A DNA stretch of 64,000 nucleotides from Haloterrigena salifodinae (GTDB lineage: Archaea > Halobacteriota > Halobacteria > Halobacteriales > Natrialbaceae). The notes under the pieces were generated by a model. That model saw only the letters and a program-made list of their open reading frames with translations. It searched no databases and had not been told where the DNA came from. Both the position numbers and the translations under genes were made by a program. Positions 1 to 64,000 of this stretch are shown here, in pieces. Position 1 is the first letter of the stretch, and every line of letters begins with the position of its first letter. The stretch spans positions 946,995 to 1,010,994 of the forward strand of contig NZ_RQWN01000001.1 of the NCBI RefSeq assembly GCF_003977755.1, in the 5' to 3' direction.

Positions 1-963
1 GAGGTAGATCCCGTTGAGCGTCATCCCGAGGATGTCCCGGAGGTGGTCCGAGGCCCGCTCGGCGACCGCCTCGCGCGAGGACTCCTCGAGCCACTCGCTG
101 ACGGCTTCGTTGAGCCGGCGCAACTGGGTGGCCCGGCGGTGTCGGTCGGTGACGTCGTAGTAGAGTTCGATCCGCCCGCCGGCGTACCGGCCCGACTCGA
201 TCGGTCGGCTCCGGTGCTCGAGCCAGCGTTCCTCCCCGTCGGAATCGGCCGTGACGTGACAGTCGAAACGCTCGTCGTAGCTGTTGTCCTCGTAGGTCGC
301 GAGGACCGTGTCGGCGAAGGCGTCGCCGTCGGCGACGCGGTGGCGGATCGTCTCGTCGATCAGTTCGCGCTTGTCGCGACCGATGACCGCGTCCCGGTCG
401 AACCCGAAGTACTCGCCCGCGGTCTCATCGGCCCAGGCGACGTCGAAGGAGTCGTCGAGGATGAAGACGCCCACGTCGGCCTCGTCGAGAACTGTGGTGA
501 TCGTCTCGTAGGACTCCATGGCCGTCTCGGCACGCTCTCGGCTGCGTTCCAAATCGGTGACGTCGCGGGCGACGCCGACCGTCCCGCGGAACTCGCCGTC
601 CTCGAGCAGTGGGTTCACTCGAAGCTCGGTCGGGATGCGATCGCCGTCGGCCGTCTCGATTGCGACCTCGAAGACGCCGGCGGCGTCTCGGTCGGCCAAC
701 AGTTCCTCCCGGATCCCGCGTTCGATACGCTTGACGTCGTCCGCGTCGAGGATCCGGGAGACGTGGTGGCCGATCAGCTCGTCGCGCGCGTAGCCCGTCC
801 GGTCGACGATCACGTCGTTGACCGCAACGACGGTGCCGTCGGCGTCGAGTTGGTAGAGGCCGTCGTCGATCGTGTTCACCAGCGTCCGGTAGCGCTGGAG
901 AGCGGTGGTCTCGTCCGCGTCGTCCCAGAAGTCCCCGCCGCGTTCCCCCGCTCGTTCACTCAT
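1..963 (-). CDS. PAS-domain signalling protein, N-terminal part (cut by window edge)
   Basis: Reads leftwards from ATG at 963 with no stop before the left edge, so 321 codons are visible. The translation shows two successive PAS folds: the first around residues 20-145 (VNTIDDGLYQLDADGTVVAV, ending GTVGVARDVTDLERS), the second around 150-275 (VLDEADVGVFILDDSF, ending ELYYDVTDRHRR). The last visible residues (RRLNEAVSEWLEESSREAV...LGMTLNGIYL) match the start of the GAF-type domain that in haloarchaeal families precedes a Bat-type HTH. It is therefore probably a cytosolic sensor/transcription regulator rather than a histidine kinase, but the output domain lies outside the window. A long open frame on the opposite strand is a shadow. 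Confidence 0.85.
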   Translation of the reverse strand, partial: MSERAGERGGDFWDDADETTALQRYRTLVNTIDDGLYQLDADGTVVAVNDVIVDRTGYARDELIGHHVSRILDADDVKRIERGIREELLADRDAAGVFEVAIETADGDRIPTELRVNPLLEDGEFRGTVGVARDVTDLERSRERAETAMESYETITTVLDEADVGVFILDDSFDVAWADETAGEYFGFDRDAVIGRDKRELIDETIRHRVADGDAFADTVLATYEDNSYDERFDCHVTADSDGEERWLEHRSRPIESGRYAGGRIELYYDVTDRHRRATQLRRLNEAVSEWLEESSREAVAERASDHLRDILGMTLNGIYL

Positions 964-1069
964 ACACCCAGTAGAGACCCCTGATCAGAAAAGTTCCACG
1001 TACGCTCGAGGGCACTCGGAAGGTAGAAGGGGTATTCGATCATTCGATCGCTTCGGCTCGCACCGCCCG

Positions 1070-1246
1070 TCAGTCGAGCGAGAGTCCCGAGGCGTCGTCG
1101 TCGACGGGGGTGAATTCCGTGGATCCGCACTGGCAGCCGTCCCGTTGCCCGATCGGTCGAAACTCGCCGGCGGTGATCTCGAATGCCGCATAGAGGGCGC
1201 CGCACTCTTCGCACATTGCAATCGTTCGTCGATTCTCCTCAGGCAT
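1070..1246 (-). CDS. Small zinc-ribbon-like protein, 58 aa
   Basis: Fifty-eight codons read leftwards from ATG at 1246. Two cysteine pairs are visible, CEEC at residues 12-15 and CQC at 38-40, spaced as in a small zinc ribbon. The protein starts MPEENRRTIAMCEECGALYA and ends in an acidic tail. Codon use (GAC, CTC, GCC preference) matches the neighbours. Haloarchaea encode many such micro-zinc-finger proteins of unknown role. No partner is evident; it lies between the PAS protein and an unknown acidic protein read rightwards. Confidence 0.6.
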   Translation of the reverse strand: MPEENRRTIAMCEECGALYAAFEITAGEFRPIGQRDGCQCGSTEFTPVDDDASGLSLD

Positions 1247-1399
1247 GCGTCATCTCTCTCGAGAGGGGCACAAAGTATCCTCTGCGAGGACAATCGTAAC
1301 GACAGCACTGTTGTCACGGCTGTAACAACGGGGCAATCCCGACGACCACAGGCGATCGCTGGCCGGCCGTTTTTCACTCGGCCGACGGTAGCACGGCGT

Positions 1400-1786
1400 A
1401 TGAGCGAGGACGGTCCCAGCCGCGACCGGGCACAGGACAGCGCCGAACAGCGGAAGTCCGAGCGGGCCGAGACGACCGAGTCGATCCTCGAGGAGGTCGG
1501 CCGCGACCTCGGCGAACTCGAGTACCCCGTCACGAGCGAGGAGCTCGCCTCGGAGTACGCCAACGAGGCGATCGACATGCCGAACGAGACGGAGTCGCTG
1601 GGCAGCGTCTTCGACCGCCTGACCGGCGAGCAGTTCGACACCCCCGAGGAGGTCCGGGAGGCGGTCTACGGCGAGGTCACCGGCGAGGCCGGCAGCCCCA
1701 ACGAGGCCAACGCCGAGCGAGACCTCTCGAGTCTCGACGAGGAGAAGCAGGGGTCGCTCGGCGAGAGCGGCGGCGACTCGCTGTGA
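1400..1786 (+). CDS. Acidic conserved haloarchaeal protein, 128 aa
   Basis: ATG at 1400 (MSEDGPSRDRAQDSAEQRKS) is preferred over an upstream in-frame extension, which lacks haloarchaeal codon bias. The product is 128 aa, very acidic, soluble and without membrane segments. The core (ILEEVGRDLGELEYPVTSEE ... FDTPEEVREAVYGEVTGEAG) resembles small haloarchaeal domain-of-unknown-function proteins of the DUF5789 kind; that assignment is from memory and tentative. It precedes aIF2-beta in the same direction with an 86-nt gap, but nothing shows a functional link. Confidence 0.7.
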   Translation: MSEDGPSRDRAQDSAEQRKSERAETTESILEEVGRDLGELEYPVTSEELASEYANEAIDMPNETESLGSVFDRLTGEQFDTPEEVREAVYGEVTGEAGSPNEANAERDLSSLDEEKQGSLGESGGDSL

Positions 1787-1872
1787 GCCCTCGCCGGCCG
1801 TGACGCGGTCGGCCGCCCGCTCTCGATTGTGATAGCAGAACGGATTTACGTCCCGGTCCCCTGTTCTCGCGT

Positions 1873-2484
1873 ATGGATTACGAAGCGAGTCTCGACCGGG
1901 CGATGGACGACGTACCGGACATCGGCGGCGACGAGGAGCGACTGCAGATCCCCGACGCCGTCCCCCAGAAGGACGGCGCGTTCACGCGCTTTACAAACCT
2001 CGGCGAAATCGCCGACGTGCTCTCGCGCGATGACGAACACCTCCACCGGTTTGTCCAGCGCGAACTGGGTACCAGCGGCAAACTCGAGGACGGCCGCGGT
2101 CGGTACAACGGTACCTTCTCCGAGCAGGACTTCAACGCGGCCATCGACGCCTACGTCGACGAGTACGTCCTCTGTTCGGAGTGTGGCCTGCCGGACACCC
2201 GCCTCGTCCGCGAGGACCGCACCCCGATGCTTCGCTGTGACGCCTGCGGTGCGTTCCGCCCCGTCACCAAGCGCTCGACCAGCAGCCAGCAGCAACAACA
2301 GCAGGACGCCGTCGAGGAGGGCAATACCTACACCGTCGAGATCACCGGCACCGGACGCAAGGGCGACGGTGTCGCCGAGAAGGGCGAGTACACGATCTTC
2401 GTCCCCGGCGCCGAGGAGGGCGACGTCGTCGACATCTACATCAAGAACATCTCCGGCAACCTCGCGTTCGCCCGCCTCGACTGA
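1873..2484 (+). CDS. eif2b: Translation initiation factor aIF2 subunit beta
   Basis: A 203-aa protein with the eIF2-beta/eIF5 fold (residues about 20-130), including the N-terminal alpha/beta part (FTNLGEIADVLSRDDEHLHR) and the zinc ribbon with cysteines C101, C104, C122 and C125. A polyglutamine linker (139-144) leads to a C-terminal TRAM domain (about 148-203). The TRAM extension is common in haloarchaeal aIF2-beta and likely contacts RNA. As part of aIF2 it helps deliver initiator tRNA to the small ribosomal subunit. It is monocistronic-looking, with a weak TATA-like GGATTTACG about 30 nt before the ATG, which suggests a leaderless transcript. Confidence 0.95.
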   Translation: MDYEASLDRAMDDVPDIGGDEERLQIPDAVPQKDGAFTRFTNLGEIADVLSRDDEHLHRFVQRELGTSGKLEDGRGRYNGTFSEQDFNAAIDAYVDEYVLCSECGLPDTRLVREDRTPMLRCDACGAFRPVTKRSTSSQQQQQQDAVEEGNTYTVEITGTGRKGDGVAEKGEYTIFVPGAEEGDVVDIYIKNISGNLAFARLD

Positions 2485-2579
2485 GGCCGGTCGTCCGCTC
2501 TCTGGAACGCTATCGCAGCCGCCGAACCGATTTACACGCCGATCGCGACGGTATCGTGCGATCAGAGACGCGATGATGC

Positions 2580-3188
2580 TCAGCGGCTGCGCTCGTTTTG
2601 CGACCGTCCCGCCGTCGGCGCCAGCCGCTGCTCCCCGTCGGGGAGACGAATCACCTTCTCGCGGCCGATCCGGTAGCGCTCGATCACGCCGTCGTCCTCG
2701 AGCGACGAGAGGAGTTCGCTGATCGTCGACGGCGACCAGCCGTACTCGTCGACGAAGCGCCGTTGCTTGAGTCGGCCGCCGTGTTCGGTCAGAACGACGC
2801 GGACGTACTGAGCCGGCACGCAACCGTGCTCGAGGATCTCGCTCTGACTCGTGGGACCGGTTGTAGGGTCGAGCAGGGCGGCTCTCGACCCCGGAGACGA
2901 TTTCGGACTCGGATCCGAACCGGACTCGAGTCGCGTGCCGTCGTCGTGGTCGCGATCGGATTGGTCGTTTCGATTGGGCCCGCTGTAGTGATCAGCGCGG
3001 TCCCAGCCCGTCGAGTCGAGTCGGTCGTGACGATTGTGGTGCGGATCGTCTACGGGCGTCGGCTCGTCGACGGCGGTATCGGAACTGGAGCCGACACGAA
3101 CCAGTGATTTGACCGTTTCGAGACTCGCTTGGACGGTACGCCGAACGCGGCGGACGAATCGGGAGGTGGAGGGGAATCGTCGGGACAT
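2580..3188 (-). CDS. Winged-helix DNA-binding protein
   Basis: Reads leftwards; ATG at 3188 (MSRRFPSTSRFVRRV) is preferred to one 18 nt upstream because it gives a basic N-terminus without the stray MIEASP. The C-terminal third is a MarR/ArsR-like winged helix: LTEHGGRLKQRRFVDEYGWS, then PSTISELLSSLEDDGVIERY and the wing IGREKVIRLPDG. The middle (about residues 35-110) is low-complexity, rich in Asp, Ser, Pro and Asn. Related haloarchaeal proteins carry an N-terminal membrane anchor; here only a short basic stretch is seen. It is convergent with aIF2-beta and divergent from the cobalamin operon at 3301, which it could regulate (inference). Confidence 0.7.
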   Translation of the reverse strand: MSRRFPSTSRFVRRVRRTVQASLETVKSLVRVGSSSDTAVDEPTPVDDPHHNRHDRLDSTGWDRADHYSGPNRNDQSDRDHDDGTRLESGSDPSPKSSPGSRAALLDPTTGPTSQSEILEHGCVPAQYVRVVLTEHGGRLKQRRFVDEYGWSPSTISELLSSLEDDGVIERYRIGREKVIRLPDGEQRLAPTAGRSQNERSR

Positions 3189-3266
3189 CGGGGAAGCCTC
3201 GATCACTATCCTGGCCGTGGTCGTTACAAATCTTTTCCCGCCGCCGATCGATTGCGTTCCGACCGC

Positions 3267-3276
3267 GAAATTAAAG
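3267..3276 (+). promoter_or_regulatory. TATA-like promoter of the corrinoid operon
   Basis: GAAATTAAAG lies in an otherwise GC-rich gap, centred about 29 nt before the ATG at 3301. That is the spacing of a haloarchaeal TATA box for a leaderless transcript. It is the only AT-rich block upstream of the HAD-cbiB-cobS-cobY-cobT-cobD-cbiZ run. Confidence 0.55.
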
Positions 3277-3300
3277 TCAGTTTGTGCTAGTTACACACTC

Positions 3301-3939
3301 ATGGGAGTATCGTTCGACCTCTTCGGGACGCTCGTGACCGCCGAGAGACCGTCCGACCCGGCCGCAGCCGTAGCCGAGGAACTCGCGGACCGCGGCGTCG
3401 CGGTCCCAGACGACTGGAGCGAGGCCTACGCCGAGACCCACGTCGACGCCCCCGAAGGCGCCGAGGTGCCGCTGCCGGCCCACGTCTCGCGCGCGCTCGC
3501 GAGCCGCGACGTCAGCTACGAGCGCAATGCGGCCCGGCGAGCGGTCGTCGCGGCGTTCGATCCGACGGTTGAGACCAGACCGGGCGCCGTCGAGGCCGTC
3601 GCGGCCGCCCGCGAAACGGGGCCGGTCGCGATCTGTTCGAACTGCAGCGTCCCCGAACTGGTCGGTCGCACCCTCGTCCGCTCGGCCTTCGAGCGTGACG
3701 ACTTCGACGCGATCGTGACCAGTGTCGGCTGCGGCTGGCGCAAACCCGCGCCTCAGATCTTCGAACTGACCGCCGATCGCCTCGGCGTCGATCCCGCCGA
3801 CCTCGTCCACGTCGGCGACGATCCCCGGGCCGACGGTGGCGTCGAAGCCGTCGGCGGAACGGCGCTGTTACTCGAAGAGCGCTCGCTCGAGGCGATTGCG
3901 GAACGCCTCTCGGCCCGCGGGGAGTCGCGCCAATCATGA
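3301..3939 (+). CDS. HAD-superfamily hydrolase heading the cobalamin operon
   Basis: A 212-aa haloacid-dehalogenase-like protein with all four motifs: motif I FDLFGTL with nucleophile D6, motif II ICSNCS with Ser113, motif III Lys148 in GWRKPAP, and motif IV VGDDPRAD around residue 172. The cap is a small helical insertion. It precedes cbiB by 91 nt and is co-directional with six corrinoid genes. A phosphatase is needed in this pathway for alpha-ribazole phosphate or cobalamin phosphate, and no recognisable cobC/cobZ is present here, so that role is plausible but unproven. A general phosphoglycolate-type phosphatase is the alternative. Confidence 0.85.
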   Translation: MGVSFDLFGTLVTAERPSDPAAAVAEELADRGVAVPDDWSEAYAETHVDAPEGAEVPLPAHVSRALASRDVSYERNAARRAVVAAFDPTVETRPGAVEAVAAARETGPVAICSNCSVPELVGRTLVRSAFERDDFDAIVTSVGCGWRKPAPQIFELTADRLGVDPADLVHVGDDPRADGGVEAVGGTALLLEERSLEAIAERLSARGESRQS

Positions 3940-4030
3940 CTCCGCGGCGGGACGGTAGGGGTGAGGGAGGGGCCGTGAACGGAACGCGGACTCGTACTCG
4001 TACTCGCGAGCGGGAGCCGGAGGGACGACC

Positions 4031-5155
4031 GTGCTACTGACGACGATTGCGCTGTTCGGGCTGGCCTTCAGCCTCGACCTGCTGGTCGGCGAGCCGCCGA
4101 ACGCGCTCCATCCGGTGGCGTGGTTCGGTCGGCTGGTCGGCGCGCTCGACCGGGAGTGGGCCGGTACCGAGCGCGGCCAGCGACTGGCCGGCGTCGGGAT
4201 CGCGGTGCTCGCGCCGCTGTGTCCCGCGGTCGTCGCGGGCGGCGCCGTCGCGCTGGCCGGCGCCCTGTCGCCGCTCGCCGGGGCCGTCGTCGCCGGCCTC
4301 GTCCTCTTTCTGACGACCAGCCTGCGCTCGCTGCTCGAGTTGACCCGGGCGGTCGTCGACGCCACTGCGGCCCCTGCGACCGCTGCGACGGCCGAGACAG
4401 ACGGCGCCGGATCCGAGCCCGACGTGGACCTCGAGACGGCCCGCGAGCGGGTTCGGGGCCTCGTCGGTCGCGACACGTCGACGCTCTCGGCGGCCGAGAT
4501 CCGCAGCGCGGCGGTCGAGAGCGCTGGCGAGAATCTCGCGGACGGACTGGTCGCGACGCTCCTTCCCTTCGCCCTCCTCGCGCCGCTGTCGCTGCCGGCC
4601 GCCGCAGCCGCCGCGGCGTGGGTCAAGGGCGTCAACACGCTCGACTCGATGCTCGGCTATCCCGCGAAGCCACACGGCACCGCGAGCGCGCGACTCGACG
4701 ACCTCGTGATGTGTCTCCCCGCGCGGCTGGCCGCGGTCACCATCGCCGTCGGCGGCGCCGACCCGCTCGCGCTCTGGCGGGCCAGGAGGTGGGCCCAGGA
4801 CCCGCCCTCGCCCAACTCCGGGTGGCCCATGGCCACCCTCGCCTGCGTTCTCTCGGTCCGACTCCGCAAGGCGGGCGTGTACGACCTGAATCCCGAGGCC
4901 GACCTGCCAACGGTCGCGGACGGCGAGCGGGCCGTCACCGTCGTCGGCCGGGCGGCCGTCGTCGGCGTCCTCCTCGCCGTCCTTCTCGCGGCGGCCGTGA
5001 TCGCGATCAGCCCGTCGCTCGAGGGGACGCAGCCGGTCCCGACGGGTCCAACGGCCGGCATCGGCGCCGCGCTCGGCGCGGAAGCAGAGATCCTCACCAA
5101 CGCACTCGCTGTGTCGATGATTACGTTGCCGGGGCTCGAGGTGATACCCGCGTGA
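4031..5155 (+). CDS. cbiB: Adenosylcobinamide-phosphate synthase CbiB
   Basis: A 374-aa integral membrane protein starting at GTG 4031, with GGAGG about 10 nt upstream. Family hallmarks are FSLDLLVGEPPNALHPVAWF near the N-terminus, ENLADGLVATLLPF around residue 165, VKGVNTLDSMLGY around 200 and AQDPPSPNSGWPMA around 255. CbiB joins (R)-1-amino-2-propanol O-phosphate, or its analogue, to adenosylcobyric acid at the membrane. The amine precursor comes from CobD encoded downstream. Its stop overlaps the cobS start by 4 nt (GTGA), which indicates translational coupling. The C-terminus is unusually hydrophobic and Ala/Val-rich. Confidence 0.95.
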   Translation: MLLTTIALFGLAFSLDLLVGEPPNALHPVAWFGRLVGALDREWAGTERGQRLAGVGIAVLAPLCPAVVAGGAVALAGALSPLAGAVVAGLVLFLTTSLRSLLELTRAVVDATAAPATAATAETDGAGSEPDVDLETARERVRGLVGRDTSTLSAAEIRSAAVESAGENLADGLVATLLPFALLAPLSLPAAAAAAAWVKGVNTLDSMLGYPAKPHGTASARLDDLVMCLPARLAAVTIAVGGADPLALWRARRWAQDPPSPNSGWPMATLACVLSVRLRKAGVYDLNPEADLPTVADGERAVTVVGRAAVVGVLLAVLLAAAVIAISPSLEGTQPVPTGPTAGIGAALGAEAEILTNALAVSMITLPGLEVIPA

Positions 5156-5913
5156 TCGGGGGCGGGATCGCCGCCGTCCGTGGCGCGCTGGGCTTTCTGA
5201 CGCGACTGCCGGTTGGCCACCGCGACGGCGACTGGGCGGCATTTCGCTCGAGTCCGGCGACGTTCCCGGTCGTCGGCTACGTTGCGGGCGCGCTGGCCGC
5301 CGTCCCCCTGCTCGCGACCGAGGCGCTCCCGGCCGCGACCGTCGCGCTGGGCTACCTGCTGGCCGTCTACGCCGTTCTCGGGATCCACCACCTCGACGGG
5401 GTCGCGGATCTGGGCGACGCGCTCGTCGTCCACGGCGACCGCGAGCGCCGCCGAGAGGTCCTGAAGGACACGACGACCGGCGTCGGCGCGCTGCTGGCGG
5501 TTTCCCTCGTCGTCGCCGCGCTGGCGCTGGGTGGGCTCTCCCTCGCCGGACTCCCTCCCCGCCGCGCGATCGGCGTCGCGGTCGCCGCTGAAGTCGGGAC
5601 GAAACTCGGGATGGCCGCGATGGCCTGTTTCGGGACGGCGAGCGACGAGGGGATGGGCCGGCAGTTCACGACGGCGTCCGATCCGCTCTCGTTCGTCGCA
5701 CCCACACTGATCGCTCTGCCAACCGCCGCGCTGACGTGGCCGAACCCGGCGGCAACGGTCGCCCTCGGCGGCGCCCTCGCGGGGATCGGCCTCCCCTGGT
5801 ACTGGGCGACGCGCCACCTCGGCGGCATCAACGGCGATATCTTCGGCGCAGCCAACGAGATCGGCCGCGTCGCCGGCGTCCACCTGGGGGTGATCGCGTG
5901 GACACTGTTGTGA
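5152..5913 (+). CDS. cobS: Adenosylcobinamide-GDP ribazoletransferase CobS
   Basis: A 253-aa polytopic membrane protein starting at GTG 5152, in the overlap with cbiB. The N-terminal ALGFLTRLPV and the acidic metal-binding motif HHLDGVADLGDAL (about residues 80-92), followed by RRREVLKDTTTGVGAL, identify CobS. It attaches alpha-ribazole (phosphate) to adenosylcobinamide-GDP, the final assembly step of the lower ligand. The C-terminal HLGGINGDIFGAANEIGR is also typical. The gene overlaps cobY by 16 nt. Confidence 0.95.
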   Translation: MIGGGIAAVRGALGFLTRLPVGHRDGDWAAFRSSPATFPVVGYVAGALAAVPLLATEALPAATVALGYLLAVYAVLGIHHLDGVADLGDALVVHGDRERRREVLKDTTTGVGALLAVSLVVAALALGGLSLAGLPPRRAIGVAVAAEVGTKLGMAAMACFGTASDEGMGRQFTTASDPLSFVAPTLIALPTAALTWPNPAATVALGGALAGIGLPWYWATRHLGGINGDIFGAANEIGRVAGVHLGVIAWTLL

Positions 5914-6500
5914 TGTGCGGCGGGAAGGGGACCCGCCTCGAGAGTCCCCGCGAGAAACCGCTGCACCCGATCGACGGGGTCGCGATGGTCGACCGCGTGC
6001 TCGCCGGGCTCGAGGCGAGCCGCGTCGACGCCGTGTACGCCGCCGTCTCGCCGAACGCCCCCGAAACGCAAACGCACCTCGAGGCGACCGACGGGGTAAC
6101 GACGATCGAGACGGCCGGCGACGGCTACGTGGCCGACCTGATGGCCCTGCTCGAGCAGCCCGCGATCGAACCGCCGATACTCACCGTCGCCGCCGACGTC
6201 CCGCTGCTCGCGGTGACCGTCGTCGATCGGATCGTCGAGACTTATCGCGACTGCGAGACCACCGCGTCACTGACCATCGCCGTCCCCGTCGCACTCAAGC
6301 GCCGGCTCGACGTCAGCGTCGACGCGACGCTCGAGTCGGACGACCACCTCGCGCCGACCGGGGTCAACGTAGTCGGCGATTCGAACGAATCCATGACACG
6401 CGTACACTACGACCCGCGACTCGCGATCAACGTGAACCGACGCGAAGACGCCCCCATCGCGACAGCCCAGCTGTCCGCGACGGCCACGGAGGACCGCTGA
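5898..6500 (+). CDS. cobY: GTP:adenosylcobinamide-phosphate guanylyltransferase CobY
   Basis: A 200-aa protein starting at GTG 5898 inside the end of cobS. The N-terminal nucleotide-binding loop VVMCGGKGTRLESPREKPL is the MobA/CobY-type signature, and VAADVPLLA matches the metal-binding Asp region. CobY is the archaeal replacement for bacterial CobU; it transfers GMP to adenosylcobinamide phosphate but lacks the kinase activity. This fits an archaeal salvage route in which CbiZ and CbiB recreate cobinamide phosphate. It ends one base before cobT starts. Confidence 0.93.
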   Translation: MDTVVMCGGKGTRLESPREKPLHPIDGVAMVDRVLAGLEASRVDAVYAAVSPNAPETQTHLEATDGVTTIETAGDGYVADLMALLEQPAIEPPILTVAADVPLLAVTVVDRIVETYRDCETTASLTIAVPVALKRRLDVSVDATLESDDHLAPTGVNVVGDSNESMTRVHYDPRLAINVNRREDAPIATAQLSATATEDR

Positions 6501-6501
6501 G

Positions 6502-7554
6502 ATGCGCGTGATCCTCCCCGCCGGGACGACCGAGACGGCCCTGATCGACGGCATCAGCGCTGCCGGCGCCGCCCCGGAGCTGATGGAACACACCCCCTCC
6601 GCGGACGTCGAGATCCTCGAGTACGGGAAGCCGACGACGGCCCCCGTGACGCCGGTGAGCCCGAGCGGCTGTCCGACGCCGGCCGCGGTGACTCGAGCCG
6701 TCCGGGAAGTGCTTGGCTTCGACGCGACCGTGGTCGACGCCGGCCTCGCCCAGCCGACGGGCGCGCCGACGGTCGATCTGGGTGTCGAGCCCGGAACCGA
6801 CGTCCGCGAGGGCGAAGCCGTCCCCGACGCGGCGGCGATCTTCGACCGCGCCCGCTCGTTCGGCGCGAGCCTCCCCGAGGACGACCTCCTGATCGGCGAG
6901 ACCGTGCCGGGCGGCACGACGACCGCGCTGGGCGTGCTCACCGCGCTCGGTGAACCGACCGCCGTCTCCTCCTCGCTCCCGCGGAATCCGATCGAACGCA
7001 AACGTCGGGTCGTCGACGAGGCGCTGGCGGCGAGCGACCTCGAGCCCGGCGACTGCAAGGACGACCCGCTCGCGGCGATCCGCGCCGTCGGCGACCCGGT
7101 TCAGGCGACGGTGGCCGGTACCGCAGCCGGTGCGCTCGAGTCGGGCGCCGACGTGACGCTGGCCGGCGGAACCCAGATGGTGGCCGTCGCGACGGCCCTG
7201 CGCCACGCCGACGTCGACGAGCCGCTGTCGATCGCGACAACCTCGTTCGTCGAAGACGAGCAGGGCGATCGGCTCGGCGAGGCCTGCTACCGGCTGAACT
7301 GCGAGCTGACAGTCACGGATCCCGGCTTCGGTTCGCGCGATCACGTCGCCATGGCCCGCTACTGTGCGGGCGAGGCCAAGGAGGGCGTCGCGATGGGCGG
7401 CGCGCTCTCGCTGGTCCCCGACGGCCGGATGGACGACGTACTTGACCGACTCGAGGCGGTCTGCGATCGGCTCGGAATCGACGCCGATGGCAGACCGGAC
7501 TCGGATCCGAAGGCGGAGACGAACCCGAAGACGGAGGGCGACGGTGGACCCTGA
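6502..7554 (+). CDS. cobT: Archaeal CobT-type phosphoribosyltransferase
   Basis: A 350-aa protein of the archaeal/cyanobacterial CobT-like (TIGR00303) family. Diagnostic stretches are SPSGCPTPAAVTRAV (about 53-67), GETVPGGTTTALGVLTALG (about 133-151), LAGGTQMVAVATAL (about 220-233) and the Gly-rich SRDHVAMARYCAGEAKEGV. The family is thought to make alpha-ribazole phosphate from nicotinate mononucleotide and 5,6-dimethylbenzimidazole. The last 25 residues are a charged low-complexity tail. The gene overlaps cobD by 11 nt. Confidence 0.9.
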   Translation: MRVILPAGTTETALIDGISAAGAAPELMEHTPSADVEILEYGKPTTAPVTPVSPSGCPTPAAVTRAVREVLGFDATVVDAGLAQPTGAPTVDLGVEPGTDVREGEAVPDAAAIFDRARSFGASLPEDDLLIGETVPGGTTTALGVLTALGEPTAVSSSLPRNPIERKRRVVDEALAASDLEPGDCKDDPLAAIRAVGDPVQATVAGTAAGALESGADVTLAGGTQMVAVATALRHADVDEPLSIATTSFVEDEQGDRLGEACYRLNCELTVTDPGFGSRDHVAMARYCAGEAKEGVAMGGALSLVPDGRMDDVLDRLEAVCDRLGIDADGRPDSDPKAETNPKTEGDGGP

Positions 7555-8611
7555 CGCGATACGCACCGGAGAGCGCGTCCCCCACGGCGGCGAGACCGAC
7601 CGGGATATCCTCGATTTCTCGGCCAACACCAATCCCTATTCGCCCGATGGCGTCGAGGCGGTCTACGCGGACGCCCTCGAGGACTCCCGCCGGTATCCGG
7701 ACGACGACTACCCCGAGTTCCGGGCCGCAGCGGGAGAGTTCGTCGACTGTGCTTCCGATCGGGTGATTCCGACGCCCGGCGGACTGGCCGCGATTCGGCT
7801 GGCGCTGGAGGTCACCCTCGAGCCCGGCGACGAGGCGCTGGTTCCGTTCCCGAGTTTCGGCGAGTACGCGCGCGAAGTCCGCCTGCAGGGGGCCTCGCCG
7901 CGGTTCGTTCCGCACGACGAGATCCTGGCGGCGAACGACGACGCGCTCGAGGACTGCGCGCTGGCGATCGTCTGCACGCCGAACAATCCGACCGGTGACG
8001 CGGCCGATCCCAACGCGCTTGCCGAGTTCGCAACCCGCTGTGGAGCCGCGGGAACGACGCTGCTGGTCGACGAGGCCTTTCTGGGGTTTACCGACCTGCC
8101 GTCGGCCGCCCGCCTCGAGTCCGCGGACGTGATCGTCGCCCGCTCGCTGACCAAACTGTTCGGCCTGCCGGGGCTGCGGGCCGGGTTCGCGGTCGCGACG
8201 GGCGAGCGACACGAGGCCCTCGAGACGGCCCGCCGCGCCTGGTCGCTGGGAACGCCGGCCGCTCGGGTCGGCGCGTCCTGTCTTCGACAGGACGCGTTCG
8301 TGCGCGAGACCCGCCAGCGGGTCGCCAGCGAGCGCGAGCGAATGCGAGCGGCGCTCACCTCGCGGTTCGACGTCCGGCCGTCGGACGCGCCCTACCTGCT
8401 GTGTGACGTCGGCGGGCGGGACGTCGACAGCGTGATCGCCGCGGCCCGCGCGGACGGCGTCGCGATCCGCGACGCGCGGACCTTCCGCGACCTCGACTCG
8501 CACGTCCGCGTCGCCGTCAAGGACCGCGAGGCGAACGATCGGCTGCTCGCGGCCCTCGGCGTCGCCGACGGATCGGAATCCGACGACTCAAGTACCGGAC
8601 GAGAGCACTAG
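7544..8611 (+). CDS. cobD: Threonine-phosphate decarboxylase-like aminotransferase CobD
   Basis: A 355-aa fold-type I PLP enzyme starting at GTG 7544 inside the end of cobT. Landmarks are LDFSANTNPYSPDG near residue 24, TPNNPTGD at 145-152, VDEAFLGF around 175, and the PLP lysine K204 in SLTKLFGLPGLRAG. Sequence and operon position indicate L-threonine-O-3-phosphate decarboxylase, which makes aminopropanol phosphate for CbiB. Histidinol-phosphate aminotransferase is the closest alternative; the cobalamin context argues against it. Confidence 0.9.
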   Translation: MDPDAIRTGERVPHGGETDRDILDFSANTNPYSPDGVEAVYADALEDSRRYPDDDYPEFRAAAGEFVDCASDRVIPTPGGLAAIRLALEVTLEPGDEALVPFPSFGEYAREVRLQGASPRFVPHDEILAANDDALEDCALAIVCTPNNPTGDAADPNALAEFATRCGAAGTTLLVDEAFLGFTDLPSAARLESADVIVARSLTKLFGLPGLRAGFAVATGERHEALETARRAWSLGTPAARVGASCLRQDAFVRETRQRVASERERMRAALTSRFDVRPSDAPYLLCDVGGRDVDSVIAAARADGVAIRDARTFRDLDSHVRVAVKDREANDRLLAALGVADGSESDDSSTGREH

Positions 8612-8619
8612 CGCCGTGG

Positions 8620-9375
8620 ATGACCGCGACTGATCCCGCGTACGAGGCGGTCCGCCGAGACGGCGTCCTTCGGGTGGCGCGCCTGGGAACGGAGTGGCTC
8701 TCGACCGGCTGGAACGGCGGGCGCCGAACCGCCGACTGCGCCTACAACGTCACCGTCCCAGACGGTTGGGACCGGACCGATCTCGAGGCGTACGTCGACG
8801 AGCGCCTCGAGCGTGCGGGCTTCGACGCCGGCGGACCGGCCCTCCTGACCGGCGTCGAGCAGACCGACGCCCGCGGTGCGCGGCGCGGTTCCGTGACCGC
8901 CTACGCGACCGCCGGCATCTCGAACCCGGCCGCGTTACCGATGGACCCGGAGGACGACTCGAGTGCTGGCGTCCCTGACTCGGCGGACGGCGACGCGACA
9001 CCGGACCGCGGCACCGTCAATATCGTCGTCGGAACGACGCGGGCGCTCGCCCCCGGCGCGCTGGCGAATCTGATCGCCGTCGCCGCGGAGGCCAAAGCCG
9101 CGACGCTGCTCGCCGAGACCGGCGTGCCGGGCACTACGACGGACGCCGTCGTCGTCGGCCACGATCCGACCGGCGAGCGGGCCGCGTTCTCCGGTAGCGG
9201 CACCGACGTCGGGAGGGCGACTCGAGCCTGCGTCCGGGAGGCCGTCAGCGCGTCGCTGAAAGCTCATTACGCGGACACCGAGGCTGATCTCCCGAACTCG
9301 GTTGCGGATGCGACCTACGGCGTCTCGACCGACGGTCGGGCCGAGGTCTTTCGGCCGTCGCTCGAGGACCGATAG
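8620..9375 (+). CDS. cbiZ: Adenosylcobinamide amidohydrolase CbiZ
   Basis: A 251-aa CbiZ-family protein starting at ATG 8620, eight nt after the cobD stop codon. Family stretches are STGWNGGRRTADCAYNVTVP near residues 28-47, LLTGVEQTDARGA around 75, TAGISNPAALP around 97, and the C-terminal GTTTDAVVVGH plus SGSGTDVGRA. CbiZ cleaves the aminopropanol side chain of scavenged cobinamides to cobyric acid, which CbiB then re-amidates. Its place as last gene completes a corrinoid-salvage operon. An acidic insertion (about 108-128) separates the two halves, a usual haloarchaeal adaptation. Confidence 0.95.
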   Translation: MTATDPAYEAVRRDGVLRVARLGTEWLSTGWNGGRRTADCAYNVTVPDGWDRTDLEAYVDERLERAGFDAGGPALLTGVEQTDARGARRGSVTAYATAGISNPAALPMDPEDDSSAGVPDSADGDATPDRGTVNIVVGTTRALAPGALANLIAVAAEAKAATLLAETGVPGTTTDAVVVGHDPTGERAAFSGSGTDVGRATRACVREAVSASLKAHYADTEADLPNSVADATYGVSTDGRAEVFRPSLEDR

Positions 9376-9484
9376 CTGGCTCTCGAGTCCCCGCTTGCTG
9401 TGGCGTGCGCTGGACCGCGGCGAACGGAACGTGAGCCGCGGCCCAAATCTCGCGAGCGAATCGGTTGGGGAGGGTGTGGCAATT

Positions 9485-9513
9485 CCCCGTTGTCGGGGCC
9501 AGCAGGACGCTGG
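9485..9513. other. Two abutting hairpins downstream of cbiZ
   Basis: The 276-nt gap after cbiZ (9376-9651) holds no convincing gene. Within it, CCCCG-TTGT-CGGGG (9485-9498) is followed directly by CCAGC-AGGAC-GCTGG (9499-9513) and then TTT. These could be a processing or termination structure of the corrinoid operon. No conserved B12-box sequence is seen, so there is no support for a cobalamin riboswitch. Confidence 0.35.
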
Positions 9514-9651
9514 TTTCCGTCTCAACCCTCTTCGATCCGACTGTACTATTTTCACCCGAGTGAACGCATCGAGCGAGAAGACAACTCCTCGAGTTCGGTC
9601 CCGAAGATCGAAGATACACCCTTTACCCGTCTCGAGTCCAACGGAGGGCCA

Positions 9652-10080
9652 ATGGCGGGGGAAGAGAACGCGAACGACGATCCGACGACCGTCCGCTCGC
9701 TGGCGCTGTCGGCCGAGGACGCGGCCAACGCCTACGCGTACACGCGGGAGAACCCCGGCGAGGCCGTGCTCCGCGTGACGCCGCCGTTCCACGGCCGCAT
9801 GCGGGCGCGAATCCACGTGTACCGACGCGACGATACCGAACTGACTGGGGCAGTCCACGTCCCGCCCGAGGACGTCATCGAAGACGACGTCGTCGCCGAC
9901 TATCCGGACCTCGAGGGGGAACTCGAGGACGCCGACCCGTCCGAAACGGAGCGGATCCGCAAGCGCCACGCCGAGGCCGTCGAGGACTGGCAGGCGCGAG
10001 CGGAGGCGGCGATCGTCGACGCGGTGGAACTCGAGACCGACGCGGGACCCCACCGCGTCGACGTCAAGCGCCTTGGATAG
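9652..10080 (+). CDS. Conserved haloarchaeal protein, 142 aa
   Basis: ATG at 9652 (MAGEENANDDPTTVRSLALS) starts a 142-aa soluble acidic protein; the upstream in-frame extension is discounted because its composition is non-coding. The protein has a beta-rich core (ENPGEAVLRVTPPFHGRMRA, RIHVYRRDDTELTGAVHVPP) and an alpha-helical acidic/basic segment (SETERIRKRHAEAVEDWQAR). I do not recognise a characterised family. The pattern of a short globular domain plus a charged helix recurs in haloarchaea-only orphans. No operon partner: it is separated from cbiZ by 276 nt. Confidence 0.75.
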   Translation: MAGEENANDDPTTVRSLALSAEDAANAYAYTRENPGEAVLRVTPPFHGRMRARIHVYRRDDTELTGAVHVPPEDVIEDDVVADYPDLEGELEDADPSETERIRKRHAEAVEDWQARAEAAIVDAVELETDAGPHRVDVKRLG

Positions 10081-10208
10081 GCCGGAGACTCGCGCCGCCA
10101 CCGCCGCGACGTCGATTCACAGATTCCACGATACACCCCCGCTGTCCTGCACTTTCACTTTCACTCCGGGTGGATCGGTTTAACGTACTATCCCTCTCAT
10201 CGATACGT

Positions 10209-10421
10209 ATGGCACTGATCGTCGACCGAACCGATGACCGATCCGAGCCGACCACCAGAGACGAAGGCACCACGCTGGAGTTCGACTCTCAGCGGCGTCG
10301 CATCGACGTCACCGATCTCCACGCCGCCGGCATCGAGGAGTTCGTCGAATCGAGTGTCGACGCCGACGACGTCTCGCTCGAGCACCGTCTCGATCGGACG
10401 TACCTCGTCATCGAGGAGTAA
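10209..10421 (+). CDS. Small acidic hypothetical protein, 70 aa
   Basis: ATG at 10209 (MALIVDRTDDRSEPTTRDEG) follows a TATA-like TTTAACG about 30 nt upstream. The product is 70 aa, acidic and soluble, with a probable short beta-alpha-beta arrangement (TTLEFDSQRRRIDVTDLHAA then EHRLDRTYLVIEE). No motif is recognised. Codon bias supports it as real. It is convergent with the NTPase gene, and the gap between them carries the CCTGTCA repeats. Confidence 0.6.
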   Translation: MALIVDRTDDRSEPTTRDEGTTLEFDSQRRRIDVTDLHAAGIEEFVESSVDADDVSLEHRLDRTYLVIEE

Positions 10422-10467
10422 CGTCGGATAGCTGCATCCGCACACACACACATGCTCCGCCGGCGTC

Positions 10468-10566
10468 CCTGTCAGACGCCGACGGTTCCCTGTCACACGC
10501 GCCACCGAATCACCTGTCACCCGGTTCGGTGGCACCCTGTCACGTACTCTGCCGGAACGCCTGTCA
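10468..10566. repeat. Five phased CCTGTCA repeats
   Basis: The heptamer CCTGTCA occurs at 10468, 10489, 10513, 10536 and 10560, so successive spacings are 21, 24, 23 and 24 nt. Four of the five are extended to CCTGTCAC. The intervening sequences differ. It fills the convergent gap between a 70-aa gene and the NTPase gene, next to a short CA run (10440-10452). It is not a CRISPR: the repeat is too short and there are no leader or cas genes. Confidence 0.7.
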
Positions 10567-10634
10567 CGCTCCGGCGGACCAGCCGTTACACGCCACGAGA
10601 ATACGAGAGTAGGATCGGGATTGGGACCGATAGA

Positions 10635-11240
10635 CTATCGGGGCCGGATTCGTGACCGGACCCACTCGGCGAGGGTCTCGGGAAGCGCGTCTCGCGCGTC
10701 CGGCTCGATCACGAACCGCTCCGTGTCCGACCTATTTTTCACCGCGCCGAGGAATCCGTCCGTCGCGTCCAGTGTGATCGCGGCCAGCACCGGCGTCGAC
10801 AACTCGAGGGCGCGCGTCGCTTCGCGAACGAACCGGTCGCTCTCGAGTTGCATCGGCGCGATCTCGTCGATCACCACGCAGTCGGCGTCGTCGACGGCTG
10901 ATGGCAGCGCCCTCCCGGCGAGGCGGTCGACGACCGAGGCGTCGACGGTGTACTTGCCGATGGTGGGGGCGGACGCTCCCGACTCGCAGGGCTCGTCGCG
11001 TCCGTTCGAGGCGCCGTCCGCCTCGCTCACCCCGTCGACGCGGGCCATTACCGCGCGCTCGCCGCTCGCGACATCGACGATGTCGAACCCCACGCGCCGG
11101 CCCGCCTCGCGGCATTCAGGACTCGAGAGGCCGCCGACCGCGTAGCCGTCCTCGAGCAGGCGCGAGACGGTCCGCTTGAGGGCGGTCGTCTTGCCGCTGC
11201 GGGGCGGGCCGGTGACGAGAGCGTTGGTCGCATCTGACAT
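10635..11240 (-). CDS. THEP1-like nucleoside-triphosphatase
   Basis: A 201-aa P-loop NTPase read leftwards from ATG at 11240. Walker A is TGPPRSGKTT (residues 10-19) and Walker B is CVVIDEIAPMQL; the THEP1 family usually has VIDEIGKMEL at this point, so the match is good. The middle carries an acidic haloarchaeal insertion (DGVSEADGASNGRDE). THEP1 proteins hydrolyse NTPs in vitro and their cellular role is unsettled; an RNA- or nucleotide-modifying job has been proposed. An upstream in-frame extension (to 11363) is rejected as it has no coding character. Confidence 0.9.
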   Translation of the reverse strand: MSDATNALVTGPPRSGKTTALKRTVSRLLEDGYAVGGLSSPECREAGRRVGFDIVDVASGERAVMARVDGVSEADGASNGRDEPCESGASAPTIGKYTVDASVVDRLAGRALPSAVDDADCVVIDEIAPMQLESDRFVREATRALELSTPVLAAITLDATDGFLGAVKNRSDTERFVIEPDARDALPETLAEWVRSRIRPR

Positions 11241-11361
11241 CGGTACTTCGGCGTTCGTGATCGGACCGTTCGGCCGCCTCGAAACTAAAAGCCTCCGCGA
11301 TCCGTCGCCCGACTGATCGGTCCCCCGTACCGTTTTTGTCGGGATCGTGGGAGAACGTCGC

Positions 11362-12387
11362 ATGTCTCGAGCGCGAGCGAGCGGACAGGAGCGATCGACG
11401 ACGAGCGCGTCTCGGCGACGCGTGCTCTCGAGGGCGAGTGCCGGACTCCTCGGGGCCGCTAGCGTCGTCGGGAGGGAGACGAGTGCGACGGCGGGGACGG
11501 AACCGAGCGTACAGTCGAGTCAGGAGGGAGCCGTCGCCGACCAGCCGCTGTTCGACGCCCACACCCATCTGATCCCCGCGGAGACCCTCGATAGGGAGCC
11601 CCTGTACGCGGACGACCTGGTGTCATGGATGGACGCGGTCGGGATCGACCGCGCGGTCGTGCTGGCGCTCGATTCGCCCGAGAGCTATCCGGTCCAGGCG
11701 CCGAGTTGGTGGATCCTCGAGCAGGTCGCCGCCTACCCCGACCGGCTCGTCCCCTTCTGTACGGTCGATCCGCGGACGCTGGTCTACGAGGAGGACTTCT
11801 CGGCCGTCACGAACCTCCTCGAGCGCTACGTCGAGCGGGGCGCGCGGGGCTTCGGCGAACTGAAGGCTGGGTTACCGATCGACGACGCCCGACACGAGCG
11901 GCTGTACGAACTGTGTGCCGACCACGGGCTTCCGGTGGTCCTCCACCTCGACGACAAGGCGATGCTCGACGCGGTCGGACTGCCGCGCTTCGAAAACGTG
12001 CTGGCGTCGTTCCCCGACGTCGATTTCGTCGGCCACGCCCACGGCTGGTGGGCCCACATCTCCGCGGACGTCGAAGAATCGGATCTGGGTCGATATCCGG
12101 AGCGGCCGGTCGAACCCGGCGGCCGGGTGCCGGAGCTCCTCGCCCGGTACGACAACGTTTACGGCGATCTCTCGGGACTCTCCGGCTGGACCGGACTCAC
12201 TCGGGATCCCGAATACGGACAGGCGTTTCTCGAGACCCACCACGAACAGCTCCTCTTCGGGACGGACTATCTCTACCCGGGTCACGAGGTGCCCCAGCTC
12301 GGACTGTTCGATCGGTTCGATCTCCCGGCCGAAGCGGGGGCGAACGTTCGCTACCGGAACCTCGAGGGGCTATTAGGTGAGGCGTAA
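11362..12387 (+). CDS. Tat-exported amidohydrolase (amidohydrolase-2 family)
   Basis: About 341 aa from ATG 11362. The N-terminus has a twin-arginine signal, SRRRVLSRASAGLLGAASVV, so the enzyme is likely exported. The mature part is a TIM-barrel metal-dependent hydrolase: metal site HxH in FDAHTHLIP, a central VVLHLDDKAM, then VGHAHGWW and the late Asp in LLFGTDYLYPGHE. This family includes decarboxylases and lactonases of the ACMSD type; the substrate here is unknown. Seven in-frame residues of ambiguity exist at the start (ATG at 11347). A second, cytosolic member of the same family lies at 41455. Confidence 0.85.
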   Translation: MSRARASGQERSTTSASRRRVLSRASAGLLGAASVVGRETSATAGTEPSVQSSQEGAVADQPLFDAHTHLIPAETLDREPLYADDLVSWMDAVGIDRAVVLALDSPESYPVQAPSWWILEQVAAYPDRLVPFCTVDPRTLVYEEDFSAVTNLLERYVERGARGFGELKAGLPIDDARHERLYELCADHGLPVVLHLDDKAMLDAVGLPRFENVLASFPDVDFVGHAHGWWAHISADVEESDLGRYPERPVEPGGRVPELLARYDNVYGDLSGLSGWTGLTRDPEYGQAFLETHHEQLLFGTDYLYPGHEVPQLGLFDRFDLPAEAGANVRYRNLEGLLGEA

Positions 12388-12417
12388 GCGCTCGGCAATC
12401 GTCCGGCAGTCGAGCGC

Positions 12418-12666
12418 TCAGAACCGCTGCAATCGAACTTCGTCGCCGGTGATCTCGTCGACGTAGTCCTCGTCGAGCTTGAATCGTTCCATACCGTCGG
12501 CGACGTCCCGGTCGCGGTGGAGTCGCGACTTGATCGAGTCGCTCATCTCCGCCCCGGGTTCGACGTACGCGACCCCCGCACCGACCTCGTCGATGACGCC
12601 GATCTCCTTGCCGTTCGTGTTGACGACTCGCTTTCCTTCCTCGTCGACGGTGAGGTTAGCGCACAT
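12418..12666 (-). CDS. PRC-barrel-like small protein
   Basis: An 82-aa protein read leftwards from ATG at 12666 (MCANLTVDEEGKRVVNTNGK); another in-frame ATG lies 6 nt upstream. The first half, GKRVVNTNGKEIGVIDEVGA followed by GVAYVEPGAEMSDSI, has the compact beta-barrel pattern of PRC-barrel proteins, where a short G-x-EIG-x-I/V turn is characteristic. Haloarchaea have many such small PRC-barrel proteins, with suggested roles in RNA metabolism or cell division. The C-terminal half is acidic and helical. Confidence 0.75.
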   Translation of the reverse strand: MCANLTVDEEGKRVVNTNGKEIGVIDEVGAGVAYVEPGAEMSDSIKSRLHRDRDVADGMERFKLDEDYVDEITGDEVRLQRF

Positions 12667-12859
12667 ACCCATCCGTTGCCGAGGGATCGGGGTATACGTC
12701 GGCCCTCCATGTGCCTGTGTCCGGGCCTCGAGCGTCGCGGGCGAGTGGGAATTTCCTCGAGAGCAGCGGCTGCGAGTCGGTCCGCGAACCGGTCGGCAGG
12801 TCCGAACGGCGGACGACGGAATCGATACCACTACCAACCCGGAACCGCGACGGGCGGTA

Positions 12860-13651
12860 ATGAAACTCGCGCGGATCGCGACCGACGACGGGCCGGTCGC
12901 TGGACGGTACGAAGACGGCGTCCTCCACGCCGACGACGGCGCCTACGACGTCGGCGTCGACCCCGACTTCCTGCCGCCCTGTAACCCCTCGGCGCTGTAC
13001 CGCATCGATGGCGACCTCGCGGCCACCGACTACCAGTCGACTCGGGAACGCGTAGACGCATTCGACTTCGTGGCGGAGTCGGCGACGTCGCTGGTCGGCC
13101 ACCGGGCCTCCGTTCCGGTTCCCGATCCCGCCGACGAACTTGTCACCGGCAAACTCGTGGCCGTCGGCGAACTCGCGGCCGTCATCGACGAACGCTGTCG
13201 AAACGTCTCCGAAGACGAGGTTCCGGGGGTCGTCCGCGGGTACACGATCCGAAACGACATCGTCGCGGTCGACTCGAACGGTCACACCGCCCGGGACGCG
13301 TCCGACGGCTCTGGCTCGCTGGGTCCGTGGATCGAAACCGCGGTCGACCCGATCGGCGTCGGCGTGCGGTTCGACGTCACCGACGAGCGGCGCCGGGAGG
13401 CGACCGTCGAATCGATGCCGTTCGACCCCCTCGAGATCGTCTCGTCGCTCTCCCGTCGGGTTACCCTCCGTTCGGGCGACGTCGTCTCGCTCGGCAGTCC
13501 CGCGGCTCCCGGAGCGGTCGAAGCTGGCGATGCCGTCGAGGCCACTTACGAGGGCGTCGGGACACTCCGAAACGCTGTCGTCGACGCGGACGGCGAGCGC
13601 GGACGCGAGCGAGCGACCGAGGGGCAGCGACGCGGCGTCGGGCTCCACTGA
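12860..13651 (+). CDS. Fumarylacetoacetate-hydrolase-like protein, degenerate active site
   Basis: A 263-aa protein starting MKLARIATDDGPVAGRYEDG, the usual start of FAH/HpaG-type proteins. The core GELAAVIDERCRNVSEDEV and GYTIRNDIVAVD, and the C-terminal RSGDVVSLGSPAAPGAVEAG, follow the family. In characterised members the first two acidic metal ligands form E-x-E and the third sits in a ND/LD-x-x-ARD motif. Here the first Glu appears replaced (VGEL), and the lysine-bearing K-S/G-x-D motif reads SGSLGPWIE. The fold is clear, but catalysis is doubtful. A regulatory or altered-substrate role is possible. It is not next to other catabolic genes. Confidence 0.75.
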   Translation: MKLARIATDDGPVAGRYEDGVLHADDGAYDVGVDPDFLPPCNPSALYRIDGDLAATDYQSTRERVDAFDFVAESATSLVGHRASVPVPDPADELVTGKLVAVGELAAVIDERCRNVSEDEVPGVVRGYTIRNDIVAVDSNGHTARDASDGSGSLGPWIETAVDPIGVGVRFDVTDERRREATVESMPFDPLEIVSSLSRRVTLRSGDVVSLGSPAAPGAVEAGDAVEATYEGVGTLRNAVVDADGERGRERATEGQRRGVGLH

Positions 13652-13890
13652 GACGTTGGCGCGACGGCGGGGCCGACCGCGTTCGATAGCGGAAGTGTCG
13701 GGAGCGTCGGAAGGGACCGGCATCGAGTGACTGCCGGCGCGACCATCAACCGTTTCGGTTGTCGGTCGTGTAACGACGGCATCAGATTGGCATTCCCTTT
13801 TGCTCCCCGAGCCCGTCTCTCCGGTAGCGAAGCGACGGTTCGAACCGGCGGAGATTCGCCGTTCGTTCGAGCCTCCGTCAGTACACCAGT

Positions 13891-15210
13891 ATGGATTCGC
13901 CTGAAGACTCACTGACGCCGGACGGCGGCCGCCCGCGCTCGAGTCCCCCGAACCGGCGAGATCCGTTCGCCGAGGGGATCGACCGCCGACGGCTCATGCG
14001 GTCGTCGGCCGCCGCCGGCGCGACCGCCGCACTGGCCGGCTATGTCGGCGGGAGCGACGGCGCTGACCGGCGCGCCCCTACGGTCTACGTGTTCAACAAC
14101 GGCGACCGAACGGTCACCGTCATCGACGCCGAGACCGACGAGGCGCTCGAGACCGCACACGTCGACACCACCGCGTCGTTCCCGGCCAACCAGTACGGGA
14201 CCGGCGCGGATTCGACGTACGATATCCTCTGGCTCAACGTCAACGGCGGCGTGAAAGCCCTCGACGCCCACACGCTCGAGGCAGTCGCCCGCGTCGAGAC
14301 CGGGTTCGAGCCGAACTATCCGAACCTGACGCCGAACGAGGAGCACCTGCTGGTGGCCGCAGGCGGAACGACGACGCTCGATCCTGATCCCGACGACCCC
14401 GATAACCACGTGATCGTTCGGATCGACGCCGACCGCGACAGCGATACCTTCGGCGAGGTAACCGGCGAGATCCGGACCGGCTACACCGGCCCGTGTGACG
14501 TGACGTTCCCGCCGTCGGGCGAGTACGCGTTCGTCCCCGACGTCGCCGACGAGACGCTCAGGGTCGTCAGCGTCGATCCCTTCGAGACCGCGGCCGAAAT
14601 CGACGTGGGCGATCCCGTCGGTGACGGGAACGTCCTGCCGTTCATGGCCACGGCCTCGTTCGCCGGCGACCTGCTGCTGATCGAAAACGGCGAGGGGACG
14701 CTCGGCCCCGACCCAGCGGTGCCGCGAGAGGGGTCCGAGAGCATTTGGGACATCTCGACGCCGGACGAGCCCGCGGAACTCGAGCGGATCACGCGAGACG
14801 ACGGCCTCCCGGCGGCGCCGATCACCAGCGAGATCGATCCGGACGGCGAGGCGGGCTATCTCTTTACACCCGAAGCGGACAGCGTGACCGTCCTCGACCT
14901 CGAGGACGGGACGATCGACGGGGAGCTCGACGTCGGCGGGAGCGCTATCTCGGGCGCCTGGGGTCCGCGCCGAGAGAAGCTGTACGTTCCCGTTCAGACG
15001 GCCAACCACGTCGCCGTTATCGATCACGCCGAGCGTAACGTCGTCGCGACGGTCGACACCGGTGAATCACCGACCGGAGCCGTCGGCGGCACGGTTCGGC
15101 CGGAGACGAGTACGAGCCGTCGACTGCGGGGCTCGCTCGCCGAGCTCGGCCTCGAGGTCGGCGAACGGGAGGCGACGTACTGCCCGGACGATAACTGTTA
15201 CTGCGGCTGA
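13891..15210 (+). CDS. Tat-signal YncE-type beta-propeller protein
   Basis: A 439-aa protein with a twin-arginine-like signal around residues 31-52 (DRRRLMRSSAAAGATAALAG) after a long polar N-region. The rest consists of repeated propeller blades of the YVTN/YncE type: VYVFNNGDRTVTVIDAETDE, YAFVPDVADETLRVVSVDPF, YLFTPEADSVTVLDLEDGTI, LYVPVQTANHVAVIDHAERN. The C-terminus ends with a cysteine pair motif, CPDDNCYCG, unusual for a beta-propeller and perhaps a metal or disulfide site. Role unknown: surface binding or a carrier for a redox partner. Confidence 0.8.
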   Translation: MDSPEDSLTPDGGRPRSSPPNRRDPFAEGIDRRRLMRSSAAAGATAALAGYVGGSDGADRRAPTVYVFNNGDRTVTVIDAETDEALETAHVDTTASFPANQYGTGADSTYDILWLNVNGGVKALDAHTLEAVARVETGFEPNYPNLTPNEEHLLVAAGGTTTLDPDPDDPDNHVIVRIDADRDSDTFGEVTGEIRTGYTGPCDVTFPPSGEYAFVPDVADETLRVVSVDPFETAAEIDVGDPVGDGNVLPFMATASFAGDLLLIENGEGTLGPDPAVPREGSESIWDISTPDEPAELERITRDDGLPAAPITSEIDPDGEAGYLFTPEADSVTVLDLEDGTIDGELDVGGSAISGAWGPRREKLYVPVQTANHVAVIDHAERNVVATVDTGESPTGAVGGTVRPETSTSRRLRGSLAELGLEVGEREATYCPDDNCYCG

Positions 15211-15264
15211 CGTCCGGACCGTCGAGAAGAAAGGCACTTGAGGACGACGCCCCTCTCCGGAGCC

Positions 15265-15777
15265 GTGAGCGCTGACCAGCGGCGACGCGTCGAGGTCTAC
15301 CCCGACCGCGAGGTCGTTGTCGAGTTCGATCCGGAGCTTACCTTCGAGTGCGTCGAGGACTGCACCTGGTGTTGTCACCACGGCGTGCTCCTCTACGACA
15401 AGGACCTCCTCGAGTTGGCCCAGCGGGCCAACCTCGCCGAGACGACGACGGACTTCCGCGGCGAGAAGTTCGTCACCCGCGAGGAGAAAGATCGGGACGA
15501 CCACGTCGGCGACGACGGCTGCGCCTGCGCCTTCCTCCGGGACGACGGCCTCTGTACCCTCCACTTGGAGGAGGACTGGAAACCGACACGGTGCTCGGTC
15601 TTTCCGCTGGCCGTCTTCCGCGAGGACGGCGACCTCCACGTCGACATCCGCGACTCGGCCCACGAACACTGCGAGGGGCTGAACGTCAGCGAGCGGAAAG
15701 TCATTGAGAACCTCGAGGCGTTCCTGCCGGAACTGTTGTGGGAACTCGAGAATCCGGATTCGGACCGGGAATTGTAG
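15265..15777 (+). CDS. YkgJ-family cysteine-cluster protein
   Basis: About 170 aa from GTG 15265; a TTG 27 nt upstream is possible but less likely. The cysteine layout CVEDCTWCCHHG, then CACAF, CTLH, RCSVFPLAVF and HCEGLNV is that of the YkgJ/Fe-S-cluster-binding family (formerly UPF0153). These proteins are thought to bind a zinc or Fe-S cluster; the cellular function is unresolved. It follows the propeller gene by 54 nt in the same direction, so co-transcription is possible. Confidence 0.85.
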   Translation: MSADQRRRVEVYPDREVVVEFDPELTFECVEDCTWCCHHGVLLYDKDLLELAQRANLAETTTDFRGEKFVTREEKDRDDHVGDDGCACAFLRDDGLCTLHLEEDWKPTRCSVFPLAVFREDGDLHVDIRDSAHEHCEGLNVSERKVIENLEAFLPELLWELENPDSDREL

Positions 15778-15871
15778 CCCGCCGGCCGCCGAGCATGAAT
15801 GTTAAATAGATATCATGTCTGCTGTACGTACTGTCAGCATCGAGCCAAATGTTACCACGGCTCTCCAACCC

Positions 15872-15878
15872 TTTAAAT
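15872..15878 (+). promoter_or_regulatory. TATA box for aIF1A
   Basis: TTTAAAT centred about 26 nt before the GTG at 15901 in a GC-rich context, the expected position for a leaderless haloarchaeal promoter. It also supports choosing GTG 15901 rather than the ATG at 15877, which lies inside the TATA-adjacent region. Confidence 0.65.
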
Positions 15879-15900
15879 GTCTCCCGCACGTAGTACAGTT

Positions 15901-16185
15901 GTGACAGAAGAATCCGGGCGCCGGAACCTCCGTATGCCCAACAACGATGAAGTATTCGCCGTCGTGACCGAACACCTCGGTGGCAACCACGTGCAACTGC
16001 GCTGTGCCGACGGCGAGGAGCGCCTCGGCCGCATCCCCGGCCGGATGAAGTACCGCACGTGGATCGAACAAGACGACATCGTCGTCGCCGAACCCTGGGA
16101 CTGGCAGGACGAGAAGGCGACGATCGAGTGGCGCTACACCAGCCAGGACGCAGATCAACTGCGTCGCGAAGGCCATATCGATTGA
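15901..16185 (+). CDS. eif1A: Translation initiation factor aIF1A
   Basis: A 94-aa S1/OB-fold protein from GTG 15901. [20 protein letters not shown] and [20 protein letters not shown], followed by [20 protein letters not shown], are the conserved archaeal/eukaryotic IF1A core. It binds the small-subunit A site and supports scanning or initiation-complex stability. The length is normal for the family. The transcript appears leaderless, with TTTAAAT at -26. Confidence 0.97.
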
Positions 16186-16382
16186 ACCTCGGTAACTCGA
16201 ACTGACCGCATTTCTCGCCGACCGACACCGCCCTCGAGCGACGGCGTTCGCGTCGCGTACCGCTATTCTCGCACTGAATCGAATCTGCTCGAGAGGTCGG
16301 TCCCGAACTGAAGGGATCTCATGGATAGTACGGACTGTACGTGTTTCAGGAAGGCTGCATTCGCAGCGATATTGTGAGGATA

Positions 16383-16502
16383 ATGGGCGGAAAGATCGAG
16401 TCGAAAACGATCGGTACAGAGCCGAGGGCCGTAGCCGCAACGCTTGTTGCAGGACGTATTGGGATGGCCGGCAGTCTCTCGAGAGACGAAGTGGTCACCT
16501 AA
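16383..16502 (+). CDS. Possible micro-protein, 39 aa
   Basis: The 487-nt stretch 16186-16672 holds no clear gene. The best candidate in it is a 39-codon frame from ATG 16383 to TAA 16502 (MGGKIESKTIGTEPRAVAAT then LVAGRIGMAGSLSRDEVVT). A GTGAGG lies 5 nt upstream of the ATG. There is no homology that I recognise, and such a short frame can occur by chance. The rest of the stretch shows no structure that I can support. Confidence 0.25.
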   Translation: MGGKIESKTIGTEPRAVAATLVAGRIGMAGSLSRDEVVT

Positions 16503-16672
16503 CTCTGATATCCCCTCTTTCTGGCTGGGATGATGTTCACCCTTGTCGCGGCCATTTGTTGGTTCGGCTCAACACCTTTCTGACGGTGCAAATACGGCGG
16601 CCAACCGCCGATACGCTCGCGCGTGTCGGTAGTAGCAGAAAGCATTTGTCAGCTGTGAAAATAACAGCATAC

Positions 16673-17431
16673 ATGAATAAACTCCGTTTGCAGTCAACTT
16701 CTGTAACGCCAGCCGTAGTTCTGGCAGCGCTTGTTTGCTGTCTTCTGATCGGCGCTGTCGTTGGTATCCCGTGGCTATTTGCAGACCCGTACGAGACGTC
16801 CGACTATCATGCGATCACGCACGAATCTACGGGGGTGTACGACGTTTCAACAGACGATCCCACGCCGATCGATGAGCTTTCGCCAGCCGCACAGGCGGTC
16901 GTAGAGCACGGGATAACCGACTATCGAAACAGTGATCGAGATAGCGTGAGCTATAGTGTGAAATACTGTCGTGAAGAGATGCCGGTCTGTGACGAAACTG
17001 AACGACCGGACGATTTTACGTACGCTTCAACGAATCCCGGAGATTTCTATGATGTGATAGAAACAGACGATGGCATATATATTCTGAAAACCACCGACGG
17101 AACTATCGGAGGCGATCCCGGTCCCTTCTCTGGACTGGAGGAAAAACACATCATATTTGCTACGGTAATTATACCAGTAGTGGGTGTTCTGGCGTTCATG
17201 GCCGTCACTAGCCATTTCAGCATCACGCCGGCAGGTGGTGGCACTCCGAACCGAAACGTAATCCTGGGTCTTGCACTGTACGGAATCCTCTTCACAGGAC
17301 TCGGAATCGTGGACCCACTTCTCGAGATGTACTATGGGTTCTCGTTCTCTGAGGACTTCTTGGGAATCGGAATAGTATCGATGTGGGTGATACTTTTCGC
17401 CACCGTAATACATCCGTTCTTTGATTGGTAG
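16673..17431 (+). CDS. Membrane protein of unknown function, 252 aa
   Basis: ATG at 16673 (MNKLRLQSTSVTPAVVLAAL) begins a 252-aa protein. There is one N-terminal membrane helix (about residues 11-35), a 120-aa polar domain, and three C-terminal helices (about 162-182, 196-216 and 228-250). The polar domain (STGVYDVSTDDPTPIDELSP, DDGIYILKTTDGTIGGDPG) would face outside. A short C-x5-C (CREEMPVC) is visible. The base composition is markedly less GC-rich than flanking genes, suggesting more recent acquisition. I do not recognise a characterised family. Confidence 0.75.
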   Translation: MNKLRLQSTSVTPAVVLAALVCCLLIGAVVGIPWLFADPYETSDYHAITHESTGVYDVSTDDPTPIDELSPAAQAVVEHGITDYRNSDRDSVSYSVKYCREEMPVCDETERPDDFTYASTNPGDFYDVIETDDGIYILKTTDGTIGGDPGPFSGLEEKHIIFATVIIPVVGVLAFMAVTSHFSITPAGGGTPNRNVILGLALYGILFTGLGIVDPLLEMYYGFSFSEDFLGIGIVSMWVILFATVIHPFFDW

Positions 17432-17657
17432 TGTGACGGATACCCTCATATTCGGTTCGCAACCCCACTGAATGTGCGCTTCGCAGCCTATTTCGATACC
17501 GAAATCCGTCTCCGATCGAGAGATCTGTGTCTCGATCGCTGCTAGTCGATTCCGTATCGGTCGCGCTACCGAACGCACGGAGCGACGGCTCGGCACGTAA
17601 CTCACGAAAAATCACAGCAACAGTCAGCGTCGCCCGCTGGCGACGAAGCCGTCGCGA

Positions 17658-17855
17658 TCAGTTGTTGCGGACGACGTTCGTCGCGCGGGGGCCCTTGGGG
17701 GCCTGTTCGATATCGAATTCGATCTCCTCTCCCTCCTCCAGATCCGGGCCGCCGACGTCTTCCATGTGGAAGAAGACGTCATCGTCTGCGTCCTCAGTCG
17801 AGATGAAACCGTAGCCGCCTGTGTCGTTGAAGAAATCAACGTTACCGTTTGCCAT
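17658..17855 (-). CDS. cspA: Cold-shock domain protein CspA-like
   Basis: A 65-aa cold-shock protein read leftwards from ATG at 17855. Both nucleic-acid-binding motifs are present: RNP1-like GGYGFIST (about 13-20) and RNP2-like DVFFHMED (about 26-33). The terminal ATNVVRNN is the usual family end. It binds single-stranded RNA or DNA and probably acts as an RNA chaperone. Upstream on the same strand, CCTTATCC about 40 nt from the start is a plausible TATA element. Confidence 0.95.
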   Translation of the reverse strand: MANGNVDFFNDTGGYGFISTEDADDDVFFHMEDVGGPDLEEGEEIEFDIEQAPKGPRATNVVRNN

Positions 17856-17942
17856 TACAAACAAATGTAGTGCTGACCCCCGGATAAGGGTTCCGAGAGT
17901 CGTGATACCACGGAAGTCGGATCCGAGAGCGGACCCTCTCGA

Positions 17943-18605
17943 TCAGTTGATCGTAACCTCGAGTTCCAGGATACCGAGGTGGGGTGGCGCGCCGCCGCCG
18001 GTCTGGCGCAACTCGGTGGCGCTCGAGCCGATGTAGTCGTAGAACTCCGAAGGATTCTGGGGGATCACCGGCGTGCCGTCGTCGCGTTTGAGGTAGGCGG
18101 GGGCGTCCGTGCCCTCGATCCGGGCGACGCGTTCGTCCCAGTCGCTACCCGAGTAACAGAAGACGCCGAAGGAGAACCGGCCCGCGGCCAGCGCGTCGTG
18201 TTTCGTCTGAAAGTGCGTCGCCTCCTCGGTCTTGTACTCCTCGTCGCTGACCCAGGCCAGAGCCGACACGCCCTCGGTCCGGAGCAGGTAGAGGTCCCAG
18301 CCGAGCTGGGCGTCGAAGACGGCCCACGCGTTTCGCGGCCCGATCGTGTCCACCTCGAGGCTAAAGGCCGGCCGGCCCCGCGAGGGTTCGTGGATGAACG
18401 TCGCGTCGTAGCCGGGGACGCGAATGCCCCGGTCGTGGAAGACGATCCCGTCGACGGGGATCTCCACGTCCAGATTGGAGATAATCTCCCGGACGGAGAA
18501 CGCCCCCTCGTTCTCGAGATGGTCGACGAACGTGGGGAACCGGGAGACCTCGTCCCACGGTTGGTCGTCGGGGTCGGGGCTCGAGTCGGGGCCCGGCTGA
18601 CTCAT
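17943..18605 (-). CDS. Conserved haloarchaeal protein of unknown function, 220 aa
   Basis: A 220-aa soluble acidic protein read leftwards from ATG at 18605 (MSQPGPDSSPDPDDQPWDEV). A much longer in-frame extension runs antisense to the downstream rqcH gene and is rejected. The sequence is globular, with VSRFPTFVDHLENEGAFSVR, then IFHDRGIRVPGYDATFIHEP and AWAVFDAQLGWDLYLLRTEG. I recognise no catalytic motif. It shares a 288-nt divergent upstream region with rqcH. Its end (18000-17943) includes GGGAPPHLGILELEVTIN. Confidence 0.75.
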   Translation of the reverse strand: MSQPGPDSSPDPDDQPWDEVSRFPTFVDHLENEGAFSVREIISNLDVEIPVDGIVFHDRGIRVPGYDATFIHEPSRGRPAFSLEVDTIGPRNAWAVFDAQLGWDLYLLRTEGVSALAWVSDEEYKTEEATHFQTKHDALAAGRFSFGVFCYSGSDWDERVARIEGTDAPAYLKRDDGTPVIPQNPSEFYDYIGSSATELRQTGGGAPPHLGILELEVTIN

Positions 18606-18893
18606 CGGCGGCCTCCGGCGGCGGGTCGGCGCCCGCTTTGGGTTCCGGTTCGGTCGTCGCTGCGGTGCCGAACGGCTGCGGCGGTCGGGCGTCGGCCCCG
18701 ACGGCTCGTGTCGACGCTGTTGGACATACGCGTACGGTGGGCCTCGGCGCGGATTAGGCTTTCCGACCGCCCTCGAGAACGTGGCGACCGGCGGTTGACC
18801 GCTCACGTCGCGGGACGGTCCCAACCCAGCGAGGGCGCGAGCCGACCGCGCCGGAGCGACACGCCTTTTTGACAGCGCCGGGCAGTTTGGGGT

Positions 18894-21068
18894 ATGGATC
18901 CAAAGCGGGAGCTTACCAGCGTCGACCTCGCCGCCCTCGTTGGGGAACTCGGTACCTACGAGGGAGCGAAGGTCGACAAGGCCTACCTCTACGGCGACGA
19001 TCTCGTCCGGCTCAAGATGCGGGACTTCGATCGGGGCCGCGTCGAACTCCTCCTCGAGGTCGGCGAGACCAAGCGGGCCCACACGGTCGCCCCCGAGCGG
19101 GTGCCCGACGCGCCCGGCCGACCGCCGCAGTTCGCGATGATGCTCCGCAATCGACTCTCCGGGGCCGATTTCGCCGGCGTCGAACAGTACGAGTTCGACC
19201 GCATCCTCGAGTTCATCTTCGAGCGCGAGGACGGCACCACCCGGATCATCGTCGAACTGTTCGGTCAGGGGAACGTCGCCGTCACCGACGGCGAGTACGA
19301 GGTGATCGACTGCCTCGAGACCGTCCGCCTCAAGTCCCGAACCGTCGTGCCGGGCTCGCGCTACGAGTTCCCCGACAGTCGGACGAACCCGCTGACGGTC
19401 TCCCGGGAGGCGTTCGACCGCGAGATGGAAGACTCCGACACGGACGTCGTCCGGACGCTGGCGACTCAGCTCAACTTCGGCGGCCTCTACGCCGAGGAGA
19501 TCTGTACCCGCGCCGGCGTCGAGAAGGCGATGGACATCGCCGAGGCCGACGAGGACGTCTACGATCGGATCTACGGCGCCATCGAACGACTCGCGCTCGA
19601 CCTGCGCAACGGGAACTTCGATCCGCGGCTGTACCTCGCGGACGACGACGGCGACGATGACAACGAGAGCGAATCGGGCGACGAGAACGACGACGACTCG
19701 AGTCCCGACCGGGTCGTCGACGCGACACCGTTCCCGCTCGAAGAGCACGTCGAACTGGCCTCGGAGCCGTACGACTCCTTCCTCGCGGCGCTGGACGACT
19801 ACTTCTACCGGCTCGAACTCGCCGAGGACGAGGAGGAAACCGATCCGACCACGCAGCGACCCGACTTCGAGGAGGAGATCGCCAAGTACGAGCGGATCAT
19901 CGAGCAACAGCGGGGCGCGATCGAGGGGTTCGAGCAGGAGGCCGACGCCCTCCGCGAGCAGGCCGAACTGCTGTACGCCGAGTACGGGCTGGTCGACGAC
20001 ATCCTCTCGACGGTTCAGGAGGCCCGCGCCCAGGACCGACCCTGGGACGAGATCGAGGAGCGCTTCGCCGAAGGAGCAGACCGCGGCATCGCGGCCGCCG
20101 AGGCCGTCGTCGACGTCGACGGCAGCGAGGGAACCGTCACCGTCGAACTCGACGGCGAGCGCATCGACCTCGTGGCCAAGCAGGGCGTCGAACAGAACGC
20201 CGACCGCCTCTACACCGAGGCCAAGCGCATCGGGGAGAAAAAGGAGGGCGCGCTGGCGGCCATCGAGGACACCCGCGAGGACCTCGAGGAAGCCAAGGCC
20301 CGCCGAGACCGGTGGGAGGAAGCGGACGCCGCCGACGAGGGCGAGGACGACGAGGACGACGAGGGCGAGGAGCGCGACTGGCTCTCGGAACCCTCCGTTC
20401 CGATCCGCGAGAACGAGCCGTGGTTCGACCGCTTCCGCTGGTTCCACACCAGCGACGGCTACCTCGTGATCGGGGGGCGCAACGCCGACCAGAACGAGGA
20501 GTTAGTGAAAAAGTACCTCGAGCCCGGCGACAAGGTCCTCCACACGCAGGCCCACGGCGGCCCCGTCACCGTGCTCAAGGCGACCGATCCGAGCGAGGCC
20601 TCCTCGTCGGACATCGAGTTACCCGACTCGAGCATCGAGGAGGCCGCGCAGTTCGCGGTCTCCTACTCGTCGGTCTGGAAGGACGGCCGCTACGCCGGCG
20701 ACGTCTACGCCGTCGACTCCGATCAGGTCACCAAGACCCCCGAGAGCGGCGAGTACCTGGAGAAAGGCGGGTTCGCGATCCGCGGCGACCGCACCTATTA
20801 CCGGGACACGCCGGTCGACGTCGCGGTCGGCATCCAGTGTGCGCCCTACACGCGCGTGATCGGCGGTCCGCCGTCGGCTATCGAGGGGCAGGCGGTGACG
20901 ACGATCGAACTCGAGCCCGGTCGGTACGCACAAGCCGACGCGGCAAAGCGGATCTACCGCCAGTTCCGTGAGCGCTTCGAGGACGAGTCGTTCGTCCGGA
21001 AGATCGCCAGTCCGGACCGCATCCAGCACTTCATGCCGCCGGGCGGGAGCCGGATCAGCGAGGAGTGA
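18894..21068 (+). CDS. rqcH: Ribosome rescue factor RqcH (NFACT family)
   Basis: A 724-aa NFACT/NEMF-type protein, starting MDPKRELTSVDLAALVGELG. The NFACT-N domain carries the DR motif at D102-R103 (YEFDRILEF). A HhH-like part, a long coiled coil (about 320-470: YERIIEQQRGAIEGFEQEAD, IGEKKEGALAAIEDTREDLE) and the NFACT-R domain (WFDRFRWFHTSDGYLVIGGR, then TQAHGGPVTVLKA) follow. It binds stalled 50S subunits carrying peptidyl-tRNA and adds C-terminal tails. A very acidic low-complexity insert (about residues 247-275) sits between the first domains. Pelota, a second ribosome-rescue factor, lies 6 kb away. Confidence 0.95.
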   Translation: MDPKRELTSVDLAALVGELGTYEGAKVDKAYLYGDDLVRLKMRDFDRGRVELLLEVGETKRAHTVAPERVPDAPGRPPQFAMMLRNRLSGADFAGVEQYEFDRILEFIFEREDGTTRIIVELFGQGNVAVTDGEYEVIDCLETVRLKSRTVVPGSRYEFPDSRTNPLTVSREAFDREMEDSDTDVVRTLATQLNFGGLYAEEICTRAGVEKAMDIAEADEDVYDRIYGAIERLALDLRNGNFDPRLYLADDDGDDDNESESGDENDDDSSPDRVVDATPFPLEEHVELASEPYDSFLAALDDYFYRLELAEDEEETDPTTQRPDFEEEIAKYERIIEQQRGAIEGFEQEADALREQAELLYAEYGLVDDILSTVQEARAQDRPWDEIEERFAEGADRGIAAAEAVVDVDGSEGTVTVELDGERIDLVAKQGVEQNADRLYTEAKRIGEKKEGALAAIEDTREDLEEAKARRDRWEEADAADEGEDDEDDEGEERDWLSEPSVPIRENEPWFDRFRWFHTSDGYLVIGGRNADQNEELVKKYLEPGDKVLHTQAHGGPVTVLKATDPSEASSSDIELPDSSIEEAAQFAVSYSSVWKDGRYAGDVYAVDSDQVTKTPESGEYLEKGGFAIRGDRTYYRDTPVDVAVGIQCAPYTRVIGGPPSAIEGQAVTTIELEPGRYAQADAAKRIYRQFRERFEDESFVRKIASPDRIQHFMPPGGSRISEE

Positions 21069-21207
21069 GCGGCCGCGTCGCCGCCGCTCTCGCGAGGAGC
21101 AGCGATCGGCGTCGCCATCGAGTTCTCCCGACAGCGATCGATCGGCGAGCGCCGCGGCTGCACCTGCCGGGTACAGGCCTACACGGTCGACGGTGGACGC
21201 CACGCCC

Positions 21208-21501
21208 ATGGCCGATATCGATACCGACACCGAATCCGACCTCGAGCTGGGAAAGGCGTCGATCGTCTACGAGACCGCAACCGGCGACCTCGAGCGGGCG
21301 ACCGTCGACAACGACCGCATCGCGTACTTTCAGGACCACTGGCTGTTCGCGTACGGGACCGACGAGGACGGCAACAACGTCGTTCGTCGCGTTCCGAAAG
21401 AGCGCGTCCGCTACGTCGAACGCTCCGTCGAAGAGATCGAGGAAACCTTCGAGTCCGGAATCGAGAAGGCCAAGGGGAAAATCGAGGAACTCCGGGACTG
21501 A
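21208..21501 (+). CDS. Conserved haloarchaeal hypothetical protein, 97 aa
   Basis: ATG at 21208 (MADIDTDTESDLELGKASIV) gives a 97-aa acidic protein with a beta-hairpin-rich core (IVYETATGDLERATVDNDRI, AYFQDHWLFAYGTDEDGNNV) followed by a charged helix (VRYVERSVEEIEETFESGIE). The HWLFAYG-x-D-x2-G pattern is recognisable as haloarchaea-specific but has no assigned function. It follows rqcH by 139 nt in the same direction. Confidence 0.7.
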   Translation: MADIDTDTESDLELGKASIVYETATGDLERATVDNDRIAYFQDHWLFAYGTDEDGNNVVRRVPKERVRYVERSVEEIEETFESGIEKAKGKIEELRD

Positions 21502-21597
21502 CGGCGGTCGGTCGCGGATCTGACGGCGACACCTCGACGCCGAGGCCAGTGATAACCGTGCGCAAGAGACATGGTGGACGTGATCGTACGTAGTCAC

Positions 21598-21975
21598 ATG
21601 ACACCTACTAACGGTACCCGTGTCGATGAGGTAATGTCGACGCCACTCGAGACCGTCTCGAAAAACGCGACGATCCAGGAGGCCGCGACGACGATGCGCG
21701 ACGAGGAGATCACCGCGCTAGTCGTGACGACGGATCCCCCGTCGATCGTCACCAGCACCGATCTCGTGAACGCTGCCGCTGAGGGACGAGACCCGACCGA
21801 ACTGCGGGTCAGAGACGTGATGACGGAATCCGTCGAGACCGTGCCGCCGGACCTCTACCTCGAGGAGGTCGCCGCGATGATGACCGGTCTCGGCATCGGT
21901 CACCTCCCGGTCGTAAAGAAGGACGATTACCTCGGCATGGTTTCGTCGACCGACGTCACCGCAGCGCTCTCCTGA
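21598..21975 (+). CDS. CBS-domain-pair protein
   Basis: About 125 aa consisting of two CBS motifs: VDEVMSTPLETVSKNATIQE with EITALVVT (first) and RVRDVMTESVETVPPDLYLE with GIGHLPVVKKDDYLGMVSST (second). A second in-frame ATG lies at 21571. I chose 21598 because family members usually begin a few residues before the V-x-D-VM motif. Stand-alone CBS pairs bind adenosine nucleotides and act as energy or ligand sensors. The target here cannot be told from context. Confidence 0.9.
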   Translation: MTPTNGTRVDEVMSTPLETVSKNATIQEAATTMRDEEITALVVTTDPPSIVTSTDLVNAAAEGRDPTELRVRDVMTESVETVPPDLYLEEVAAMMTGLGIGHLPVVKKDDYLGMVSSTDVTAALS

Positions 21976-22011
21976 TCCCGACTCGACGGCGCGGTCGACT
22001 CGTCGCTGCCG

Positions 22012-22293
22012 TTACTCCTCGGCGTCGTCGATCCGATCGGCGTGCTTCTCGAGGTCGGCCGCGAGCGTCCGCGCCTGGTCGGCCGTCAACTCGAGTTCTT
22101 CCATGTGGGCGGGGAGGTGTTCCTCGGTCATATTGTCGAGTTCGAACTGCAGTCGGACGCAGTCGGGGTTCTCCTTGTCCGAGGTCGCGTTCGCGACGGC
22201 GAACGCCTCGGTCTCGAACTCCTGGCCCCTCGCGACGGCGTCGACCAGATCGAGCGTCGTGTAGGCGTTGACCTTCATCAGTCGGTCGGTCAT
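22012..22293 (-). CDS. Small conserved haloarchaeal protein, 93 aa (DUF6360-like)
   Basis: A 93-aa protein read leftwards from ATG at 22293. MTDRLMKVNAYTTLDLVDAV, VANATSDKENPDCVRLQFEL and ELTADQARTLAADLEKHADR are regular features of a haloarchaea-only family that I recall as DUF6360 (tentative). It is likely a compact alpha/beta domain with no obvious active site. It is convergent with the CBS gene. The structured intergenic element at 22388 starts 95 nt upstream of its ATG. Confidence 0.75.
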   Translation of the reverse strand: MTDRLMKVNAYTTLDLVDAVARGQEFETEAFAVANATSDKENPDCVRLQFELDNMTEEHLPAHMEELELTADQARTLAADLEKHADRIDDAEE

Positions 22294-22387
22294 GTTGCCG
22301 TAGAGCGGGCGAGCACACTTAGACCACTCGAGAATTGATGACAGAATTGCTTGTAGACCTCGCTACGATCACCGTGTCCTTCGAAAA

Positions 22388-22605
22388 CACCACGAAAGTC
22401 CCACCCGTACCCGCTGGCCGGTCAAGCAACCGTGGGTGGGACTGAAAGGGGCTGCTGTTGAGCGGACGCGGAGCGTCCGCGATGTCCGGGGGAGCTTCGC
22501 TCTCCCGCTGCCTCCGGGAAGACGGACGACGTAAGCACCGCAGGCCAAAGGCCGAGGAGCGCAACGAGGCCATTGACCGGAGTCAGCAGGGGCTTTCGTG
22601 GTGGT
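22388..22605. other. Structured intergenic element, copy 1
   Basis: The 375-nt gap 22294-22668 has no gene. Instead it holds a set of perfect or near-perfect pairings. CACCACGAAAG (22388-22398) is the reverse complement of CTTTCGTGGTG (22593-22603), closing a 216-nt loop. GTCCCACCC (22398-22406) pairs with GGGTGGGAC (22434-22442). GCGGACGC-GGA-GCGTCCGC forms an 8-bp hairpin at 22462-22480. A further GGGGGAGC/GCTCTCCC hairpin and GGCC-AAA-GGCC follow. The boxes GAAAGGGGCTG (22444) and CAGGGGCTTTCG (22587) recur in copy 2 at 50448. It may be an ncRNA or a MITE-like element; strand is undetermined. Confidence 0.65.
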
Positions 22606-22668
22606 CCAATCAGAAACGCATTGAGGAACGAGAGCCGCAGATCGAGAGCGCGCAGTGAGTCTTAGCCG

Positions 22669-24447
22669 TTAGTCGTCCGAGGCGATCGGCGTCCCGTCAG
22701 CACGGGCCGGCGCGGGGCTCGAGTCCAGCTCGTCGTCTTCAGCGTAGGGGTACCAGGTGCGCTTCGTGTTGTGCATGTACGGGTCCTCGTAGCTGGTCTC
22801 CTCGGGTTCGACCAGTTCGGCGAGTTCCTCGTCGTCGCGCTCGGCAACGAACTCGCGGAAGCTCTGGGCCTCGCTCTCGCGGGCGTCGGCGAAGTTCTCG
22901 AGCAGGTTCGCGATCGCGCCGGGGACCTCGTCGGCCGGGACGCGCTCGGTGACCCACGAGGCGAACTGGGGCTCCTCGCCGAGGCCGCCGCCGAGGCCGA
23001 TGTCGAGCGCTTCGACGGGTTCGCCGTTCTTACGCGTCTTCATCCCGCGCAGGGAGACGTCGGCGATCTGGGGCTGGGCGCAGGAGGCGGTACAGCCCGA
23101 GAGGTGGATGTGGAAGTCCTCGACGCCGTCAGGAAGCTCGACGTTCGCCTTCAGCCAGCGGGCGAAGCGGACCTGCCGGTTCTTCGTCTCGACGATCGAG
23201 AGCGAACAGAACTCGGTGCCGGTACAGGCGATCGAGCCGCGCTGGAACGGGTGAGGATCGGGGCTGTACTCCTCGAGGACGGGTTCGGCGCGCAGATCGT
23301 CGAGGTTCTCTTCGGGGACGTCGGTGAAGATGATGTTCTGGCGCTGGGTCAGGCGAACTTCGCCGGAGCCGTACTCCTCGGCGGCGTCGGCGAGTTCGTA
23401 GGCGTCGTCGATGCCGATACGGCCGACGAGGACGTTCAGACCGACGTAGTAGTTCTCGTCGACCTGCTCGTGGACGCCGACGTGGTCGTGTTTGCCGTCA
23501 GCCTCGCCCGCGTTGTACGAGTACGACTCGCGGAGATCCTCGCCCGCGATCTCGAGTTCGAAGTCGACGTACTCCTCCTGCAGGGTCTCGCGGACCTTCT
23601 CCGGCCCCCACTCGTCGACGAGGAACTTAATGCGCGCGTTGTAGCGGTCCTCGCGGTCACCGTGGTCGCGGAACAGCGCGGAGAGCCCGCCGGCGACCTC
23701 GACGGCCTGTTCGGGCGTCGCGAAGACGTCAATGTTACGCGCAAAGCGGGGCTCGTTGCGCGAGAGGCCGCCGCCGACGCGGACGTTGTAGCCCGTGACG
23801 GTCTCGCCGTCGATCTCCTTTTCGGCGGGCTCGAACGCCAGATCGTTGATGTCGCCCTGGCCACAGCCCTCGTCACAGCCGGTCACCGAGACCTTCCACT
23901 TGCGGGGGAGGTTCGAGTGGGCCTCGTTTTGCTTGTACGTGTCGTGGAGCTCGTTCGCGAGCGCGCCGGCATCGATGTGCTCGTGTTTGTCCTTGCCGGC
24001 GACCGGACAGCCGACGATGTTTCGCCAGGAGTCACCGCAAGCCTGGACCGTCGAGAGACCGACGTCCTCGAGTCGTTCGTAGATCTCCGGGACGTCCTCG
24101 AGGCGGATCCAGTGCAGTTGAATGGCCTGACGCGTCGTCACGTCGATCCAGCCGTTCCCGAACTCGGGGTTCGCGGCGGGGCCGCGCGAGAACTCGTCGG
24201 CGATCTCGACGATCCGTCGGAACTGACCCGGCTCGAGAACGCCGCCCGACGGGCCGATCCGCATCATGAAGTACGATTCCTGTCCGGCCCGCTGGTGGTA
24301 CAGACCGAACCACTTGAACCGCTCGAACCAGGCGTCTCGCTCGTCCTCGGGGATGGATTCCCATCCCTCCTCGGCGAAGCGTTCGATCTCGTCGCGAATA
24401 TCCGTACCGTAGAGTTCGTCCTTCCACTGCTCGACGTCGCTTGGCAT
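22669..24447 (-). CDS. nirA: Ferredoxin-type nitrite/sulfite reductase
   Basis: A 592-aa siroheme/[4Fe-4S] reductase read leftwards from ATG at 24447, preceded by TATA-like CTTATACG about 30 nt upstream. The two ferrodoxin-like half-domains and the cluster cysteines C408, C414 (CTGTEFC), C452 and C456 (GCTASC) are all present. The N-terminal half has FEGDITTRQ-like GWIDVTTRQAIQLHW. The protein reduces nitrite (or sulfite) with six electrons from ferredoxin; the annotation as nitrite reductase rests on the usual haloarchaeal usage and cannot be separated from sulfite reductase by sequence alone. No nitrate reductase is adjacent. Confidence 0.88.
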   Translation of the reverse strand: MPSDVEQWKDELYGTDIRDEIERFAEEGWESIPEDERDAWFERFKWFGLYHQRAGQESYFMMRIGPSGGVLEPGQFRRIVEIADEFSRGPAANPEFGNGWIDVTTRQAIQLHWIRLEDVPEIYERLEDVGLSTVQACGDSWRNIVGCPVAGKDKHEHIDAGALANELHDTYKQNEAHSNLPRKWKVSVTGCDEGCGQGDINDLAFEPAEKEIDGETVTGYNVRVGGGLSRNEPRFARNIDVFATPEQAVEVAGGLSALFRDHGDREDRYNARIKFLVDEWGPEKVRETLQEEYVDFELEIAGEDLRESYSYNAGEADGKHDHVGVHEQVDENYYVGLNVLVGRIGIDDAYELADAAEEYGSGEVRLTQRQNIIFTDVPEENLDDLRAEPVLEEYSPDPHPFQRGSIACTGTEFCSLSIVETKNRQVRFARWLKANVELPDGVEDFHIHLSGCTASCAQPQIADVSLRGMKTRKNGEPVEALDIGLGGGLGEEPQFASWVTERVPADEVPGAIANLLENFADARESEAQSFREFVAERDDEELAELVEPEETSYEDPYMHNTKRTWYPYAEDDELDSSPAPARADGTPIASDD

Positions 24448-24547
24448 TGATCCCGCTATATGACCTGCACGTATAAGCCTCGCTGTCTGTCGTCAGTACT
24501 GCCCGGGTCTCGTCGGTCCCGGTCGTCATTGCCACTATCTACTACCG

Positions 24548-24880
24548 CTACTCTCGACTCGCGCACTCGCCGTCGGGCTCGACGCGCCACTGGACGCCCT
24601 CCGGATCGTACGGGCGGAACTCCCCGTCGACGACGCGGCCGACGGGGAGCCGGTCGATCGGGTCGCGAGTCCCGCACTCGAGGCACTGTCCGACTGCGTC
24701 CGCGAACACGATCGAGCCATCGACGCTCACGCCCACGAACGCCTCCAGGAGGACGTACGCCGGCTCACAGTCACAGAAAACACCTTGAGAAAGGGTCCAA
24801 ACGTCGCTGACGCTTACTTGTCGGCTGTCATTGACGCTGATCCACGCGCCGTCGTCGAGCGTCCGCACTGCGATCGTCAT
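24548..24880 (-). CDS. Cysteine-containing hypothetical protein, 110 aa
   Basis: A 110-aa protein read leftwards, 100 nt upstream of and co-directional with the nitrite/sulfite reductase. Two cysteine pairs, CDC in GVFCDCEPAYVLLEAF and CLEC in AVGQCLECGTRDPID, could bind a zinc. The N-terminal half is beta-rich (MTIAVRTLDDGAWISVNDSR). The family is not recognised; no domain supports a role in nitrite reduction. Confidence 0.6.
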   Translation of the reverse strand: MTIAVRTLDDGAWISVNDSRQVSVSDVWTLSQGVFCDCEPAYVLLEAFVGVSVDGSIVFADAVGQCLECGTRDPIDRLPVGRVVDGEFRPYDPEGVQWRVEPDGECASRE

Positions 24881-25042
24881 ACGTTCGGTTCACAGTCCAG
24901 CGGACTCCATCCGTCGTCCGGGGCAAGCCTTACCGGCGCGACGACGCCGGCTCGAGCGAAAACCGCACGAGGGAGTTGGCGTCGTCTCGAGATCCGAGTA
25001 CGATGTAGGAGATATTATTGCCGGTTGTACCTCGCACCCGGC

Positions 25043-25576
25043 TCACTCGTCGTCGATATTGCCGCCGTCGGTCTCCGCGTTCCGTTCGATCCGCTCGACG
25101 GTCTGCCGTTGACTCTCGTCGTAGGACGCGCCCAGCGCGATCAGGAACCCGATGATCGCGGTCACGACGGCGATGCTGCCGACAGCGACGACCGCGATCT
25201 GGAAGACCGCGCCTGGAAGGACCTGCGCCGAGGTCAATAGCGCGATGGCCGTCACGGCCGCGACGAGCGCGAGCAGTCGACCGAACCGGCCCGTATTGAA
25301 GCCGTCGACGGCTTCGTCAGTACTGCCGCCGAGCAGTTCGTTGAGGACGCCCTCGTACTCGCCGCCGGCAGCCTCGTGCCCGAGCGAGTGAACCGAGTGG
25401 GCGACCCACAGTCCGGCCGTGAAGTTGAGCAGCGCGACGAACGAGACGAGGCCGACCTGTCCGGTGAGGAACAGTCCCGCGAGCACTGCGTTGGCGAACG
25501 CGAGTACCATGAGCGCGTGGACTGCAACCGATCGAGTGCCGAAGTCTTCGAGGAACGAAACGTGTGCGAGCTTCAT
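25043..25576 (-). CDS. Four-helix membrane protein of unknown function
   Basis: About 177 aa from ATG at 25576 (MKLAHVSFLEDFGTRSVAVH); an in-frame ATG 15 nt upstream is possible. Four hydrophobic segments are visible, at about residues 18-38, 43-63, 103-120 and 127-150. Between helices 2 and 3 is a polar loop (HEAAGGEYEGVLNELLGGST). The C-terminal tail is charged. There is no recognised motif. It resembles small haloarchaeal membrane proteins without a function. Confidence 0.7.
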   Translation of the reverse strand: MKLAHVSFLEDFGTRSVAVHALMVLAFANAVLAGLFLTGQVGLVSFVALLNFTAGLWVAHSVHSLGHEAAGGEYEGVLNELLGGSTDEAVDGFNTGRFGRLLALVAAVTAIALLTSAQVLPGAVFQIAVVAVGSIAVVTAIIGFLIALGASYDESQRQTVERIERNAETDGGNIDDE

Positions 25577-25675
25577 GGTACCAATTGGCATCCTAAGGAG
25601 ATACCACTGCGCCCTAACAGTGAAATCCCGATCGCACCGGTAGGCGGACTGCTATCATCACCGTTCTCACGGCCG

Positions 25676-26944
25676 CTACGGCCCCGTAGTCGACTCACAG
25701 TCATCAGTACTCGATCGCCCCTCGTCGGCTCCCGAGTCGCGTCGGTCGTTCAAAAGCGGCTGGCGTTCCCCGTAGGTGAGGACGCGCCAGAGCCACTCGA
25801 GGGGACCGAACCGGAAGTACCGTAGCCAGAGGACTGACAGGGGGAGTTGCACCGCCCAGACGAGCAGGACGACGCCGAGCGCCTCGACTCGAGTCAGCCG
25901 GCCGAACAGCCCGAGCCCGTGGCCGTAGAAGATCGACGTGGCGAGGACGGTCTGCAGAATGTAGTTGCTGAAGGCGGTCCGGCCGACGGCGGCCAGCGCC
26001 CGGGTCGCGAATCCCGCGGGACGCCACCGGCAGAACAACATCACGATTCCGACGTACGCGCCGGCGAGGGGGACGCTCCCCCAGTAGTTGAACTGCCGCC
26101 AGAACAGGGCCGCGCCGGCCGACCAGTCGTTGGCCTCGATGTACCAGACGCCGGCGAGGATCGCGGCGAGCCCGCTTGCGGCCCCGACGAGGATTAATCG
26201 GCGGTAGAACCGCGACGAGCGGTCGTTCGTCAGGACGCCCCACTTGAACAGCGCCATTCCGAGCAGCATGGAGCCGGCGACGCGCCAGGCGCTGTAGCCG
26301 AAAAAGCCCGACGTCTGGCGCTGGAACGCGGTCGGGGCCCGGTGGTCGAGCTGGGCGATCCAGCCGCCGCGGTAGGCCTCGATCTCGGACTGCAGAACCG
26401 ATTTGGCCGGCCGCCACGAGTCTGCGATCGCGGCCGGATCCATGGTGAGCCCCGACGCCACCTCGATGAGCGACGGGATCGCCAGCAGGACGACGCCGAA
26501 GGTCGCTAGATCCCGCGGCTCGTGGTCCCGGAAGATGACGACGGCGATCGCACAGATCCCGTAGGCGACGAGAATGTCGCCGTACCACAGGAGGTAGGCG
26601 TGTGCGAGGCCGGCGGCGACGAGCAACGCGGAGCGGCGGACGTGCAAGCCGACCGCGGATCGTCCGCGCCGCTCGGCGCTGCGGGTGAACAACACGACGC
26701 CGCCGCCGAACAGGAGCGTGAAGATCGTGAGGAACTTCTGCTGGGCGAAGACGTGGCCGGCGAACCAGACCCAGTAGTTGGCCCCGGACAGGTCGCCGTA
26801 GGTCGTCGGATTCGTCAGCACCACCGACGGCATCGAGAACACCCGAATGTTGACCAGCAAAATCCCGAGGAGGGCGACTCCCCGCAGTACGTCGAGGCCG
26901 ACGATACGTTCCGACGGCGGCGTCGGCCCGGTCTCGGAGGTCAT
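25676..26944 (-). CDS. DUF418 (YeiB-type) membrane protein
   Basis: A 422-aa polytopic membrane protein read leftwards. The N-terminal [20 protein letters not shown] and the C-terminal DUF418 block ([20 protein letters not shown] ... [20 protein letters not shown]) identify the family. About ten membrane helices can be traced, e.g. [16 protein letters not shown] and [20 protein letters not shown]. The N-terminal half resembles heparan-alpha-glucosaminide acetyltransferase-like domains. The function in archaea is unknown. It is divergent from pelA. Confidence 0.88.
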
Positions 26945-27128
26945 CGCTTATTCGTTCCGAGGCGCGGCGGATACAAAAGAGGTGGTACAGCGGGCCGAGG
27001 CGACGAGCCGCGACACGGTTCCGTCGAGGGTCGCACGGACTCGAGCGCCCGTTCGACGGAGCGACCCGGGCGGCAACGGCGTTTCGAGGATCGCAGCCCA
27101 CTTACCCACACCCCGCGAAGTCACGCCC

Positions 27129-28196
27129 ATGCAGATCAAAGACCGGGAGCACGTCGAGGGCGGGCGTGAACGGGTGACGGTCGTCCCCGAGAGCGTCGAC
27201 GACCTCTGGCACTTGCAGTACGTCCTCGAGCCCGGCGACCGCGTCGCGGGCGATACGACCCGACGGATCCAGCGCAACGACGACCAGATGCGCGACACCG
27301 GCGGCGAGCGCGAGCACATGTGGGTCGCCATCGCCGTCGACGACGTCGAGTTCCACAAGTTCGCCAACCGGCTGCGGGTCGGCGGCGAGATCGTTGCCTG
27401 CTCGCGCGAGGACCAGCTCGGATTCCACCACACGCTGAACGTCGAGGAGCGCGACGAGCTCTCGATCGAGAAGCGCTTCAAACCGGACCAGGAGGCCCGC
27501 CTCGAGGAGGCCGAGGAGGCCACCGAGAACCCCGACGTCGCCATCGCGACCGTCGAGGAGGGGCAGGCCCACGTTCACACGGTCGCCCAGTACGGCACCG
27601 AGGAGCGGGCGACGATCACGGGCACGACGGGGAAAGGCGAATACGCCCGCGGACGCTCGGAGCTGTTCGAGGAACTCGCGACGGTCCTGAAACGCCAGGA
27701 CGCGGACGCGATCATCCTCGCCGGACCCGGCTTTACGAAACAGGACGCCTACAAGCACATCGAGCAGAACGAATCGGAACTCGCCGAGCAGATCACGATG
27801 GTCGACACGGCCAGCGTCGGGGACCGGGGCGTCCACGAGGTGCTCAAACGTGGCGCCGTCGCCGACGTCCAACAGGAGACCCGCATCGAGAGCGAGGCCG
27901 AGTACATCGACGAGCTCACCCGTCGCATGGCCGAGGGCGCCAAGGCCGCCTACGGCCCGGAACAGGTGAAAAAGGCCGCCGAGTTCGGCGCGATCGAGCG
28001 CCTGCTCGTCCTCGACGACCGATTGCAGAAGGAGCGCGGTCCCGACGGCGAGTGGGCCATGAGCGTCGACGAAATCGTCCGCACGACCGAACAGAAAGGC
28101 GGCGATGTGACCGTCTTCTCGAGCGAGTTTCCGCCCGGTCAACAGCTATCGAATCTCGGCGGGATCGCGGCGTTGTTACGGTACCGACTCGAGTAA
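27129..28196 (+). CDS. pelA: Pelota/Dom34 mRNA surveillance protein
   Basis: A 355-aa protein starting [20 protein letters not shown] at ATG 27129. It has the N-terminal Sm-like domain ([20 protein letters not shown]), the central eRF1-like domain ([20 protein letters not shown] ... [10 protein letters not shown]) and the C-terminal domain ([20 protein letters not shown]). It lacks the GGQ loop of release factors, as expected. With an aEF1A/aABCE1 partner it splits stalled ribosomes. A TATA-like ACTTACC about 27 nt before the start implies a leaderless mRNA. Confidence 0.97.
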
Positions 28197-28284
28197 GGCT
28201 CGGCGATACACGAGTTCGAAACCGTTCTCGTAGTCCTCGAGCGGCCACACCTCGCGCACCGAGCCAGCGAAACGATCGCGTCGG

Positions 28285-28440
28285 TTACGGGACGCTACTG
28301 GCGGCCAGCGCAGTCAACTCCAGCTTTCGGATCCGACACCAGTACCGCGCCGTGGTGGTGGCAGATTCTCGTCCGGAACGGTCGCTCGTGCCCGTGTTCT
28401 CCTCGGGTTGCTCACAATCGAGTTGCATGATTCGGATCAT
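28285..28440 (-). CDS. Possible 51-aa protein
   Basis: The 419-nt gap 28197-28615 contains a 51-codon frame reading leftwards from ATG at 28440 (second ATG at 28428) to TAA at 28285. It reads MIRIMQLDCEQPEENTGTSD and ends ARYWCRIRKLELTALAASSV-P, with two cysteines 26 apart. An AT-rich block with a perfect inverted repeat lies about 50 nt upstream and could be its promoter. No homology is recognised. The remaining gap sequence shows nothing I can support. Confidence 0.35.
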   Translation of the reverse strand: MIRIMQLDCEQPEENTGTSDRSGRESATTTARYWCRIRKLELTALAASSVP

Positions 28441-28487
28441 CGATCGGATAGTCCGTCGACGTCCGAAGCAACGGGCCGCGCGCCAAT

Positions 28488-28509
28488 AAATATAATCTGA
28501 ATTATATTT
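28488..28509. promoter_or_regulatory. Perfect 9-bp AT-only inverted repeat
   Basis: AAATATAAT-CTGA-ATTATATTT, a perfect palindrome with a 4-nt spacer, in a local AT block between pelA and the ArsR-like gene. It looks like a TATA region embedded in an operator. It faces the candidate 51-aa gene (leftwards), but a bidirectional role is possible. Confidence 0.55.
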
Positions 28510-28615
28510 CAGTTAGTGGCGTTACTGAAATCCGTTTCACACGGAGCGAAGCCGCCGCCCGGCCGATGGTAGTGGTCCCACGGGTCGTCGATCGTCGCGA
28601 AACGGATAGCCCGCG

Positions 28616-29509
28616 TCACGGTTCGACCGCGTCTATCGACTCGACCGTTCCCGGATCGGCAAGCGTCAGGCGAATCGTGCTGTCGTCTGCGGTAATGGTA
28701 ACCTGAATTCGCCACGGATCTATCGACCGGCGTTCGACGCGTCTCCCATCGACAACGAATGGGAGGGTCCAAACAGGCGCGTCACGGAGCGAGCGCCCGC
28801 GTTCGAAGAAGAAACTGACGACCGCGGGCCGGTCGAGGACCGCGCCGCCGACCGGGACGTAGCTGAAGAAACTGCACCGTCGACAGTCGAGGTGGACGGT
28901 GACGGGGTGGTCGGCCGCATAGTGGTCCTCCCGTGGCACGTCGGTCAGGAATCGACTCTGCACGTCGCCCGCACAGACGGGACAGATCCCGTCCCCAGCG
29001 AGATTCCAGACGTAGCGGGTCCGTCGGTCGAACGCCATTGCGACTTCCTCGATCGATCGCTCGACGACGCCGCCAGGGTCGAACGGGTACTCGAGCCAGA
29101 CCCGTTCGCAGTCCGAACAGGAGACGCGGGCGACGTGATCGCGGTAGACGAACGTGAGCACGCTCCCACACTCGATGCAGTCCGTCTCGAGTTCTGCCGG
29201 CCCGAGATCGACGAGTTCGTGGAAGACACCGCTCTGAATCGCGTCGATCACTCGGTGCCCCGCGTACAGCAGTTCGTACGTCTCGTCGGCGTGGCGGACG
29301 AATCGACCCTCGAGTTTCGAGAGGTGGTAGGTGAACTGACCGCTGTCGTCGACGTCGACGGCGTCGTACAGTTCGGAGAATCCGAGGGCGTGATCGGATG
29401 CCCGCCAGAGCGCGAGCAGAATCTGAACCCTGATCTCGTGACCGAGGAGTTGGAACGCCTCCTCCGGATCGACCGCCGTCCGATCGCGGGGTGGTTCGGT
29501 CTCGCCCAT
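28616..29509 (-). CDS. ArsR-like wHTH regulator with zinc ribbons
   Basis: A 297-aa protein read leftwards from ATG at 29509. The N-terminal winged helix AFQLLGHEIRVQILLALWRA ... FTYHLSKLEGRFVRHADETY is of the ArsR type found in many haloarchaeal paralogues. The rest holds two putative zinc-binding units: CIECG ... CSDC (around 123-148) and CPVC ... CRRC (around 190-225). The final part is beta-rich. Such proteins are common haloarchaeal transcription factors with unknown ligands. No operon partner is seen. Confidence 0.85.
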   Translation of the reverse strand: MGETEPPRDRTAVDPEEAFQLLGHEIRVQILLALWRASDHALGFSELYDAVDVDDSGQFTYHLSKLEGRFVRHADETYELLYAGHRVIDAIQSGVFHELVDLGPAELETDCIECGSVLTFVYRDHVARVSCSDCERVWLEYPFDPGGVVERSIEEVAMAFDRRTRYVWNLAGDGICPVCAGDVQSRFLTDVPREDHYAADHPVTVHLDCRRCSFFSYVPVGGAVLDRPAVVSFFFERGRSLRDAPVWTLPFVVDGRRVERRSIDPWRIQVTITADDSTIRLTLADPGTVESIDAVEP

Positions 29510-29606
29510 GGGTGCCGTTCACCGGCAGATACCAATAAGTAGGGGCCTCACCGAGCGTCGTAGCGGTTCGATCTCGACGCGCGCGGGACGTTCGTCAACC
29601 CGCCGT

Positions 29607-30368
29607 TCACTCGGATCCGCCTCGCATCGCGTCGCTCGCTTCGATCAACTGGATCAGCACGGAGGCGAACAACGAACCCGAACTCCAGATCGCCGTCTCG
29701 CTGCCGTCGTCGTCGATAACGCTCAACAGGATACCGTCGTCGTCGACGATGACGATCCGTCCCGATCGCTGGTCCCCCTCGCGATAGGCGGGCGGCGTCT
29801 CGATTTCGACGCCGTCGATGGCGTCGATCCGCTCCCAGATTTCGTCGTTCCGGCTGACCGTGAGCACGGAGACGCCGGCTGCGGCCTGTTCCTCGAGCGT
29901 CCGTTCGATCGACTCCGTGAACAGTTCCGGGAGCCGCGTCCCGATGACGATCTTGCCCGTCGCCTGCGAGAGGAGGTCGACGACGCGGTCGTCGACGCGC
30001 TCGCGGCTCCGGACGGTCCAGATGTCCTCCTGGGTCTCCTCAGTCGTCGCTTCCTTTCTGACCGAGCCCACGTAGTCGAACGCCCGTTCCCGTTCGCGGT
30101 CGAACCGCTCCTCGAGGGTCTGCTGGGCCTCCTCGAGACTGACCGGTCGGTAGCGGATCGGACTCGCCTGCTGGACCTCGAGCAGCCCGCGGTCTTCCAA
30201 ACTCTCCGCGACGCTGTAGACCTGCGAGCGCGGGACGTCGGTGACGCTGGCGACGTCTCGCGCCGTGCCGGACCCCAGCCGGTGGAGGGCGATGAAGACC
30301 TTGGCCTCGTAGCTGGTGAGCCCGAGACGTTCGAAGGCGTCGACGGCCTCGTTCTCGTCGTTCGTCAC
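29607..30368 (-). CDS. TrmB-family transcriptional regulator
   Basis: A 253-aa protein from GTG at 30368, overlapping the RND exporter stop by 4 nt. The N-terminal HTH AFERLGLTSYEAKVFIALHR followed by TARDVASVTDVPRSQVYSVA is the TrmB signature. A coiled linker leads to the C-terminal sensor region (TGKIVIGTRLPELFTESIER). The last part (EGDQRSGRIVIVDDDGILLS) is typical of the haloarchaeal TrmB-like proteins. The overlap suggests it controls the exporter or senses its substrate. Confidence 0.92.
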   Translation of the reverse strand: MTNDENEAVDAFERLGLTSYEAKVFIALHRLGSGTARDVASVTDVPRSQVYSVAESLEDRGLLEVQQASPIRYRPVSLEEAQQTLEERFDRERERAFDYVGSVRKEATTEETQEDIWTVRSRERVDDRVVDLLSQATGKIVIGTRLPELFTESIERTLEEQAAAGVSVLTVSRNDEIWERIDAIDGVEIETPPAYREGDQRSGRIVIVDDDGILLSVIDDDGSETAIWSSGSLFASVLIQLIEASDAMRGGSE

Positions 30369-33300
30369 TCGTCGGACCCTCCGTTGGTATCCGAGGCGTC
30401 CGTTTCGGCGGGCGTGCCGCCGTCGCTGGCCGCCGCGGGACTGGCCGCACCCGGCCCGTCGAAGGAGACGTCGGGGCCGAGATAGCGCGTCCACAGCACC
30501 AGCAGCGACGGGAGGACGATCACGCTCGCGAGGAACGCGTACGTGATCGTCAGCCCGGTGATGATCCCGAACTGGCGCAACGCGGGCAGGATCGCGAAGG
30601 CGAGCGTCCCGAAGCCGCCGACGGTCGTCGCCGCGCTGCCCAGCAGCGCGCCGCCGGTGCCAGTGACGGTCGTCCGCAGTGCCGACCAGACGTTGCCCTG
30701 GCGCTCGAGCTCGAGCGTGTACCGGTCGCTGACGTGAATACTGTAGGCGACGCCGAGCCCGATCGTGAGGCTCGTGATCATCCCCGTGAGCACGTTGAAG
30801 GGCATGCCGATAAGGTACATCGTCCCCAGGATCCAGCTGACGGTGAAGGCGACCGGCAGCAGGGTCACGGCGCCAAGCGCCGCGCTGTCGCCGGTCGCCC
30901 AGTAGGCGACCGACAGAAAGACGAACACGGCCACGAGCGTGATCATGAGGCTCTCGAGGACGGTGTCGAGCAGATCCTGTTCGACGATGTGGCTGACGAC
31001 CGGGTCGCCGGTGGCGATGGCGCTCCAGCGGCCGTCGCTGCCGTCTTCGACGTCGTCGGCGAATGTTCGCATCTCGCTGGTCGTATCGGCGGCGCTGGCA
31101 CCGCCGTCGATACCGACGATCATGCGGGTTGCGTCGTACTCGCCGTCGTCGGTCCGGTGAAGGACCTGACTCGCGGCTTCCTCGTCCGCCTCGAACAGCT
31201 GGTCGTATAGCGCCGAGACGTTCTCGTCGGGGACGCCGTCGCCGTCGGTGTCGGCCGCCCGGAACGACTCGTTGAACGACTCGTTCTGCGCAGCGACCGA
31301 TTCCATCGTCGAGAGCGGACCCTGAACGTCGGCCTCGCCGTTCGCCATCGTGTAGACGACGTCGCTCGCCGCGGCCTCGTCGCGCGTCCGGTTCAGCTGC
31401 TCGAGCAGTTCGGGGTCGTCGACGCCGCCGCCGTCCGCTTCAACGAGGATCTGCGCCTGGCTGTCCTCGCGCTGGAAGTGCTGATTGACGAAGTTCAGAT
31501 CGTCCTTGGCCTGGTACTCGCCGGGGCTCATTCCGCCCGGCAAGTTGTCGGTCCACGCCGGCGGGCTCTCCGCGAGGAAGTCCTCTTCCTGGAAGCTGGT
31601 GTCGACCTGGGTCGCGCCGTAGGCTCCGCCGATCGAGAGCAGGAGCACGAGGGCGAGAACGACCAGCGGCGCCTTCCGAGCGGCTGTCGATCCGACCGTC
31701 AGCACCTCGCTGAAGCGGCCGCCGCCGGTCCCGAACGCCCGCTTACGGCGGTCGTAGCCGCGGGACTCGAGGAACTCGTCGAGTTCGACCTTCATCGCGG
31801 GGATCAGGGCGCCGAAGATGATCAGCGCGGCGACGATACCGATGGAGCTGACGATCCCGAACTCCCGAATGGGGCCGATCGGACTGACGAGGTTCGAGAG
31901 GAAGCCGATGACCGTCGTCGCCGTCACCCAGATGAGCGCGGCGCCGACGCCGGCCAGCGCGACCTTCATCGAGCCGCGGACGGAACCGGCCTGTCCGTCC
32001 TCCTCGCGTTGCTCGCGGTGGCGCATGAAGACGTGGATCGCGTAGTCGATCGAGAGCCCGATCAACAGGACCGGCACCGCGACGAACATCTGGTTGAACG
32101 CGATATCGGCCCAGCCCATGAAGCCGAACGTCCAGACGAGCACCGCGACGATTCCGACGACGCCCAGGACGATGTCTATCAGGTCCCGGTAGGCGATCAG
32201 CAGAGCGACGACGACGAACAGCAGGGCGAACGGACCGACGATGGCGAGACTGTCGCCCATCGACCGGTCAATCTCGTCGGTGATGATTCCGCCGCCGAAG
32301 ACGATGTAGTCCTCGTCTTGGGCGTTCGCGAGGTCGCGGATATCGAGTTGGCTCTCGACGATCCGATCGCTGACGGCACCGCCGCCCATTCCGCCGCCGG
32401 CCGCGTCGCTTTGGGTCGATTGCGTGACCGACGTCATCCGCGTCTCGGCCTCGGTGCTGCCCGGTTCGTAGGACGAGGGCATCAGCGCGAGCGCGACGTT
32501 CTCCTGTCCGTCGCCGTCGGAGAGCGTCTGCTGGACGACCCGCTCGTACTCCTCGTCGTCGAGGCTCTCGAGGGCCTCGAGCTGGTCCTCAAGCGGTACC
32601 GTCCCCTCCTGAAGCTGAGTGTACTCGGCTTCGAAGATCCCGGTCGTCGCGCCGAGGCGAAGCTGTTCGAGGGTCGCGGTCAGGTTCCGGTACTCCTCGC
32701 TCGCCTCGTAGTTATCGGTCTCCTGTTCGATCTCCCAGCGGCCGGATTCGACCTCTCGAGCCTGTTGGACCAGCTCTTCGTACTCGGCGGCTCGTTCGTC
32801 GCCGAGCGCCGCCGACTCGGCCGTTTGCTCGATCGTCGCGTTGATTTCGGCTTCGGTCTCGGCCGCGGCCTGCTCGTTGCCGGCGGCGGTCTGGTTCAGG
32901 TACTCGCGTTGCAGTTCCAGCGTGTCGTTGAGTCCGGTCTCGAGTACTGCCTCGCGTTCGGCGAGATCGCCGCTGATCGCGGTGAACGCGACGAGGTTTT
33001 CGACGCCGGTGATCGACCGATTCTCCGCCAGCGTCGAATTGATCGACTCGTCGTTTCGAAGCTCCTGTTGGAACTCGAGCGAGGAGACCAGCGACTCCCG
33101 CGCAAGGACGTTGTCGCCGTCGCCGCGAACGATCACCTGGACGCTGGTGGTATTTTCCTCACCCTCTGTCGCGAAATAGGGGTCGGTCCCGCCCTCGGAG
33201 TTGCCCTGAATCCGCTCGAGGGCCTGCGCCTCCTGGGACTCGCTTTCGAACTGATCGAGCGACGAGGATTGGTCGACCATCGGCATCCCGACGCCGACGG

Positions 33301-33382
33301 CCGCCGTCAGCAACAGGAGGACGACGATGACGATCCGGGAATGATTCGTTACTGCGTCCGCGATACGATCCGGCGCGTTCAT
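30365..33382 (-). CDS. RND-superfamily exporter (MMPL/HAE3-like)
   Basis: A 1005-aa, two-repeat RND protein read leftwards from ATG at 33382. Each half has one leading helix, a large external loop and five clustered helices: first half DSLAIVGPFALLFVVVALLI ... QMFVAVPVLLIGLSIDYAIH, second half ESLMITLVAVFVFLSVAYWA ... PFNVLTGMITSLTIGLGVAY. The proton-relay region GLSIDYAIHVFMRH (first) and GLGVAYSIHVSDRY (second) are visible. The first loop contains a coiled-coil stretch (QREYLNQTAAGNEQAAAETE onward). The C-terminus has a Pro/Ala/Asp tail. Its substrate may be a lipid or hydrophobic compound; TrmB overlap suggests inducibility. Confidence 0.9.
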   Translation of the reverse strand: MNAPDRIADAVTNHSRIVIVVLLLLTAAVGVGMPMVDQSSSLDQFESESQEAQALERIQGNSEGGTDPYFATEGEENTTSVQVIVRGDGDNVLARESLVSSLEFQQELRNDESINSTLAENRSITGVENLVAFTAISGDLAEREAVLETGLNDTLELQREYLNQTAAGNEQAAAETEAEINATIEQTAESAALGDERAAEYEELVQQAREVESGRWEIEQETDNYEASEEYRNLTATLEQLRLGATTGIFEAEYTQLQEGTVPLEDQLEALESLDDEEYERVVQQTLSDGDGQENVALALMPSSYEPGSTEAETRMTSVTQSTQSDAAGGGMGGGAVSDRIVESQLDIRDLANAQDEDYIVFGGGIITDEIDRSMGDSLAIVGPFALLFVVVALLIAYRDLIDIVLGVVGIVAVLVWTFGFMGWADIAFNQMFVAVPVLLIGLSIDYAIHVFMRHREQREEDGQAGSVRGSMKVALAGVGAALIWVTATTVIGFLSNLVSPIGPIREFGIVSSIGIVAALIIFGALIPAMKVELDEFLESRGYDRRKRAFGTGGGRFSEVLTVGSTAARKAPLVVLALVLLLSIGGAYGATQVDTSFQEEDFLAESPPAWTDNLPGGMSPGEYQAKDDLNFVNQHFQREDSQAQILVEADGGGVDDPELLEQLNRTRDEAAASDVVYTMANGEADVQGPLSTMESVAAQNESFNESFRAADTDGDGVPDENVSALYDQLFEADEEAASQVLHRTDDGEYDATRMIVGIDGGASAADTTSEMRTFADDVEDGSDGRWSAIATGDPVVSHIVEQDLLDTVLESLMITLVAVFVFLSVAYWATGDSAALGAVTLLPVAFTVSWILGTMYLIGMPFNVLTGMITSLTIGLGVAYSIHVSDRYTLELERQGNVWSALRTTVTGTGGALLGSAATTVGGFGTLAFAILPALRQFGIITGLTITYAFLASVIVLPSLLVLWTRYLGPDVSFDGPGAASPAAASDGGTPAETDASDTNGGSDE

Positions 33383-33451
33383 CCGTTCTCCCCCCCAATA
33401 TCGTCCGACAATCGTCTGGAAACCATTCTGTTGTTATGATCCTACAAACTC

Positions 33452-33522
33452 GGGGTATAAACGTATTCGGATGCGAACACCTGCGCGTTGACAACACGCA
33501 AACGGGAACGCATACAAACGGG
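33452..33522 (-). promoter_or_regulatory. Promoter region of the RND-TrmB operon with direct repeat
   Basis: Reading leftwards, GTTTATACC (complement of 33455-33463) is a TATA-like box about 75 nt before the exporter start. Upstream of it the octamer CAAACGGG occurs twice, at 33499 and 33515 on the + strand, 16 bp apart. A near-palindrome GCGTTGACAACACGC overlaps the first copy. These are candidate TrmB operators. The rest of the 270-nt gap shows nothing else. Confidence 0.4.
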
Positions 33523-33652
33523 TAGCGAGAGGGAGGAGGCAGTCCCAACTCCCACGTTTTGGAGGTGTGAGAGAACATTCGTCCAGCCCAGATCGTAGAG
33601 ATCCGGCTGCTCGTTGACCGGCACCTGTCGAAAACAGACACCGACCGATCGG

Positions 33653-34387
33653 CTACTCGATACTGATCGTCTTCAGGTCCTCGGCGAACCGGACGTCCCC
33701 GTCGTAGCGGGCGCCGATCGACTCGAGCATCTCGTCGTGGCGACCCTCCGTGTGCGGGTAGAGGTGGGTCAGGTAGACGCGGCCGATCTCGTTACCGGCT
33801 AGCGCCTGACCGAGCGTCTCCGGGGTGGGGTGGTTCGAGACGTCGACGCCGTCGGGGAACGAGCAGTCGTGGGCCAGGATGGCCGACCCGTCGGCGAAGT
33901 TTGCCAGCCCCGCGAAGGCCTCGCTGTCGCCGCTGAAGGTAAACAGATCGCCGAACCGGTAGGCGAGACAAGGCAACGAGTGACGGGTCTCGTAGGCCGA
34001 AACGTCGAACCCCGCGACCGAGAACTCGCCGGCGACGACCTCGCGGACCTGCAGGTCGAGTTTCCCCTGCATGTACTCGTGGACGTCGAGCAGGTCGTCG
34101 ACCAGCGACTTCGTCCCCTGCGGCCCGACAATCTCGAGGTGGTCCTCGCCGGCGAGCCAGCGGGCCTTCATGAGCGGGAGCAGGTCGGCGACGTGGTCGA
34201 GGTGGTGGTGCGTGAGGAGGACCGTCGAGACGTTCTCGTAGCCGACGCCGGACTGCTGGAGGCGGTGGAGGACACCCGATCCGCAGTCGACCAGCAGCGT
34301 TCGGCCCTCATCCTGGACCAGAATACCGGTCTGGAACCGCTCGCCGGTCGGCATCGCGCTGCCGCTTCCGAGAAAGGTGACGCGCAT
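33653..34387 (-). CDS. Metallo-beta-lactamase-fold hydrolase (RNase Z-like)
   Basis: A 244-aa MBL-fold protein from ATG at 34387 (MRVTFLGSGSAMPTGERFQT). The metal motif HxHxDH is THHHLDHVADLLPL (about residues 60-73), with a later HD in AILAHDCSFPDG and a final His in HLYPHTEGRH. The N-terminal V-T-F-L-G-S-G-S-A resembles RNase Z/phosphonate-type hydrolases. A stray in-frame ATG 15 nt upstream is rejected. The substrate is unknown: it could be a tRNA 3-prime processing paralogue or a cyclic phosphodiesterase. Confidence 0.88.
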   Translation of the reverse strand: MRVTFLGSGSAMPTGERFQTGILVQDEGRTLLVDCGSGVLHRLQQSGVGYENVSTVLLTHHHLDHVADLLPLMKARWLAGEDHLEIVGPQGTKSLVDDLLDVHEYMQGKLDLQVREVVAGEFSVAGFDVSAYETRHSLPCLAYRFGDLFTFSGDSEAFAGLANFADGSAILAHDCSFPDGVDVSNHPTPETLGQALAGNEIGRVYLTHLYPHTEGRHDEMLESIGARYDGDVRFAEDLKTISIE

Positions 34388-34512
34388 ACGATCCTCTCGC
34401 ACGGCCTGTCCGATAAGCGTAGTCTTCTGGGCAGCCCAGTCGAGCGCCGCGACAGGGGGTCCGACTCGCCGCTGTCGGAGCCATTACCTCCCCCGCACTC
34501 GTTGGCGGCGGT

Positions 34513-35598
34513 ATGCGCGCTGCTGTACTCGAGGCCTACGGCGAACCACTGTCGATCGAGTCGGTCGAGCCGCCCGAACTCGCGCCCCACGGCGTCGTCG
34601 TCGACGTCGAGGCCTGTGGCATCTGTCGAAGCGACTGGCACGCTTGGCAGGGACACGGGGAGTGGGCCGACGATCAGGTGCCGCTCGGACAGATCCTCGG
34701 CCACGAGCCCGCGGGTCGGGTCGCGCGGGTCGGCGACGACGTCGACGCGCTCGCGGTCGGCGACCGCGTCGCCGTCCCGTTCAACCTCGGGGAGGGGTCG
34801 TGCTACCAGTGTCGCAACGGCCACGGCAACGTCTGTGAGGACGGCTACGCGCTCGGGTTCGAGTCGAGCGTCCCCGGCGCGTTCGCCGAGCAGGTCCACG
34901 TGCCCCACGCCGAGTTCAACGTCACGACGCTGCCCGACGGCGTCTCCCCGGAAGCAGTCGCCGCGCTCGGCTGTCGGTACGTCACGGCGTTCCACGCGCT
35001 CGCACACCGGGCCGATATCGACGCGGGCGACTGGGTCGCCGTCCACGGCTGCGGCGGCCTCGGCCTCGCGGCGGTCCAGATCGCGACCGCACTGGGCGGC
35101 CGGGCGATCGCCGTCGACGTCCGCGAGGAGCCCCTCGAGATGGCCGCCGATCTGAGCGCCGAGGAGACGATCAATGCCTCGGCGCTCAAGGACGGCGAGA
35201 ACGTCCCGGACGCTATCGACGCGATCACCGACGGCGGTGCCCACGTCTCCGTCGACGCCCTCGGGCGCGCCGAAACTTGCCGCAACAGCGTCGACTGCCT
35301 CCGCATCCGCGGCACACACGTCCAGATCGGGCTGACGACCAGCGCCGAGAAGGGGGAAGTCGCCCTGCCCGTCGACGAGATGACCCGTTGGGACGTCACC
35401 GTCGTCGGCTCCCGCGGGATGCCGCCCTCCAGGTACGACGAACTGCTCAGGATGATCGAGGGCGGCCGGCTCGAGCCGGAGCAACTGGTCACGCGGCGCG
35501 TCGAACTCGAGGACGTTTCGGATCGGCTCGCGGCGATGAGCGATTACGAGACACAGGGGTTCGAAGTCGTCACGGCGTTTTCGTCCGCGAGCGAGTGA
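34513..35598 (+). CDS. Zinc-dependent alcohol dehydrogenase
   Basis: A 361-aa medium-chain dehydrogenase. The catalytic zinc is bound by C38 (CGICRSDWH), H64-E65 (GHE) and C154. The structural zinc site is E94-x2-C97-x2-C100-x7-C108, i.e. Glu in place of the first Cys, as known in Sulfolobus solfataricus ADH. The Rossmann loop is GCGGLGLAAVQ (179-189), followed by an acidic residue that favours NAD. The substrate is unknown. A decayed copy of its last part lies at 36856. Confidence 0.92.
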   Translation: MRAAVLEAYGEPLSIESVEPPELAPHGVVVDVEACGICRSDWHAWQGHGEWADDQVPLGQILGHEPAGRVARVGDDVDALAVGDRVAVPFNLGEGSCYQCRNGHGNVCEDGYALGFESSVPGAFAEQVHVPHAEFNVTTLPDGVSPEAVAALGCRYVTAFHALAHRADIDAGDWVAVHGCGGLGLAAVQIATALGGRAIAVDVREEPLEMAADLSAEETINASALKDGENVPDAIDAITDGGAHVSVDALGRAETCRNSVDCLRIRGTHVQIGLTTSAEKGEVALPVDEMTRWDVTVVGSRGMPPSRYDELLRMIEGGRLEPEQLVTRRVELEDVSDRLAAMSDYETQGFEVVTAFSSASE

Positions 35599-35646
35599 CC
35601 GAGCGGCGTCAGCGTTCGGCTCGCGGGTCGACGGGTCGACCGGCGG

Positions 35647-36678
35647 TCAGTCGAGATAGCCGAGTTCGGTCAGCGCATCCTGCAGCGTGACGATTCGAAG
35701 GTCGTGATCGAGGGCCGTCTCGATGGTAAATTCGATCCGCTCGGCGGGGAGCGTATCGTACTCGCTGTGACCGCCGACGATTCCGAGGACATCCTCGGAC
35801 GCGACGGTCGCCATGAACGTCTCGATCTCTTCGGGCGTCGATCGATCCGTTTCGATGTACCGACGGTGCAATTGCATCGGCTCGAGGTCGTCGATCGGGT
35901 TGAGCCCACCGACGCCGGTCCGGTAGTTCGGGACGGCGTCGTAGTACTCCGGGATGAGGGATTCGACGAGTCCGTCGGTGCGCCCGTACGGGTAGACGAA
36001 CCCGGTCACGTCGATCCCCCAGTCTTCGATTCGGCGCTTCGAATCGGCGAGGATCGTCCGCAGGAACGATTCGGTGTAGCGGACGTACGCGGGGTTGGTC
36101 GCATCGAGCGGTTGGTCGATCGGCTCCTCGAGGCGGATGTACTGGCCTTTGTCGTCGGAGCCCTTCCCGGCGACCGTCGCCTCGACCGTACGTTCGCCGT
36201 CGAACAGTACGATCGGATCGCCCACGTGATCGCCGTGGCGATTCGTCTCGACGTAGATTCGGTCATGGCCGGCCTCCGCGTCGGACTCGAGGCGAATCCG
36301 TCCGACCGATCGATGTCTATTCGTGTGTGACATTACCTCCCACCCGGCGTCGTGCAGTTCTCCGACGTGGTGCGGATTCAAATTGCCTGACGACTGCACG
36401 AGATCGGGACAGGCGCCGATACACGCGGGGACATCGTATCGCTCGTGAACGGGGTACGTCATCGTGTAGTCTTCGATCTTCGAATCGTCATATGTGAAGA
36501 CGACCATCCCCGCGTCGCCGGTCCGTTCAGGAGCGTTTCGTCCGTCTCTCGGTTCCCGTTCAGGGCTCGAATCCTGTTCAGGGTCGTCATCACCGTTGCT
36601 GGACCCTGTCGGATGGAAGCATCCCGCCATTCCCAGTATCGTCGCCGTTCCCGCGGCGAGAGCGTTTCGTCGATTCAC
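35647..36678 (-). CDS. Tat-exported polysaccharide-deacetylase-like lipoprotein
   Basis: A 343-aa protein read leftwards. The N-terminus MNRRNALAAGTATILGMAGC carries a twin-arginine signal and an archaeal lipobox with C20. The NodB-type domain has the Asp pair in MVVFTYDDSKIED and the His motif SHTNRH, with late VYPYGRTDG and VGGHSEYDTLP. The long insertion between the metal motifs (about 120-200) is unusual. Likely role: cell-surface glycan or exopolysaccharide modification. A strong AT-rich promoter region (CTTATAAG, 36717-36724 complement) lies about 40 nt upstream. It sits between the intact ADH and a decayed ADH tail. Confidence 0.85.
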   Translation of the reverse strand: MNRRNALAAGTATILGMAGCFHPTGSSNGDDDPEQDSSPEREPRDGRNAPERTGDAGMVVFTYDDSKIEDYTMTYPVHERYDVPACIGACPDLVQSSGNLNPHHVGELHDAGWEVMSHTNRHRSVGRIRLESDAEAGHDRIYVETNRHGDHVGDPIVLFDGERTVEATVAGKGSDDKGQYIRLEEPIDQPLDATNPAYVRYTESFLRTILADSKRRIEDWGIDVTGFVYPYGRTDGLVESLIPEYYDAVPNYRTGVGGLNPIDDLEPMQLHRRYIETDRSTPEEIETFMATVASEDVLGIVGGHSEYDTLPAERIEFTIETALDHDLRIVTLQDALTELGYLD

Positions 36679-36855
36679 AGACCGGGTGTCAACTGTCCAT
36701 TATATGAATAGTTGCTTTCTTATAAGAGGGATGGGAAATATAGCCTCCAAATATACATGGTTGATCATGTTTGTTAGACATGCAACAACTGTAATCGAAG
36801 TACTAAATCGGACGCTTGACGGCCTATAAGCTCGAAACGAAAAATGCGGGCCGAT

Positions 36856-36947
36856 ATCGTAACTCACGAAACGTTGCCGTCTCCGATCGACCAGCGGCGA
36901 TGAGCAACTACGAGACTCGCGGCGTGGACGCCGTGACGGTGCTATAA
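36856..36947 (+). pseudogene. Decayed 3-prime end of an alcohol dehydrogenase
   Basis: The + strand from 36856 to the TAA at 36945-36947 reads IVTHETL, one frameshift, then VSDRPAAMSNYETRGVDAVT-VL-stop. This matches the C-terminal LVTRRVELEDVSDRLAAMSD-YETQGFEVVTAF of the intact ADH at 34513. No upstream coding part of an ADH is recognisable before it; instead there is AT-rich DNA. It is a relic of a second ADH or of a duplicated gene end left by an insertion. Confidence 0.7.
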
Positions 36948-36979
36948 GCGACGGCGCCCCGAACGTGATCCGATCGGCG

Positions 36980-37909
36980 TTATCGACTCTCTTCCGATCT
37001 GTCCGCTCTGGCCTGCTCGTTCGTAACGCGGTCCTCGCGGGTGAACAGGAACCGATCGAACGTCTCCGCGTACGAACCGAGCACCGGCTCGCCGGCGGCC
37101 GTGTCGATCCCGACGGTCCGCGACGTCGCGGCCGTCGCGTACTCGTCCGCGGCGATGTTCGGATCGTAGGCGGCGAACGTCACGTCGGTATCGCCCTTGT
37201 CGTACGCGTAGAGGAGCACGTAGTGACCCTCGACGACGTTTGCACCGGTGATGGTCACCCCCGCTGATCCGTACTCGTCGATCGCGGCGCGGAGCTCGCG
37301 CGCCTGCGACCGGTAGTCGATCCGTTCCGGACGGAGGAGCGGCAATCGCTGTACCCACGAGTCGACGTCGGTGAACTGGCTTCGGTGAAACCGTTCAATA
37401 TCGTCCCGCACGGGCGTCGCGGATCGGTCGACCGGCACGTCGATCTGAGTGATCTCGCTGGTCGAGTCCCGGTCGACGGGAACGGCGGCCGGTACTTCGG
37501 CGTACCACTGCGCGACCGCGGCCATGCCGTAGCAGTACCCCTTAGTTCCGAACAACCAGTCGGCGTTCGAGAGGAGCCGATCGACGATCGCGCCGATCCC
37601 CGACCGCAGCGCTCCGTCCGACGAGCGCCCGCCCAAGTCGAGAAACGACGGGCTCACGACCGATGCCAGGCGATCTCGGAGGTCGCTCCGGGAGACGAGC
37701 TCGCTCGGCGACGGCGACTCGGGGGGCGTCGCGTAGTTATCGAACCCGAACCCGTCGATGGCTGGATCGAACGCGACCGCGTCGGCGTCCGAATCGGGCT
37801 CGGAATCCGACGCGAACGGACCGTACTCTCGCGCCGCGATCGACAGCGCGCCCGCGCCGGTCGAAAGCGAGAGCGCGCCGAGCAGTCGACGACGAGTCAG
37901 TCGAGTCAT
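36980..37909 (-). CDS. Tat-exported putative papain-like cysteine protein
   Basis: A 309-aa protein read leftwards, starting MTRLTRRRLLGALSLSTGAG, a twin-arginine signal. The mature part has C126 in GYCYGMAAVAQWY, H229 in VEGHYVLLYAYDKGD and Asp/Asn in FAAYDPNI (D249, N251), spaced like the Cys-His-Asn/Asp triad of C39/papain-like peptidases. The family is not one I can name with confidence. Likely an exported peptidase or amidase. It and the neighbouring deacetylase are both surface proteins, suggesting a small cell-envelope module. Confidence 0.7.
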   Translation of the reverse strand: MTRLTRRRLLGALSLSTGAGALSIAAREYGPFASDSEPDSDADAVAFDPAIDGFGFDNYATPPESPSPSELVSRSDLRDRLASVVSPSFLDLGGRSSDGALRSGIGAIVDRLLSNADWLFGTKGYCYGMAAVAQWYAEVPAAVPVDRDSTSEITQIDVPVDRSATPVRDDIERFHRSQFTDVDSWVQRLPLLRPERIDYRSQARELRAAIDEYGSAGVTITGANVVEGHYVLLYAYDKGDTDVTFAAYDPNIAADEYATAATSRTVGIDTAAGEPVLGSYAETFDRFLFTREDRVTNEQARADRSEESR

Positions 37910-38166
37910 GGTATGGGTTGAGTACGGGCTGTCCGAAGTGGCGACCCCACGGCTCGAGCGCCGGGATACGGCGGCTAATCGACTCGTCCAACTCCGCAGT
38001 TCCGTAAGGACGGTCGCACTTCCTCCAGTTCGGTCTGTCGCCGATCGACGATATATACACAGGGCCTGCGACTGCCACGCCGTCGCCGGCCTCGATCCAT
38101 TCGAACACGTTCACTTTCACCTCGCTGTCCAAACTCTCTTACATACCGGCCCCGGAGACGACGGTA

Positions 38167-40935
38167 ATGAGCGGGAACGACGGCCTCGAGTTGCCGATCG
38201 CCGACGACGCCCTCCCCTTCGATCCCGACGCCGTCACGATCGAGGACCGTGACGTCTTCGACCTCCTCGAGCCGGCGGTCCAGGAGTGGTGGCTCGAGGA
38301 GTTCGGCGAGTACGTTCCCGAGAACGAGGGCTTCTTCACGCCGCCCCAGCAGGGGGCGATCCCGAAGATCCACGAGGGGACGAACACGCTGGTCTGTGCG
38401 CCGACCGGGAGCGGGAAAACGATGTCGTCGTTCCTCTCGATCATCAACTACCTGTACGAACGCGACCGCGACACCGAGGACGGCCTCGAGAACTCCGTCT
38501 ACTGCCTCTACGTTTCACCCCTCAAATCGCTGGCCAACGACATCCACCGCAATCTCGAGGTGCCCCTCGAAGGGATCGAATCCGTCGTCGCCGAGCGGGA
38601 CGACGGGGCGGAAATGGGCGAGATCCGCCACGCCATCCGCCACGGCGACACCTCCTCGAGCGACCGCCAGAAGATGCTCGAGGAGACGCCCCACATCCTC
38701 AACACGACGCCCGAGACGCTCGCCATTCTGCTCAACTCGCCGAAATTCCGTGAGAAGCTGCGGACCGTCGAGTACGTCATCGTCGACGAGATCCACTCGC
38801 TGGCCGCGGGTAAGCGCGGGACCCACCTGTCGGTGAGCCTTGAGCGACTCGAGGCGATGGTCGACCACGACATCACCAGGATCGGCTGCTCGGCGACGAT
38901 CGAACCGCTCGAGGGGGTCGCAGAGTTCCTCGTCGGACGGGACGAACCCGGCGGGCCATCGAGAGACTACGAAATCGTCGACGCCCGCTTCGCCCGCGAG
39001 TTCGACATCGAACTCGAGTGTCCGACCGACGACCTGATCCACACGCCCCGCGAGGTCGTTCAGGAGCGATTCTACCGGATGCTCCACGAGCACATTCAGG
39101 AGCACACGAACACGATCGTCTTTACGAACACCCGCTCGGGCGCCGAACGGGTGTTGCACAACCTGCGCGAGGGGTTCGACGCCTACGATGAGGAGAACTC
39201 TGGCTGTCACCACGGCAGCCTCTCGAAGGACGTCCGCCACGACGTCGAGAAGCGGCTGAAGGAGGGAAGCCTCGACGTGGTGACCTCCTCGACCTCGCTG
39301 GAGTTGGGGATCGACATGCCCCACGTCGACCTCGTGGTGCAGGTCGGCTCGCCCAAGTCCGTCGCCGCCTTGCTCCAGCGCGTCGGCCGCGCGGGTCACC
39401 GCGTCGGCCAGACGGTGACCGGTCGAGTCATCGCCCTGGATCGGGACGAACTCCTCGAGTGCGCCGTGATGCTCAAGAAGGCCGAGGACGGGTTCGTCGA
39501 CTCCGTCTCGATCCCGGAGAACGCACAGGACGTCGCCGCCCAGCACGTCTACGGGATGGCCATCGCCGAGATTCGGCCCGAGAGCGAGGTGGTCGGCATC
39601 CTCCGGCGGGCCTACCCCTACCGGAATTACAGCGACGAGGAGTGGGAGTCGCTCGCCCGGTACCTCACCGCCGACTACGCGGGCCTCGAGGACAAGAACG
39701 TCTACGCGAAGATCTGGTGCGACGAGAACGATCCGCCCAGTGGCGAGCACCACCACGAGGAGTACCCCGTCGGACGGCCGCTGATCGGCAAGCGCGGCCG
39801 GCTGGCTCGCGTCATTTACATGACCAACATCGGGACGATTCCCGACTCCTTCACCTGTGACGTCAAGACCCGCGCCGGCGACGAGTGGGTCGGGCAGTTA
39901 GACGAGAACTACCTCGACACGCTCGAGAAAGGGGACGTCTTCGTCCTCGGGGGCGACCACTTCGAGTATCGGTACCGACGGGGCTCGAAGGTCTACGTCG
40001 ACCGCACGAGCGCGCGACCGACCGTCCCCTCGTGGTACTCCGAGCGGCTGCCGCTCTCCTACGATCTCGGGCGGGAGATCCTCGCGTTCCAGGGCAATCT
40101 CCTCGAGCGCTACGACGCGGGCGGTCCGCCGCGAGTCCGCGCGTGGCTCCGTGAGTTCCCGCTGGACGACGACAGCGTGCGTGCGATCGCGCGGCTGTTC
40201 GAACACCAGCTCCGGTACGCGGGGAACGAGAGCGTCAGCACGACCGACCGCCTCGCGATCGAGGTCGTCCGGGACCGCGACGAGTACGAGCGCCACTATT
40301 ACGTCCACTCCGCCTACGGCCGGAAGTTCAACGACGGGTTCTCGCGGCTGCTTGCCTACCGATGCGCCCAGGAGGCCACCGCCAACGTTCGCGTCGCCGT
40401 CGCCGACAACGGGTTCGTCCTCTCGATGCCCCTCAATCGGAAGGTCGACGTCGAGGGGATCCTCGAGGACCTCGAGGCCGACGACGTCCGCGAGGATCTT
40501 CGGAGCGCGCTCTCCGGCACTGACCTCCTCCAGCGGTACTTCCGGATCAACGCGACCCGCTCGCTGATGATCTTAAAGCGCTACAAGGGCTACGAGAAAT
40601 CGGCGAGCGAACAGCAGGTCTCGAGCGAGATGCTGCTCGGTTTTGCCGAGGACCTCGAGGACTTTGCGGTCATCGAAGAGACCTACCGCGAAATCCTCGA
40701 GGACAAACTCAACGTCACGGAGATCGAGGAAATCGTCGGCGACATCGCAACCGGCGAGATCGCGGTCGAACGCACGCTGCTCGACTCGCCGACGCCGCGA
40801 GCGTTCGGGCTGGCGACGCTGTCGGCCAGCGACGTCGTTCTCGCCGAAGACGAGAGCGCCGCCCTGCAGGCGTTTCACGAGCACGTCCTCGAGGAGATCG
40901 GCGAGGAGTCGCTTCGCGGACTCTCTACGGACTAG
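38167..40935 (+). CDS. lhr: Lhr-type ATP-dependent helicase
   Basis: A 922-aa superfamily-2 helicase. Motif I is APTGSGKT (78-85), motif II VDEIH in YVIVDEIHSLAAGKRGTHLS, motif III GCSATIE, motif V TSSTSLELGIDMPHVDLVVQ and motif VI LLQRVGRAGHR. The winged helix and the Lhr core domain (YLTADYAGLEDKNVYAKIW ... LIGKRGRLARVIYMTNIGTI) follow. Lhr is a 3-prime to 5-prime helicase active on DNA/RNA and implicated in repair. TATA-like CTTACATA at 38135-38143 lies about 25 nt before the start. Confidence 0.95.
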   Translation: MSGNDGLELPIADDALPFDPDAVTIEDRDVFDLLEPAVQEWWLEEFGEYVPENEGFFTPPQQGAIPKIHEGTNTLVCAPTGSGKTMSSFLSIINYLYERDRDTEDGLENSVYCLYVSPLKSLANDIHRNLEVPLEGIESVVAERDDGAEMGEIRHAIRHGDTSSSDRQKMLEETPHILNTTPETLAILLNSPKFREKLRTVEYVIVDEIHSLAAGKRGTHLSVSLERLEAMVDHDITRIGCSATIEPLEGVAEFLVGRDEPGGPSRDYEIVDARFAREFDIELECPTDDLIHTPREVVQERFYRMLHEHIQEHTNTIVFTNTRSGAERVLHNLREGFDAYDEENSGCHHGSLSKDVRHDVEKRLKEGSLDVVTSSTSLELGIDMPHVDLVVQVGSPKSVAALLQRVGRAGHRVGQTVTGRVIALDRDELLECAVMLKKAEDGFVDSVSIPENAQDVAAQHVYGMAIAEIRPESEVVGILRRAYPYRNYSDEEWESLARYLTADYAGLEDKNVYAKIWCDENDPPSGEHHHEEYPVGRPLIGKRGRLARVIYMTNIGTIPDSFTCDVKTRAGDEWVGQLDENYLDTLEKGDVFVLGGDHFEYRYRRGSKVYVDRTSARPTVPSWYSERLPLSYDLGREILAFQGNLLERYDAGGPPRVRAWLREFPLDDDSVRAIARLFEHQLRYAGNESVSTTDRLAIEVVRDRDEYERHYYVHSAYGRKFNDGFSRLLAYRCAQEATANVRVAVADNGFVLSMPLNRKVDVEGILEDLEADDVREDLRSALSGTDLLQRYFRINATRSLMILKRYKGYEKSASEQQVSSEMLLGFAEDLEDFAVIEETYREILEDKLNVTEIEEIVGDIATGEIAVERTLLDSPTPRAFGLATLSASDVVLAEDESAALQAFHEHVLEEIGEESLRGLSTD

Positions 40936-41454
40936 ACGCTCGAGCGCGTCAGTCGTTTCGCACTCTATCGGAATCGTCGACTCTCGTCACGTATCCGGAG
41001 CGATATGCTCAGTCGAACTGATCGTCTATCGGTCGGTCCTCTTCGAGAGGAGTGTCTAACAACATACGCCCTACAACTACCATCAAACACCTATTCATAG
41101 ATGTACTCAAATATATAGGAATGGTTTCATTATGGAGGACATATAGTGAAATACGCAATAGAGGGCATATAGGGCCCGATAACCCCGGACGAATGGGGTC
41201 CAACTAACGTCGTCTTCTCCAAAAGTGGTTGGAGAGGATAAATGCCCTAAAATAGGCCAAGGGATACTCTAGCTCCGCTGCGGGAATTATGGGGAAATTT
41301 ATCCCAGAAATACCAGCCATATGATCGTAGGGCCCTAACATAACATATTCGACAATCGTCGCTGGCGAGTAGACCGTCGATCGCCGGTGCCTGTGTTCGA
41401 TTGAATTCGTCTTTCGTGGGAAAATACATATGTTGTCCTCACGTCGCTTGTGGT
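40936..41454. other. AT-rich gene-poor gap before the catabolic island
   Basis: This 519-nt stretch has no coding frame with haloarchaeal codon use and is markedly AT-richer than its flanks from about 41060. It contains repeated short words (ACATATAG, GCATATAG, then TAGGGCCC twice, about 155 nt apart) and a hairpin TCTCCA-N8-TGGAGA near 41215-41235. ATAC-rich AAAATACATATG about 25-35 nt before 41455 is the likely promoter of the amidohydrolase. It looks like a decayed insertion or integration scar rather than a gene. Confidence 0.45.
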
Positions 41455-42324
41455 ATGAGTTCTCCCACCGTACTCGAGGAGTCGCGCGCGATCGACACAC
41501 ACGCTCACCAGCCGACCAGCGAGTTCCTCCACGACGCGGGGGGACAGATGATGCGGGACGCGGCCGATCGGTTCGGCGCCGACCTCGAGCCGGACACGTA
41601 CGAAAACATGATCGAGGAGTATCGAGAGGCCGGGGTCGGCCGGGCCGTGTTGCTCGGCTGGGACGCGGAAACGAACACAGGCAATCCTCCCGTGCCGAAC
41701 GACTACGTCGCCGAGGTCCGCGACGAGTATTCCGACTTCTTCATCGGGTTCGGCTCCGTCGATCCGCTCAAAGACGATTGCGTCGAGGAGGCGATCCGCT
41801 GCGTCGAGGATCTGAATCTCTCCGGGTTCAAGTTCCAGCAGATCGCCCAGGGGTTCGACCCATCCGGCCCCGAGCACGAGGAGCTGTGGGCGACCATCGA
41901 GGATCTCGGGGTTCCCGTCGTCTTTCACGGGGGAAACTCCACCCTCGGCGCGTGTTCTCCGGGCGGTCGTGGCCTGAAGATCAAGTACGGCAACCCGATG
42001 TTGATCGACGACGTGGCGGCCGATTACCCGGATCTCCAGATTCTTATCGCACATCCCGCCTACCCGTGGGAGAAAGAACAGCTCGCGATCTGCCAGCAGA
42101 AGGGCAACGTCTACATGGATCTCTCGGGGTGGATGCCGAGGTACATCGACGAGCAGGTGCTGCAGTACGCCAAGTCCCTCCTCGCGGACAAGGTCATGTT
42201 CGGGACCGACTACCCGATGCTCGAGCCGGAACCATGGCTCGAGCAGTTCGCCGCCCTCGACTTCGACGAGGAAATCCAGCGGAAAATCCTCTGGGAGAAC
42301 GCCGAGGAGTTCCTCGATCTGTAG
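41455..42324 (+). CDS. ACMSD-type amidohydrolase (putative decarboxylase/hydrolase)
   Basis: A 289-aa cytosolic amidohydrolase-2 protein from ATG 41455. Metal-site HxH is AIDTHAHQPTSEF, then the His of VVFHGGNS, the His of ILIAHPAYPW, and the late Asp in VMFGTDYPMLEPE. This group comprises non-oxidative decarboxylases of aromatic acids (gamma-resorcylate or ACMSD type) and related lactonases. Its place at the head of an IclR-linked catabolic island supports a ring-acid or ring-cleavage substrate, which cannot be named from sequence. A distantly related Tat-exported homologue is at 11362. Confidence 0.88.
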   Translation: MSSPTVLEESRAIDTHAHQPTSEFLHDAGGQMMRDAADRFGADLEPDTYENMIEEYREAGVGRAVLLGWDAETNTGNPPVPNDYVAEVRDEYSDFFIGFGSVDPLKDDCVEEAIRCVEDLNLSGFKFQQIAQGFDPSGPEHEELWATIEDLGVPVVFHGGNSTLGACSPGGRGLKIKYGNPMLIDDVAADYPDLQILIAHPAYPWEKEQLAICQQKGNVYMDLSGWMPRYIDEQVLQYAKSLLADKVMFGTDYPMLEPEPWLEQFAALDFDEEIQRKILWENAEEFLDL

Positions 42325-42493
42325 TCCGTCGGCCGTCTGCGGGCCGTCAGTCCGCGCCATCCGATCGCCTTGCCACGGAGTGCTACCTATCGACTCGTGT
42401 CTACCGAGCGAGTTGCTCGGGTCTCGGGGAACCGACTTCTCCACTCTCGTTCGAATTACGGAAACAACCGCCGTCGCGAACGCGCCCAATTGA

Positions 42494-42515
42494 ATTACAA
42501 TGGTACTTCTGTAAT
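42494..42515. promoter_or_regulatory. Dyad site 1 (ATTACA-N3-GTAC-N3-TGTAAT)
   Basis: A 22-bp dyad with outer arms ATTACA/TGTAAT and centre GTAC. A second site of identical geometry follows 44 bp downstream (42538). Two equal dyads four helical turns apart look like a regulator-binding pair. It lies in the convergent 512-nt gap between the amidohydrolase and the IclR gene, where no gene start is evident; the rest of that gap holds no supportable gene. Confidence 0.55.
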
Positions 42516-42537
42516 CCGACATCTCTCACAGCAATAT

Positions 42538-42559
42538 ATTACACCGATACTGCTGTAAG
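42538..42559. promoter_or_regulatory. Dyad site 2 (ATTACA-N3-ATAC-N3-TGTAAG)
   Basis: The same 22-bp geometry as site 1 with one changed outer base (TGTAAG) and centre ATAC. It is 44 bp from site 1, on the same face of the helix. The word TACTNCTGTAA is shared by both. Confidence 0.55.
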
Positions 42560-42836
42560 TCCAGGTTGATTGGATCGTGGGATTGACGGCGGAATCTCGG
42601 AACTAGCACTCGAGACGCCGAATACGAGAAGTATCTGACATCGAAGATCGATGTATGCGGAATGCCGTTCGAAAGATTCGAACGCGATAGCGATGAGTCG
42701 GCGTCGAACCGGCGGGAGAGAGCGCGAGTTCGACGGAGACGAGTCGGTGAGTTCAGTGACGAGAGATTGGACCGAGTTCGGTGACGAGACGAGTGGGTAA
42801 GGGTGAGCGCTGGGACGAGCGAGCGACGATGGGCCG

Positions 42837-43604
42837 CTACGAGTGGGCGAGGTTGATCTCCACTTCGTTGGTCGCACCGAGCAGGAGGGATGGAAGTTCC
42901 TCGGTCATCAGGTCGTCGCGGAGTCGGTTCGCGGGGCCGGCGACGCTGATCGCGCCGATGGCCGTCCCCGACTCGTTTCTGATCGGGGCGCCGACGGCGT
43001 GGACGCCGATGACCGATTCCTCGCGGTTGAACGCGTATCCTCTGTCGCGGATCGTCGCGAGCTGGTCGTAGAGCGTGTCGCGCTCGGTGATCGTCTGGTC
43101 GGTCTGTGCGGCGAGGCCGTAGTCCTCGAGGATCGACTCGATGCGGTCGTCGGGCAGGTGCGCGAGGATGGCTTTGCCGGCGGCGAACTGGTGGAGATAC
43201 GTCCGCTGTCCGATCCGCGCGTGGGTCTTGACGGAGTGTCGTCCTTCGGCGCCGTAGATGTGGACGCCCATTCCGCGCTCTTCGATCACACACCAGACTT
43301 TCTCGTTGGTTTCCGCGGCGAGTTCGTCGACTTTGGGTCTGGCGACGTCGTACAACCGGTGGCGGTTGCGCACGTGAATGCCGTAGTCGAGGAACCACGT
43401 ACTGATGCGGTAGACATCGCCCTCCCGGACGAGCAGCCCCCGCGACTCGAGTGTTTTCACGTGCCGGTGAACCGTACTCTTCGCGAGGCCGAGTTCGTCG
43501 GCGATGTCGGTGATCCCGGCGCCGTCGTCGCGTTTGAGCACGTCGACGATGTCGAAGGCCGTCTCGACGGTTTCGACCGGCCTGTGTTGGGATTCGCTTA
43601 CCAT
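42837..43604 (-). CDS. IclR-family transcriptional regulator
   Basis: A 255-aa protein read leftwards from ATG at 43604. The HTH is ITDIADELGLAKSTVHRHVK (about 31-50) and the ligand-binding IclR domain follows (TYLHQFAAGKAILAHLPDDR, GYAFNREESVIGVHAVGAPI). IclR proteins usually control catabolism of aromatic or small organic acids; this one likely governs genes of the island. The gene is immediately upstream (96 nt) of no other gene on its strand; the HD protein ends 97 nt before its start. Confidence 0.93.
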   Translation of the reverse strand: MVSESQHRPVETVETAFDIVDVLKRDDGAGITDIADELGLAKSTVHRHVKTLESRGLLVREGDVYRISTWFLDYGIHVRNRHRLYDVARPKVDELAAETNEKVWCVIEERGMGVHIYGAEGRHSVKTHARIGQRTYLHQFAAGKAILAHLPDDRIESILEDYGLAAQTDQTITERDTLYDQLATIRDRGYAFNREESVIGVHAVGAPIRNESGTAIGAISVAGPANRLRDDLMTEELPSLLLGATNEVEINLAHS

Positions 43605-43700
43605 GCGTTGGCAATCGTGATGAATCGGCAAAAAGCTGTTCCCGCTGTTCGAACGCCTCCCGGTTCGATTCGGCGAACCCGCGCCGGGGCGGTCGAACGA

Positions 43701-44300
43701 CTACGAGGTCTGGGAGTACTTCTCGACCCACTCCTGGAGCGTGATCCCCATCGTCGCCTGCGTGATGGCGTTCGACGACGCGGAATTCGCGCTCTTGACG
43801 AGTTCGGCCTCGAGCGTGCGCGTGGGGACCTCGCCGAGGAAGTGCGGGATCGCGCGTTGCACGGCGAGCGGACAGCCGACCTCGTGGGCGAGGGCGTACC
43901 CCGAGATGGAGTGGGGGATCTCCTCACTGACGTATCGCGGATTGGGGTCGGCGAGCAGTTCGTCGTCCACGAAGTCGGGGTACTCATAGCACTTGCCGAC
44001 GTCGTGGAGGAGACACGCGGCGACGATCACGTCGACGTCGGGGTCGGCGCCGTGGAACGCCCGCTGTTCGCGGGCGGTCTCGAGCGCGATACGCGCGACG
44101 CCGCGAACGTGTTCGACGTTCGTGACCTCGTGGATGTTCCAGGCGTAGGGGATGTCCTCGACGTCTCGCCAACCGCCGCGCTCTAACCCGAGCACCCACG
44201 CTTCGACGACCCGTTCGCGCAGGTCGTCGTCGTCGATCCGCTCGAGTTCGGGAAGCGCGTCGCGGACCTGACTCTCGAAGTCGCGGTCGGTGTTAGACAT
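43701..44300 (-). CDS. HD-domain protein, final Asp not conserved
   Basis: A 199-aa protein read leftwards from ATG at 44300. HD-domain residues: His in NVEHVRGVARIAL, His-Asp in AACLLHDVGKCYEYP, His in IPHSISGYALAHEVG, and H in AIPHFLGEVP. The last helix, LEAELVKSANSASSNAIT, has Asn/Ser where HD phosphohydrolases usually have Asp. The gene starts 5 nt after the EthD-duplication gene stops, so they form an operon. Role in the island unknown. Confidence 0.85.
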   Translation of the reverse strand: MSNTDRDFESQVRDALPELERIDDDDLRERVVEAWVLGLERGGWRDVEDIPYAWNIHEVTNVEHVRGVARIALETAREQRAFHGADPDVDVIVAACLLHDVGKCYEYPDFVDDELLADPNPRYVSEEIPHSISGYALAHEVGCPLAVQRAIPHFLGEVPTRTLEAELVKSANSASSNAITQATMGITLQEWVEKYSQTS

Positions 44301-44304
44301 GCGA

Positions 44305-45021
44305 TCACTCCTCGGCCTTAACGAGGCGCTCGCGGCCGATGAACCGAGGCCGCTCGTCGATCGCGAGGAAGTTGTCGACGTCCTTGCGGGCTTCCTTCGC
44401 CTTCCCGTTCTCGGGGTCGTAGTCGCGCGAGCCCTCGCTGCCCAGCGCGTCGTACAGTTTCTCGAGGTCCTCGAAGTAGAGTTCGGCGACGCCGTCGAAC
44501 TCGGCGTTCTCGGGATCGGTCGGAATCACCGTGTTGTACTTCACGACGCCCTCGATCTCGCGGGCGATCGGGGTGTGGTTCTCCTGCCAGTAATCGACGA
44601 ACTCCTCGTGGCTCATTCCCTCCTGTCGGACGAGAAACGCGGAGTGCTTGTAGAACCCGTCGGTATCGGCGTCGACCTCGTCCTTCTGGACGATCTCCTC
44701 GCCGATGAACCGCGGTCGCTCCTCGACCGCGAGGAAGTTGTCGACGTCCTCGCGGGCCTCCTTCGCTTTCCCCTTCTCGGGATCGTAATCGCGCGAGCCC
44801 TCGCTTCCCAGCGCGTCGTGGAGCGCCTCGAGGTCCTCGAAGTAGAGTTCGGCCAGGCCGTCGAACTCGGCGTGGTCCGGTTCGGTCGGCAACACCTGCT
44901 GGTAGCGAACCACTCCCTCGATCTCGCGGGCGATCGGGGTGTGGTTCTCCCGCCAGTAGTCGACGAACTCGTCGTGGGATAGGCCGTCCTGGCGAACCAG
45001 TAGCGCGACGTGTTTGTACAT
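44305..45021 (-). CDS. Tandem EthD-domain protein (internal duplication)
   Basis: A 238-aa protein read leftwards from ATG at 45021, made of two nearly identical EthD/dimeric alpha-beta-barrel repeats. Repeat 1 (residues 1-110) starts YKHVALLVRQDGLSHDEFVD; repeat 2 (about 124-238) starts YKHSAFLVRQEGMSHEEFVD. Both share DYWxENHTPIAREIEGVV and LGSEGSRDYDPE-x-GKAKEA. EthD proteins accompany degradation of ethers, quinones and aromatic compounds, often as enzymes or carriers of reactive intermediates. The fused form could act as a covalent dimer. The upstream region carries TGTGCAGTACGCAC near 45065. Confidence 0.9.
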   Translation of the reverse strand: MYKHVALLVRQDGLSHDEFVDYWRENHTPIAREIEGVVRYQQVLPTEPDHAEFDGLAELYFEDLEALHDALGSEGSRDYDPEKGKAKEAREDVDNFLAVEERPRFIGEEIVQKDEVDADTDGFYKHSAFLVRQEGMSHEEFVDYWQENHTPIAREIEGVVKYNTVIPTDPENAEFDGVAELYFEDLEKLYDALGSEGSRDYDPENGKAKEARKDVDNFLAIDERPRFIGRERLVKAEE

Positions 45022-45126
45022 CACCGGCGTGTTTTCCGTACAGCGGCATAAATTGTGTGGGCTGTGTGCAGTACGCACGATAGCGGCAGTCGAATACGAC
45101 CACTCGAGCGCGGACTCACTGCTTCC

Positions 45127-45594
45127 TCAGAGCGACTCGCCGCCGACGAACAACCGGTGGCCTGCCTCCCGGTGCTCCGCGTAGCCATCGTGGTACTCCA
45201 TGAACTGGAGCAACGCACTGGTCGGATTCGACGGCGGGACGAACGCCTCGCTCCAGTGATCGAACGCAGCGTGATCGACGACCGAGACATCGTACGTTTC
45301 CAGAACGTCGACCGTCTGCTCGAGGTCGCCGACCTCGAGTGTGACGTGGTGGAGGCCGGAACCGCGTCGCTCGAGGAAGTCGGTCAGGAACGACTCCGAG
45401 CCGTCCTCGGGGGCGATGAGTTCGAGCCGGGAAGCGTCGCCGAGGACGTACGTCGCCCAGGTGAACGCACCGTACTCGCTGGACTCCTCGTGGATCTTCT
45501 CGCAGCCGAGGACGAACAGCAGTGCTTCGGCGTCGTCGATCGATTCGACGGCGATCCCGACGTGATCGACGCGCATCGCTGGCATCTCGGACAT
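45127..45594 (-). CDS. VOC-family (glyoxalase/epimerase-like) protein
   Basis: A 155-aa protein read leftwards from ATG at 45594. RVDHVGIAVESIDDAEALLF and GSGLHHVTLEVGDLEQTVDV mark two beta-alpha-beta-beta-beta modules; His in the first VDHVG and in LHHV and Glu near LELIAPED are possible metal ligands, as in methylmalonyl-CoA epimerase. Whether it is an epimerase, a lyase or an extradiol-type dioxygenase is undetermined. It diverges from the EthD/ThDP operon at 45713. Confidence 0.88.
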   Translation of the reverse strand: MSEMPAMRVDHVGIAVESIDDAEALLFVLGCEKIHEESSEYGAFTWATYVLGDASRLELIAPEDGSESFLTDFLERRGSGLHHVTLEVGDLEQTVDVLETYDVSVVDHAAFDHWSEAFVPPSNPTSALLQFMEYHDGYAEHREAGHRLFVGGESL

Positions 45595-45613
45595 GCGGTG
45601 GAAACGACGGCCG

Positions 45614-45636
45614 ACGCACATAGTTATTTGGTGCGT
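45614..45636. promoter_or_regulatory. Inverted repeat ACGCAC-N11-GTGCGT between divergent genes
   Basis: A perfect 6-bp inverted repeat with an 11-bp AT-rich spacer (atagttatttg), placed 20 nt upstream of the VOC start and 77 nt from the EthD start at 45713. The half-site ACGCAC recurs near 45074 upstream of the tandem EthD gene. A candidate operator controlling both divergent units. Confidence 0.5.
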
Positions 45637-45712
45637 GTGGACGGTCACCGTGATCAACGGGATTATACCGCACCGGTAGAACAAAGTCGGCGGACGGCAA
45701 CAGTATTGATGC

Positions 45713-46036
45713 ATGATAACATTGGTCGAGTTTCTTGTCCGTAACGACGAGTACAGCCACGACGAATTCGTCGAACGGTGGCGGGGCGACCACACTGAGA
45801 TGGCCAGCGAACTCCCCGGGCTGAAACGGTACAGCACGTCCGTTCCGACGGACCCCGACGACGCGGAGTACGACGGCGTCCTCGAGCTCGCGTTCGAGGA
45901 CGGACGGGCCATGAACGAGGCGTTCGAGTCGGACGTCGGCCAGGAGGTCATGGACGACGCCGCGGAGTTCACCGCACCCGGCGCGGGGCCGCGAATGGTC
46001 GTCGAAGAGACCGTGCACGTGGACGCCGACGAATGA
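45713..46036 (+). CDS. EthD-domain protein
   Basis: A 107-aa single EthD-type dimeric alpha-beta-barrel protein: MITLVEFLVRNDEYSHDEFV, then ERWRGDHTEMASELPGLKRY with the conserved His, and a C-terminal PRMVVEETVHVD. Its last four bases overlap the start of the ThDP enzyme (ATGA), so the two are translationally coupled. It likely works on, or protects, the same intermediate. Confidence 0.92.
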   Translation: MITLVEFLVRNDEYSHDEFVERWRGDHTEMASELPGLKRYSTSVPTDPDDAEYDGVLELAFEDGRAMNEAFESDVGQEVMDDAAEFTAPGAGPRMVVEETVHVDADE

Positions 46037-47730
46037 CGACGACCGCGTCCGCACTCGTCGAGACGCTCGAAGACCTCGGCGTCGAGTACGTCTTTGGCTA
46101 TCCGGGCGGCCGAGTCATCGAACTGCTCGATCACCTTCCCGAATCCGACGTGGACCTCGTCAGACCGCGCGACGAGCGCGAGGCGAGCGTCATGGCGGAG
46201 ACCTACGGCCGGTTCACGGGACAGCCGGGCGTTCTCGCCGGACAGGGGCCGTGGATCGGCAGCCTCGGGATGATCGGTCAGATGGAGGCGCGACTGTCCT
46301 CGTCGCCGATGGTCGTGCTCACCGAAGCTTCCGAGCGCGGCGAGTACTCGACGCTAGCACCGTACCAGCAAGCCCGCGGGGATTACGGCGGGTTCAGCCT
46401 CCCCTCGATCCTCGACGGGGTATCCAAGGAGTGGTGGTTTCCGCGCACGCCGGTCGAAACCCTGCGCTCGACGCAGCTTGCGTTCAAACACGCCGTCGCC
46501 GGCCGTCCCGGTCCGACCGCGATCATCCTGGACGGCGACGCGATCACCGACGACGTTCCCGATGATCCCACGCCGACCGCGTGGGACGCCGCTTCCCAAA
46601 CCCGGACGTGGGACGCCGCGCCGTCCGCGTCGGACGTTGCCGACGCCGTCGACGCGCTCGAGGGAGCGGAGCGGCCGGTGATCGTCGCGGGCAACGGCGT
46701 CCACGCCGCACAGGCCTACGACGAACTCGCGGCGGTCGCCGAGGCGTACGACTGCGTCGTCGTCACCTCGTATCTCGGCAAATCGACCTATCCCGAGACC
46801 GACGACCGCGCCGCCGGCGTCATAGGGTCGTTCGGGCACGAAGGTGCGAATCAGGTCGTCAGCGAGGCCGATACGTTGCTTGTCTCCGGCTGTCGGCTGA
46901 ACCCGATGGACACGAACTGGCAGGCACCGGAGTTCATCCGGCCGGACGAGCAGACGATCGTCCACGCGGACGTCGACGCGCGCAACGCGGGCTGGGTCTA
47001 CCCCGCCGACGTCGGCCTCATCGGCGACGCGAAAGAGAGTCTCGCCGCGCTCGCCGACGCCGGCGACGCGTCGAACGACTGGGCGATGGAACGCGCGGCG
47101 ACGGCCGAAGAGTGGTTTACCGCCCCCGAGTGCGAGGACGACTCGACGCCGATCAAACCCCAGCGCGCCGTCACGGAGATCGAAGCGGTCGTCGACGAGG
47201 AGACGATCGTCACCGCCGACTCCGGCAACAACCGGTTCTGGCTGTTGTACTACCTGCAGACCCCGGCCGTCCGCACCTACTTCGGGAGCGGCGGCGTCGG
47301 GGGGATGGGATGGGCGAATCCGGCCGCGGTGTCGGCGGCGCTGACGACGGACAAGGACGTCGTCGCGGTCGCCGGTGACGGCGGCTTCTCGATGACGATG
47401 AACAGCGTCGAGACCGCCGTCGAATACGGCGTCGCGCCCACGTTCGTCGTCCTCAACGACACCAGCCTCGGGATGGTCCGACAGATGCAGAGCGAGGACG
47501 GCGACATCGCCGGCGTCGAATTCCACGACACGGACTTCGTGAAAGCCGCCGAGGCCTTCGGCGCCGTCGGGACGCGCACGACCGACCCCGAGGCGTTCGC
47601 CGCGGCGCTCGAGGACGGCAAGGCGGCCGACGTCCCTCACGTCATCGACGTGCGAATCGACCGCGAGGAGGACATGGCCGACACGCTGGCTTCTTCGTTT
47701 TACGAGTCGGTCGGGGGGCTCCACGAGTGA
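46033..47730 (+). CDS. ThDP-dependent decarboxylase/synthase-like enzyme
   Basis: A 565-aa acetolactate-synthase/benzoylformate-decarboxylase-type protein. N-terminal PYR domain with likely catalytic Glu in RPRDEREASVMAETYGRFTG; central domain (RPVIVAGNGVHAAQAYDELA); C-terminal ThDP domain with GDGGFSMTMNSVETAVEYGV and VVLNDTSLG (the GDG-x-N pattern). It is coupled to the EthD gene. The substrate may be a 2-oxoacid of an aromatic compound; acetolactate synthase is less likely because no small subunit or ilvC neighbours exist. Confidence 0.9.
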   Translation: MTTTASALVETLEDLGVEYVFGYPGGRVIELLDHLPESDVDLVRPRDEREASVMAETYGRFTGQPGVLAGQGPWIGSLGMIGQMEARLSSSPMVVLTEASERGEYSTLAPYQQARGDYGGFSLPSILDGVSKEWWFPRTPVETLRSTQLAFKHAVAGRPGPTAIILDGDAITDDVPDDPTPTAWDAASQTRTWDAAPSASDVADAVDALEGAERPVIVAGNGVHAAQAYDELAAVAEAYDCVVVTSYLGKSTYPETDDRAAGVIGSFGHEGANQVVSEADTLLVSGCRLNPMDTNWQAPEFIRPDEQTIVHADVDARNAGWVYPADVGLIGDAKESLAALADAGDASNDWAMERAATAEEWFTAPECEDDSTPIKPQRAVTEIEAVVDEETIVTADSGNNRFWLLYYLQTPAVRTYFGSGGVGGMGWANPAAVSAALTTDKDVVAVAGDGGFSMTMNSVETAVEYGVAPTFVVLNDTSLGMVRQMQSEDGDIAGVEFHDTDFVKAAEAFGAVGTRTTDPEAFAAALEDGKAADVPHVIDVRIDREEDMADTLASSFYESVGGLHE

Positions 47731-47808
47731 TGACGCCTAACGGCTGCCCACGCGGCCGACCCGAACGATCACCAACCTATACGTGAACCATCGACATATT
47801 ACAGACAC

Positions 47809-48777
47809 ATGAACGACACCGACGCTACCGTACTGGTAACCGGCGGAACCGGCTTCATCGGTTCCTACGTAGTACAGGACCTGCTCGAACACGGCCACGA
47901 CGTCGTCGCGTACGACCTCTCGACGGACACGGAAATCCTCGAGAAACTCGGCGTCGCCGACGACGTCGAGGTTCGACGCGGCGACGTCTCCGAGTCGACC
48001 GACGTGATCCGTGCGGTCAAGGAGACGGGAACGACCCACATCATCCACCTCGCGGCGCTGCTGACGACGACGGCGCGCGAGAATCCGCGCGCGGCCGCCA
48101 ACGTGAACGTCATGGGGACGAACAACGTCTTCGAGGCCGCACGCACGCTGGACGATCAGATCGAGCGCGTCGCGTGGGCGTCCTCGGCGGCGGTCTACGC
48201 CCCGCCGCACAACTACGACGCGGAGTGGATCGACGAAGACGAACTCGTCTATCCGGACACGCTCTACGGCGCGACCAAGGAGTACAACGAACACCAGGCC
48301 CGGGTCTACTACGAGGACTACGGCCTCGACCACGTCGCGCTCCGGCCGACGGTCGCCTACGGCCCCTACCGCGAGACCGGCGGCTCGGCGTTTCTCGCAA
48401 ACATCATCGAGAAACCCGCCCTCGGAGAGTCCTACAGCGTCGAGTACGGTGATCAGGCGATCGACTGGCAGCACGTCGAGGACATCGCCCAGGCGTTCCG
48501 GAAGGCGGCGTTCACGCCCGAAGACGACTTGACGCAGCGAGTCTACAACGTCCGCGGCGTGCTCGCGACGGTCCGCGAAGCCGCAGAGACCGTCGAATCG
48601 ATCGTGCCAGACGCCGACGTCGACGTCTCCGACGACGGCGAACTCCCCTGGACGCAGAACCTCGATATGACGAAAGCTCAAGAGGATCTCGAGTACGAGG
48701 TCCAGTACGATCTCGAGTCGGGCTTCCGGAAGTACATCAACGTCTTGCGCGACGAAGCGAGTCTCGACCCAGTCTAG
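47809..48777 (+). CDS. Extended SDR NAD-dependent epimerase/dehydratase-like protein
   Basis: A 322-aa protein. NAD-binding TGGTGFIGSYVV at about 11-22, YGATKE with catalytic Tyr-x3-Lys (about 158-163), and the upstream Ser of WASSAAVYAP. The C-terminal part resembles nucleotide-sugar epimerases, but several haloarchaeal catabolic clusters use such SDRs as dehydrogenases. It follows the ThDP enzyme by 78 nt, likely in one operon. Confidence 0.9.
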   Translation: MNDTDATVLVTGGTGFIGSYVVQDLLEHGHDVVAYDLSTDTEILEKLGVADDVEVRRGDVSESTDVIRAVKETGTTHIIHLAALLTTTARENPRAAANVNVMGTNNVFEAARTLDDQIERVAWASSAAVYAPPHNYDAEWIDEDELVYPDTLYGATKEYNEHQARVYYEDYGLDHVALRPTVAYGPYRETGGSAFLANIIEKPALGESYSVEYGDQAIDWQHVEDIAQAFRKAAFTPEDDLTQRVYNVRGVLATVREAAETVESIVPDADVDVSDDGELPWTQNLDMTKAQEDLEYEVQYDLESGFRKYINVLRDEASLDPV

Positions 48778-48801
48778 TCCACCGTATTCGTCGATTTTGA
48801 C

Positions 48802-48993
48802 TCAGTTTGACCCGTCCCCGCGCTCGAGGACCCGCTCGATCTCCGCCTCGTCGAGGAAGTCGATCAGGTTTGCGTCGCCGCCGCGATACGCTTCGAGTTC
48901 CGAGTCGCTCAGTTTGCGCTCGATCTCGCCGTCGTCGAGACGCGCCTCGAGCTGTTCGTCGATGTCTTCGGGATCGTAGCCGGGGATTGGCAT
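48802..48993 (-). CDS. Small acidic protein, 63 aa
   Basis: A 63-aa protein read leftwards from ATG at 48993: MPIPGYDPEDIDEQLEARLD then DGEIERKLSDSELEAYRGGD and ANLIDFLDEAEIERVLERGD. It is strongly helical and acidic, with no membrane segment. A TATA-like CTATAAGATC (complement of 49013-49022) lies about 25 nt upstream, supporting expression. Function unknown; it could be a small regulator or an adaptor of the divergent M24 gene. Confidence 0.65.
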   Translation of the reverse strand: MPIPGYDPEDIDEQLEARLDDGEIERKLSDSELEAYRGGDANLIDFLDEAEIERVLERGDGSN

Positions 48994-49089
48994 GCTCGTT
49001 CGTAGCACGCGATTGATCTTATAGCCCGGTGGCCGTCGCCGATCGCCGCCAGCGGTACGATTTAGTGAGTCGCAGTGATACGTCACCGC

Positions 49090-50364
49090 ATGACGTTCTA
49101 CGAGCGCGACTTCATGGAGGGAACGCGCGGCACGCAGGCCGTCGACTGGGAGCAACGGATCGACACGCAGCGACTTCGAGAAACTCGAAAAGAACGAGCC
49201 CTCGAGCGCCTCCGGGAGACGGATCTCGGCGCGATGCTGCTCGTTTCGGACCCCAACATCCGGTACGTCACCGGACTGGCGATGACCGGCGGCAGCGGCG
49301 CAGACCACTACACGCTCCTGACCGAGAACGGCGACATCGTCCACTGGGACACTGCCGACCACGCGAGCAATCAGCGGTTCAACTGCCCCTGGCTGCACGA
49401 CGTCCGCTACGCCTGTCCGGGACTCGGGAACGTTCCGCGGGCCTCGGGTAGCCCGTCGGCTCGGCAGTTCCTGCTCTCGACGATGGCCGAGACGGTCTAC
49501 GAGGCCATGGAGGAGTACGGCGTCGCCGACGAGAAACTTGGCGTCGACGTCGGCAACCGAGGACTGCTCGAGGCCCTCGAGGATCGCGGTCTCGAGACCG
49601 ACGTCGAGGCCTGCAACGCGATCATGGAGGACGCCCGAAAGGTCAAGACCGAAGACGAGATCGAGTGTCTGCGGATGGTCGCGTCGATCTGCGAAGCGGG
49701 ATTCCAGACGATCAAAGACGCCGCGAAGCCGGGAATGCGCGAGACAGAAGTGTGGGGCGAGGCCGTCCGCGAACTGTGGCGCCACGGCGCGTTCGTCGGC
49801 GGCGGCTACCTCACCTCCGGGCCGAACACGTGGCCGAAACACCAGGCGAACACGACCGACCGGGCGATCCGGCCGGGGGATCTCGTCTACGCCGATTTCT
49901 ATAATATCGGCTACCTCGGCTACCGGTCGTGTTACTACCGGACCTTCTCGATAGGCGAGCCGACCGACGAGCAGCGGAAGGCGTACGAGACGGCTCGAGA
50001 CAACCTCTACGACGTGCTCGAGCGAATCGAACCCGGCGCGACGACCGACGAGATCGCCGAGGGGTTCCCGGACATGGAGGGCGAGCACGCCGACTATTAC
50101 GACGCCGACGAGCACTGGCAGCTGACGACGAACCACTGGGCCCACGGGCTCGGACTCCAGCTGTACGAGGTGCCGCTGGTCTGGCGCGGCCTCTCGCCCG
50201 ACTACCCCATCGAGATCGAGGAGGGGATGACGATGGCCGTCGAAACCCAGGAGCCGGCCGGTCGGCAGGGCGTTCGCGTCGAGGAGATGGTCGTCGTCCG
50301 CGAGAACGGCGTCGAAATCCTGAGCCAGTGGCCGGTCGAGGAGATCACCGTCATCGATCACTAG
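49090..50364 (+). CDS. M24-family (Xaa-Pro dipeptidase/creatinase-like) protein missing a metal ligand
   Basis: A 424-aa pita-bread-fold protein. Creatinase-like N-domain (LGAMLLVSDPNIRYVTGLAM), then the M24 domain: His in GPNTWPKHQANTTD, first Asp in GDLVYADFYNIGYLGYR, His in TTNHWAHGLGLQLYEVP, Glu in VETQEPAGRQ and Glu in RVEEMVV. The second metal-binding Asp (usually eleven residues after the first) is replaced by Ser/Cys in GYRSCYYRTF. Thus a dinuclear metal centre is unlikely, and the reaction may be lyase- or creatinase-like rather than proline peptidase. Confidence 0.88.
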   Translation: MTFYERDFMEGTRGTQAVDWEQRIDTQRLRETRKERALERLRETDLGAMLLVSDPNIRYVTGLAMTGGSGADHYTLLTENGDIVHWDTADHASNQRFNCPWLHDVRYACPGLGNVPRASGSPSARQFLLSTMAETVYEAMEEYGVADEKLGVDVGNRGLLEALEDRGLETDVEACNAIMEDARKVKTEDEIECLRMVASICEAGFQTIKDAAKPGMRETEVWGEAVRELWRHGAFVGGGYLTSGPNTWPKHQANTTDRAIRPGDLVYADFYNIGYLGYRSCYYRTFSIGEPTDEQRKAYETARDNLYDVLERIEPGATTDEIAEGFPDMEGEHADYYDADEHWQLTTNHWAHGLGLQLYEVPLVWRGLSPDYPIEIEEGMTMAVETQEPAGRQGVRVEEMVVVRENGVEILSQWPVEEITVIDH

Positions 50365-50447
50365 TCGCACCGGAACGGGTGTTTTCGTCGTGTGATCTAT
50401 GAACAGAAGCGTGAGTCGTTCGTTTCGAGAACGAATGGCTCGAGAAC

Positions 50448-50608
50448 ACCACAATCCCATCCGCGGTGGCCTGCCCGACCAGTCGATACGGGTGGGAAGG
50501 AAAGGGGCTGGCGCGGTCGATCCCTCCCGGGCGCAGTAAGGACCACAGCGAAGCGAGGACCGCAGCAAGCCCCGGAGGGTCGAGCGTGCCAGGGGCTTTC
50601 GCGGTGGT
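50448..50608. other. Structured intergenic element, copy 2
   Basis: The 336-nt gap 50365-50700 contains a shorter relative of the element at 22388. ACCAC (50448) pairs with GTGGT (50604); TCCCATCCG (50455-50463) pairs with CGGGTGGGA (50489-50497, one G-T); GGAAAGGGGCTGGC (50499-50512) faces GCCAGGGGCTTTC (50588-50600), pairing through CTGGC/GCCAG. TCGATCCCTCC (50518) pairs with GGAGGGTCGA (50575) apart from one bulged T. Both copies begin TCGARAACACCAC and end GGGGCTTTCGYGGTGGTC. It precedes the LLM monooxygenase, whose TATA-like CAATTAAG is at 50669-50676. Confidence 0.65.
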
Positions 50609-50700
50609 CACATCGGCGACGCAACGAACGAATCCAAACCGGTACACAACCAGTTGCTGGCTCACCAACAATTAAGCCGATTCCACGTGATATCGGGCAT

Positions 50701-51711
50701 ATGAAACTCGGGACGGGCCTGTTCACCGCCCAGCAGCGGCCGGACGACGACCGCGAGGCGAGCGACCTGTACGACGAGGTACTCGCGTTGACCCGCGAAA
50801 TCGAGGCCGCGGGACTCGACAGCGCGTGGGTCTCGGAACACCACTTCGCCGAGGACGGCTACCTCTCGGGAACGATGCCCGCGCTCGGGGCGATGGCCGC
50901 CGAGACGGACGACCTCGAGATCGGGAGCTGCGTCGCGCTCGGGCCGCTGTACGATCCGATCAGGCTCGCGGAGGACGCCGCGACCGTCGACCTCCTCTCC
51001 GAGGGCCGACTGACGCTGGGACTCGCGATCGGATCGAACCCGCACGAGTTCGACGTTTTCGACGTCCCGCGGGACGAACGGGCCGAGCGCCTCGCCGATC
51101 TCGTGCCGTTCCTCCGGGGCGCCTGGAGCGAGGGCGATCTCGGCTACGACTCCACGTTTCACGACGTGCCGACGGACATCTCGGTCACACCGAAGCCCGT
51201 CGACGGAACGGTCCCGATCATGCTCGGCGGCGGCGCGAAGCCGGCCGTCCGTCGGGCGGCTCGGATCGGCGACGCGTGGTGTGCCCCCTCAGCGCTCTCG
51301 GTCGAGGGCGTCCGCAAGCGCGTCGAGGACATCCGCCGCGTCCGGGAGGAGGAGGAGGGCCTCGAGGACGACTTCACGATCTACGTCCTCCAGCACGGCT
51401 GGGTCGGCGACTCCCGCGAAGACGCCTGGGAGGCGATGCGGGACGGCTACTTCTATCTCCAGCGGCGGTACGCGGAGATCTTCTCCGGCGAGTCCGTCGA
51501 CGAACTCGAGGTCGAGCGCAAGCGGGAACTGAAAGAGCAGGCCATCTTCGGCACGCCGGAACAGGTCGTCGAGGAACTCGAGCGGTATCGCGAGGGGCTC
51601 GGCGACGACGTTCACTTCATCCTCCGGACGTACTACCCGGGCGTCGACACCGACGAGATGATCGACTGTGTCCATCGGCTCGGCGAGGACGTCGCTCCGG
51701 AACTCGAGTAG
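50701..51711 (+). CDS. LLM-class flavin-dependent oxidoreductase
   Basis: A 336-aa luciferase-like TIM-barrel protein starting MKLGTGLFTAQQRPDDDREA at ATG 50701. Family segments are GLDSAWVSEHHFAEDGYLSG, LDLLSEGRLTLGLAIGSNPH-like DLLSEGRLTLGLAIG, and PIMLGGGAKPAVRRAARIGD. It uses FMN or F420 (haloarchaea have F420); the cofactor cannot be told here. As part of the island it may oxygenate or desaturate the substrate. Confidence 0.93.
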   Translation: MKLGTGLFTAQQRPDDDREASDLYDEVLALTREIEAAGLDSAWVSEHHFAEDGYLSGTMPALGAMAAETDDLEIGSCVALGPLYDPIRLAEDAATVDLLSEGRLTLGLAIGSNPHEFDVFDVPRDERAERLADLVPFLRGAWSEGDLGYDSTFHDVPTDISVTPKPVDGTVPIMLGGGAKPAVRRAARIGDAWCAPSALSVEGVRKRVEDIRRVREEEEGLEDDFTIYVLQHGWVGDSREDAWEAMRDGYFYLQRRYAEIFSGESVDELEVERKRELKEQAIFGTPEQVVEELERYREGLGDDVHFILRTYYPGVDTDEMIDCVHRLGEDVAPELE

Positions 51712-51777
51712 AACGGCCGGCCGGCTGGATCGACAGCCGGACGTGACGAAACGAAGTGCGGAGGGAACGCCCGGCGA

Positions 51778-52194
51778 TCAGCCGGTCTTGTAGACCCCGC
51801 GCGCGTTGGCGATGTGCGTCCCGACGGCGTCGCCGTCTTCGGAAGACTCCCCGTCGTCTTCGGCGTAGACGTCAACGTCGACGACGCCGACGTCGCTCCC
51901 GCAGCGCACGACGTCGGCCTCCGCATAGAGGTCGCCGGTGCCGGCGTTGAGGTAGTCGATCCGCATATCGATCGTCGGGACGGGTTGCTCGACCAGCGAG
52001 ACCAGTGCCGCGCCGCCGACGGTGTCTGCGAGCGTGAACGTGACGCCGCCGTGTGCCATCAACCGATCCTCGTTCCACGAGAGGTCCTCGCTCATCTCGA
52101 GGCGGCCCTCGGCGTGGCCGTCCTCGCAATCGGTAACGTCGATCCCGAGCAGGGAGGCGAACGGCATGCCCTCGAAGAAGGCTTCGATATCCAT
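51778..52194 (-). CDS. PaaI-type hotdog thioesterase
   Basis: A 138-aa protein read leftwards from ATG at 52194. MDIEAFFEGMPFASLLGIDV, and the catalytic-loop region MAHGGVTFTLADTVGGAALV, fit the PaaI/YbgC hotdog group; Asp or Glu nucleophile candidates lie in that stretch. An acidic insertion near the C-terminus (EDDGESSEDGD) is a haloarchaeal feature. It follows paaK by 89 nt. It probably hydrolyses dead-end CoA esters of phenylacetate catabolism. Confidence 0.88.
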   Translation of the reverse strand: MDIEAFFEGMPFASLLGIDVTDCEDGHAEGRLEMSEDLSWNEDRLMAHGGVTFTLADTVGGAALVSLVEQPVPTIDMRIDYLNAGTGDLYAEADVVRCGSDVGVVDVDVYAEDDGESSEDGDAVGTHIANARGVYKTG

Positions 52195-52283
52195 GCACGG
52201 TACTGTCTCACGAACCGTATTAAAAGTGGAGTCGGTGACGTCCATCGGGACGCGCTCGGCGCCGGCGGCGGACGCGGTCCGCT

Positions 52284-53567
52284 TCAGCGGTGGTCGTAGA
52301 CGCGTTTCACCTTCCCGACCTCCGTTCGCTCGAGGGTTCCGGACTCGACCAACTCGAGTTCATCGGGAGTGAACGACAGCGCGTTCTGGAGTCGCTCGAG
52401 GATCTCGCTTCTGAGCCGGTCGCGGTCGCCGTCGAATCCGTCTTCCAGTTCGATCGTGAGCTCGAGGGTGTCGAGGTTCTCTTCGCGATCGAGATCGATG
52501 CGGTAGTAGGGCGCGACCGCCTCAAACTCGAGGACGACGGCTTCGATCTGACTCGGGTAGAGGTTGACGCCGCGCACGATGATGAGGTCATCTGCGCGGC
52601 CGGTGACGCCGTCCATTCGAACCATCGTGCGTCCACACGCACACTCCTCGGTGGTGAGCGTGGTGAGGTCGCCGGTGCGGTAGCGGAGCACGGGTAGGGC
52701 CTCCTTCGTGAGCGACGTGAGCACGAGTTCGCCCTCCTCGCCCTCCGGGAGGACCTCGCCGGTGCGGGGATCGACGACCTCAGGATAGAAGTGATCCTCC
52801 CAGATGTGCATCCCGTCCTGGGCCTCGTGGCACTCGACGGCGACGCCCGGACCGATCAGTTCGGAGAGCCCGTAGTTCTCGATACCGGTCGCATCGAGGC
52901 GCTCTTCGATCTCCTCGCGCATCGGTTCCGTACAGGGTTCGGCGCCGTAGAGCACCGTCGAGAGCGGCAGTTCGCGCGGATCGACGCCCATCTCCGCGGC
53001 GGTCTCAGCGAAGTAGAGCGCGTACGACGGCGTACAGCCGATCGCATCGCTCTCGAGGTCGCGCGCGAGTTCGACCTGGCGCTGGGTGTTCCCGCCGCTT
53101 GCGGGGATCACCGTCGCCCCGAACGTTTCGGCGCCGCCGTGAAAGCCGAGCCCGCCGGTAAAGAGCCCGTAGCCGTAGGCGTTCTGAAACGTCTCGCCCG
53201 GATCGAGGCCTGCGGCGTCCATCGACCGCGCCATCACCTCGTCCCATAGCTCGAGGTCGTTCTCAGTGTAGGCGACGATCTTGGGTTTGCCCGTCGTGCC
53301 CGAGGAGGCGTGAATGCGTCGGATGTCGGCGTCGTCGACGGCGAAGAGGCTGTCGGGATACTCGTCGCGGAAGTCCTCTTTCGTCGTGAACGGGAGCGTC
53401 CGGACGTCGTCGATCTGCTCGAGATCCGACGGCGCGACGCCGGCCTGGTCCAGGGCCTTTCGGTAAAAGGGGACGTTATCGTAGACGTACGCGACGATGT
53501 CGCGGAGTCGTTCGGATTGCAGTTCCCGCAGCTCCTCCCGACGAGTGTGCTGGATAGTCTCTGACAT
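52284..53567 (-). CDS. paaK: Phenylacetate-CoA ligase PaaK, copy 1
   Basis: A 427-aa acyl-adenylate ligase read leftwards from ATG at 53567. Phosphate loop HASSGTTGKPKIV (about 90-102), YGLSELIGPGVAVECHEAQD (about 226-245), YRTGDLTTLT with the conserved Asp and the hinge, and a final catalytic lysine region EVGKVKRVYDHR. It makes phenylacetyl-CoA, the substrate of the PaaABC epoxidase encoded upstream. A second copy with near-identical segments is at 63203. Its promoter carries the dyad GGTAT-CGA-ATACC. Confidence 0.95.
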   Translation of the reverse strand: MSETIQHTRREELRELQSERLRDIVAYVYDNVPFYRKALDQAGVAPSDLEQIDDVRTLPFTTKEDFRDEYPDSLFAVDDADIRRIHASSGTTGKPKIVAYTENDLELWDEVMARSMDAAGLDPGETFQNAYGYGLFTGGLGFHGGAETFGATVIPASGGNTQRQVELARDLESDAIGCTPSYALYFAETAAEMGVDPRELPLSTVLYGAEPCTEPMREEIEERLDATGIENYGLSELIGPGVAVECHEAQDGMHIWEDHFYPEVVDPRTGEVLPEGEEGELVLTSLTKEALPVLRYRTGDLTTLTTEECACGRTMVRMDGVTGRADDLIIVRGVNLYPSQIEAVVLEFEAVAPYYRIDLDREENLDTLELTIELEDGFDGDRDRLRSEILERLQNALSFTPDELELVESGTLERTEVGKVKRVYDHR

Positions 53568-53586
53568 GGATCTTGCAGTTGATCAC

Positions 53587-53599
53587 GGTATCGAATACC
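53587..53599 (-). promoter_or_regulatory. Dyad GGTAT-CGA-ATACC at the paaK promoter
   Basis: A perfect 5-bp inverted repeat with a 3-bp spacer, 20-32 nt upstream of the paaK start. It coincides with the expected TATA position, since the complement reads TTTTGGTATTCG. Binding there would block TBP, so a repressor site is more likely than an activator site. Confidence 0.45.
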
Positions 53600-53634
53600 A
53601 AAATCCTTCGCTCGCCAACGCTTTCGAGGACCGA

Positions 53635-53805
53635 TTACTCGAACTTCTCGAACGGTTGCTCGCAACTGTTGCAGTAGTGCATCGACCGGCAGAGCGACGG
53701 TCCTTTCGGGTGTTCGCGGATGGTATCCGTCGACTCGCAGTAGGGACACTCGGCGCCCTCCGCCGCTCCGCTGGTCGTGACGCTCGGATCGAGATCCCGT
53801 CTCAT
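53635..53805 (-). CDS. PaaD C-terminal zinc-ribbon protein, encoded separately
   Basis: A 56-aa protein read leftwards from ATG at 53805. CPYC (around 20-23), CRSMHYCNSC and QPFEKF correspond to the zinc-binding C-terminal end of bacterial PaaD. Its ATG overlaps the stop of the paaD MIP18-domain gene by 4 nt (ATGA). It likely reconstitutes PaaD as a second subunit. Confidence 0.88.
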   Translation of the reverse strand: MRRDLDPSVTTSGAAEGAECPYCESTDTIREHPKGPSLCRSMHYCNSCEQPFEKFE

Positions 53806-54218
53806 ATGCTGAGTCCGAACTCCCTGAGGTCGTTTTTGCCTTGGTCGGTCACCATCTCGACGGTCCACTCCGGACTCCAGACGAGTCGCAACTCGACGTC
53901 CTCGACGCCGTCGACGGCGGCGACCGCGGCTTTGACCTCCTCTGTGAGCATGTCTCGAGCGGGACAACCCGAGTACGTCAGCGTCATGTCGACGGTCGCG
54001 ATCCCGTCGGCGACGTCGACGCCGTAGAGCAGTCCGAGATCGACGATGCTGATCGGCATCTCGGGGTCTTCGATCCCGTAGAGGACGTCCCACACGTCGG
54101 CCGCGAGGCCGGTCGCGTCGTCGCCGGTCGCGGGGAGGTCGGCCGTCGACTCCCCCTCGCGGTAGTCGGTGTAGGCACAGGGCGTGGCGTCGGTGTCGTC
54201 CGGAATATTGCTACTCAT
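53802..54218 (-). CDS. paaD: PaaD MIP18-domain subunit
   Basis: A 138-aa protein from ATG at 54218, overlapping the paaC stop by one base. The MIP18/DUF59 core is DVLYGIEDPEMPISIVDLGL ... VDMTLTYSGCPARDMLTEEV ... ELRLVWSPEWTVEMVTDQGK. PaaD supports maturation of the PaaABC(E) ring-1,2-phenylacetyl-CoA epoxidase, probably via Fe-S or iron delivery. Its C-terminal zinc ribbon is not in this frame; it is the following gene. Confidence 0.93.
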   Translation of the reverse strand: MSSNIPDDTDATPCAYTDYREGESTADLPATGDDATGLAADVWDVLYGIEDPEMPISIVDLGLLYGVDVADGIATVDMTLTYSGCPARDMLTEEVKAAVAAVDGVEDVELRLVWSPEWTVEMVTDQGKNDLREFGLSI

Positions 54219-55090
54219 TACTCTGGTTTGTCCATGATTCTGGTCGTCTCGGTGCGCCCGAGTTCGCGGTAGGTGTGGGTGAATTCATCGTAGAGGTCGA
54301 ACCACGCGTCGGTGTGGGTCCCGTCGCGACCGCGCTCCTCGGGGAGCATGTCCTCGGTCACTTCGAACGCGAACTCGTCGGTATCGCCGCCCGCGCGCCC
54401 GTCCACCGGTAGCTCGAGGTCGAGCGACTCGAGGTACGGGACGACGATCGACAGCCACTCTTCGCCGAGTTCCTCGAGGGTCGCGTCGCGAAGCCCGAGG
54501 TCGACGATATCGTCTTCGACGTCGGGATCGACGGGTTCGAAGAGCGTAAACGCGTACGGGAACAGCCGATCAAGCGCGTCCTGCAGGCGTTCGCGACCCT
54601 CGCCGCCGTCGGCGAGCCGCTCCAGCCAGTTCTGGGCGTGCTCGAGGTGGTACTCCTCCTCGCTTCGGATCTTGCCGACGCGGTCGGCGATCTTCGGGTG
54701 CGCGGAGTCGACGAGCGCCTCGAGCCGGAGGTCCTCGGCGACGTCGTAGAGGTACGATCGGAGGACGGCGTCGGCCCAGTCGCCCTCCTCGTAGGGGAGT
54801 TCGACCAGCGTACTGTGCCGGAAGTCGCCGGGATCGCGCTCGTAGACGAGGTCTCGCTCCTCGAGGCCGATGTCGCCGAGGACGTCGTACCACAGGCGGG
54901 CGTGGCCGAGTTCGTCCTGGGCGTTGTTCGCCAGCGCGAGGTCCGACTCGAGGCTGGGCGCGCGAACCTGCCACTCGGTGTAGCGCTCGGCCAGCACGAA
55001 CTCGTCGTCGGCCAGCCGCTTCAGCAGCGTCTCGAGAGCCGTCCGCTCGCGCTCGTCGAGTTCGTCGGGGTTCTCGAGGTTCGCCGCCAT
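54218..55090 (-). CDS. paaC: 1,2-phenylacetyl-CoA epoxidase structural subunit PaaC
   Basis: A 290-aa ferritin-like helical protein. EFVLAERYTEWQVRAPSLES, LANNAQDELGHARLWYDVLG and RSEEEYHLEHAQNWLERLAD show the family pattern. PaaC forms a stable complex with PaaA, but its iron ligands are lost in the family, and it is structural. Overlaps paaB by 1 base (TGATG). Confidence 0.94.
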   Translation of the reverse strand: MAANLENPDELDERERTALETLLKRLADDEFVLAERYTEWQVRAPSLESDLALANNAQDELGHARLWYDVLGDIGLEERDLVYERDPGDFRHSTLVELPYEEGDWADAVLRSYLYDVAEDLRLEALVDSAHPKIADRVGKIRSEEEYHLEHAQNWLERLADGGEGRERLQDALDRLFPYAFTLFEPVDPDVEDDIVDLGLRDATLEELGEEWLSIVVPYLESLDLELPVDGRAGGDTDEFAFEVTEDMLPEERGRDGTHTDAWFDLYDEFTHTYRELGRTETTRIMDKPE

Positions 55091-55407
55091 CAGTCGTCAC
55101 CCCGCTGTCGTTCGGCGGTCGCCTGTTCGTCTTCGGACTCGACGACCTCGCTCGCGTCTTTCCCGGTCGTGTTGTACGCGGTCGCCCACCGGTAGCTCTT
55201 GTCGGTCGTCCCGCCGAACGCGACGTCTTCGGAGTCGATCTCGCCGATCTCTTCCCGTGGGACGACCCAGAGGCTGTTGGTCGGCTTGCGCCGACCGTGT
55301 TGGATGGCCGCGAACTGCTTGGCCATCTCGCGGTCCGACGCGTGGACGTTGCCGCAGTGCGTGTGATACCGGCCGGTTTTCTCCTGGCGGAATACTTCCC
55401 AAATCAT
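55090..55407 (-). CDS. paaB: 1,2-phenylacetyl-CoA epoxidase subunit PaaB
   Basis: A 105-aa protein: MIWEVFRQEKTGRYHTHCGN, VHASDREMAKQFAAIQHGRR and SLWVVPREEIGEID are PaaB landmarks. It bridges PaaAC dimers in the complex. Starts 2 nt after the paaA stop. The C-terminal tail is acidic and charged. Confidence 0.94.
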   Translation of the reverse strand: MIWEVFRQEKTGRYHTHCGNVHASDREMAKQFAAIQHGRRKPTNSLWVVPREEIGEIDSEDVAFGGTTDKSYRWATAYNTTGKDASEVVESEDEQATAERQRGDD

Positions 55408-55409
55408 GG

Positions 55410-56351
55410 TCAGTCGGCCGCCTGCGGCGCGTGGCCGCCGGCGGCGGAAGCGTCTCCTTCGATCGCGTCACGGACCCACTGAACGGCCTCCTGTGCGGCC
55501 TTGCGGCCGTTGATCTGATCCAGACCGGGTTCGTAGTCGTTCTTTGCGATCGTGAAGAACTCATCCCAGTCGAGATCGTCCTCCGCGACCTCGTAGGTGA
55601 CGTCGTCCCGCTCGCGAATCCGGGGCTCGTCGGGGATCTCGAGGCCGTACTTTCGGGCCTTGGGGATGTACTGATCGAGGAACGCGTTGCGCAGTTGGTC
55701 GTTGGACTGCTGTTTGAGCCCCACCGAGGCCGCGAAGTCGTGGTGGGTGCTCTTGTCGTCGGTCGGACCGAAGAACTGGATGATGCGGGGCCACCACTCC
55801 TCGAAGGCCTCTTGAGTCATCCGCTGTTCCTTCTTCGACCCCGACATGAGTTCCGCGAGGATGTCCTCGCCGTGTTTGACGTGGAACCCCTCCTCGAAAC
55901 ATACCTTGTCCATCGCGTGGGCGTACGGCTCCCAGCTGGTCCGTCGGAGCGTCGCCTGACGACGCATCGCCGCGCCGTCGACGAAGAAGGCGATCATCGG
56001 CGTCTCGACCCAGTTCTCCATCGGATAGTGGAAGCAGTTCAAGAACTTCCCGTCGCCGTTCGCGAGGTCGTCTAACATCTCCTCGCGCGTCTTGACGCCC
56101 AGCGACTCGGCGGCGCGGTAGAGCAGCTGTCCGTGGCCGATCTCGTCTTGCACCTTCGCGGAGAACGCCAGCTTGCGATCGATGCTCGGCGCCTGGCGGA
56201 TGAACGGGCGCTCGAGGTACGCGCCCATGATCTCGCTGTTCGCGTGGAACTCGATCATCCGCGTGGCCGCTTTCCGGTACTCCTCGGGGAGGCCGTCGGC
56301 GGGGCTGAACTCCCGCGGCCCCGCGCGTTCTTTCGCTGTTTCCAGGTCCAT
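55410..56351 (-). CDS. paaA: 1,2-phenylacetyl-CoA epoxidase catalytic subunit PaaA
   Basis: A 313-aa protein with the di-iron carboxylate fold. EYRKAATRMIEFHANSEIMG, KVQDEIGHGQLLYRAAESLG, CFEEGFHVKHGEDILAELMS carry the Glu and E-x2-H metal ligands. It epoxidises phenylacetyl-CoA with O2 and electrons from PaaE; no paaE is in the window. First gene of paaABCD; divergent from the Bat-type regulator. Upstream palindrome at 56392-56411. Confidence 0.95.
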   Translation of the reverse strand: MDLETAKERAGPREFSPADGLPEEYRKAATRMIEFHANSEIMGAYLERPFIRQAPSIDRKLAFSAKVQDEIGHGQLLYRAAESLGVKTREEMLDDLANGDGKFLNCFHYPMENWVETPMIAFFVDGAAMRRQATLRRTSWEPYAHAMDKVCFEEGFHVKHGEDILAELMSGSKKEQRMTQEAFEEWWPRIIQFFGPTDDKSTHHDFAASVGLKQQSNDQLRNAFLDQYIPKARKYGLEIPDEPRIRERDDVTYEVAEDDLDWDEFFTIAKNDYEPGLDQINGRKAAQEAVQWVRDAIEGDASAAGGHAPQAAD

Positions 56352-56391
56352 CGTTTCATCCGAATGAACGCTGGATAGACCCTTAGGGGTT

Positions 56392-56411
56392 AACCGCCGT
56401 ATAACGCGGTT
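56392..56411. promoter_or_regulatory. Palindrome AACCGC-N8-GCGGTT upstream of paaA
   Basis: AACCGC (56392) and GCGGTT (56406) form a perfect 6-bp inverted repeat with spacer CGTATAAC. Its first 18 bases, AACCGCCGTATAACGCGG, match 15 of 18 positions of AACCGCCATAAAACGGGG, found upstream of the ABC-importer operon (complement of 62414-62431). It lies 41 nt before the paaA start, upstream of the weak TATA (TAACCCCTAAG, complement), the place for an activator. On the other side TTTTAAATA (56410-56418) is the TATA box of the Bat-type gene. Confidence 0.65.
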
Positions 56412-56450
56412 TTAAATACTGGTGGGTGGTAACGGGGAACATATCTCGGT

Positions 56451-57089
56451 ATGATCGACGAATGTCTCGCGGTCGAATTCCGCGTTCAGAACGACGATTG
56501 TCCGCTTGCGGAGGCGACGCGGGAAGTCGACGTCGAGATCGGTGCGCAGCCGCCACAGCACCGCAGCGACGGCTACGATCTCCTCCAGTTCAGTTCGCCC
56601 AAGAGCGACCGGCTCACTCAATTACTCGACGACGACGACCGAATCTCGTACCTGCACGTCTCGCGGACAGACGGGCGCTATCGGTACCGCTGCCTGTCGA
56701 AAGAGCCCTGTGTCGTCCACCGACTGATCGACGGCGGACTCATCGTCGAGACGCTGCGATACCGCGACGGCGCAGCGATGATTTTCGGCGCGGTCGTCGG
56801 TCGCGACGTCCTCAAGGGCGTCATGGAGGCCGCCGGCGAGACCGTCGGGGTCACGCTCGAGCGCGTCTATCCTCTGCAGGCCGAAGCGAAGGAATCCCCC
56901 GGTCACCGATGGGACCTCACGCCGGCCCAAGAGGAGTGTCTTCGGACGGCCCTCGAGATGGGGTACTTCACCATCCCCCGGAACGCCTCGTCGGAGGCGG
57001 TCGCCGACGAGCTCGGGATCAGCAAATCGGCGTTTCTCGAGCGGCTCCGACGCGGCGAGGCGGCGCTGTTTCGCCAGATCTTCAGCTGA
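56451..57089 (+). CDS. Bat-type HTH regulator, candidate phenylacetate activator
   Basis: A 212-aa protein. The C-terminal HTH-10 domain is LTPAQEECLRTALEMGYFTI then ADELGISKSAFLERLRRGEA. The N-terminal half (residues 1-140) is an uncharacterised sensing domain (RISYLHVSRTDGRYRYRCLS, VETLRYRDGAAMIFGAVVGR). It is transcribed divergently from paaA, and TTTTAAATA about 35 nt upstream of its ATG is the TATA box. The context makes it the likely regulator of paa and importer genes. Confidence 0.9.
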   Translation: MIDECLAVEFRVQNDDCPLAEATREVDVEIGAQPPQHRSDGYDLLQFSSPKSDRLTQLLDDDDRISYLHVSRTDGRYRYRCLSKEPCVVHRLIDGGLIVETLRYRDGAAMIFGAVVGRDVLKGVMEAAGETVGVTLERVYPLQAEAKESPGHRWDLTPAQEECLRTALEMGYFTIPRNASSEAVADELGISKSAFLERLRRGEAALFRQIFS

Positions 57090-57117
57090 GAGTCCGCCGC
57101 TAGATACTTTTACCTCC

Positions 57118-57132
57118 GTATCGGTGTGATAC
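57118..57132 (+). promoter_or_regulatory. Dyad GTATC-GGTGT-GATAC before the PaaI gene
   Basis: A perfect 5-bp inverted repeat with a 5-bp spacer, three nt before the ATG at 57136 and downstream of a TATA-like GATACTTTTA (57103-57112). It would overlap the transcription start. The half GATAC recurs at the paaK promoter dyad. Confidence 0.4.
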
Positions 57133-57135
57133 CGT

Positions 57136-57528
57136 ATGGCAGACATCGAAACGGTTCGCCGGCGCATCGAGAGCGACGCCTACTGCGAGACCCTCGGAAT
57201 CGAACTCGTCGACCTCGAGCCGGGAGCCGCGAGCACCCGCCTCGAAGTGAGCGAGGAGTTGACGAACTTCCACGGCACGCCCCACGGCGGGGCGATCTAC
57301 TCGCTGGCCGACGCGGCCTTCGCCGCGGCGTCGAACTCCTACGGGGAGACCGCGGTCGCACTGGAGACGAACGTCTCGTACCTCGAAGCCGTCGAGGTCG
57401 GCACTGTCCTCACCGCGACCGCGGCGGAGACCCATGGCGGCGGTCGGACGGCCGAGTACGAGGTCGTCGTCACGGACGGGGCCGACGATCGAATCGCGAC
57501 GTTTCGAGGACGCGTCTACAAACCGTGA
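57136..57528 (+). CDS. paaI: Hydroxyphenylacetyl-CoA thioesterase PaaI-like
   Basis: A 130-aa hotdog protein. LTNFHGTPHGGAIYSLADAA (about 41-60) carries the family HGG and Asp nucleophile region, and NVSYLEAVEVGTVLTATAAE follows. PaaI clears ring-hydroxylated phenylacetyl-CoA formed by side reactions of the epoxidase. It follows the regulator gene by 46 nt but appears to have its own TATA. Confidence 0.92.
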   Translation: MADIETVRRRIESDAYCETLGIELVDLEPGAASTRLEVSEELTNFHGTPHGGAIYSLADAAFAAASNSYGETAVALETNVSYLEAVEVGTVLTATAAETHGGGRTAEYEVVVTDGADDRIATFRGRVYKP

Positions 57529-57603
57529 CTGGCCGTCGACTCGAGGCCGACGAGACGAAATCGCTGTGGACGTATCTCCGTAGAAAGCGCGTCCGCACGT
57601 CGA

Positions 57604-58326
57604 TTACGCGGTGACGCCTAGATACCGATCGAGGATCTCGTCGTTCGCCTCGAGATCCTCGGCGGTCCCCTCGTAGACGATCTCGCCCTGGTTGATGACG
57701 TAGTTCCGGTCCGCGAGCTCGAGGCAGACGTGGACGTTCTGCTCGACGAGCAAGACGGTGATACCCCGGTCGTTGAGTTCGCGAACGATGTCCATCACGT
57801 CCTGAACGATGTACGGCGCGAGCCCCTCAGTCGGCTCGTCGAGCAGGATGAGATCGGCGCCGCCGACGAGCGCGCGGGCGATTGCCAACATCTGCTGTTC
57901 GCCGCCGGACAGGGACGAGCCGGCGTTCTCCGTCCGCGCGTTCAGGTTCTCGAACATCTCGAGGGCTTCCTCGATCGACAGCGAATCGACGTCCGAGGCG
58001 CCGCCGTAGTCGGCGATCTGCAGGTTCTCCTGAACGGTCAGTTCGGGGAAGATCTGGCGCTCCTCGGGGACGAGCGCGAGCCCGCGCGTGACCGTCTCCG
58101 TCGCGTCGAGCGTCGAAATATCCTCGCCTCGATAGCGGACGGCGCCGCTCGTCGGAGTGAGAATGCCCATGATCGTCCGCAGCGTCGTCGTCTTGCCGGC
58201 GCCGTTGCGGCCCACCAGCGAGACGATCTCGCCTTCGTCAATCGAGAGCGATAGCTCGCGAAGCACCTGCGTGTCCCCGTATCCCGCATCGATCGCGTCG
58301 ACCGAGAGCAGCGGTTCGGCGCTCAT
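57604..58326 (-). CDS. livF: Branched-chain-type ABC importer ATPase LivF-like
   Basis: A 240-aa ABC ATPase. Walker A GRNGAGKTT, signature LSGGEQQMLAIARAL, Walker B LILLDEPTEGLAP. It ends the importer operon and overlaps livG by 4 nt. Likely energises uptake of aromatic acids or related carboxylates. Confidence 0.95.
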   Translation of the reverse strand: MSAEPLLSVDAIDAGYGDTQVLRELSLSIDEGEIVSLVGRNGAGKTTTLRTIMGILTPTSGAVRYRGEDISTLDATETVTRGLALVPEERQIFPELTVQENLQIADYGGASDVDSLSIEEALEMFENLNARTENAGSSLSGGEQQMLAIARALVGGADLILLDEPTEGLAPYIVQDVMDIVRELNDRGITVLLVEQNVHVCLELADRNYVINQGEIVYEGTAEDLEANDEILDRYLGVTA

Positions 58327-59123
58327 TCCATCATCCCCCCGAGATAGGCGTCCTGGACGTCCTGATTCGCGGCGATTTCGTCGGGCGTCCCCTCCGCGAG
58401 GATCTGCCCGCGATTCAACACGGTGATGCGGTTAGAGAGTTCCATGACGAGTTCGATGTCGTGTTCGATGAGCAGCAACGTCTGGTCGACCAGCACGTCT
58501 TCGATCAGTTTGATCGTCTCCTGGGTCTCCTCGACGCTCATGCCGGCGGTCGGCTCGTCGAACAGCACCAGGTCGGGTTCGGTCGCGAGGACGACGCCGA
58601 TCTCGAGGCGTCGCTTGTCGCCGTACGCGAGCGCGTTCGCCTCCTCGTCGGCGACGTCGCTCAGTCCGATGCGCTCGAGGATCCGGTCGGTCCGGTCGTT
58701 CATCCCCTTGTACCGGTCAGTCGGTTTGAACAGCGATTCGACGAACCCGTACCGATCGCGGTCGGTCGACTGGGCCGCCAACCTGACGTTCTCGCGGACG
58801 CTGAGTCCGCCGAAGATATTCGAGATCTGGAACGAGCGGCCGATGCCGCGGCGGACGCGTTCCGCTGGCGAGAGCATCGTGATATCCTCGCCGTCGAAGT
58901 AGATCCGCCCGTCGGTGACTGGCAGTGCGCCGGTGACGAGGTTGAACAGCGTGGTCTTTCCCGCGCCGTTCGGGCCGATGATACTGCGGAACTCGCCGCG
59001 TTCGACCGTCAGATCGACGCGATCGGTCGCGGTGAACTGCCCGAATTTCTTGACCAACTCGTCCGTTCGGAGGATCGTCTCGTCCGCGACTCGCTCGTCC
59101 GTTTCGACCGGTTCCGTAGCCAT
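58323..59123 (-). CDS. livG: Branched-chain-type ABC importer ATPase LivG-like
   Basis: A 266-aa ABC ATPase. Walker A GPNGAGKTT, LivG-type signature ALAYGDKRRLEIGVVLATEP, Walker B LVLFDEPTAGM. The start overlaps the permease stop by one base (TGATG). Pairs with LivF as the heterodimeric motor. Confidence 0.95.
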   Translation of the reverse strand: MATEPVETDERVADETILRTDELVKKFGQFTATDRVDLTVERGEFRSIIGPNGAGKTTLFNLVTGALPVTDGRIYFDGEDITMLSPAERVRRGIGRSFQISNIFGGLSVRENVRLAAQSTDRDRYGFVESLFKPTDRYKGMNDRTDRILERIGLSDVADEEANALAYGDKRRLEIGVVLATEPDLVLFDEPTAGMSVEETQETIKLIEDVLVDQTLLLIEHDIELVMELSNRITVLNRGQILAEGTPDEIAANQDVQDAYLGGMME

Positions 59124-61081
59124 CAGTCGTCACCTCTCATGTGCGAGTCGTCCGGCGCCGGTTCTGCACCCGGACCGGAGTCCCTCGTCACGAGGGGTTT
59201 GAGCCGCGCCGGAAGCGAGACCAGTCCGCGCGGGAGGAAGATCACGAACAGGAGGAAAATCGTCCCGAGCACCAGTCGCCACCGCGGCGTGAAGCCGGTG
59301 AGGATCTCCTCGAGGCCGAAGAACACGGTCGATCCGACGATCGGTCCGTAGAGCGTCCCCATCCCGCCGAGGATGACCATCACGATCACCTCGCCGGAGT
59401 GGAGCCAGTAGGCGAACGACGGCGCCGCGTACCCCGAGTTGAGCGTGAAGAGTCCGCCGGCCAGACCGGCCAGCGCCCCGCTGACAACGAACGCGCGGCG
59501 TTTGTACCGCGTCGTCTCGTAGCCGAGGAACGTCGCTCGCTGTTCGTTCTCGCGGATCGACTTGAGGACCGACCCGAACGGCGAGTTGAGCATTCGTCGG
59601 GTGAGGAGGAACGACCCGATCAGGGCTGCCAGCGCGATGTAGTAGAACAGCGACTGCCCGGTCAGGGCGACCGGACCGAGGAAGAGTCCGATCTCGTCGA
59701 GCGCGATTCCCACCCCGGCGATCCCGTAGTACGTCGAGATGCCGAACAGCCCCTCGGAGCCGCCGGTGATCTCGAGTCGGTACAACATGTTGTAGAACAG
59801 TTCGGCGAAAGCGAGGGTGATCATCGCGAAGTAGACGCCGGAGACGCGGATCGAGAGGTAGCCGACGACCCACGCGATGGCTGCGGAAATGACGATCGCG
59901 AGGCCGATCGCGACGAACGCCGACTGACTCACGTGTAGTAACGCGATCGCGACGGCGTACGCGCCGAGCCCGTAGAACAGCGCGTGACCGAGCGAGACCA
60001 GTCCGGTGTACCCCATCACGAAGTCCAGACTGAGCGCGAACAGCGCCCAGACGAGGATCTCGATCGCGAGCGTGACCGTATACGTCGAATAGAACGTCCC
60101 CGCCCCGAGCGGGAGCAGGGCGAGTAGCCCGACCGCCGCGAGTCCGACCCACTTGCGGGTCCGATCGTCGAGGACGCCGCCGGACCCGGTCAGCAGTTCG
60201 CCGCCCTCTTCTTCCATCTCGACGCCGAACAGTCCGCGGGGCCGGACGAGGAGAATACCGATCATCAGCAGGAAGATCACCGTTCCCTCGAGGATCGGCG
60301 CGTACGTCCGCAGGAGCGTCTGAATGATGCCGACGAGGAGTCCGCCGGCGACGGCCCCCTTGAAGCTGCCCAGGCCGCCGAGGACGACGATGACGAACGC
60401 CGGAATGATGACCGACATCCCCATCTCGGGGCTGACCGTTTGGTAGCCGCCGAGGATGATCCCGGCGACGGCGGCGAGCGCCGCCCCCATTCCGAAGACC
60501 AGCGAGTAGTAGCGGTCGATATCGATGCCGAGGTTCCGGACCATCTGCCGGTCCTGGGAACCCGCGCGAATGATCAGACCGTACTTCGTGTGCTCGAGCA
60601 TCGCCCAGACGGAGAGCGCCATCGCGGCGCCGAAGACGATGACGAATACGTTGTACACGCTGGCGTTGAGTCCGACGACATCGATCGTTCCTGAGAGGAT
60701 CGCCGGGGTCGGGAGATTGACGTTGCCGGGCTCCCAGATCAGGTAAATCAGGTCGTTGATGACCAGCACCAGCCCGAACGTCAACAGAATGTGGTACAGC
60801 GGGTTCCGTCCGTACAACGGTCGCACCGTAAACCGTTCGATCGCAACGCCGAGGATACCGACGAGCAGCGGTGCGACGAACAACGCGGCGAAAAACGCCG
60901 TTCCACCGAACGGCGCGATCAGCGCCAGGGCGAAGTACGCTCCCAGCGCGAACAGTTCGCCGTGAGCGAAGTTGATGACGTGCATGACGCCGAAGATGAC
61001 CGACAGGCCGGCGGCTAAGAGGACGTATACCACGCCGATCGTCAACCCGTCCACCAGTTGTTGTAAGATTCCAGCGACCAT
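59123..61081 (-). CDS. livHM: Fused LivH-LivM ABC permease
   Basis: A 652-aa single protein that contains both permeases of the importer. Residues about 1-290 are LivH-like (GLTIGVVYVLLAAGLSVIFG ... ILLVRPRGLFG), and about 320-630 LivM-like (ALFALSLDFVMGYTGLVSLG ... FVIFLPRGLVSLPARLK). Bacterial systems usually encode them separately. The junction is acidic (EMEEEGGELLTGSGGVLDD). Overlaps livG by one base and lies 31 nt from the binding-protein gene. Confidence 0.93.
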   Translation of the reverse strand: MVAGILQQLVDGLTIGVVYVLLAAGLSVIFGVMHVINFAHGELFALGAYFALALIAPFGGTAFFAALFVAPLLVGILGVAIERFTVRPLYGRNPLYHILLTFGLVLVINDLIYLIWEPGNVNLPTPAILSGTIDVVGLNASVYNVFVIVFGAAMALSVWAMLEHTKYGLIIRAGSQDRQMVRNLGIDIDRYYSLVFGMGAALAAVAGIILGGYQTVSPEMGMSVIIPAFVIVVLGGLGSFKGAVAGGLLVGIIQTLLRTYAPILEGTVIFLLMIGILLVRPRGLFGVEMEEEGGELLTGSGGVLDDRTRKWVGLAAVGLLALLPLGAGTFYSTYTVTLAIEILVWALFALSLDFVMGYTGLVSLGHALFYGLGAYAVAIALLHVSQSAFVAIGLAIVISAAIAWVVGYLSIRVSGVYFAMITLAFAELFYNMLYRLEITGGSEGLFGISTYYGIAGVGIALDEIGLFLGPVALTGQSLFYYIALAALIGSFLLTRRMLNSPFGSVLKSIRENEQRATFLGYETTRYKRRAFVVSGALAGLAGGLFTLNSGYAAPSFAYWLHSGEVIVMVILGGMGTLYGPIVGSTVFFGLEEILTGFTPRWRLVLGTIFLLFVIFLPRGLVSLPARLKPLVTRDSGPGAEPAPDDSHMRGDD

Positions 61082-61112
61082 TGGTTATCGAGCGGTGTTC
61101 GTCATGAGCGCG

Positions 61113-62378
61113 TTACAGTTCACAGCCGGTTTCCCCGCAGTCGGGTGCGGCCTCTTCGCCGGAGAGTTGGGTTAGGAGTTCGACGTCGGCGAGCTCCCCC
61201 GAGTCCGGTTCGACGCACTCGCCCATCCAGACCGGATTCATCGCCTGCTGGTCGCACTCCCGGAACCGGTTGGGGCCGAAGATCGTGTCGTGTTCCATGC
61301 CCGAGAGCGACTCCCTGACCGTCGTGGGATCGCGCGACCCCGCCTCACGGATGCCGTTGGCGACCATGCGGATCGATTCGTAGCCGACGCGCGAGAAGTT
61401 GTCCGGCGGGGCGTCGTACTCGCTTTCGTAGGCCTCGACGAACGCCTGATTGTCTCCGGTTTCGATCTCTGGAACGTATCGAACACCACTGTAGGTGTTG
61501 TACACGCCCTCTCCACCGCCCGCTCGCACGGCCCGGAACGATCCGGTCGTCGTCACGATGGGGATCTCGTCCGGAAGGCCGCGCGAACTGGCCTGCGAGA
61601 GAAAAATCGCGAGGTCGGATCCGGTCATCCCCACGACGAGCGCATCGGCTTCGTCGCTGACATTCGAGATCTGACTGATGAACGCCTCGAAGTTCGTCGA
61701 GCCCTGATCCGACCGGGTGACGCCGACCCGCTCGTAGGAGTCGCTGATCGACTCCATTCGCGTCTCGACTTCGTTCAGTACCGACTCGCCGTAGGCGTAA
61801 TCCGCGATGTGATAGACGATCCGATCGCCGAGTTCGTCGGCGGTCCACTGAGACATCACCGCCGCGATCTGTGCGGTGTTCGTCTCGAACCGAAACACGT
61901 ACTCGTTGCAGTTCTCGCCGGTGATCGAAATATCCGCCGCGCCGGGCGTGTAGACGACTTCGTTATCGGCGGCGAAACTGTTGATCGCGAGCGCGGCCGA
62001 ACTCGAGATACAGCCGCTGATGAACTGTGCGCCGTCGGATTGGACCGCCTGCTGGGCCTGCTGGGTCGCCGTCGCCGGGTCGAGTTGCGTGTCGTACTCC
62101 TCGTGTTCGATCGTGAAGTCGTACTCGTCGCTGTCGTTGATCTGCTGGATCGCCAGTTCGGTTCCCTGGTAGTGTTCCTTCGCGAGAGCGCTAAACTCGC
62201 CCGTCCTCGGCTCGAGAACGCCGAACTGGACCGTGTCGAAGTTCTCGTCGTCTCCGCCACCCAACTCGTCCGGATCGCCGACGCAGCCGGCCAATCCGGA
62301 TATCCCGATTGCACCGCCAACGGTAATTGTTTTTAGAATATCACGCCTCCGGCCACGTGGCCTGTTATCTCGAGCCAT
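61113..62378 (-). CDS. livK: ABC importer substrate-binding lipoprotein LivK-like
   Basis: A 421-aa type-I periplasmic-binding-protein-like protein read leftwards. N-terminal Tat signal RRRDILKTITVGG with lipobox LAGC (C32). Body: VQFGVLEPRTGEFSALAKEH, then AQFISGCISSSAALAINSFA and AVMSQWTADELGDRIVYHI. C-terminal Cys residues in CDQQAMNPVWMGEC and CGETGCEL could form disulfides. Heads the importer operon; operator-like motif 36 nt upstream. Ligand unknown but the paa context suggests phenylacetate or an aromatic acid. Confidence 0.93.
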   Translation of the reverse strand: MARDNRPRGRRRDILKTITVGGAIGISGLAGCVGDPDELGGGDDENFDTVQFGVLEPRTGEFSALAKEHYQGTELAIQQINDSDEYDFTIEHEEYDTQLDPATATQQAQQAVQSDGAQFISGCISSSAALAINSFAADNEVVYTPGAADISITGENCNEYVFRFETNTAQIAAVMSQWTADELGDRIVYHIADYAYGESVLNEVETRMESISDSYERVGVTRSDQGSTNFEAFISQISNVSDEADALVVGMTGSDLAIFLSQASSRGLPDEIPIVTTTGSFRAVRAGGGEGVYNTYSGVRYVPEIETGDNQAFVEAYESEYDAPPDNFSRVGYESIRMVANGIREAGSRDPTTVRESLSGMEHDTIFGPNRFRECDQQAMNPVWMGECVEPDSGELADVELLTQLSGEEAAPDCGETGCEL

Positions 62379-62413
62379 ACCTTCAGTAGATTACATCATC
62401 CTATAAAAATCGA

Positions 62414-62431
62414 CCCCGTTTTATGGCGGTT
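62414..62431 (-). promoter_or_regulatory. paaA-like 18-bp motif upstream of the importer operon
   Basis: On the minus strand this reads AACCGCCATAAAACGGGG. It matches the paaA-side palindrome AACCGCCGTATAACGCGG at 15 of 18 positions. It sits directly upstream of TATA-like TTTTTATAGG (complement of 62401-62410) and 36 nt from the start codon. The equal placement at both promoters supports one shared activator. Confidence 0.62.
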
Positions 62432-62590
62432 TTATACATGCCGTCCCCGTCGTCCGGAGCCGATCCTCGACGCTCGGCGGTTCCGTTCTCGATCGCAACC
62501 GAAAAACGGCCGACCGAGGTGTCCGCTCGGACGACTCGATGCGCGGGACCGAACCGGAGTATTATGTGTATTGGTGTCTATCCGCGAGAT

Positions 62591-62986
62591 ATGTTTCGGA
62601 TACTGGTGGGACTCGATACCGACGAAAACCGCGCGCGAGAGCAGGCATCGATGATCGAATCGCTCCCCGGTTCGACCGACGAGATCACGGCCGTTCTCGC
62701 GCACGTGTTCCAGGAGAACCCTGAGGGGCGATCGGTCCAGCAACTCGCCGGCGTCCGCCAGGTCGCTACGGCCCTCGACGAGAGCGGCGTCGACTACGAG
62801 TACTACGAGACGAGCGGCGACCCGGCGTCGGAGCTCATCGCGGCGGCCGACGAGATGGACGTCGACATGATCTGTCTCGCCGGCCGGAAACGGACGCCGA
62901 CGGGGAAAGTGCTCTTCGGGAGCGTGACCCAGTCGGTCATCCTCGGAACCGACAGGCCCGTCGTCACCGTCAGCCCCGAGGAGTGA
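62591..62986 (+). CDS. Universal stress protein UspA family
   Basis: A 131-aa UspA-type protein starting at ATG 62591 (MFRILVGLDTDENRAREQAS). The nucleotide-binding G-x2-G-x9-G-S/T pattern appears as GRKRTPTGKVLFGSVTQSV. It diverges from the importer operon; TATA-like GTATTATG at 62559-62566. A longer in-frame start is rejected as it would cross the promoter. Its role here is probably stress tolerance, not catabolism. Confidence 0.92.
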   Translation: MFRILVGLDTDENRAREQASMIESLPGSTDEITAVLAHVFQENPEGRSVQQLAGVRQVATALDESGVDYEYYETSGDPASELIAAADEMDVDMICLAGRKRTPTGKVLFGSVTQSVILGTDRPVVTVSPEE

Positions 62987-63148
62987 CCCGCCGACCGTCG
63001 TCCGACCGCCGTAGCGGCGCGGTTCGGTTCGGCAGCGAGTGCGATGGGGCCGACGGGCGTCGCGACGGGACTCGAGCGGCTGAATCGTCCGCCGCTCGAG
63101 GTGAGTCTCAGTCGACTCCGTCCTGTCAATTCCGTTGTCTCTCAGTGG

Positions 63149-63167
63149 CATGTGCACTCACCACATG
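63149..63167. promoter_or_regulatory. Inverted repeat CATGTG-N7-CACATG before paaK copy 2
   Basis: A perfect 6-bp inverted repeat with spacer CACTCAC, abutting TATA-like ATTTTTATC (63168-63176) that lies about 30 nt before the ATG at 63203. Position upstream of TATA suggests an activator or BRE-blocking repressor site. Differs from the dyads at the other paa promoters. Confidence 0.5.
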
Positions 63168-63202
63168 ATTTTTATCGGGGGACTCCGGATTGTTGAGTGA
63201 GG

Positions 63203-64000
63203 ATGAGTTATAAGCAGATAGAGACAGCGCCTCGGTCGGAGATCCGAGCGTTGCAAAACGAACGGCTCCGCGAAACGGTTCGCCACGCCTCTGAGAACGT
63301 CGACTACTACCGCCGGGAACTCGACGCCGCGGGCATCGCGCCGGAGGACGTACAGACGGTCGACGATATCCGGAAGCTTCCGTTCACGACGAAAGAAGAC
63401 TTCCGCGACGAGTATCCCGACAGCCTCTTCGCCGTCGACGACGCCGACATCCGACGCATTCACGCCTCCTCGGGCACGACGGGCAAACCCAAGATCGTCT
63501 CCTACACCGAGGACGATCTGGACGTGTGGAGCGAAGTCGTCGCCCGGTGTCTCGCCGCCTCCGGCGTCGAACCGGGGGAGACGGTCCAGAACGGCTACGG
63601 CTACGGCCTGTTCACGGGAGGGCTCGGCCTCCACTACGGGATCGAAGAACTCGGTGCGACGGTCATCCCGATCGGCGGCGGGCAGACCCAGCGGCAGGTG
63701 GAGCTGTTACAGGACTTAGAGAGCGACGTCCTCACCTGCACCCCGTCGTACTCGCTGTACCTCGCGGAGACGGCCGAGGAGATGGGCGTCGACGTCAGCG
63801 AGCTGCCGGTGTCGACGGTCATCTTCGGGGCGGAACCCTGTACGGATCCGATGCGCGAGGAGATCGAAGAGCGCCTCGACGTCACGGGGATCGACATCTA
63901 CGGACTGTCCGAAATTATCGGTCCCGGCGTCTCCAACGAGTGTCACGAAGCCCAGGAGGGACTGCACGTCTGGGAGGACCACTTCTATCCCGAAGTGGTC
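63203..64000 (+). CDS. paaK: Phenylacetate-CoA ligase, copy 2 (cut by window edge)
   Basis: At least 266 codons from ATG 63203, truncated at the right edge. KLPFTTKEDFRDEYPDSLFA, the phosphate loop HASSGTTGKPKIV and YGLSEIIGPGVSNECHEAQE match copy 1 almost residue for residue; N-terminal thirty residues differ. It may act on a different arylacetate, or be an inducible isozyme, since its promoter dyad is different. No frameshift is seen in the visible part. Confidence 0.93.
   Translation, partial: MSYKQIETAPRSEIRALQNERLRETVRHASENVDYYRRELDAAGIAPEDVQTVDDIRKLPFTTKEDFRDEYPDSLFAVDDADIRRIHASSGTTGKPKIVSYTEDDLDVWSEVVARCLAASGVEPGETVQNGYGYGLFTGGLGLHYGIEELGATVIPIGGGQTQRQVELLQDLESDVLTCTPSYSLYLAETAEEMGVDVSELPVSTVIFGAEPCTDPMREEIEERLDVTGIDIYGLSEIIGPGVSNECHEAQEGLHVWEDHFYPEVV

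What the first reader, a model, noticed from the sequence alone, without database searches (positions are those of the whole stretch)
22388..22605. Elaborately base-paired intergenic element, copy 1: candidate ncRNA or MITE-like element
An intergenic 218-nt stretch has closing arms CACCACGAAAG/CTTTCGTGGTG that match perfectly over 11 bp across 216 nt. It has an inner hairpin GTCCCACCC/GGGTGGGAC, an exact 8-bp hairpin and two further hairpins. GTCCC could alternatively pair with GGGGC near the 3-prime arm, so two exclusive folds are possible. The same boxes in the same order occur 28 kb away. Two diverged sequences keeping the same pairings is what selection on RNA structure, or a family of short mobile elements with terminal inverted repeats, would give. 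I cannot assign it to a named RNA family.
Basis: partly seen in the sequence, partly recalled or inferred. Interest (0 to 1): 0.7.

Follow-up and report, generated by a model that had tools for sequence, protein, structure and literature searches.

The report
Haloarchaea-wide structured interspersed RNA-like repeat
The two intergenic elements are copies of an apparently undescribed repeat, present up to about 160 times per genome in salt-loving archaea, whose sequence drifts while its hairpin is kept by paired mutations, and the same hairpin ends a conserved unannotated non-coding stretch next to a DNA-binding-protein gene on many haloarchaeal plasmids.

Summary
Both copies (22388-22605, 50445-50608) are degraded halves of an apparently undescribed haloarchaeal repeat family. 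The unit is GGGYGGGAMT-GAAAG-GGG-[13-bp stem of free sequence]-[conserved apical loops]-[stem']-GGG-CTTTC-NNGNTGTT. On 64 diverse units the structure pairs in 95.5% of cells, with 377 doubly changed cells against 108 in shuffles. It occurs in most haloarchaea, 1 to about 160 copies per genome; it was not found outside Halobacteria, in viral contigs or phages, or in Rfam. Stem mismatches favour G-T over A-C on the unit strand (71:20), so one strand is selected as a folded molecule. There is no target-site duplication, and IS200/RAYT and TnpB genes are missing from several high-copy genomes. The same unit ends a ~0.4-0.7 kb conserved non-coding stretch beside an OB-fold gene, matched in 168 plasmid records. 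My reading: an RNA-like 3'-terminal domain of a haloarchaeal ncRNA that also exists as a non-autonomous interspersed repeat. Transcription and the mobilising activity could not be tested here.

The parts
22388..22406 (-). Copy 1: relic of the left unit (tail CACCACGAAAG joined to head TCCCACCC, its hairpin deleted)
   Evidence: Intact pairs elsewhere have a whole hairpin between these two segments
22407..22433 (.). Copy 1: 27-nt centre between the two inverted heads
   Evidence: Centres of 95 inverted pairs are 18-28 nt long
22434..22451 (+). Copy 1, right unit: head GGGTGGGACT, base stem GAAAG (22444-22448), GGG (22449-22451)
   Evidence: Exact core
22453..22504 (+). Copy 1: extra stretch with two local hairpins (22462-22480, 22488-22506) that is not part of the consensus unit
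   Evidence: the model aligns only from 22505
22505..22592 (+). Copy 1: 13-bp arm 22505-22517/22577-22589 with the conserved apical domain, and GGG 22590-22592
   Evidence: Covariance model match, E=4.1e-11
22593..22605 (+). Copy 1: CTTTC (22593-22597) and tail GTGGTGGT
50445..50462 (-). Copy 2: relic of the left unit (AACACCAC + AATCCCATCC)
   Evidence: Orthologous site in L087 holds the intact pair
50490..50610 (+). Copy 2: complete unit
   Evidence: Covariance model match over all 122 positions, E=8.5e-19; the copy is one of the 64 model sequences

Best explanation
The elements belong to a haloarchaea-specific family whose ~110-nt unit works as a folded single strand: base stem GAAAG/CTTTC, an invariant GGG/GGG internal loop, a 13-bp stem of free sequence, a conserved apical domain, a 5' GGGYGGG and a 3' NNGNTGTT tail. 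SHOWN: the structure, its maintenance by compensatory change, its strand bias, its spread in haloarchaea, and that the same kind of unit ends longer conserved non-coding stretches beside an OB-fold gene, many of them on plasmids. INFERRED: the active form is RNA, the unit being the 3'-terminal, probably protein-binding, domain of a non-coding RNA. INFERRED: the unit also multiplies as a non-autonomous interspersed repeat (single, tandem, inverted pairs) that decays by arm deletion, which is the state of both window copies. INFERRED, weakest: the four G-tracts form a quadruplex on the duplex that a host protein recognises.
For: Covariation: 95.5% of cells paired vs 68.2% shuffled, 377 doubly changed cells vs 108, slid controls 51-84; 18 of 24 pairs with double-sided changes. 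Base stem swaps as pairs. G-T 71 vs A-C 20 on the unit strand, p=7e-8 if stems are independent. 178 of 242 haloarchaea, none seen outside the class. Promoter-like TATA boxes at fixed distance upstream of long forms in a Halorubrum-like genome and in six Haloarcula-like species. Long form conserved on plasmids next to an OB-fold gene and more stable than column-shuffled controls and than its complement. Copies differ by loss, truncation and inversion between congeners.
Against: No expression data. In the Halorubrum-like genome a TATA-like box also lies beyond the 3' end, and inverted pairs have no TATA-like box, so the boxes do not prove transcription of the unit strand. Strand bias would also fit a folded ssDNA. 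The OB-fold gene was not detected in several genomes with over 100 copies, so it is not an obligate partner of the short units. No mobilising enzyme was identified and no insertion was caught with a clean empty site. The 5' domains of the long forms differ between lineages, so a single parent RNA is not demonstrated.
Confidence: 0.5

Rival explanations
1. A REP/BIME/REPIN-like mobile DNA repeat: the hairpin is read as single-stranded DNA by an unknown nuclease that copies units or inverted pairs into intergenic DNA; any RNA is incidental.
For: Dozens of intergenic copies, singles plus inverted pairs with a fixed short centre, genus-specific variants of the ends; strand bias also fits ssDNA.
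Against: The known enzyme family for such repeats (Y1, PF01797) is absent from the host genome and from six genomes with 24-106 copies. Stems are free in sequence within a genome, unlike near-identical REP copies. Promoter-like boxes and long plasmid forms are unexplained.
Confidence: 0.3
2. A MITE or small mobile repeat (SMR) moved as double-stranded DNA by a transposase recognising the terminal inverted repeats.
For: Terminal inverted repeats AACANCNNGAAAG in inverted pairs; variable presence between congeners; SMRs of Haloquadratum also have ITRs and no target duplication (PMC3119063).
Against: Single and tandem units lack the inverted arrangement; no target-site duplication; compensatory arms and strand bias are not expected of ITR elements.
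Confidence: 0.1
3. A cis-acting RNA structure such as a bidirectional terminator or mRNA end stabiliser.
For: Almost always intergenic and, for inverted pairs, close to gene ends (median under 90 nt).
Against: Inverted pairs are, if anything, rarer between convergent genes (5 of 70 vs 43 of 267, p=0.057); no fixed orientation to genes; presence varies at orthologous sites.
Confidence: 0.07

Closest known systems
REP/BIME and REPIN repeats of bacteria (RAYT-associated)
   Same: Short intergenic hairpins in dozens of copies, singly or as inverted pairs, genus-specific, with an internal mismatch in the stem
   Different: Stem sequence is free and covaries, apical domain is conserved, unit about 110 nt, no Y1/RAYT gene in several high-copy genomes, found in archaea only
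SMRs and PATEs of Haloquadratum walsbyi (PMC3119063)
   Same: Short haloarchaeal repeats without transposase and without target duplication; SMRs have ITRs, PATEs near-terminal palindromes
   Different: SMRs are ~80-110 bp and over 95% alike within a type, and many sit inside IS605 elements; here copies diverge freely and are not at TnpB ends. SMR sequences could not be compared
IS605/TnpB ends and omega RNAs
   Same: Structured, mobile-element-linked, archaeal
   Different: Units are not at fixed positions near TnpB genes; TnpB is absent or single in two high-copy genomes
Large plasmid or phage ncRNAs of unknown function (GOLLD, ROOL type; from memory)
   Same: Long, highly folded, unannotated, plasmid-borne, linked to a protein gene
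   Different: No Rfam match; OB-fold neighbour; the 3' domain is also an interspersed repeat

Membership tests
Structured RNA family | Compensatory substitutions supporting one secondary structure | tested here: met
   377 doubly changed cells vs 108 shuffled and 51-84 slid
Structured RNA family | Strand asymmetry of tolerated mismatches (G-U over A-C) | tested here: met
   71 vs 20 with a selection neutral between the two; also fits ssDNA
Structured RNA family | Transcription of the unit strand | not testable with these tools
   Only promoter-like boxes in some lineages
Any Rfam family | Match at gathering score | tested here: not met
REP/REPIN (RAYT) system | Y1 tyrosine transposase (PF01797) encoded in the genome | tested here: not met
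   0 in host genome and in G183, G253, G085, G173, G225, G195
MITE | Terminal inverted repeats | tested here: met
   Only in inverted pairs; single units have none
MITE | Target-site duplication | tested here: not met
   No excess over shuffled flanks in 95 pairs
PATE / IS605-derived element | Ends shared with TnpA/TnpB transposons | tested here: not met
SMR (Haloquadratum) | ITR without target duplication and >95% identity within a type | tested here: inconclusive
   ITR and no TSD fit pairs; copies are far below 95% alike; SMR sequences are in a supplement that could not be read

The most novel reading that the evidence does not exclude
Haloarchaeal plasmids carry a ~0.6-kb structured non-coding RNA that works with an OB-fold (SSB/RPA-like) protein, and its 3' hairpin domain, with four conserved G-tracts that could form a quadruplex on a duplex, has spread through host chromosomes as up to about 160 SINE-like copies per genome.
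Probability: 0.2. Interest if true: 0.88.

Novelty: new variant of a known kind. Interest (0 to 1): 0.68.

Why it matters
The unit is one of the more frequent intergenic sequences of some haloarchaeal genomes and sits on many plasmids, yet I found no description in Rfam, in the plasmid gene tables or in the papers searched. Its freely varying but strictly paired 13-bp arm is unusual for a repeat and makes a question testable: what reads a stem of any sequence capped by fixed loops and a GGG/GGG bulge, and how do structured repeats spread in archaea without a recognised transposase. The plasmid non-coding stretch with its OB-fold neighbour is a concrete lead for an unknown ribonucleoprotein.

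Tried and rejected
Rfam by gathering score and by E-value: nothing relevant. tRNA/tmRNA in the window: none. Viral origin: exact core 0 in IMG/VR; unit and long form 0 in phages. IS200/RAYT and TnpB as mobilisers: rejected. Target-site duplication scan: no signal. Terminator between convergent genes: not supported. OB-fold protein as obligate partner of short units: rejected in the strict form. The string GGGACTGAAAGGGGC in the paper library: 0 papers. A four-way-junction reading of inverted pairs was set aside because single units without a CCCRCCC partner keep GGGYGGG and the GAAAG/CTTTC covariation. A first G-T/A-C count was discarded because its selection step favoured G-T; the neutral recount is.

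Full report
Observation. The stretch folds better than all 200 dinucleotide shuffles (z -5.0). The second copy is at 50445-50608. The 21-nt core GGGTGGGACTGAAAGGGGCTG occurs twice in the window at up to 3 mismatches (expected 0.00) and 15 times in the host genome, with 0 in reversed controls.

Anatomy. Among 324 distinct occurrences of the core in 251 loci, 272 have a downstream GGGGCTTTC-like end closing a stem, most often 13 bp. The unit is GGGYGGGAMT-GAAAG-GGG-stem13-apical loops-stem13'-GGG-CTTTC-NNGNTGTT. The stem sequence is free; the apical part keeps GACGYAAGSACCGCAG...GAGGASCGCAGCGAG. Units occur singly, head to tail (host locus L006), convergent, or as inverted pairs with an 18-28 nt centre (95 pairs). 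Long single-unit forms in three genera keep GGGYGGG without a CCCRCCC partner.

Window copies. Copy 1 is an inverted pair whose left hairpin is gone (CACCACGAAAG fused to TCCCACCC) and whose right unit carries two extra hairpins; copy 2 is also a half. A 96%-identical congener lacks copy 1 but has a short palindrome (AAACA/TGGTGTT) at the site. At the copy 2 site the five genomes compared range from an intact pair in the opposite orientation (L087) to a short remnant (L085). Copies are gained or lost and inverted on a genus time scale; for copy 1 the direction is not decided.

Selection on structure. On 64 diverse units, 95.5% of cells pair against 68.2% after shuffling; 377 cells change on both sides against 108; slid controls give 51-84. 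Base-stem letters swap together (GAAAG/CTTTC, CAAAG/CTTTG, GAACG/CGTTC, GGAAG/CTTCC, TAAAAG/CTTTTA) while GGG/GGG stays. A count that treats G-T and A-C alike in selecting stems gives 71 G-T and 20 A-C on the unit strand (p=7e-8 if stems are independent, which related copies are not fully). One particular strand is thus favoured as a folded molecule, RNA or ssDNA.

Distribution. The motif is in 178 of 242 Halobacteria, up to 164 places per genome. The covariance model finds one to a few copies in many genomes that the motif misses and none outside Halobacteria in a phylum sample (stricter filters). The exact core is absent from IMG/VR and the element from phages.

Mobilisation. No target-site duplication. 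PF01797 is absent from the host genome and from six genomes with 24-106 copies. TnpB is absent or single in two such genomes, and units do not sit at TnpB ends. No partner enzyme was found.

Long forms. In a Halorubrum-like genome, copies carry a 5' domain with a TATA-like box 10-20 nt before its conserved start; another TATA-like box lies about 35 nt beyond the unit's end, so boxes alone do not prove transcription of the unit strand. In six Haloarcula-like loci a GTATATAA box precedes a ~0.4 kb highly conserved stretch ending in the exact unit, divergent to an OB-fold gene. A second subfamily (TGGYGGACTCAGAAAGGGCGAG...CGAGGGCTTTC) ends a ~0.6-0.7 kb stretch beside an OB-fold gene. blastn with that stretch plus the first ~100 nt of the gene matches 168 plasmid records, 54 of them over at least 80% of the query; weaker matches may rest on the gene part alone. 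Of 14 annotated records read, 13 have the gene at this border, and the stretch holds no feature or only a small hypothetical ORF. It folds far better than column-shuffled controls and better than its complement. The OB-fold family is in 209 of 242 genomes but was not detected in some with over 100 copies. By sequence its OB domain resembles archaeal SSB proteins.

Interpretation. I favour an RNA-like 3'-terminal domain of a haloarchaeal ncRNA that also exists as a non-autonomous interspersed repeat; an ssDNA-recognised repeat is the main rival. Transcription, binding partner, quadruplex formation and active mobility are all untested. The library holds open-licence papers only, so 'undescribed' means not found there or in Rfam.

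Noticed in passing
L380-L385, L392, L394, L395, L399-L403, L421-L434: Haloarchaeal plasmids share a module of an OB-fold 'DNA-binding protein' gene, often followed by a TFB-like gene, with a divergent ~0.6-0.7 kb conserved unannotated non-coding stretch.
   Followed up: partly
L270-L289 (Halorubrum-like genome G187): Downstream of many units is a tandem array of ~60-bp degenerate repeats, each with GGGGCTTTGGAGGTGTTC and a TATA-like TTATTTATAA box.
   Followed up: no
L087 vs window 50445-50608: At the orthologous site the whole inverted-pair element lies in opposite orientation in a congener, suggesting recombination between its inverted repeats.
   Followed up: no
L154, L169, L210, L227 and Halonotius loci L207, L215, L236: About 30 nt outside the inverted pairs there is a further genus-specific inverted repeat (GTGTTTAGTTAAG or GGTRCTGTTCAGA), as if the pair sat inside another small element.
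   Followed up: no
window 22012-22293: The small gene next to copy 1 belongs to Pfam DUF6360 (PF19887, E=1.2e-27), of unknown function.
   Followed up: no
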